IMG/VR virus record: IMGVR_UViG_3300045996_000738
Location: 1-22,075 of that record
Reading direction: 5' to 3' (one strand)
Origin: a virus
Length of the DNA stretch: 22,075 nucleotides
Position numbers and translations under genes: made by a program. This document shows, piece after piece, positions 1-22,075 of the stretch (position 1 is the stretch's first letter; the number at the start of each line of letters is the position of its first letter). The notes below the pieces were generated by a model, which saw only the letters and a list, made by a program, of their open reading frames with translations, did no database searches and was not told where the DNA came from.

Positions 1-2102
1 CCGTGCCAGCGGTCATAGCTGGCAACCGACACGACGGCCTCGTCCCAGTCCGGCCTACGAATGCGGAAGATGCCGTCCCGCGATACGAACCCCGCGTAGC
101 CGCCCTGCTGTATCACCTCGTCCATGACGGTGTGCAGGACGCGGCTCTGGAACCAGGCGAAGGGCAGGACCTCTTCCATGGCCTCGAAGCTACGCAGGCC
201 CAGGTCGATGCTGGCAACGCTGAACACCTCGGCCATGACGCTCGACAGAGGATAGTCGACCAGCATAGGCGTGGTGACATCGCGCTGCTGCGCCCAGGCC
301 CAGCGGTCCTTTGCCGATATGGAGACCTGCCGTGGCCCGGATAGGGCCGGGGTCAGGGACAGCGAGTCGATCGTCCCGCGGAAGAGGTAATAGGAGGAGA
401 CGAGATCGGTTTCGGGCGAGCGGTAGACAGCCAGTACATCGATGGCCCGGCCGGGCTTGAAGTTTCCTTGGTGATAGCTGGTGACCAGGGGAGAGAAGCG
501 GCCGTCCGTGTTGTCGATTTCGATGTCCAGAACGCCGGCCTGCATCCCGTCCGGGTAGGCCCCCAGCCGCCTGGAAATCGCGAATCTGAGAATGTGATCG
601 TCTATCCGCCAGACACTGGTCGGCGAGATGTGGACCAGGATCGGGAAAGCCAGCTCCTCGCGTCCGAGCTGCCCCGCCCCAGCGCTGATGAAGGATGGCA
701 GGGAGGCGCTAAGGCTGCCGACCACCCCGACGTAGAAGTCGGCGGCGTCAATGAGCGAGATCGACTCGGCCGCCACGCCCTCGGTCTCGAGCTCGCCCGC
801 GCCCTCGGCCAGGGCCTCGAAAAGCTCCTCGTCATCGTACTCGATGAACCCCTGGTCGCTTGCCGCCAGGCTGTCCGATATAGCCCCGTCAGTCTCGAGA
901 TCGCCCTCGGTTGCGTCGGAGATTGCCCTTGAGTCGCTGATTGAAACGTCATAAGTCGCCAGCGGAAAGTCGAGCGCGAGCAGGTAGAGCCCGAAGTCCG
1001 AGTGCCTGACAATCGCACTCGTCTGGGCCGCTCGGGCGTAGGTCTGAAAGACATGATCGCCCTGCGTAAACTGCATCAGGCGCAGCTTGCCGTAAGAGCG
1101 TTCTGGTTCGTAAGGCCCTGAGTTGCTGGCCCCGTGCTCGATGATGCTGTCTAGCTCGTTGCCATCATCGAGGAGCTTGATTTCGGCATTGCCCGCGCCG
1201 CTGCTCATGTCGGCCATGACGACGCCGAGCTCGACAAGCAGATAGTCGACCGGGCCGCAGTTCGCGTTCAGCTCGTTGATCAGCACGTCGCTGGTGCCGT
1301 CTGTAGAGCCGGTAATCGTGCCCGGAAAGCGCTCCTCGTTGTACTGGAACTGCTCGGACACGCTCAGGTCGAGAGCGAGGATGTAGCCCTGCTTGAGCGA
1401 GACGGTGCTGCCGCCCGTGGCCCGCCATTGCATATCGAAGGCGGCGGCGGCTCCCGAGTAGTATCGGCCGCCGAAGAACGGCCTGTGTTCGTTGGCCCCG
1501 ACCGCCGCGCCGCGGATCGGCGAGATGTTGCTGAAGCTCGTGCCGCCGATCCGGCCGCGCACGTCGAGCGCGCCGCTGGAACCGACGGTTGGGATGCCGT
1601 TGCCCGAGAACAGGAGCAGCCAATCTCCGGCCGGCAGATTGGAGCCTAGATTGACCCGATCAGCGAAGGAGCTGGAAGTCGTGGTGGGCGTCGTGTCGAC
1701 CGTTGGCGCCCATTTGTCAGTGGCTAGAAGCTGGATGCGGCTGAGCTGGACATCGGCCAGGCCGAGCGTCATCGTGACCGCGTCGACATAATACTTGAAC
1801 GTGAAAATCTTGGGGGTCGAGGCGCCCGGGTTCGAGAAAATGAAGAAATACGTAAAGTTGTTGTTCCTATCGACCTCCTCGGCGTGAGGCGTGATCCCGC
1901 AAGCCAGGAAGGTCGTCGTTCCGTCACTTACCTCAAAGCGGGCGCGACTTGTGGCATTGTTGACGTCCCAGGTGCCGTTGACCGTGATGAGGTAGTCGGT
2001 CAGCGCGGCGGCCGTAAAGGGAAGCGACGCCTTCGTTGCCGGCGTCGTCGTCGCGTTGGTAGTCCGTGCGAGAGCCTCGACGGAGCTGCGGGCGCGAGGC
2101 AT
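1..2102 (-). CDS. Hub-like minor tail / baseplate protein (C-terminus cut by window edge)
   Basis: An uninterrupted minus-strand reading frame of 700 codons runs from ATG at 2102 past the left edge; I translated it directly and found no stop. Residues 1 to about 370 are beta-rich and Thr/Gly/Ser-rich, like tail appendage sandwiches. Residues about 380-450 form an Asp/Glu/Ser-rich low-complexity linker (ISDSRAISDA, YDDEELFEALAEG). From about residue 480 the sequence fits the siphophage tail-hub pattern: GVLDIEIDNTDGRFSP, then LFRGTIDSLSL, VSISAKDRWAWAQ and a helical segment containing HTVMDEVIQQGGYAGF. That IDNxDGRFSP / GxID / SAxDR order is typical of tail proteins encoded after the tape measure. 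The start lies three bases after the TAG of the upstream minor tail gene and lacks a clear Shine-Dalgarno, so translational coupling is likely. The hub role is inferred; that the frame is coding is nearly certain. Confidence 0.85.
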   Translation of the reverse strand, partial: MPRARSSVEALARTTNATTTPATKASLPFTAAALTDYLITVNGTWDVNNATSRARFEVSDGTTTFLACGITPHAEEVDRNNNFTYFFIFSNPGASTPKIFTFKYYVDAVTMTLGLADVQLSRIQLLATDKWAPTVDTTPTTTSSSFADRVNLGSNLPAGDWLLLFSGNGIPTVGSSGALDVRGRIGGTSFSNISPIRGAAVGANEHRPFFGGRYYSGAAAAFDMQWRATGGSTVSLKQGYILALDLSVSEQFQYNEERFPGTITGSTDGTSDVLINELNANCGPVDYLLVELGVVMADMSSGAGNAEIKLLDDGNELDSIIEHGASNSGPYEPERSYGKLRLMQFTQGDHVFQTYARAAQTSAIVRHSDFGLYLLALDFPLATYDVSISDSRAISDATEGDLETDGAISDSLAASDQGFIEYDDEELFEALAEGAGELETEGVAAESISLIDAADFYVGVVGSLSASLPSFISAGAGQLGREELAFPILVHISPTSVWRIDDHILRFAISRRLGAYPDGMQAGVLDIEIDNTDGRFSPLVTSYHQGNFKPGRAIDVLAVYRSPETDLVSSYYLFRGTIDSLSLTPALSGPRQVSISAKDRWAWAQQRDVTTPMLVDYPLSSVMAEVFSVASIDLGLRSFEAMEEVLPFAWFQSRVLHTVMDEVIQQGGYAGFVSRDGIFRIRRPDWDEAVVSVASYDRWH

Positions 2103-2105
2103 GTT

Positions 2106-2705
2106 CTAGGTTAGGGTGTACGTAACCCGGCCGCGCAGCGTGTCCCCGGTAACTACCGCCCGCGCTATGGCGAAGTCGGTTGCGTTAATCAGCTGCCCGG
2201 AGGTCCCGGCCTTGGTCGAGTTGTTCCAGACCGCCATACCAGGGACATTGTAGCTCGCCGTGATCGTGAAGATCGCCTTACTGTTCACGTTCGAGATCGT
2301 CCCGCCACTCGCCGTCCCGAACAGGACTTGGGGCCGGGTGCCTTGGGAGTAGATGTTGGGCTCGGTCCACGAGGCATGGGACGCGGCTGTATCGGCCGCC
2401 ACCGCCGTCCCGCTCGACTTGAGGGCCATGTAATAGGCCGCGGTGAAGCCGGAGGCGGCGAAAGCCTTGTCCAGGATCTCGTTCCGCCCCTGCGTCACGA
2501 CGAGGTTCTGCCGCTCGATCTCCCAGACGAGCTCGCTGAGCCGGTCGATCTCATGCTGATAGGACTGCGCCAACAGCACTTGGCCGGCCGCATCGGCTCC
2601 CGCCATCAACCGCTGGAGTTCGAGAACATCACCGAGCTTGCCCTGGCGCGGCTGCCAGTGCTCGACCCCGAAGAAGCCGCGTAGGCCGATCCGATCAACG
2701 GGCAC
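2106..2705 (-). CDS. Minor tail protein with helical stalk and beta-rich C-terminal domain
   Basis: This encodes 199 residues. I chose the GTG at 2705 over an upstream ATG at 2819, because the longer form would overlap the preceding gene by over 110 bases with Arg/Ser-rich out-of-frame translation, and GGAG lies 7 bases before the GTG. The N-terminus (MPVDRIGLRGFFG) leads into a helical, probably coiled-coil segment at residues 15-75 (LGDVLELQRLMAG, HEIDRLSELVWEIERQN). Residues about 95-199 are beta-rich with SHASWTE, RPQVLFG and a closing GDTLRGRVTYTLT, resembling small tail-fibre or tip domains of siphophages. The gene sits between another small tail gene and the hub-like gene. It may be a fibre or a tip-complex subunit; the receptor is unknown. 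Confidence 0.7.
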   Translation of the reverse strand: MPVDRIGLRGFFGVEHWQPRQGKLGDVLELQRLMAGADAAGQVLLAQSYQHEIDRLSELVWEIERQNLVVTQGRNEILDKAFAASGFTAAYYMALKSSGTAVAADTAASHASWTEPNIYSQGTRPQVLFGTASGGTISNVNSKAIFTITASYNVPGMAVWNNSTKAGTSGQLINATDFAIARAVVTGDTLRGRVTYTLT

Positions 2706-2706
2706 G

Positions 2707-3135
2707 TCAGTTCTCCATCGGCGCGAACATGACCCAGCTCGCAATGATGACCGGCTGGCCCACGCTAACGTTTGCCTGCTCCACGACGAGCTGGCCGTCG
2801 CCAGGTAGGGCGCTCTCAAGGATCACCTTACCGTCGAACACCGTGACATTGCCAGAAGAGGTCGAGACCCTGAACCAACCCGCCGTGCCGTTCGACAATC
2901 CCAGCCTTTCCTCACCGAGGGAATAAGCGCTGGCGATCGAGCCGGAGCCGACTGAAGCGGCAGCTCCAAAGGCTGGCGACGGGAGGGTGATCGACGCCAG
3001 GAGAGTGCCCGTGGCGGCGTCGGCCGCGCTCGGCGGCTGCGCCCCGTCGTAGATACGGAGTGTCCCCCCGTTGAGCTTCGAGAGGAGACCGTCAAGGGCC
3101 GCTCGAGTACCAAGAGCCGCAACCCGCAACGTCAC
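2707..3135 (-). CDS. Small tail protein of unknown function after the tape measure
   Basis: This encodes 142 residues. The start is GTG at 3135, overlapping the tape-measure stop as GTGA, which implies coupled translation. The first 30 residues (RAALDGLLSKLNGGTLRIYDG) look helical then beta. The rest is Gly/Ser/Ala/Val-rich beta sequence (GSGSIASAYSL, GTAGWFRVSTSSGNVTVFDG, IIASWVMFAP). That composition and the place directly after the tape measure fit a minor tail or tail-tip protein, but I recognise no named family. The stop TGA lies 2 bases before the GTG of the next tail gene, so the small genes here behave as one translationally coupled group. Confidence 0.7.
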   Translation of the reverse strand: MTLRVAALGTRAALDGLLSKLNGGTLRIYDGAQPPSAADAATGTLLASITLPSPAFGAAASVGSGSIASAYSLGEERLGLSNGTAGWFRVSTSSGNVTVFDGKVILESALPGDGQLVVEQANVSVGQPVIIASWVMFAPMEN

Positions 3136-6100
3136 GCTATGGCCCTCCCCTTCAGCCGCCTGGCCTCGGTCTCGAGCTGGCGGGTCAGGTCGCGCGCGAA
3201 CTGCCGCTGCGTCGTCTGTCCGCCAACGTAGACCGGCTGCTGCATGATGATGGTCCCGCCAGAACCGCGCGCTGCGGTACCCCGCAACCGGCCGCCAGCT
3301 CCAACCCGCACGTCGTCCATCCGCCTCTCAAACTGAGCCGCCGCGCTTCTACGCTGTTCGCTGACGCCGACCGCCCGGCGCTCCAGGTCGAGCCCGCCGG
3401 ACACGCCCTCCCTTGCCGCGTTCGCCACCTGTGGCCCGACCCCGGCGAGCTGGTAAGCTGCATCCTGGATTGCGCTCGTGTCCATGCTGTTGATGGCCTG
3501 GAGGAGCGGCCCGTACTGACCAGAGGCTCGCCGGTTGATGATCCACTCGCCCATCTGGGCAATGATAGGCACGTCGCCGGGCCGCATGTCGGAATAGGCG
3601 CGGGTCTTCTTGCCGCTGCCGGCCGGCTGCCCCGTGTGGTGTACGGCCACCTCGCCGCCGACCACGCCACCGCTGTGGAACAGCCCGCCGATAGCGTCGC
3701 CGATGCCGCTGCCGATACTCTTAATACCGCCGCCTATGCCGCCGAGTATGCTGCGCGCCGACGAGGCGGCCGAGCTGGCGGCCGAGACGATCCCGCTGAA
3801 CGTCGTCCTGACCGTGCTCACCATGGTCGACGCCGCGGAGACCACGCCCGAGAAGATCGTGCGGATGCTCGAGGCCATGCCTGAGAATAGGGAGATCGTC
3901 GCGCTGACCATCGAGCGCGCGGCCGACAGCACGCCGCTCAGCATGGCCTGAATAGCGCTCACGATTTGCTGTAGAGCGGTCCGAAGCCAGCCCATGAAGG
4001 TGGTGAAGGCGCTCTGCAGGCCGCTCAGCATGGACCGCCAGTTGGTGCCCATGAGGAGGAAGGCGGCGCCGGCCGCGGCTGCCACGTAGGGGAAGGCGGC
4101 GGCAGCGACAGTCTGCCAGCCGGACACGGCCGTGGTCAGGCTGGAGAAGACGCCCGTACCGGTGCTGCCCACCGTAGTCAGCGCGCTGGTAGCGGTGGCC
4201 CCGGCGGCATTGCCAGCCTGGCCCATTTTGCTGAAGGCGGCGGTCGAGGTGCTGCCCAGAACGTTGAAAACGCTGCTCGAGGTCGAGCCGATGCCGGTAA
4301 GGTAGGTGAATAGGGACCGACCGGCGCCGGCGATAAAGGAGGTGATTTCCTTGGCAATGACGTTGGCGAATATCTGTTTGAAGTAAGCCCCTAGATTGTC
4401 GAGCTCGAACTTGCCCGTCATGACGAAGTCGGAGATGCCCTTCTCTAGATCGGTGAACACCTGCTTGCCGATCGCCTCGAAAGTCTTGAACCGGTTCGAG
4501 GCGTCGTTGACGAAGGCCGTCATGCCGGCTTGCAGGCCGGCAAAGGCCGACCTGGACTTGGCGACCTCGGCGTTGAGCTGAGCCATCGCCTGCTGGGCCT
4601 TGGCCATCTCCTGGCTGCCGACCGCGCCCATCTGTTGATAGCGGGTAATGATCTCCTGGATCGCGACAGCCTGTTCCCGCGCGGTCAAGCTGGTGTTCTT
4701 CATGACCGCGTTGATCTGCGTGTTCATGGCTTCACCGGAAGCTTTCGCAGCCGCGGTGAGCTGGTCGAGCGCTGCCTTGGCTTGGTCGATCGGGGCCTTT
4801 ACCTGGGTCATCCCGTTGTAGGACGCGATCAGGGCCTCAACCTGGGTCTTCTGCTGCTGGATCGTGAGCGTCGTGTTGTTCATGACCTGGCCTAAGCCGG
4901 TCACGAGCTGCTGCGTTGCGGTGAGCTTTACAATTTCAGCGGTGACCGTTCGTGCGGCGGCACCACCCTGTTCGCCCATCTGTAGAAGTGCGGTCTTGAG
5001 CTGTTCGAGAGCGGCGATCTTCTGCGTTGTGCCCCAATCCTTATTCTTGATTTCCTCCACGATCTTTGTAGTTGCCGCGGTTGCTGCCGCTGACATTTCA
5101 GCAAACTTCTTGATTGCCGGGTCAACTCCAAGGGAGACCTTCAACCCGATCTGAGCAGCCATGCCCTCCAGGTTTGTATTGACGGCCAGGACCATCTTCT
5201 TGATCTCGGCGTCAACCTTGGTCGCCATGTCCGTCGCAGCCTTGGCGACGCCGGCCCCCATGGTGTTAGCGGCGGTGGTTGCGCCAGTCGACATTCTCCC
5301 CATTTCACCCGTTACCCTGTCGGCAGCCCCCGCCACCGCCAGTGTCATTCCGCCAGACATCTGCTCGGCCGCCCGCAGAGCCCCGGTCGACATGCCCGTG
5401 ACCTGCTGGACGGTTTGGGTGTTCATCGTTTGAAACGACTGACCTACCTTGCCGGCCATCGTGGCAACGGTGGTCGGGACGGTAGTGGTCAGATGGTTCC
5501 AGGTCGCGAGGGCCGGGGTAACGAGCAGGTCGAGCTCGCGTAGCACTTGGCTCTTGAGGTTAACGAACTCTTGCGTGACCCCGGCAACGCCGTTGGTCGA
5601 GATATTCTTGATGCTCTGCCAAGCAGAGGTAATCCCGTTGATAACAGACGTGAATGGAGCAAGCGCGATGCTAACAAGGGTTGGCCCCCACGAGCGGACT
5701 AAGTCCAGAATACCGGAAAGCCCCGAGCCAAAGCCTGTGCGCCAGGTAGTTAGAGCCGTCTGAATTCCGTTGGTGATATTTGTGAAGGTCTGGCTGAAAT
5801 TGGTGATCAGCGTGTTTCCCCACTGCTGGACTGTCGTCACAACAGTGGCGAGGCCGGTGCCTATCGCCTGCGCCCAGGACTGCACTTTGGTCGTGATCGC
5901 CGTCGTGATCTCAGTCCACGACGTAGTCACGGTGGTAACGAGGGTCTGCCCCCAGGTACTGATTGCCTGCACAACCGACGAGAGGCCGCTGGCTATCGCC
6001 TGAGCCCACCCCTGCACGCGAGTTGTGATCGCGGTGGTAACGCTCTCCCAAGCCTGCGCCGCACTGGTAACAAGCTGCTGGCCCCAGGAGGCTATGGCCT

Positions 6101-9100
6101 GGACGACAGCGCTTAGCCCTGACTGGATCGCCTGTGCCCAGCCCTGGACACGAGTGGTGATCGCTGTGGTAACGCTTGTCCACGCGGCCGTCGCGGCCGT
6201 GACGAGTTGCTGGCCCCACGAGGTGACCGCCTGCACAACGGCGCTAAGGCCGCCGGCAATCGCCTGCCCCCAGCTCTGAACCTTGGTTGTGATGGCGGTG
6301 GTGACCGCGGTCCAGGCCGTCGTGACCGCTTGGACAAGCTGCTGCCCCCAAGCCGAAAGCGCCTGCGCGACGGCCGCTAGCCCGGCCTGAATAGCCTGTG
6401 GCCACCCCTGCACGCGCGTGGTGATAGCTGTGGTTACGGAGGTCCAAGCCGTCGTGACCGCCTGGACGAGCTGAGAACCCCAAGACTGGAGGGCCTGAGC
6501 TACTGCCGTAAGGCCACCTTGAATGGCCGCCGGCCAACCTTGGACTCTGGTCGTGATTGCCGTCGTGACGCTCGTCCATGCCGTCGTAACCGCGGTGACG
6601 AGCTGCGAGCCCCAAGAGCTCAGGGCCTGGGCCACAGCGGCCAAGCCGCTCTGGATTGCCTGCGGCCAGGTCTGCACCCGGGTAGTGATCGCGGTCGTGA
6701 CCGTCGTCCACGCGGCAGTCACCGCCGCAACGAGCTGGGCCCCCCAGTTCGAGAGCGCCTGCGCCACGGCGGTGAGCCCGCCGGCGATCGCCGATGGCCA
6801 GCCCTGAACCCTCGACACCAGAGCCGTGGTCCATTCCGTGGCCCGGGTCGTGATCGTGGTGGCAATCGTGCCGGCCCAGGTGCCAATCGAGCTCAAGACA
6901 GCCGCGAGCCCGCCAGCGATGGACTGCGCCCAGCCCTGAACCCGGGTAACCAGGGCGGTCGTCCAGCCGGTCGTCGAGGCGGTAACGGAGGTGGTGCCTT
7001 GCTGGCCCCACCCTGCAATTGCCCCGATGACCGCGGCGAGACCTCCGCCTATAGCCTGCGCCCAGCCCTGCACGCGAGCGACGAGCGCGGTAGTCCACTC
7101 AGTGGCCTTGGTCGTGATAGTCGTGGCGACCTGGCTGGCCCACGTGCCGACCGCGGTCACCACCGCAGCCAGGCCGCCCGCGATCGAAGAGGCCCACCCG
7201 GTCACCTTCGAGACCAGCGCCGTCGTCCATTCCCCGGCCTTGGTGGCAACCGTCGTCGCGACTGTTCCTGCCCAGGTCGTGACCGCCGACACCACGGCGG
7301 CCAGCCCCGAACCAATCGAGGCGGCCCAGCTTTGGACTTTGCCGACCAGGGCCGTGGTCCACTCGCCCGCCTTGGTGGCCACGGTGGTAGCAATCGTCCC
7401 GGCCCAGGTGGTGATCGAGGAAATAACGGCCGCCAAACCGCTCGCAATCGACGACGCCCAGCCCGTCACCTTGGCGACCAGAGCACTGGTCCATTCCCCG
7501 GCCTTCGTCGCGATGGTACTGGCAACCTGCCCAGCCCAGGTCGTCACGGCCGAGATCACCGCGGCCAGGCTGCTGCCGATGGATGATGCCCAGCCCTGGA
7601 CCTTGGAGACGAGCGCGGCCGTCCACTCGCCTGCTTTGGTCGCGATGGTCGAGGCAACCTGACCGGCCCAGGTGCCGATGGCCGACACCACGGCGGCTAG
7701 GCCACTAGCTATCGACGATGCCCAGCCCGATACCCTGGCAACAAGCGCCGAGCTCCACTCGCCTGCCTTGGTCGTCACCGTAGTAGCGATTTGACCTGCC
7801 CAGGTCGTCACGGCGCTGATCACGGCCGCAAGCCCTGAGCCAATCGAGCTGGCCCAGCCGCTGACGCCGGCGACGACAGCAGTTGTCCACTCCTTCGCTT
7901 TCTGGGTTATCGTGCTAAGAACTGACCCACCCCAGGTCGTGAAGGTCGAAAAGAGCGATGAAAGGGCGCTGCCGATAGCCGGCAGCCACGACTGAATCGA
8001 CGCCCCACCGACCGGCGTGATTTTGGCCCATATCGCGGTGATGGCGGACCAGAGCTGCTGGCCCCACGTTCCGAACGTCGAGAAGATCGATGCCAAAGCG
8101 CCGGTGATAGCCGGTCCCCAGGCCTGGATCGATATGCCACCGATAGGCGTAATCTTGGCCCAGATGCCGGATACCGTGTTGAGGAGATTCTGGCCCCAGG
8201 CGACGAAGGAGTTGACGATATTCTGCAAACCGGGCGGCAGCGACGACAGCAGTAGGCTGACGAAGTTCTTGGCGATCGCCACCATGCCGGAGAACGTGCC
8301 GTCCCAGTCCTTCGCCAGCGCCCCGAAAATGGTCTTCAGATTGGTGAACACCGCAGCGAGCTGCGGCCCGTAGGCGACGGCGAGGGCGGCCGCGGCCGCC
8401 GTGAAGGCGACGATCACGGCGATAGTCGCCCCGATCGGCGTGGCCAGGGCTGCAACCGCCGTCGCGAGCGTGCCCAGAATGATCAGCACCGGTCCGGCCG
8501 CGACCGCGATGCCCGCGATCGTGAAGCCCATCTTCAGAATCATCGGGTCGGCCTTCGACACCCAGTCAATGAAGGCAGCGCCCTTGCGGACCATGTCCTC
8601 GAAGAATTTGCCGATGCCAGATCCGTAGATGGCGAGGCTCAGGTTCTCGACCGCGCCGGTTAGCTGGTCCCAAGCGCCGCTCATGCCCTTCTGGGCTAGA
8701 GTGTTTGCGACGGTAGACGCCTTGACGTCGTTGATCCCGCGCACCGTCTCGGCGTAAATCGCGGGGCCTTTGCTGGCGATTGCCAGAGCCGCGTCCTGCG
8801 CGTCTGCGCCGAAGATAATCGCCGCCGAGGCCGTCTTCTGTTTTTCCGACAGGTTCCCGAAAGCGCCAGAAAGCTGCCCGGCTATCGCGTTCATCGGCAG
8901 CATCTTGCCCGAAGCGTCGAATACGTTGATGCCGAGCCTTTCCATCTCGGCCTTTGCCGCGCTCGTCGGGCTCGCAAGCCGGGTGAACATCGTGCCCAGC
9001 GACGTGCCGGCTTTCTCACCCGAGGCGAAGTTGGGCGAGATCGTCGCGATGGTTGCGATAAATTCCTCGAAGGTCAGCCCGGCTTGGGCGGCCGAGGTGC

Positions 9101-9680
9101 CGCCGGCATAGATCGCGTTCGAGAACTCGTGGACCCCGAAGGTACTCTTCTGCGCGCCGCCCGTGAGCAGGTCCATCATGTGAGGCAGGTCTCGCGACGA
9201 TGTCCCGAAGATGCCCATGGACTTCGACGCAACATTGGCCGCGCCCGCGAGGTCGGTGCCCGTCGCCCCGGCCAGCGCCGTTGCCGCCTGAACGCCGCCA
9301 TTCATGGCCTGCTCGAGGGTGAGCCCGCCGGCTGCTAGGCTCTCGATTGCGCCCACCGCCTCAGAGGCCGAGAAGGTTGTTGTTGAGCCGATCAGCTTGG
9401 CGGTCTCGGCAACGCCTTTCATCGTCTCCTCGGTGGCCCTGTTTGCCACCTGGATGCGATTCATGGACGTTTCAAAGTCTGCGCCCGTCTTGAGGACAGA
9501 CGCGCCGAATAGCGCAAGCGGTGCGGCAGCGATCGTGATCGACTGGCCGACTGACTGCATCTTGGAGCCGACGTCACCAAGCTTGGTGAAGGCCGCTTCA
9601 ATGCTACCGACACCGCTGGTGACCTGATCCAAACCGTCGAGGGTGACGGTAATCCGAACGTCGCCGGTGCTCGGCATCAT
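3132..9680 (-). CDS. Phage tail tape measure protein (TP901 type), 2182 residues
   Basis: The tape measure sets tail length and is ejected with the DNA. The N-terminal 200 residues match the TP901 core (helices with MNRIQVANRATEETMKG, TTTFSASEAVGAIESLAAGG, NVASKSMGIFGTS). Two hydrophobic stretches follow at about 380-430 (GIAVAAGPVLIILG, IGATIAVIVAF), as usual for tape measures that act in host membranes. Residues 607-1310 are sixteen exact-length 44-residue repeats rich in Trp. Next come coiled-coil segments at about 1430-1700 and a Gly/Ser/Ala-rich hydrophobic region. The C-terminus has the usual FHSGGVVGGE and MGEWIINR motifs. The Shine-Dalgarno GAGAGGGG abuts two consecutive ATGs; the second, at 9677, has better spacing. 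At about 0.15 nm per residue, 2182 residues predict a tail near 0.3 micrometres, unless the protein is processed. Confidence 0.95.
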   Translation of the reverse strand: MMPSTGDVRITVTLDGLDQVTSGVGSIEAAFTKLGDVGSKMQSVGQSITIAAAPLALFGASVLKTGADFETSMNRIQVANRATEETMKGVAETAKLIGSTTTFSASEAVGAIESLAAGGLTLEQAMNGGVQAATALAGATGTDLAGAANVASKSMGIFGTSSRDLPHMMDLLTGGAQKSTFGVHEFSNAIYAGGTSAAQAGLTFEEFIATIATISPNFASGEKAGTSLGTMFTRLASPTSAAKAEMERLGINVFDASGKMLPMNAIAGQLSGAFGNLSEKQKTASAAIIFGADAQDAALAIASKGPAIYAETVRGINDVKASTVANTLAQKGMSGAWDQLTGAVENLSLAIYGSGIGKFFEDMVRKGAAFIDWVSKADPMILKMGFTIAGIAVAAGPVLIILGTLATAVAALATPIGATIAVIVAFTAAAAALAVAYGPQLAAVFTNLKTIFGALAKDWDGTFSGMVAIAKNFVSLLLSSLPPGLQNIVNSFVAWGQNLLNTVSGIWAKITPIGGISIQAWGPAITGALASIFSTFGTWGQQLWSAITAIWAKITPVGGASIQSWLPAIGSALSSLFSTFTTWGGSVLSTITQKAKEWTTAVVAGVSGWASSIGSGLAAVISAVTTWAGQIATTVTTKAGEWSSALVARVSGWASSIASGLAAVVSAIGTWAGQVASTIATKAGEWTAALVSKVQGWASSIGSSLAAVISAVTTWAGQVASTIATKAGEWTSALVAKVTGWASSIASGLAAVISSITTWAGTIATTVATKAGEWTTALVGKVQSWAASIGSGLAAVVSAVTTWAGTVATTVATKAGEWTTALVSKVTGWASSIAGGLAAVVTAVGTWASQVATTITTKATEWTTALVARVQGWAQAIGGGLAAVIGAIAGWGQQGTTSVTASTTGWTTALVTRVQGWAQSIAGGLAAVLSSIGTWAGTIATTITTRATEWTTALVSRVQGWPSAIAGGLTAVAQALSNWGAQLVAAVTAAWTTVTTAITTRVQTWPQAIQSGLAAVAQALSSWGSQLVTAVTTAWTSVTTAITTRVQGWPAAIQGGLTAVAQALQSWGSQLVQAVTTAWTSVTTAITTRVQGWPQAIQAGLAAVAQALSAWGQQLVQAVTTAWTAVTTAITTKVQSWGQAIAGGLSAVVQAVTSWGQQLVTAATAAWTSVTTAITTRVQGWAQAIQSGLSAVVQAIASWGQQLVTSAAQAWESVTTAITTRVQGWAQAIASGLSSVVQAISTWGQTLVTTVTTSWTEITTAITTKVQSWAQAIGTGLATVVTTVQQWGNTLITNFSQTFTNITNGIQTALTTWRTGFGSGLSGILDLVRSWGPTLVSIALAPFTSVINGITSAWQSIKNISTNGVAGVTQEFVNLKSQVLRELDLLVTPALATWNHLTTTVPTTVATMAGKVGQSFQTMNTQTVQQVTGMSTGALRAAEQMSGGMTLAVAGAADRVTGEMGRMSTGATTAANTMGAGVAKAATDMATKVDAEIKKMVLAVNTNLEGMAAQIGLKVSLGVDPAIKKFAEMSAAATAATTKIVEEIKNKDWGTTQKIAALEQLKTALLQMGEQGGAAARTVTAEIVKLTATQQLVTGLGQVMNNTTLTIQQQKTQVEALIASYNGMTQVKAPIDQAKAALDQLTAAAKASGEAMNTQINAVMKNTSLTAREQAVAIQEIITRYQQMGAVGSQEMAKAQQAMAQLNAEVAKSRSAFAGLQAGMTAFVNDASNRFKTFEAIGKQVFTDLEKGISDFVMTGKFELDNLGAYFKQIFANVIAKEITSFIAGAGRSLFTYLTGIGSTSSSVFNVLGSTSTAAFSKMGQAGNAAGATATSALTTVGSTGTGVFSSLTTAVSGWQTVAAAAFPYVAAAAGAAFLLMGTNWRSMLSGLQSAFTTFMGWLRTALQQIVSAIQAMLSGVLSAARSMVSATISLFSGMASSIRTIFSGVVSAASTMVSTVRTTFSGIVSAASSAASSARSILGGIGGGIKSIGSGIGDAIGGLFHSGGVVGGEVAVHHTGQPAGSGKKTRAYSDMRPGDVPIIAQMGEWIINRRASGQYGPLLQAINSMDTSAIQDAAYQLAGVGPQVANAAREGVSGGLDLERRAVGVSEQRRSAAAQFERRMDDVRVGAGGRLRGTAARGSGGTIIMQQPVYVGGQTTQRQFARDLTRQLETEARRLKGRAIA
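5751..7862 (-). repeat. Sixteen tandem 132-bp (44-residue) repeats inside the tape measure gene
   Basis: Starting at the codon for SGW (minus strand, 7862), sixteen units of exactly 132 bases follow without an indel and end at 5751; a degenerate 17th continues below. Units 1-8 are type A, with Trp at positions 3, 21 and usually 36 and the pattern GWAxxIxxGLAAV...WAG...KAxEWTTALVxxV. Units 9-15 are type B, with Trp at 3, 21 and 33 and the pattern GWxxAIxxGLxAV...WGxQLV...AWTxVTTAITTRV. Unit 16 is degenerate in its second half. In type A the steps from Trp36 to the next Trp3 and from Trp3 to Trp36 are 11 and 33 residues, so a unit equals four 11-residue helical turns, a spacing known for Trp/Phe in tape measures. 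Confidence 0.95.
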
Positions 9681-9692
9681 CCCCTCTCCGGT

Positions 9693-9863
9693 CTAGCTCC
9701 GCCCGCGGGCGGCCCTGGCGTTGGCGGCGTTCTCCTTACGAATGACCCGATCTAGCTTGGCGCTCAGATAGGCCAGCTCCGGCCAGGTCAGGGCGCCAAG
9801 ATCTGGGTCACCCCAGCCCCACCGTTCGGCAAAGCCGAAGAGGAGGTCGAGGTAGGGTCGGCC
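9693..9863 (-). CDS. Frameshifted C-terminal extension of the tail assembly chaperone (-1 frame)
   Basis: The -1 frame relative to the chaperone is open from just after a TAA (9864-9866) to TAG at 9693-9695, overlapping the end of the zero-frame gene and filling the space before the tape measure. It reads PYLDLLFGFAERWGWG, then DPDLGALTWPELAYLSAKLD and ends in RAARGRS. The amphipathic, Trp/Glu/Leu-rich make-up is typical of the T part of G/GT tail chaperones and has no start codon of its own. I see no perfect XXXYYYZ heptamer. The best candidate is C-CCT at 9857-9854, where a Pro tRNA could re-pair to CCC, giving a fusion of about 175 residues. In lambda-like systems the long form binds the tape measure and tube subunits. 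Confidence 0.75.
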   Translation of the reverse strand, partial: GRPYLDLLFGFAERWGWGDPDLGALTWPELAYLSAKLDRVIRKENAANARAARGRS

Positions 9864-10219
9864 TTAATCTTCGCGCCCTCCGCAGCTACCGCCGCCACCC
9901 CGGCCGCCTGGAGGTCAGCGAAGGTAAGGTCGTCCAGCTCCTCGTCCGTCACCGGCGTGCCGGTCGCCTTCTCGAGCACCACCCTGGCTAGGATGAAGAT
10001 GTCGTCAAGCGACACGCCGCCGCCTGCGCGCGCCGCCTTGGCACCCATCGCCATGATGTCGAAGTTGTGCTTCTGCTTCAGGCGCCGCCAGTCGCCGGCC
10101 TTGAGCGGAAGGGCGTGCCTGTAGTCGAGCACGGCACCGCGGAACTGCACGGTGTAGGTCGGGGTCTGTTGCTCAGTGGCGGGCGTTGCAGGCTGAGCCG
10201 AGTTAGCCTGTTCTGTCAT
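9788..10219 (-). CDS. Tail assembly chaperone, short (G-type) product
   Basis: This encodes 143 residues. A Gln/Thr/Pro/Ala-rich N-terminus of about 20 residues is followed by a compact domain (YTVQFRGAVLDYRHALPLKA, DWRRLKQKHNFDI) and helices (LDDIFILARVVLEKATG, DEELDDLTFADLQAAG). The last 20 residues are low complexity (TSTSSSALPNGGAG), as expected for a tail that is replaced when the ribosome shifts to -1. Its place between the tail tube and tape measure genes, and the overlapping -1 frame, identify it as the zero-frame member of a tail assembly chaperone pair rather than sequence similarity alone. It should act in the cytoplasm during tail assembly and be absent from the virion. Confidence 0.8.
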   Translation of the reverse strand: MTEQANSAQPATPATEQQTPTYTVQFRGAVLDYRHALPLKAGDWRRLKQKHNFDIMAMGAKAARAGGGVSLDDIFILARVVLEKATGTPVTDEELDDLTFADLQAAGVAAVAAEGAKIKADPTSTSSSALPNGGAGVTQILAP

Positions 10220-10222
10220 GAT

Positions 10223-11179
10223 CTAGCCGAAGCTCCCTACAGTGGTGATGAGCTTGATCTCGAAACTGGTCGCCGAACCGGGGTGGACATACGCCTTGTA
10301 CTCGGCATCGACCACCTGCCGCTCGCGGCCACCCATGCCGAGCGGGTGCGAGGTCAGCTTGATCCGCGGCTGGATGATGTGGAGCTGATGCGATCCCTGC
10401 TGGAAGGCGATTGTCTGGAAAAACTCCGTCTCCGCCATGTAGCGCTGGTACATGGTGATGTCCTCGAAGCCATACGAGAACTCGCCCTCGCTGACCGGGT
10501 AGTCGCTACGCCTGATCTTGTAGGCGGTGCGGCGGCCGGAGAGGGTGGCAATGGCCTCGAGCTGACTGTCGATATTGTAGGACCATGCCTCCATGTCGGC
10601 ATAGGCCGCGTCGTTAACCGAGAGCGACGCCTGCTCGAACGCGAACGGGTCGATCCCCGAGTAGGACGCGACGCCCGACGCTTTGTTAAGCGCGCTGAGC
10701 GCCAGCCATTGGCTGGTCATGATCAGGTCGCCGTTGGGCTCGACCGAGAACTCGACGCCGCCGCACTGCCCGCCCGAATACTGCTGAGCGCTCGTGACGT
10801 CGCGGAAGATTTCCAGCGTGACCGGTCGGCAGGCGAAGCGAGGGTCCCAGAAGCTGTTGCGCGGCGTCTTCCACGAGTGCAGCCACATGCCGCCCGCGAA
10901 GCTCGAGACGGTGGCCGAACCGAGCGCCGCCGTCAGGATGAACCCGCCGCTGATCGGCTCAAACGGGGCCTCAATCTCGCCCTCGATCCCCAGCACGCCA
11001 GTCTTGTCGTCCGGCTCGGAGAGCTGATTGATGATGTTGTAGCGCTCGTAACGCTCGAACTCTGGCGAGATTTCCTCGCTCAGGGCCGCGCAGTAGACTT
11101 GCGGAGTCGAGTTCGGCACGTTGCCGCTCGACTCCCACGCCATGCCGATATAGCCCAGAACCCCAAGACCACCGGCCAT
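10223..11179 (-). CDS. Probable major tail tube protein
   Basis: This encodes 318 residues starting MAGGLGVLGYIGMAWESSG. The sequence is beta-rich throughout with paired segments (GIEGEIEAPFEPISGGFILT, GGVEFSVEPNGDLIMTSQWL, then FEQASLSVNDAAYADMEAWS and FEIKLITTVGSFG), resembling the two-copy or enlarged tube folds of siphophages. The GYIGMAWESSGN start, the internal EAP/GGFIL segment and a statement-like C-terminal beta pair fit tail tube proteins of Mu-headed siphophages. Genome position is also diagnostic: after the tail terminator candidate and directly before the chaperone pair, with 3 bases to the next start. No sheath gene lies nearby, so a non-contractile tail is inferred. The exact tube family is not certain. 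Confidence 0.75.
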   Translation of the reverse strand: MAGGLGVLGYIGMAWESSGNVPNSTPQVYCAALSEEISPEFERYERYNIINQLSEPDDKTGVLGIEGEIEAPFEPISGGFILTAALGSATVSSFAGGMWLHSWKTPRNSFWDPRFACRPVTLEIFRDVTSAQQYSGGQCGGVEFSVEPNGDLIMTSQWLALSALNKASGVASYSGIDPFAFEQASLSVNDAAYADMEAWSYNIDSQLEAIATLSGRRTAYKIRRSDYPVSEGEFSYGFEDITMYQRYMAETEFFQTIAFQQGSHQLHIIQPRIKLTSHPLGMGGRERQVVDAEYKAYVHPGSATSFEIKLITTVGSFG

Positions 11180-11191
11180 AGCCGTCGCTCC

Positions 11192-11653
11192 TTAGATTGA
11201 CGCCGCCACATCCAAGATGACTCGGGTCTCGGACATAGCCGCAAACGCCGTGCCTCTGTTCATTGGGGTCGACAGCCTACTGAAAAACCCGCCCTCCAAG
11301 ACGAGCCGTCCGCTCGGATATACCCCACCCAGCGTCCGGTTCGCCATAAGAGCTTCGTCTACCAGGGAAGCCACGTCCCAGGCCGCACGGCAAGCCCCGA
11401 AGGAGCTGTCCACGTCGAGACCGCACGAGATGACCGAGAAGACGAGACGGTAGTTCGTCTTTCGCCCGGCGCTGATGTGCTGCTCTCCGGCCGGGGCTCG
11501 CCGTTCGAGGAAGTAGATCAGGATCGCCGGCATCGACTCCGGGTCGGGGGGCTCGTGGGGCTCCTTGAAGATCGTGACCGCGGACAGCGGCTCATAACCG
11601 CTGATCGCATCCTCGATCCCGTTGACCAGGGCGCCGTAGTCGACCGATGGCAC
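11192..11653 (-). CDS. Probable tail terminator / minor tail protein
   Basis: This encodes 153 residues. The N-terminal helix (YGALVNGIEDAISGYEPLSA) precedes TIFKEPHEPPDPESMPAILI, then a beta-strand plus helix layout (YRLVFSVISCGLD, ACRAAWDVASLVDEALMANR) ending in strands (RLVLEGGFFSRLSTPMNRGT, ETRVILDVAASI). An alpha/beta protein of about 150 residues with a closing strand, located between the gpG-like gene and the tail tube gene, matches tail terminator (lambda gpU-like) or neck proteins. I cannot identify the family by sequence. It begins 6 bases after the preceding stop and ends 12 bases before the tube start, so it is part of the continuous operon. Confidence 0.6.
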   Translation of the reverse strand: MPSVDYGALVNGIEDAISGYEPLSAVTIFKEPHEPPDPESMPAILIYFLERRAPAGEQHISAGRKTNYRLVFSVISCGLDVDSSFGACRAAWDVASLVDEALMANRTLGGVYPSGRLVLEGGFFSRLSTPMNRGTAFAAMSETRVILDVAASI

Positions 11654-11659
11654 GCCAGG

Positions 11660-11923
11660 CTACTTGTCGCCGGGCTTCTGCTCGGAAGCCTTCTGCTCGG
11701 CAGGCGACTTGTCCTCGAGACCGACCAGCTCGCGGATCGCTGCCGCGTCCTTGCCCTTGTACCGGCCCGCATACTCGTTCAGCGCCTTCCGCTGGCGGTC
11801 GACCTCCTGCCGAGCCAGGGAGACCTCGTTCTCCTTGGCAGCCACGGCGGCCTCGGCCTGCTCGACCCGTGTCTTCAGGGTCCTAACCTCGTTGGCGATG
11901 ACGGGAAGCTCGGCAATGTCCAT
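11660..11923 (-). CDS. Small coiled-coil protein in the head-tail module
   Basis: This encodes 87 residues. Residues 5-55 form one long helix with heptad-like spacing (VRTLKTRVEQAEAAVAAKE, VSLARQEVDRQRKALNEYA). A charged, disordered Lys/Glu/Gln tail follows (KSPAEQKASEQKPGDK). It begins 3 bases after the stop of the gpG-like gene and ends 6 bases before the next start. Its strong helix and lack of a signal suggest a cytoplasmic oligomer or assembly factor. I recognise no family. Coding is supported by operon spacing and by well-behaved composition in a region where the opposite strand gives only Arg/Pro/Ser-rich translations. Confidence 0.65.
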   Translation of the reverse strand: MDIAELPVIANEVRTLKTRVEQAEAAVAAKENEVSLARQEVDRQRKALNEYAGRYKGKDAAAIRELVGLEDKSPAEQKASEQKPGDK

Positions 11924-11926
11924 AGT

Positions 11927-12397
11927 CTAAGCCCTTCCTGCTTGGGATACTTTTTGCAGCATGGCGTCGATCACCTCGAGCGCCGCCTGATGCGCAGTCT
12001 CTTCGCTTGGCAGAAGCGGCCTTGCCGGCAGGTGGCCGTCCTCTGATCCGAAGTGGTGGTACACCGCGTACTTCGCCCCGGTGAACACGGCGACCGAGGT
12101 TTCGCCCTGTACCTCAGCCACCGGCGACTGCTGGAGCAACGTCTGGTACGGCGAGGAGAAGTGGTGACTGCTGGGCCGTAGCGGGCGGCGCTGGAGAGTG
12201 ATCGGGGCCATTTCCTTCCAGCGCCCCTCACCGCCATCCGACCCCGCGCTCTGAAGCACGAGGCCCATCGCGGTCTTCTCTCGCTCGCCGATCGTCGTCA
12301 GAATCTCACGCGCGGAGAACACGGCCAGCACGGCCTTGATCTTCGCGCGGAGCTTCGTGATGTCGACGTGGACGCCGCCGCCCGTTGGCTCAGCCAT
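11927..12397 (-). CDS. Phage virion morphogenesis protein (Mu gpG / tail completion family)
   Basis: This encodes 156 residues. The N-terminal helix (ITKLRAKIKAVLAVFSAREI) leads to a segment with GRWKEMAPITLQRR. The C-terminal half has the family signature TGAKYAVYHHFGSEDGH followed by LPARPLLPSEE. The K/YAxYHxFG plus LPARPFL pattern is the hallmark of the phage virion morphogenesis family, which acts in tail completion or head-tail joining. In Mu the homologue lies beside gpF; here it lies after the gp36-like connector, so the gene order is rearranged. It starts 3 bases after the stop of the acidic protein upstream. Confidence 0.85.
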   Translation of the reverse strand: MAEPTGGGVHVDITKLRAKIKAVLAVFSAREILTTIGEREKTAMGLVLQSAGSDGGEGRWKEMAPITLQRRPLRPSSHHFSSPYQTLLQQSPVAEVQGETSVAVFTGAKYAVYHHFGSEDGHLPARPLLPSEETAHQAALEVIDAMLQKVSQAGRA

Positions 12398-12400
12398 GGC

Positions 12401-12910
12401 TTACTCGCCGCGGACGGCCTCCTCCAGAGCGTCGAACGCCTCGGAGAGCTGCTGCTGAGCATCGTTGATCGCGCTCGGATCACCGCCTTGGTTGGCCTTG
12501 AACTCCACCGCCCTAGTCGACGCGGTGAGCGCGGCCTGCCGCGCGGTGGACAGCTCGCCAAGCACGTTCGTGGTCGCGGCATCGTCGCCGGTGCCGCCCT
12601 GGAGCCCGCCCGTCAGGACGGTGCTGAGCTGCTCGCTCGACGCCTGCACGCCCAGATCGCCGCGGTCCTTGGTCGGGTCCGACTCGCCGGCCTCTTCCTC
12701 GGGCTTGACCTCGGTGTTCCCTTCCTCGTCAGCGACCAGGACGCCGCTCTTCGGGGGCTCGATGGTGCGCGTCTCCTCGGCCTCCAGCGTGTGCGCGACT
12801 GTCACCTCGTCTTCAGGCTGCTTGTCCTGCTCGGACTGAGCTGCGCCCTGCTCGACCTGCTGGGCCTCTTCCTCGACCTGCCCGCTGTCGGGGCTCTTCT
12901 TCCTGCTCAC
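12401..12910 (-). CDS. Acidic, largely disordered protein in the connector module
   Basis: This encodes 169 residues. Residues 1-95 are Glu/Gln/Asp-rich and low complexity (VEEEAQQVEQGAAQSEQDKQ, EVKPEEEAGESDPTKD) with no hydrophobic core. Residues about 100-169 are more ordered and helical (LGELSTARQAALTASTRAVE, INDAQQQLSEAFDALEEAVR). The start overlaps the stop of the gp36-like gene by four bases (ATGA), showing coupling. I recognise no family. A charge mimic, a scaffold-like helper or a flexible virion component are all possible. The Glu-rich codons (GAG, GAA) keep it similar in base composition to its neighbours, so there is no sign of recent transfer. Confidence 0.65.
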   Translation of the reverse strand: MSRKKSPDSGQVEEEAQQVEQGAAQSEQDKQPEDEVTVAHTLEAEETRTIEPPKSGVLVADEEGNTEVKPEEEAGESDPTKDRGDLGVQASSEQLSTVLTGGLQGGTGDDAATTNVLGELSTARQAALTASTRAVEFKANQGGDPSAINDAQQQLSEAFDALEEAVRGE

Positions 12911-13371
12911 GGCGTCGTCCTCCAGTTGTCGAACAGATCAGTGTCCGGGATCGTCTCGAAAGGCTGGCCGCGAAAGAGCGGCGTTCCCGTCGTGTTCGAC
13001 CACGGCAGAGGGTCGGTGCTACTTGCTAGTGCCGTGCCGCTGTCCGTTACAAGATCAATCTTACCGTAGGCGAGATCGTCCAGAAGCGTGAGGGATCGCA
13101 GGAAGGGAGCGGCCGCATCGCTCTCCTTCTCGGTCCTTTGCGCCGCAAGGCGGGTGGTGATCAAGCGATAGGTTGCCAGGTCGGCCGTGATCGTCTGGAT
13201 GACGGCCGGTACGGGGTTGAAGGGGACGCCGTAGCGACCGGAGAGCTTCAGGTCCACGATGCTCTGCTCGGCCGCGATGATCGACTCGATGTCGTCCACG
13301 GTCACGGCTTGCGAGCGCTGGATCAGCGGCCAGCGCTGCTGCACGTCCTCAACCGTGGCATAGGCCGCCAT
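12907..13371 (-). CDS. Head-tail connector, Mu gp36-like (DUF1320 family)
   Basis: This encodes 154 residues from ATG at 13371. An in-frame upstream start at 13446 would add 25 Arg-rich residues overlapping the previous gene by over 70 bases; the 13371 start has AAGGA upstream and lies just past the previous stop, so I prefer it. The N-terminus YATVEDVQQRWP, followed by VDDIESIIAAEQSIVDLKLSG-like helices and RYGVPFNPVPAVIQTITADL, is the DUF1320 signature: an N-terminal helix, a helix ending in ...RYxVP, then a helix starting PxxI. Mu gp36 belongs to this family, whose members act at the head-tail junction. The last 50 residues (PLPWSNTTGTPLF, TDLFDNWRTTP) resemble the extended tail common in the family. 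Confidence 0.85.
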   Translation of the reverse strand: MAAYATVEDVQQRWPLIQRSQAVTVDDIESIIAAEQSIVDLKLSGRYGVPFNPVPAVIQTITADLATYRLITTRLAAQRTEKESDAAAPFLRSLTLLDDLAYGKIDLVTDSGTALASSTDPLPWSNTTGTPLFRGQPFETIPDTDLFDNWRTTP

Positions 13372-13373
13372 CG

Positions 13374-13910
13374 TCAACCGTCCTTCGCGTCCACGAGCTG
13401 GAGCCGCCATTCGGCGCCGCAGTCGAAGCTCAGCCGCGTCGCCCAATCCAAGCCGGCTCTGATCACCTCTTGATCGTCCTTACCACATTCCCGCGACGCG
13501 CTCATAGCGCCGAGGGCAAAGTCCCTGCCGGAACCGGCCGCTGCGAACGGCTCGACCGCCACCGGGGCAAAATCCCGCCCGAACGACCATAGCCCACGAC
13601 CATTGGTCAGGAGGAACTCGGACTCGACGCAGAACGGCCCGCCGTCCAAATCCTTGGTCCGCTCAAAACCCTCGGCCTGAAGGGCTTCCCGGAGCCGGCG
13701 TGCGATCGCCAGAGCGCCCGCAGGTGCAGTTCCATCAAGCACGCCCTGCGCGACCAGAAAGCTCAAATAGTCGCCGCAAGCGCCGATGTGCCACCCCTGG
13801 CGCGATGCCCACTTCAGACCGACCGAGACGCGAAGACCATTATCAGAGAGGCCCGTGTCGCTACCGATGAAGCAGCCGCCCATCGTCAGGTGTGCCGCAA
13901 TGATGCTCAC
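13374..13910 (-). CDS. Proteasome/HslV-like Ntn-hydrolase with N-terminal serine
   Basis: This encodes 178 residues. Counting from Ser2 as mature residue 1, the sequence SIIAAHLTMGGCFIGSD places Asp at position 17, as in HslV and proteasome beta subunits, and Lys at 32 (GLKWASR) near the catalytic Lys33. WHIGACGDYLSF matches the strand after it (HslV VIAGFAGGTADA). ESEFLLTNGRGLWSF parallels the DETASLIITGNGDV segment, and AAGSGRDFALGAM matches the IGSGGPYAQAAA turn and helix. The nucleophile would be Ser rather than Thr, exposed by Met removal, which is efficient after Met-Ser. No ATPase partner is seen in the window. Length fits HslV (about 175). It overlaps the preceding stop by four bases (ATGA). 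Activity and substrate are unknown; the fold assignment is from motif order only. Confidence 0.7.
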   Translation of the reverse strand: MSIIAAHLTMGGCFIGSDTGLSDNGLRVSVGLKWASRQGWHIGACGDYLSFLVAQGVLDGTAPAGALAIARRLREALQAEGFERTKDLDGGPFCVESEFLLTNGRGLWSFGRDFAPVAVEPFAAAGSGRDFALGAMSASRECGKDDQEVIRAGLDWATRLSFDCGAEWRLQLVDAKDG

Positions 13911-14224
13911 CTCCCTATCCCTTCGCGCGCGGCGAGCAGGGCGCGGGCCGCCTCCCTGTAAGGCAGTACCGGATCAGGCGCGGGCCGCCCGAGCAGAGCA
14001 CCGATCGTGCGAGCGAAGAAGCCGCCCCCATCCTCGTACACGTCCTGCCCCTTTCTCAACGCGAGGTGATAGGCGTCGATCTCCTGCCACCCGATCGAGT
14101 CCAGAAGGGCGTCGGAGTAAGTGACCACGATCTCGGCCGCCAGCTCCCGGCTGTACCCCCGCCGCTCCGCTTCCGAGCAAGCGGCATCAAGGGCGATATC
14201 GTGTGCGCTCCTGGCCGTGTCCAT
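13907..14224 (-). CDS. Small helical protein of unknown function
   Basis: This encodes 105 residues, helical and soluble: AHDIALDAACSEAERRGYSR, ELAAEIVVTYSDALLDSIGW, HLALRKGQDVYEDGGGFFAR, then a helix with YREAARALLAAREGIG. No signal peptide, membrane segment or known motif is visible. A Shine-Dalgarno-like GGAGAGG lies about 9 bases before the ATG. It begins 4 bases after the secreted Cys-rich gene and its stop overlaps the start of the Ntn-hydrolase gene (ATGA), so it may be a partner of that protein. The coupling is an observation; partnership is inference. Confidence 0.6.
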   Translation of the reverse strand: MDTARSAHDIALDAACSEAERRGYSRELAAEIVVTYSDALLDSIGWQEIDAYHLALRKGQDVYEDGGGFFARTIGALLGRPAPDPVLPYREAARALLAAREGIGR

Positions 14225-14228
14225 GATG

Positions 14229-14543
14229 CTAGACCTCTCCGGGCATGATCACGCAGAGGATGTTGGGCTGGCCCTCGAGATGCCCCCAGCAGGCATGAAG
14301 CTGTCCGTCAGGAGAGGGCAGATCGATGATCCTGTCCCGAGGGATCGGTCGGCAGGCTCCCTCGATCTGTAGCCCCTCCTTTCTGTCGGGAAGAGAGCAG
14401 GACTCGACCGGGAAGCAATCCTTCCCGTTGCAGCACGAGCCGCCGGTTGGGTTCTTCAGGCCGGAGTACCACTCGTGCGCAGCGGCTCCGCTGGCGATCA
14501 GAGAGAGGCCGACCGCAAGGGGCGCGACTTTCCGGTTTGTCAT
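14229..14543 (-). CDS. Secreted Cys-rich small protein
   Basis: This encodes 104 residues from ATG at 14543, overlapping the glycosyltransferase stop as TGATG; a GTG three codons upstream (14552) is an alternative. Residues 1-22 form a signal peptide (MTNRK, hydrophobic PLAVGLSLIASG, cleavage after AAA). The mature part starts HEWYSGLKNPTGGSCC and has seven Cys (SCC, KDC, ESC, GAC, HAC, ILC), suggesting disulfides in the periplasm. Small HxWY...CC..xDC exported proteins are familiar to me from Rhizobiales genomes and their prophages, where their function is unknown. A cell-envelope role in the infected host or lysogen is possible. Its coupling to a glycosyltransferase gene may mean both act on the envelope. 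Confidence 0.75.
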   Translation of the reverse strand: MTNRKVAPLAVGLSLIASGAAAHEWYSGLKNPTGGSCCNGKDCFPVESCSLPDRKEGLQIEGACRPIPRDRIIDLPSPDGQLHACWGHLEGQPNILCVIMPGEV

Positions 14544-17500
14544 CAGAACCACGCCCCGCTGATTGGCTCGACGGCGGCCTTGGTTCGCGCTGCCATAAAG
14601 CGCTTGAAGTCGTCCACCGAAGCGAACCGCCGGGCCTCGGGGCCGACCGGATCGCCGATGCCCTGCCGCTGGGCCGCCACCTGCACGTCGGCTACCACGT
14701 CCGAGCCGAGCAGGTGCGTGGCCTCAAAGTAGAACCCTGCGGCATCGGCGGCCTGCCGTCCCGGGTCGTCGGCAAACGTCTCGCGGTAGATGCGGAGCAC
14801 GTCCTCGCACAGCTCGAACGCAGCAGGGTGCAGGCGGGCTGATCCAGGCTGGCTGAAGTCGACCCGGTTGCCGGCCAGTACCTTCTTGGCCTGAACCACG
14901 CTGTCCCGCATCATGATCATCAGGCCGAGCTTGCGATCCGGGTACTTGCGTTGATCCGCCATCAGCATCGGCAGGTTGCGCTCAAAGCGTCCCGAACGGG
15001 TGTTCTGATCCAAGTAGCCGACATGCGCCAGGTGCACGTCCGAGAGCAGGAGCGCCCGCCCGGCCCCTTCGTTGATCCCGAACTCGGCATGCTCGTGCAG
15101 GATGCCGAAGAAGCGCATAGGCTTGCCGCTCTCGCCGGGGCGGCGGCGGAACACGCGCGCCGGCAGGTCGGGCTTCCACCTCCCGTCAACCGCGAAATGA
15201 TGGTGCTGGATGGAGTAGCTGTGAAAGATGTTCTCGCGCAGATAACGCCACAGCGTGCGAGCGGAGATCATCCGCTCGTCCCCGTCGATCATCATGACCC
15301 AATCGCCCGTGCAGGCGTCGAGCACTGCATTGCGGCTGGCCTCGAAGCCTGCCTCGCGTGGCGGCGGGACCTTGACCGCCCGAGCGCCGTACCGTTCCCA
15401 AATGCGGCACGCTTCGTCGCTCGCGCCGGTGTCCCCGATCACTATCTCGTCGGCGATCGGCGCGATGCTCTCGAGGCACCAGTGCAAGGTCTGGTGGTCG
15501 TTCGGTCCGCCCACGATCATCATAGCGGAGAGAGTCTGCCGAGGGCGTTGCTGCCGCAGCTTGCGCTGCCAGTCGATTTCTCCGAGCGGCTTGTGGTCGA
15601 CCTGATAGGTGACGTGGGTGTTGCCCAGGACTTCGCCGGTCACCGGACACTGAGCCAGCGGCACCACGTCAAGCACTAGCTCAGACTTGCCGCCAAAGAT
15701 GTCCTCAAGATCGGCGTTGCTCCACTCGCGGAGATGCTGTCCACGAAGAGGCTCCGGCTGCTGCGTCTCCCACGGGCCGTAGGGCATGGTGATGCAGATC
15801 AGCCCGCCCGGCTTGACGTAGCCCTCGATCCGCTCGACCAGGGCGATCGGGTCGGCGACATGCTCCAGCACCTCGGCCATGATCGCGACGTCGAAGCCCA
15901 GGCCGTGCTTCCAATGATCGGCGAACTGCCCTTCCAGCCGCTCGTCATCACAAATGAATGTTAGTCCATGAGGATGCTTGGCCTTTGCAAATGCCAGCTT
16001 CTTTGCGCGGCTCACCTCATCAGGACTGGCGTCGACCCCGACGTAGTCCGCCCCGAGCCGATTACTGAGCGTTACTGCACACTCGCCCTGGCTGCAGCCG
16101 AAGTCCAGAATCCACAGCGGCTCACGGCCCGGCTGCGGACCCAGCTCCGGACCCATCTTGAAGTGCCGCCGGATGCTCTGGTCCATCATGTGGAAGCGCG
16201 CGAAGGGCCGCTCCATGAATCGGTCGTCAGGCGCATGGTTCAGGAGCCCCTGGAACACATGCTCGTTTCCCGGCCCGACCTTCCCTTCGTAGTAGGCCGC
16301 CAGGGTCTCGGGAGTGTCGGCGTGCGCGAACCGCTCCACGAGCCAATCGGCGATCGGCCGGATGCGATCTGCATCCTCTGGCTGGAACCGGCCGTCGAGT
16401 ACAGCGCCCACCATCTCGTCGGCTGCCTCAATGTCCTGCCGGCGGATGAAGTGCCGGGCGAGCCGCACCGGATCGGCGCACTCCTGCTCCATGATCGCCA
16501 GCGCTTCGTTGACGACCTGCATCGCGACAGGAGCCCACCCGAGGCCGGCCGCACGGCGGCGGCCTAGCTTCTGCATCTCCTCGGACACCTTCGCGTCCAT
16601 GAGAACCTCGCAGGCCGCGTCTGCCAAGGCAGCCGGCGTCTCCCCAGCACCCGCGTGGGGGCCGTCCAGCGGAACCAGCTCGCCACAGACGCCCACCGTC
16701 TCGGACAGCGCCCCCCGATCGGTAGAGACCCAGCACATCCCGCACGCCATCGCCTCCATCGCCGCGATGCAGGACGTGTCCGCGAAGCTTGGATCGAGCG
16801 CCCCGGGCGTCGGGTACAGGTACAGCCCTGCCTGATGGTACAGGTCGTAGAGCCGGGGCTTGTTCAGCCCTTCGATCCACGCCACCCGGGGCGTGCCGTC
16901 CGCATTGAACTTGGCCGCCAGGCGCTTCAGCTCTTCATGGACCACGGCTGTCTGCTGGGTCGTGAAGTCGTAGAACGTTATCGCCAGCTTCGCGTCGGGC
17001 ACCCGCTCGAGGATGCGCGGGTAGACCTGATTGAGCAGCACGTCCAGGCCTCGCTCCGGGCGAGCGCCGTAGACGATCAGCTTGGGGTCGCGCTTGTCGC
17101 CGCTCGCTTCGACCCGCTTCCTCGACGCCTCGATTTCCGCGAGGTCGATCCCGTTGCGGCTGACCATGAACAGGCGGTCCGGCAGATCGGGGTATGCCTC
17201 CTGCCACTGCCGGCGCTGCCAGTCGCTGACAGTAACCACACGGTCGATGTTGTGTGCGGCGGCGTAAAGCTCCGGCGCTCGTCGGGCGAACAGCAAGTCG
17301 TGCGCCCAGAGCATTGTCACCTTGGTCGGGAAGCGCATGGCCAGGTGCAGCGGCGAGCGCTGAACTATGATCAGATCACTCGGGGTGGCCGAGCAGACGT
17401 TGGAGAAGCTGCGCTCGGGAGCGAGGCGAACGTCGCGCCAGACGGCATGGCCGGGCACATTGCAGAACGCCGTGACCCTGTGCCCCAGCTCCGCAATAGC

Positions 17501-17608
17501 GGCGGCGAGCTGGAGGCCCGCCGTCTCTGAACCGCCAAGGGACTTGCTGTAGGGGTCTTCGGGGTCGATCGGCAAGCCGGGCACGAGCATGCGAATGTCG
17601 AGCTTCAT
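14543..17608 (-). CDS. Three-domain glycosyltransferase - SAM methyltransferase - glycosyltransferase
   Basis: This encodes 1021 residues. Residues 1-375 are a GT-B (GT4-like) glycosyltransferase: SLGGSETAGLQLAAAIAELG near residue 23, VVTVSDWQRR, SRNGIDLAEI and the sugar-nucleotide region DTSCIAAMEAMACGMCWVS (278-295). Residues about 380-490 are a helical linker. Residues 498-610 are a class I SAM methyltransferase: motif I LDFGCSQGE (501-509), acidic VGVDAS, then AEVLEHVADP (578-587) and VKPGGLICITMPYG. Residues about 690-900 are a GT-A (GT2-like) transferase with DEIVIGDTGASDE and the DGD metal motif in MIDGDER (774-779). The whole could build and methylate a short glycan on a virion protein or host surface. 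It lies just after a terminator following the capsid gene and overlaps the secreted protein gene. Domains are clear; the acceptor is unknown. Confidence 0.93.
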   Translation of the reverse strand: MKLDIRMLVPGLPIDPEDPYSKSLGGSETAGLQLAAAIAELGHRVTAFCNVPGHAVWRDVRLAPERSFSNVCSATPSDLIIVQRSPLHLAMRFPTKVTMLWAHDLLFARRAPELYAAAHNIDRVVTVSDWQRRQWQEAYPDLPDRLFMVSRNGIDLAEIEASRKRVEASGDKRDPKLIVYGARPERGLDVLLNQVYPRILERVPDAKLAITFYDFTTQQTAVVHEELKRLAAKFNADGTPRVAWIEGLNKPRLYDLYHQAGLYLYPTPGALDPSFADTSCIAAMEAMACGMCWVSTDRGALSETVGVCGELVPLDGPHAGAGETPAALADAACEVLMDAKVSEEMQKLGRRRAAGLGWAPVAMQVVNEALAIMEQECADPVRLARHFIRRQDIEAADEMVGAVLDGRFQPEDADRIRPIADWLVERFAHADTPETLAAYYEGKVGPGNEHVFQGLLNHAPDDRFMERPFARFHMMDQSIRRHFKMGPELGPQPGREPLWILDFGCSQGECAVTLSNRLGADYVGVDASPDEVSRAKKLAFAKAKHPHGLTFICDDERLEGQFADHWKHGLGFDVAIMAEVLEHVADPIALVERIEGYVKPGGLICITMPYGPWETQQPEPLRGQHLREWSNADLEDIFGGKSELVLDVVPLAQCPVTGEVLGNTHVTYQVDHKPLGEIDWQRKLRQQRPRQTLSAMMIVGGPNDHQTLHWCLESIAPIADEIVIGDTGASDEACRIWERYGARAVKVPPPREAGFEASRNAVLDACTGDWVMMIDGDERMISARTLWRYLRENIFHSYSIQHHHFAVDGRWKPDLPARVFRRRPGESGKPMRFFGILHEHAEFGINEGAGRALLLSDVHLAHVGYLDQNTRSGRFERNLPMLMADQRKYPDRKLGLMIMMRDSVVQAKKVLAGNRVDFSQPGSARLHPAAFELCEDVLRIYRETFADDPGRQAADAAGFYFEATHLLGSDVVADVQVAAQRQGIGDPVGPEARRFASVDDFKRFMAARTKAAVEPISGAWF

Positions 17609-17614
17609 TTTCCA

Positions 17615-17639
17615 TCCCGCCGGGTGAGGTCTGGCGGGA
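17615..17639 (-). promoter_or_regulatory. Hairpin just upstream of the glycosyltransferase start
   Basis: The minus strand carries TCCCGCC, an 11-base loop and GGCGGGA, giving a perfect 7-bp GC-rich stem ending six bases before the ATG. The 3' arm holds GGCGGGA, overlapping the only Shine-Dalgarno-like purines (GGGATGGAAA). If it forms, it should lower translation initiation of the 1021-residue enzyme. It is followed by no T-tract, so it is not a second terminator. Folding in the cell is inferred. Confidence 0.4.
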
Positions 17640-17650
17640 ACCTACGGCAA

Positions 17651-17686
17651 AGAAAAGCGGGCGGCGAGAGTTAACCCGCCGCCCGC
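17651..17686 (-). terminator. Rho-independent terminator after the capsid gene
   Basis: On the minus strand GCGGGCGGCG pairs perfectly with CGCCGCCCGC (10 bp, 10-base loop GGTTAACTCT) and TTTTCT follows at once. It lies about 100 bases past the capsid stop and 43 bases before the glycosyltransferase start, so it should end most capsid transcripts and limit expression of the cargo and downstream genes unless read-through or antitermination occurs. The intergenic 17687-17783 shows only a weak 4-bp stem and no convincing promoter. Confidence 0.85.
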
Positions 17687-17783
17687 CTCCTTCCGCGCCA
17701 CTCGGCTCGGTCGCGGTCACGTTTCGAGGTCGACCCCTCTCCCCCTTGGCGTAGCCGCGCCCGCTAGGGCGGAACTGTATCGT

Positions 17784-18764
17784 CTATGCCGCGAGGGTGT
17801 TCTTCAGCAGGTAGCCGAGCTCTCGACCAGTGAGCTTTTCACCCTGGAAGTACCCGCCCTCGATCACCTCGACCTTGGGCTCGCCGGCCCGGTCGAAGCG
17901 GTCGCGCACGACGTTGAAATTGTCGCCCACCGGCATCCCGTAGGGCCCCTCGGACGGGCGCCAGCGGAACCGCGACAGGAAGTTCGGCGCCGCCTGGTTC
18001 TCCGGGTTCGTGACGGCGAACAGGCAGATGTTGCCCCAAATCGGGGCAACCGACATCGCCTGCCCCTGCTTGGCCGTGTTCTGGAGGACCTTGGCGACCA
18101 CGAGCCGCTGCACCTTGAGGATGTTGCGAGCCACGATCTCGTCGCTAAGCTCGCCGCCGGCAGTGGCGTTCCAGTTCGAGAGCAGGCGCGGGTGCGTCTT
18201 GATTGCGTTCAGCGACTGCCAGTCAATGATGGCCGTATTCGGGGACATCCCCGAGGTGAGCCAGACGCCGGCATGAGCGCTCGTCACCTGACCCACGATG
18301 TCGGCCGAGCCGCTGGCCCACGAAGTGGCCCCGCTCAGTGCCACGATCGTAGCCGGCCCACCCGAGCTGGTCGCCAGCGTGGCAAGTCGCTGCTCCTGAT
18401 TGCGCCGCAGCACCGTCAGGATCAGGTCGGTGTGGTTCTGTCGGAGCTGCATCGAGGGGTCCTCATTGCTGAGGTCCTCGAGCGCGATCTCCGACTTCAG
18501 CGCCCGGTTGTGCGCGAAGTAGGTGTCCGAGCTGACCGTGAACCACACGTCTTTCGGACGGGCCTTCGGCGCGCGGAGATCGTCCACGGTGCTGAGCCAG
18601 CCGGCCGGGTCGAATACGTTGTAGATGCCGGACTGCTTGTCGACCGGGACGGTGACGGAGATCTGGCCGGCGATAAAGCCGTCCGCTCCGATGTCAAAGT
18701 TGCGTGTCGCGTAACGGGAAAGAACCGGGTCCCGGTAGGTTCCGCGACCGACTGGAAGTGCCAT
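17784..18764 (-). CDS. Major capsid protein
   Basis: This encodes 326 residues, the main shell subunit. It has no membrane segment or signal; the N-terminus is GRGTYRDPVLSRYATRNFDI followed by FIAGQISVTVPVDKQSGIYN. A helical stretch (DVWFTVSSDTYFAHNRALKS, then ALEDLSNEDPSMQLRQNHTD and VLRRNQEQRLATLATS) resembles the spine-helix region seen in HK97-fold capsids with YxxxxHALKxxV-type signatures. ILKVQRLVVAKVLQNTAKQG and a C-terminal region with NPENQAAPNFLSRF complete it. Placement after the protease/scaffold and decoration genes, a good Shine-Dalgarno (GAGAGGG) and a strong terminator behind it fit a highly expressed capsid gene. The HK97 fold is inferred from context. Confidence 0.85.
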   Translation of the reverse strand: MALPVGRGTYRDPVLSRYATRNFDIGADGFIAGQISVTVPVDKQSGIYNVFDPAGWLSTVDDLRAPKARPKDVWFTVSSDTYFAHNRALKSEIALEDLSNEDPSMQLRQNHTDLILTVLRRNQEQRLATLATSSGGPATIVALSGATSWASGSADIVGQVTSAHAGVWLTSGMSPNTAIIDWQSLNAIKTHPRLLSNWNATAGGELSDEIVARNILKVQRLVVAKVLQNTAKQGQAMSVAPIWGNICLFAVTNPENQAAPNFLSRFRWRPSEGPYGMPVGDNFNVVRDRFDRAGEPKVEVIEGGYFQGEKLTGRELGYLLKNTLAA

Positions 18765-18793
18765 GGACGTACCCTCTCAGGAGTCGCGATTGC

Positions 18794-19171
18794 CTAGCCG
18801 ACGTAGCGCCAGGGGCGGCAGATGATGGCGTCGAAGTAGTCGCCAGCCGCGGCGCTATACATCGACTCCGCAGAGACCCAATCCCCCGAGCCTGCCGGCG
18901 AGGCCGCGCCGAGCGAGTTGGTCGTGAGAAGCGTGCTGTGCCGGATCGCGGCTCCGGCGATCAGGCGATGCGGGCCGACGATGCAGAGCGACACCGCCTG
19001 ACCAGACTGCGGGGTGTTGTCGACCACGCCCCAGCCGCGGGCATCGATCCCACTGCCGCTCGAGGCGATGATCGCCACCCCGGCCGAATTGATGGTGCAG
19101 AACCGGCCCCAACTGTCGCTGAGGTCCTGCCCTGCCACCTTGGTCTCGTAGTACGCTGTGTAGTGGCTCAT
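18794..19171 (-). CDS. Probable capsid decoration (cement) protein
   Basis: This encodes 125 residues. It is beta-rich and Gly/Ser/Ala-rich: GVAIIASSGSGIDARGWGVV, NTPQSGQAVSLCIVGPHRLI, then AGAAIRHSTLLTTNSLG. The content (a value-like GVVxxxPxxGxxVSL...G..R..AGAAI core) resembles DUF2190-type and related decoration proteins that form trimers at capsid vertices; I recognise the style, not an exact family. It lies between the protease/scaffold and the major capsid gene, the standard position for such proteins. AGG is the only weak Shine-Dalgarno upstream. It ends 29 bases before the capsid start. Confidence 0.65.
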   Translation of the reverse strand: MSHYTAYYETKVAGQDLSDSWGRFCTINSAGVAIIASSGSGIDARGWGVVDNTPQSGQAVSLCIVGPHRLIAGAAIRHSTLLTTNSLGAASPAGSGDWVSAESMYSAAAGDYFDAIICRPWRYVG

Positions 19172-19201
19172 AGCCTGATGACCCTGTTGCTCTGGTGGTG
19201 G

Positions 19202-19915
19202 CTACTGCGTGATGCCGTTGTAGGCCCTCACCAGATTGGCGTTCTTGGGGTCTCGGCTGACGAGCTCCATGGCCGTGGCGAAGTCGACGCCGGGATGCTC
19301 GGTCGTGTACTGCTCGACCTTGTCGACCAGCTCCTTGCCCGGATCCTCGGAACCGAAGTCGCCGCGCTCGGCGTAGCTGCGGCTCGGCGCAACGGTGGTG
19401 AAGAACGGCTTGGCGCCATCTGCCAGCACCTCGATGAAGTCCTTGAGCACGGACAGCGACGGGACCGGCTTGGCCTCCTCGCCGTCGATCGCCGAGAACT
19501 TGACCGTGCGCTCGCCGCCCTCGCTCATGGCGTCGGCGAAGGCGGCGACGTAGCGGCGAAGGCGAGGGATCGGGCAGCTCTGGACGAGCGCCTTGACCTG
19601 GGCCTGTCGCGCCTGCTCCTTCTCCGCCTGCCTCTCGGCCTCCAGCGCCTGGACGCGCTCGCCCATCTCGCGGAGCCGCACCGTCGAGCTAGCGTTCTCG
19701 TTGGCCACCCGCGTGGCGGCGTCACGCTCTTGGCGAAGCGTGCGGATCTCGTCCAGGGCCTGCTGAAGCTGGCTGGAGACGCCGGCTGCATCCATGTTGA
19801 CAGCGCCAGCGCCGCCGCCGGCCTGCTCATGATTCTGCGTTCCGCCCGGCTTGTTGCCGGCGTCACCGCCACCGGTCTCTGTCCGACCGCCGGCATCTGC
19901 ATTCGGGACGGACAT
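19202..19915 (-). CDS. Nested in-frame scaffold protein (Mu gpZ-like)
   Basis: An internal ATG at codon 189 of the protease gene (MSVPNADAGG) has AGGAG six bases upstream, as good as the main start. Translation from it gives 237 residues containing only the Gly/Asn-rich linker, the coiled coil and the C-terminal capsid-binding part, without the protease domain. Mu makes scaffold protein Z from an internal start within I, and lambda makes Nu3 within C, so this design is established. That this ATG is used is inferred from the Shine-Dalgarno and domain boundary. Confidence 0.6.
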   Translation of the reverse strand: MSVPNADAGGRTETGGGDAGNKPGGTQNHEQAGGGAGAVNMDAAGVSSQLQQALDEIRTLRQERDAATRVANENASSTVRLREMGERVQALEAERQAEKEQARQAQVKALVQSCPIPRLRRYVAAFADAMSEGGERTVKFSAIDGEEAKPVPSLSVLKDFIEVLADGAKPFFTTVAPSRSYAERGDFGSEDPGKELVDKVEQYTTEHPGVDFATAMELVSRDPKNANLVRAYNGITQ

Positions 19916-20479
19916 GCTCCGCTCCTGCTCTGTTGGCTGCTTGCCTGGGGTCGTGACGTAGCTTCTAGCCTCTTCTGCGGCACCAAAGGAAGCAAGACTT
20001 GCACGTAGGGGCTTGAGGTTGCTGACGCCGGGCGGGTGCGCGCCGAGGATCGCCACCGCCTTGAGCGCTCGCGGGAACTTCTCCCCGTCGCGCTTCATGT
20101 TGATGAAGATCTCGGACGAGACCGTGTCATAGCGGCCGTCACGGATCAGCCCGACCAGATCGTCTGGCACATCCTCGAAGTCGGCGAGCAGTACGTCGCC
20201 CTCGCGCCGCGGGTTCTTGACCCAGCCGTAAGCGGGAGCCGCCGGATCGTCCACATGACCGAGCTTTACTGGCGGCACGTAGCCTGCCTTGCCGTAGGCG
20301 TCGATCATCTGGTCAATGTCGCTGGTCGTGTACTTCTCGCCGTTCCAGGTGCCGGACCGGAAAACCTCGATGCCCTTGATCGTCTGGCCGAACTCCTCGG
20401 TCCCGCCTTCGGGGACCGGCTCGAGCACCGGCATGGACACGGGTACGCTATCGGCCCCCGCCGTCTCGGTCACAGGCAT
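19202..20479 (-). CDS. Prohead protease with C-terminal scaffold (Mu gpI-like)
   Basis: This encodes 425 residues. The N-terminal domain (about 25-165) matches Mu gpI: KGIEVFRSGTWNG, TTSDIDQMIDAYG, PPVKLGHVDDPAAPAYGWV, a LLADFEDVPDDLVGLIRDG segment, YDTVSSEIF and AILGAHPPGVSNLKPL. His75, Ser121/122 and His148 are candidate catalytic residues of a serine-type, herpes-assemblin-like fold; this assignment is inferred. Residues about 165-228 are a Gly/Thr/Asn-rich linker. Residues 229-300 are a long coiled coil (LQQALDEIRTLRQERDAATR, VQALEAERQAEKEQARQAQV), as for scaffolds. The GAGGAG Shine-Dalgarno before the ATG is strong. The protein should cleave itself and the scaffold inside the prohead. 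Confidence 0.88.
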   Translation of the reverse strand: MPVTETAGADSVPVSMPVLEPVPEGGTEEFGQTIKGIEVFRSGTWNGEKYTTSDIDQMIDAYGKAGYVPPVKLGHVDDPAAPAYGWVKNPRREGDVLLADFEDVPDDLVGLIRDGRYDTVSSEIFINMKRDGEKFPRALKAVAILGAHPPGVSNLKPLRASLASFGAAEEARSYVTTPGKQPTEQERSMSVPNADAGGRTETGGGDAGNKPGGTQNHEQAGGGAGAVNMDAAGVSSQLQQALDEIRTLRQERDAATRVANENASSTVRLREMGERVQALEAERQAEKEQARQAQVKALVQSCPIPRLRRYVAAFADAMSEGGERTVKFSAIDGEEAKPVPSLSVLKDFIEVLADGAKPFFTTVAPSRSYAERGDFGSEDPGKELVDKVEQYTTEHPGVDFATAMELVSRDPKNANLVRAYNGITQ

Positions 20480-20532
20480 TGGCGCTCCTCGGCAATCGGC
20501 AAGCGGGCGTCAGGTCCGCATCTAGCCTAGAC

Positions 20533-20559
20533 GTTATATCCGGCAGGGTGCAACGACAA
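20533..20559 (-). promoter_or_regulatory. Weak sigma70-like promoter candidate before the protease gene
   Basis: In the 90-base gap ahead of the protease gene the minus strand has TTGTCG (20559-20554) and TATAAC (20538-20533) separated by 15 bases; 17 is optimal, so the match is weak. The gap is the longest before the capsid genes and the only AT-richer spot nearby. It could drive the protease, decoration and capsid genes at higher level. No terminator-like hairpin is seen in the gap. Confidence 0.25.
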
Positions 20560-20569
20560 TAGAAGCGGG

Positions 20570-20785
20570 CTAGCTGCGCGAGAACTCGGTCCGCAGCTCG
20601 CCGCCTTCCACCTCGCCAGCGCTCTCGATCAGCTCGAGATCCACGTCAGCGCCGAGGCCGTCGCCCACGATCTCGGACAGCGCCTCCATGACGCGGGCCA
20701 TGGTCGCCTCGTACTGCTCGGCCGTGGCCGGCCCGTCCGGACCGAAGTGCAGCTTCGCCTCGATGGCCAAGTAGACGAGAGCCAT
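20570..20785 (-). CDS. Small acidic protein of unknown function
   Basis: This encodes 71 residues: MALVYLAIEAKLHFGPDGPA, a helix with TAEQYEATMARVMEALSEIV and then a beta-like acidic end (GADVDLELIESAGEVEGGEL). No known family, signal or membrane segment is seen. The start follows the stop of the membrane-protein gene by 4 bases, supporting a coupled operon. The mixed strand-helix-strand pattern suggests a small folded alpha/beta protein. Its place between the minor head protein and the protease suggests a head-related role, but this is a guess. Confidence 0.55.
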   Translation of the reverse strand: MALVYLAIEAKLHFGPDGPATAEQYEATMARVMEALSEIVGDGLGADVDLELIESAGEVEGGELRTEFSRS

Positions 20786-20789
20786 GGGA

Positions 20790-20999
20790 TCAGCCTGCCT
20801 TGCCGGCGAACGCCAGCTCTACCCAGGGGCCCAGCCACACGGCGGCGGTCGCGCCGAACAGCAGAGCCAGCAGGCCAGCAAGAAGGTTACTGCCCGTGAC
20901 AGCGATAACGACCGGTGCCGTGATCAGTGCCGCCGGGTACCCGCCGATGAAGCTGGAAAGTACCTGCGAAACAGGGTCACGGGCGGGGCTTGGGGTCAT
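20790..20999 (-). CDS. Small two-helix membrane protein
   Basis: This encodes 69 residues. A soluble N-terminus (MTPSPARDPVSQVLSS) precedes two hydrophobic helices at about 17-36 (FIGGYPAALITAPVVIAVTG) and 39-58 (LLAGLLALLFGATAAVWLGP) with a short GSN turn, and a short polar end. No signal-peptide cleavage site is seen. The ATGA overlap with the minor head gene shows coupling. Size and two-helix layout recall holins or superinfection-exclusion proteins, but no lysin gene is near, so the function is open. Confidence 0.6.
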   Translation of the reverse strand: MTPSPARDPVSQVLSSFIGGYPAALITAPVVIAVTGSNLLAGLLALLFGATAAVWLGPWVELAFAGKAG

Positions 21000-22075
21000 T
21001 CTGCTCTTCCTCCGAACTGCTCAGGTGCGAGGGCGTTCGCCTCGCCCAGATCGCGCGACGAGATCGGCTCCAGCTCCATGTCTAGCGTGATCGGTAGGAG
21101 TATGCTCCTACATCTATAATGATTCGGCGGTGTGAAGTTGTCGAGCACCGGATCGTCTATGCGGAACTGCTTGCCGTGCAGGTGACGGCAGATCGGCGTC
21201 GTCACCCGGTCGAGCACCGCAGAATACTGCATCCCCTTGACCAAGCCGCGCCCCGACAGCCGGCGCGCCTCCACGATCCGACCCTGATTGTAGGCCGCCG
21301 TGCTCTGTGTCCGCACCACCGTCAGCATCCGATCGGCGCGCAGCGCCTGCGGATCGAGGCCGGGTGAGCCGACCCACGGAGAAAGCGCCTCGAGGATGCG
21401 ACCGCTCGTCTCGCGGAACGGGCGGCCGTAGCGCAGGCCCTCCAGGATCTCGTTCCGGGCTATGTCGGTGAACTTCTCGACCAGCCCCGAGATGAACAAG
21501 GTCGCCTTGGCTCGCAGCCACGCGATCGCCGCCTCGGGAACGAAGGTCGGCAGCGCAACGTCGAACTCCTGCGCCTGCCTCGCCTCGGTCCGGCAGTCGG
21601 CCGCGCCCTGGCGGTAGAGCGCCGTCATGCTCTTGACGTAAGCGGCTGTCACCGCGGGCGGTAGCTCGAGCTTGACCTTCCCGACACCGGCCAGCGTCGG
21701 CGGCCGGCGCTCGAGCTCGGACAGCTTGGCCTGCACCGCCTTGCGGGCGGCGATCGATACCATCCGCACGCCCTGACGATCGAGCCCGTCGAGCCGCTCG
21801 ACCACCTGCGCGAAGTCCACCCGGCGCTCGGCCACGGTGAGCGAGGGATCATCCCGCGGCGGCGGCTCGGGATCGGGGATGTCGGAGGCCGCTTCCTCGG
21901 CCTGCTCGCGCACCTTCTCCTCGCCCAGATCCAAAGGCTTGATGAACTCGCCGCCCAGCATGATGGCGAACGTCGGCGGCTCGACCGGTAGCTCGCCCTT
22001 GTGATCGTAGGACAGGGTGACGTGCGGCCGGTAGGTCGGATAACCCCACGATGCGCCCAGCCGCTCGGCCTCCTC
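20996..22075 (-). CDS. Minor head protein (SPP1 gp7 / Mu gpF family) with N-terminal 2H-phosphoesterase-like part; N-terminus beyond window
   Basis: The frame is open to the right edge. The C-terminal 250 residues are a phage head morphogenesis domain: TQSTAAYNQGRIVEARRLSG, then a DRVTTPICRHLHGKQF Cys/His knuckle and FTPPNHYRCRSILLPIT, the family signature (PICxxLxGK...PPHxxCRS). It joins the portal in early prohead assembly. Upstream, the segment YRPHVTLSYDHKGELP continuing into FAIMLGGEFIKPLDLG fits the second H-x-T motif and last strand of a 2H phosphoesterase. Such domains are fused to portal or minor-head genes in Mu-like phages and include the anti-CBASS Acb1 fold. The first H-x-T motif would lie outside the window, so activity cannot be judged. 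An ATG at 21961 is an unlikely start because it splits this segment. Confidence 0.85.
   Translation of the reverse strand, partial: EEAERLGASWGYPTYRPHVTLSYDHKGELPVEPPTFAIMLGGEFIKPLDLGEEKVREQAEEAASDIPDPEPPPRDDPSLTVAERRVDFAQVVERLDGLDRQGVRMVSIAARKAVQAKLSELERRPPTLAGVGKVKLELPPAVTAAYVKSMTALYRQGAADCRTEARQAQEFDVALPTFVPEAAIAWLRAKATLFISGLVEKFTDIARNEILEGLRYGRPFRETSGRILEALSPWVGSPGLDPQALRADRMLTVVRTQSTAAYNQGRIVEARRLSGRGLVKGMQYSAVLDRVTTPICRHLHGKQFRIDDPVLDNFTPPNHYRCRSILLPITLDMELEPISSRDLGEANALAPEQFGGRAE

Follow-up and report, generated by a model that had tools for sequence, protein, structure and literature searches.

The substrates of the glycosyltransferases GmaR, SunS and ThuS are flagellin or bacteriocin peptides; to our knowledge none of the three carries fused GT4 and methyltransferase domains. 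In the case of GmaR, N-acetylglucosamine is added to flagellin (PMC9638930). Among viruses, A064R of chlorovirus PBCV-1 is a GT-GT-methyltransferase chain that elongates the major capsid protein's glycan and caps it by methylation (PMC7826918), and in mycobacteriophages Che8 and Rita glycans are reported in covalent linkage to the capsid proteins, with phage glycosyltransferases implicated (Freeman et al, 2023, cited in PMC11256854). The locus considered here lies in a virus record of 22,075 bases, a tailed-phage fragment, the whole of which is called the window below. It encodes a GT4 domain, a SAM methyltransferase (MT) domain and a GT2 domain, from N- to C-terminus, on a single chain of 1021 amino acids, as identified using Pfam and PHROGs. 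The enzyme and its parts are the following.

14543..17608, minus strand: three-domain enzyme GT4-MT-GT2, 1021 aa (Pfam/PHROGs; AlphaFold2 model built from 45 sequences, mean pLDDT 92.8, pTM 0.91)
16484..17608, minus strand: GT4 / GT-B domain, residues 1-375 (PF13692, E 3e-12; PF00534; PF13439)
17048..17062, minus strand: RPERG motif of the GT4 domain, residues 183-187 (invariant in 46/46 sequences)
16754..16780, minus strand: EX7E-type motif of the GT4 domain, residues 277-285 (E285 invariant in 46 sequences)
15584..16153, minus strand: SAM methyltransferase domain, approximately residues 486-675 (PF13489, E 2e-16; PF08242; PF08241)
15008..15541, minus strand: GT2 / GT-A domain, approximately residues 690-867 (PF00535)
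15275..15286, minus strand: DGDE motif, residues 775-778, the DxD site for metal and nucleotide-sugar (D775, D777 and E778 invariant in 46 sequences)
15092..15097, minus strand: HE motif, residues 838-839 (H838/E839 in 45/46; aligns with the HE of GmaR)
14543..15007, minus strand: C-terminal helical region, residues 868-1021 (from the secondary structure of the model; same position as the TPR part of GmaR)

The reading frame is unbroken and has no internal stop, its codon-position GC equals that of the adjoining head and tail genes, and the gene is also present in a twin contig (L002) that shares 99.98% DNA identity with the window over 9,749 aligned bases. Catalytic residues were sought domain by domain in an alignment of 46 full-length fusions and proved to be near-invariant. 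Of the 46 sequences, 44 have E at position 277 of the EX7E-type motif, and the other two, the window's and its twin's, have D. In the methyltransferase domain, G504, E579 and H583 are invariant, E582 occurs in 45/46 and position 502 is either D or E, and R759 and N760 are likewise invariant across the fusions. A two-Rossmann fold together with the EX7E-type motif places the first domain among the GT4 (GT-B) glycosyltransferases, a Rossmann fold with motif I (of the D-x-G-x-x-x-G type) makes the second a class I SAM methyltransferase, and the third has the features of the GmaR/SunS/ThuS type (a GT-A domain, DxD and a conserved HE). The ORF is a genuine fusion of GT4 (GT-B), SAM methyltransferase and GT2 (GT-A, DGDE) domains; the original prediction of three domains in a 1021-residue chain, including a DGD-type GT-A transferase, is borne out by Pfam and by the conserved motifs. 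The model places helices at residues 868-967, where the match to TPR is weak (E 0.11). No membrane segment was found in the chain, as no stretch of 19 residues is hydrophobic enough (maximum 1.33).

Foldseek comparison of the model matched the GT-B part to glycogen synthase, BshA, GlgM and PimB', while SunS and ThuS ranked first among GT-A enzymes. No full-length structural twin was found, and the best matches in the viral library superpose poorly over the full length (TMq ~0.3). The methyltransferase domain matches solved methyltransferases of many kinds, D-glucose O-methyltransferase among them. When a profile of the GT2 domain was compared with the PDB, the best matches were GmaR (E 6.5e-36), SunS (8e-25) and ThuS (1e-22), with the next solved GT2 enzyme among the matches listed at 1.5e-9; this comparison covers solved structures, and the closeness may be biased, as there may be no solved member here of the LPS/LOS beta-1,4-glucosyltransferases, after which phrog_13126, a further match, is labelled. 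The chain is not filed as SunS, since it scores 17.5 bits against the S-glycosyltransferase family TIGR04195, for which the curated cut-off is 350 bits.

In order of transcription, the window encodes a MuF-like protein, a head protease, a DUF2190-like protein, the major capsid protein, the enzyme, three small genes, a gp36-like connector, and neck and tail genes that include a tape measure of 2,182 amino acids. The neighbours of the enzyme gene are as follows.

19202..20479, minus strand: head maturation protease (phrog_976, E 3e-39)
18794..19171, minus strand: DUF2190-like small head protein (phrog_673; same place as DUF2190 in phage YPCBV-1)
17784..18764, minus strand: major capsid protein of the HK97 fold, the probable glycan acceptor (phrog_1005, E 3e-44)
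14229-14552, minus strand: small protein that contains Cys and may have a signal peptide (resembles sequences on Sinorhizobium and Skermanella plasmids)
13907-14224, minus strand: second small gene between enzyme and connector
13374-13910, minus strand: HslV-like peptidase (phrog_1040)
12907..13425, minus strand: gp36-like head-tail connector (PF07030, phrog_195)

The capsid protein model (pLDDT 91.2) matches 3bjq (TMq up to 0.78) and then capsids of the HK97 fold. The enzyme gene had been described as lying between the capsid and connector genes; this location holds, with the qualification that the three small genes (13374-14552) separate it from the connector. These three are missing from the closest relative (L017), in which the connector directly follows the enzyme. 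The plasmid likeness of the first of them is a weak hint that the host may be an alphaproteobacterium. At the other end of the module, a head protein carries an Acb1-like (anti-CBASS) domain (PF23474, E 5e-30) joined in frame ahead of its MuF domain, in the window (20996-22075, minus strand) as well as in its twin (2-1525). MuF is fused to a Mu-type portal in relatives, so the virion may contain this anti-defence domain.

With the whole enzyme as the query, the sole match among viral contigs was the near-identical twin, and scans from single proteins in general yielded either one near-identical contig or no relative. None of 50,697 phage records covers 80% of the enzyme, with matches reaching ~30% of its length at 21-26% identity, and the genome contigs scanned gave no useful bacterial relative. 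Relatives were gathered using an alignment of the GT4 domain (from the window and from distant phage and plasmid sequences), which yielded 80 viral loci. In 48 of these, GT4, MT and GT2 follow in that order within one ORF, mostly of 950-1060 aa, usually a short distance downstream of a related capsid gene and ahead of connector and tail genes. The closest relative is 47% identical in GT4, 44% in MT, 53% in GT2 and 51% in the capsid protein.

Some loci depart from this layout or carry additional genes. The fusion of L043 (9989-12880) is inverted relative to the head genes, yet it still lies between capsid and tail genes. In L067, L080 and L091 (records of 393, 19 and 436 kb), the chains are GT2-MT-GT4, of ~1,100 aa, with more GT4 genes nearby, and those of L067 and L091 have TPR matches. 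Small beta-rich proteins (with a motif like QWAGRTTISSGSATVTVST) follow the capsid gene in L099, L101, L104, L110, L125 and L128, some of them with long LamG-like proteins; proteins of both kinds lie between capsid gene and enzyme and are possible head decorations. Lastly, L174 (G004, the 45.8-kb record behind L154) has genes at 104-2243 that by eye resemble QueC, QueE and QueD, which belong to the 7-deazaguanine pathway and possibly to DNA modification.

The original prediction had also considered the gene to be rare cargo. As a reverse test, an alignment (A3) of seven capsid proteins was used to fetch capsid genes irrespective of the enzyme, which returned 80 loci (66 clusters at 95% identity), and the enzyme was scored as present if GT4 plus MT lay within 6 kb after the capsid gene on the same strand. 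Where 5 kb or more of sequence follows the capsid gene, the enzyme was present in 37/37 loci, and where 3.5 kb follows, in 44/45; it starts at a median of ~450 nt past the capsid gene. The lone exception at 3.5 kb, L106, is a contig that ends 4.2 kb after the capsid gene, and in other loci the fusion lies up to 5 kb from that gene. As the seeds were taken from enzyme-bearing phages, this universality is valid for the clade and not for all phrog_1005 capsids; for CRP-6, YPCBV-1, Bise and RDJL Phi 1, whose capsids are more remotely related, the annotated stretches consulted contain no such gene. Pairwise distances of the capsid protein and of the enzyme's domains are correlated (rho 0.74-0.80; 0/500 permutations), as expected for genes that are inherited together. 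The claim of rare cargo therefore fails, since every sufficiently long relative recovered has the fusion, and a recent gain is rejected by composition, by universality within the clade and by co-inheritance with the capsid gene.

Fusions were also found beside a second type of capsid. In L049, L051 and L068, GT4-MT-GT2 fusions lie downstream of an unrelated capsid family (SU10_MCP, PF17236 / phrog_1328), and a scan using the capsid of L049 returned seven contigs (including those of L049 and L051 themselves), all seven with the fusion 211-254 bases downstream, although three of these fusions are interrupted by contig ends. Fusions with the opposite domain order follow either capsid type: GT2-TPR-MT-GT4 after a phrog_1005 capsid gene in L095, and GT2-TPR-GT4 after a phrog_1328 capsid gene in podophage ctKR88 (MW202524). 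That such fusions are paired repeatedly with two families of capsid would be difficult to account for if the enzyme did not act on the head. Considering the presence in 37/37 loci, the co-divergence with the capsid and the fusions beside the second capsid type, the fusion belongs to the core genes of a lineage of uncultured phages, in which it is linked to the capsid gene.

We consider it probable that the phage encodes a soluble enzyme which, in three steps, glycosylates one of its virion proteins inside the infected cell, and that this protein is most likely the major capsid protein encoded next door. Glycosylation of the head protein would take place before or during assembly: the GT2 domain, which is GmaR/SunS-like and presumably metal-dependent, would begin the glycan by attaching a sugar to the side chain of a Ser, Thr or Cys, a second sugar would be added from a nucleotide-sugar donor by the GT4 domain, and the methyltransferase would cap the glycan by O-methylation, with shielding, stability or attachment as the possible benefit. 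This order of steps is drawn from the relatives of the GT2 domain, and we infer acceptor, sugars, step order and benefit from sequence, structure prediction and gene order. A stepwise build-up of a glycan with methyl capping, as originally proposed, fits the domain make-up. The capsid protein is named as the likeliest acceptor since its gene adjoins that of the enzyme and is inherited with it; adjacency to the capsid gene is linkage, not proof of the substrate. More tentatively, and with slightly more doubt than belief, we suggest that a whole lineage of uncultured tailed phages may depend on such an "initiate, extend, methyl-cap" fusion to coat its capsid with a methylated glycan, and that capsid types may have acquired machines of this kind repeatedly, with differing domain orders. 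If so, capsid glycosylation would be a standard trait of head assembly in these phages and not an oddity.

The original prediction left open whether the glycan is built on the virion or on surface sugars of the host, and the evidence favours a virion protein, with host surface sugars less likely. Modification of LPS, capsule or a lipid-linked intermediate, which would block superinfection or change a receptor, is nevertheless the best of the alternatives, albeit an unlikely one. LPS enzymes occur in both the GT4 and GT2 families, phrog_13126, with the label beta-1,4-glycosyltransferase, is among the matches of the GT2 domain, and phrog_2170 is classed as moron. Against it, the chain lacks a membrane segment and the window showed neither a flippase nor a membrane partner; in addition, a gene for surface modification would not be expected to stay beside two unrelated capsid genes and to occur in every relative of the clade. 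Nor does the locus resemble a Gtr-type serotype-conversion system, as the chain is soluble and no flippase or bactoprenol-glucosyltransferase families are among the scanned genes of the window, itself a fragment. A virion protein is thus preferred over host sugars on the basis of the GT2 matches, the soluble chain, the lack of a flippase or membrane partner in the window and the near-universal link to the capsid.

Somewhat less probable is that a cytoplasmic or surface protein of the host, such as flagellin or pilin, is glycosylated during infection; flagellin is the target of GmaR, which leads the solved matches to the GT2 domain, but this reading would not account for the constant position of the enzyme gene behind the capsid gene or for its vertical co-inheritance with it. 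It is less probable again, if only slightly, that the acceptor is a virion protein other than the major capsid protein (a decoration, head fibre or tail protein). The beta-rich or LamG-like proteins between capsid gene and enzyme in several relatives would suit this, but in the window, in its closest relative and in many others the enzyme begins ~100-500 nt past the capsid gene, which leaves no space for decoration genes in those loci. Phages do have glycosyltransferases for DNA bases, but glycosylation of the phage's DNA for evasion of restriction is very improbable here, given that no DNA glycosyltransferase was matched by the domains in the libraries searched and that the gene is located in the head module.

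Glycosylation of the major capsid protein, the reading we prefer, has a known parallel in PBCV-1 A064R, which also joins two glycosyltransferase domains and a sugar O-methyltransferase on one viral chain. That chain differs in its order (GT-GT-MT), in its length (638 aa) and in belonging to a eukaryotic virus, and the likeness drawn here is one of domain content. Che8 and Rita are, like the window's lineage, tailed phages, and their capsid proteins are reported to bear glycans, which are predicted in the lineage described here; in Maravista, an F1 phage related to them, putative glycosyltransferase genes are located close to the genome's 3' end and not in a three-domain fusion beside the capsid gene (PMC11256854). 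GmaR, SunS and ThuS share with the enzyme the GT2 catalytic domain, the DxD and HE motifs and a helical part after GT2, which in the window's enzyme is only weakly TPR-like. In ctKR88, GT2 and GT4 are likewise on one chain a short distance downstream of the major capsid gene, but in reverse order, with no methyltransferase in the chain, beside an unrelated capsid type and with separate glycosyltransferase genes adjoining. The limited open-access literature searched yielded no report of a GT4-MT-GT2 fusion, of its constant position behind capsid genes or of its near-universal presence in a lineage of uncultured phages. A conserved three-domain enzyme of this kind would give a single-protein test system for protein O- or S-glycosylation with methyl capping, with a bearing on the stability, adsorption and immune recognition of phage particles. 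Considering A064R together with Che8 and Rita, the principle of virion glycosylation is already known, with glycosylated phage particles so far known from few isolates; with a conserved enzyme locked to the capsid genes of dozens of uncultured phages, it would become possible to predict the glycosylation of virions from sequence.

Follow-up and report, generated by a model that had tools for sequence, protein, structure and literature searches.

At one end of a 22,075-base virus record (IMGVR_UViG_3300045996_000738, the whole of which is referred to here as the window), a frame that is open at its 5' end (20996-22075, minus strand, 359 residues within the window) joins the C-terminal third of an Acb1 domain to a linker and a MuF minor head domain. 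The Acb1 part (21923-22072, minus strand, residues 2-51) covers positions 89-140 of the 144 positions of the Pfam profile PF23474 and by itself scores 34.7 bits against a cut-off of 27 (E 1.7e-8), the remainder of the domain lying on an overlapping contig. It is followed by an acidic, proline-rich linker (21824-21922, minus strand) and by a MuF-type region (21080-21823, minus strand), which was delimited with a profile built during this analysis and in which Pfam places the core of Phage_Mu_F (PF04233) at 21104-21457 (residues 207-324, 58.3 bits against a cut-off of 29.6, E 1.5e-15). The same frame matches the NCBIfam model TIGR01641, the minor capsid domain of SPP1 gp7, with 60.7 bits against a cut-off of 39.65. 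No stop codon interrupts the frame between the two domains.

The original prediction, made from the letters of the window, had pointed to a segment, PHVTLSYD, resembling the second H-x-T of 2H phosphoesterases and fused ahead of a minor head protein. This segment lies on the minus strand at 22004-22027, inside the Pfam Acb1 match, and aligns as the second motif (H-V-T), equivalent to H113 and T115 of T4 Acb1; the fusion itself holds as described, with Acb1 preceding Phage_Mu_F in a single frame. The interval assigned to it at the time, 21962-22075, does contain the motif, but its end is an ATG codon through which the frame continues. A chance occurrence of the motif was rejected, as two independent profiles (Acb1 and Phage_Mu_F) exceed their cut-offs in one frame.

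The gene lies near other head genes. Downstream of it in the window are a head maturation protease (phrog_976, 19202-20479, minus strand), which is the next large head gene, and the major head protein (phrog_1005, 17784-18764, minus strand), both assigned with PHROGs. After the major head gene comes a 1,021-residue protein with a group 1 glycosyltransferase, a methyltransferase and a family 2 glycosyltransferase domain (14543-17608, minus strand), an unusual spot for such an enzyme. The window further encodes a tape-measure protein of 2,182 residues with PhageMin_Tail and Tape_meas_lam_C domains (3132-9680, minus strand), whose gene contains, at about 5983-7826, arrays of a 132-base unit (44 residues) that are about 70% alike.

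The complete Acb1 domain and its fold

A second contig, IMGVR_UViG_3300042904_000218 (here L002), shares a stretch of 9,749 bases with the window, 2 of them mismatched, and extends it by 445 bases on the upstream side. An assembly chimera was rejected on this agreement between the two contigs, which could both come from one sample. The frame runs on into the added bases and reaches 507 residues with its 5' end still open. The complete Acb1 domain (188-598 of L002, residues 63-199 of the frame) scores 104.5 bits against the same cut-off of 27 (E 5.3e-30) and covers profile positions 3-140 of 144. The first H-x-T motif, for which the original prediction had proposed a search beyond position 22075, is found there as MHCTTVYS (H-C-T); together with the window's H-V-T, both catalytic motifs are present. 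The fusion of an Acb1 domain to a minor head protein is thus confirmed and well supported.

When IMG/VR was searched with the protein of the window, or with the Acb1 domain by itself, the sole match was L002, which belongs to the same phage as the window. A first scan of bacterial genomes gave no match, and later profile scans took the place of these searches. A 30-base query aimed at sequence beyond the upstream end matched L002's own contig and no other.

The fold of the domain was predicted with AlphaFold2 on L002:179-616, using an alignment of 71 domains; there were 78 distinct ones, of which five that came from the phage collection and those of loci L018 and L052 were left out. The model shows a confident 2H fold (pLDDT 92.2, pTM 0.86); a single-sequence prediction (pLDDT 38) was set aside. 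Foldseek placed the model closest to the Acb1 of Erwinia phage FBB1 (7t26, E 5.7e-10; 7t27, E 2.6e-9), followed by the phosphodiesterase of Burkholderia phage BCSR5 and then by E. coli LigT. Structural superposition with VIA-align 2 gave the same order: 7t26 reached Z 17.3, with 134 residues aligned at rmsd 2.0 A and 33% identity, the BCSR5 enzyme 12.9 and LigT about 10. By sequence, phmmer matched the domain to the crystallised FBB1 Acb1 with E 1.9e-15. The 2H phosphoesterase fold that had been anticipated is therefore recovered in the model, and its best match is Acb1 itself. Neither of the two findings named as refuting the original prediction, a missing first H-x-T or an unlike fold, was made.

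Catalytic and ligand-contacting residues

As described in PMC9117128, the cleavage of cyclic di- and trinucleotides by Acb1 needs no metal and relies on two histidines; the enzyme's active site consists of H44, T46, H113 and T115, while Y12, W74, F107 and W147 stack on the bases and E141 contacts adenine. Nine further homologues were active in the same study. We took these residue numbers as those of T4 and placed them through phage RB69 in an alignment of 75 domains, T4 itself not being among them.

At the catalytic positions, the domain of the window's phage has His, Thr, His and Thr, and at E141 it has Glu. It thus shares with the Acb1 of FBB1 and T4 (PMC9117128; 7t26, 7t27) the 2H fold, both H-x-T motifs and the adenine-contacting residue. 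The FBB1 protein is a free-standing enzyme of 152 residues, whereas in the window's phage the enzyme forms one domain of a longer chain, flanked by a linker and MuF. The stacking positions also differ: Y12 is replaced by Phe, W74 by Glu, F107 by Tyr and the lid residue W147 by Glu, whereas FBB1 has Tyr, Phe, Tyr and Trp. Read from the alignment, the changes at Y12 and F107 appear conservative and those at W74 and W147 do not. Because the lid tryptophan is replaced, the substrate range or preference, or the affinity, of this enzyme may differ from that of T4 Acb1.

Across the 75 domains, H44, T46 and H113 are invariant, and T115 (one Ser) and E141 are each kept in 74. The lid tryptophan W147 is found in 61, and Glu at position 74 also in 61. 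Thirteen domains, the window's among them, have no Trp within 14 residues after E141. Motif 2 can be judged best in the loci from bacterial genomes (best 80 of 90), which were retrieved by the motif 1 pattern only, leaving motif 2 free to vary: its His is present in 79 of the 80, and the position of its Thr holds Thr or Ser in all (66 Thr, 14 Ser). In the viral loci (best 80 of 291), motif conservation is biased because they were retrieved by motif 1 or motif 2 patterns. The one loss of the second catalytic His among these genome loci, to Asn, occurs in locus L141, in a NUDIX-Acb1-XkdF protein (4284-7445, plus strand).

Selection on the fused domain was estimated from loci picked as close relatives, 10 of the 68 portal-fused viral loci. 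In Portal_Mu fusions (15 pairs, from 6 of 14 loci), dN/dS was 0.047-0.175 for Acb1 and 0.068-0.194 for portal plus linker; in Portal_3 fusions (6 pairs, from 4 of 54 loci), the values were 0.056-0.115 and 0.208-0.281. In the pairs compared, the constraint on fused Acb1 is thus similar to that on its carrier, or stronger.

Acb1 carriers and the probable portal upstream

Relatives were collected with profiles of the Acb1, portal and MuF domains, which were built from few seeds and for the most part iterated on the fetched loci. The original prediction had stated that 2H fusions occur next to phage portals, and most relatives found are indeed portal-Acb1 fusions, with 68 of 80 viral loci (best 80 of 291) and 74 of 80 bacterial-genome loci (best 80 of 90), a share that is no estimate for all Acb1, because the seeds of Acb1 profile A1 are mostly portal-linked (of five, two are portal fusions and a third adjoins a portal gene). 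Many free Acb1 copies are found in T4-like phages.

In the viral set, which includes the window's own phage (L011) and near-duplicates, the partner in the Acb1 frame is Portal_3 in 54 loci, Portal_Mu in 14 and MuF in one, the window's phage, the remaining 11 frames being of other kinds, alone or cut. The genome loci comprise 66 with Portal_3, 4 with Portal_Mu, 4 with the PF04860 type, 5 others and 1 with Acb1 alone, and, judged by their titles, they come mostly from Alphaproteobacteria, with Pseudomonas, Xanthomonas and others also represented. Pfam finds a Phage_portal domain in the viral locus L073, prohead protease S78 with Acb1 in the genome locus L113, and DUF2213 with Acb1 in the genome loci L099, L138 and L151; in the viral locus L048, XkdF follows Portal_Mu-Acb1. 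In Synechococcus phage Yong-M3-232, portal, Acb1 and a MuF-type minor capsid protein are overlapping neighbour genes.

Two other Synechococcus phages, Ssp-JY39 and Ssp-JY40, resemble the window in that Acb1 is joined to a head-vertex protein, Portal_3, and in Ssp-JY40 a MuF gene follows directly. These proteins differ from that of the window in having Acb1 at the C-terminus of the portal, MuF as a separate gene and a portal of another family than the one expected for the window. In the deposited portal structure of cyanophage Pam3 (8hds), the stretch 486-614 matches the window's Acb1 with E 0.0012, and its second motif is H-I-S. This entry was absent among the fold matches listed, though the sequence match exists; the Acb1-like stretch may not be resolved in the deposited structure.

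Several loci show further architectures. In L025 and its near relative L090 (both 3539-5086, plus strand), Acb1 lies inside a 516-residue protein with about 144 residues ahead of it, and in L025 a weak MuF match, below the cut-off, comes after it; these two are perhaps a second route to an Acb1-MuF protein. The Portal_3-Acb1 protein of L074 (1342-4059, plus strand) continues for about 240 residues with no further Pfam match, part of which resembles a JAB-type peptidase motif. Acb1 also occurs within huge frames in L014 (2,713 residues, open), L053 (1,822 residues, with a helicase-type domain) and L087 (1,586 residues, open, with a NUDIX domain). In L120, the MuF gene (5390-7993, plus strand), which adjoins a portal-Acb1 gene, has an intein-like splicing domain, below the cut-off.

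Both contigs of the window's phage end before the start of the protein. The 58 residues ahead of Acb1 on L002 are of low complexity and contain no start codon (ATG, GTG or TTG), the frame being open, and they resemble the linkers that come after portals in relatives. Among the MuF relatives (best 80 of 146), Portal_Mu (PF06074) and MuF share one frame in 50, are separate in 24 and belong to a 5'-open frame in 6. Because 50 of these 80 relatives are single Portal_Mu-MuF polypeptides, the whole protein is probably portal-Acb1-MuF, and its full layout is likely to be portal, linker, Acb1, linker and MuF.

Acb1 itself was found in one of these 80 relatives only, the window's own phage. The closest of them, L176 (IMGVR_UViG_3300048597_000276, 51% identity in MuF), resembles the window in its downstream head genes too, the order of protease, decoration and major head protein being common to the window, L176 and L181; in L176, an acidic low-complexity linker between portal and MuF takes the place of Acb1. 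Since this closest syntenic relative is without it, the Acb1 domain is regarded as accessory, and it was likely gained in, or lost from, the portal-MuF linker. In a tree of 151 tips after duplicate removal, in which free enzymes are thinly sampled, the window's Acb1 grouped, on long branches and with support 0.914, with free-standing enzymes of the T4 type and not with the portal-fused copies. A separate capture would explain this placement better than would an origin from the portal-fused type.

The stretch from portal to MuF measures 40 to 226 residues in the 50 single-frame relatives. In seven portal-MuF frames (L185, L186, L194, L196, L209, L219 and L227), 134 to 226 residues stand at the site that Acb1 occupies in the window, and these may be other cargo; no Pfam family matched the stretches of L186 and L209.

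Possible roles of the fused enzyme

Our preferred interpretation, to which we give a probability of about 0.6, is that a catalytically intact Acb1-type 2H domain sits in the linker of a head polypeptide, probably preceded by a portal, and clears CBASS signals, most likely late in infection. The fused enzyme would cut the cyclic di- and trinucleotide alarm signals of CBASS without a metal, using its two histidines. Being tethered to portal and MuF, it would be made together with the late head genes and located within or at the procapsid, enriched at the vertex under assembly, and the alarm molecules would most likely be cleared late, as the head proteins accumulate. A more specific version is tentative, and we would put it at well under even odds: the protein would be a triple portal-Acb1-MuF fusion whose portal-MuF linker serves as a cargo site for swapped anti-defence domains, and the ring of Acb1 formed at each new head vertex would clear alarm nucleotides where and when assembly would trigger CBASS.

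A different timing, which we consider unlikely, would have Acb1 packaged in the head and delivered with the DNA, pre-empting CBASS or related nucleotide signalling in the first minutes. This has precedents in print. In 2017, 2H domains fused to MuF or portal proteins were reported, and an RNase role or the degradation of defence nucleotides was suggested for them (PMC5512222); in 2022, 2H-MuF and 2H-portal fusions were proposed to be packaged and injected, most likely, and to counter nucleotide signalling (PMC9503650). These polyvalent proteins represent the same type of fusion as that of the window, with the same predicted use against nucleotide-based immunity, and the passages that describe them do not place Acb1 between portal and MuF, unlike the likely layout here. 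The range of Acb1 carriers found (three portal families, MuF, the prohead proteases S78 and XkdF, and DUF2213) also fits a carrier that places the domain in the head. On the other hand, the portal ring is twelve-fold and stays in the empty particle. If a portal is part of the same chain, as we infer, the domain would be held in that ring and left behind; injection into the next cell is therefore less likely than late action, unless a head protease frees the domain.

The fusion idea is thus not new: besides these two papers, Pfam holds an Acb1 family and the PDB holds a portal with a matching stretch. In the open-access literature on Acb1 or anti-CBASS combined with portal, virion, fusion or minor head protein, we found, by title and start of the abstract, no paper testing such a fusion. 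Some anti-CBASS proteins can be sensed by a host system, as described in PMC12657218, and such sensing is a possible cost of carrying them.

It is also distinctly improbable, more so than delivery with the DNA, that the domain acts on RNA rather than on defence signals, for example by trimming cleaved tRNAs at their 2',3'-cyclic phosphates or by cutting RNA. 2H enzymes act in this way in general, an RNase function was among those considered for MuF and portal fusions in PMC5512222, PHROGs labels the family 'RNA ligase', and the base-stacking residues of T4 Acb1 are only partly kept. Against this, Acb1 is the best match by both sequence and fold, well ahead of LigT in Z score, and the adenine-contacting Glu is present in all but one of the 75 domains. 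The literal PHROGs name, a plain RNA ligase, was rejected, since the Acb1 match is far better by profile, sequence and fold. Least probable is an enzymatically dead domain whose role in the portal/MuF polypeptide would be that of a spacer or an aid to assembly: most loci found do have Acb1 joined to a structural protein and the Pam3 portal carries such a stretch at its C-terminus, but the catalytic residues are near-invariant, purifying selection on the domain is strong, L176 does without it while keeping the same head genes, and in relatives without Acb1 (among the best 80 of 146) the portal-MuF stretch varies from 40 to 226 residues.

The Acb1 studied as an anti-CBASS enzyme in PMC9117128 is a small protein that stands alone; in the window's phage and in the majority of the relatives found, the enzyme forms part of a head-vertex protein, and these relatives are mainly phages and prophages of Alphaproteobacteria. 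The fusion, together with close relatives that are without Acb1, makes a head-linked anti-CBASS activity directly testable. If the fused enzyme is active, counter-defence would be tied to head assembly, and portal and MuF genes would be a place to seek further anti-defence domains.
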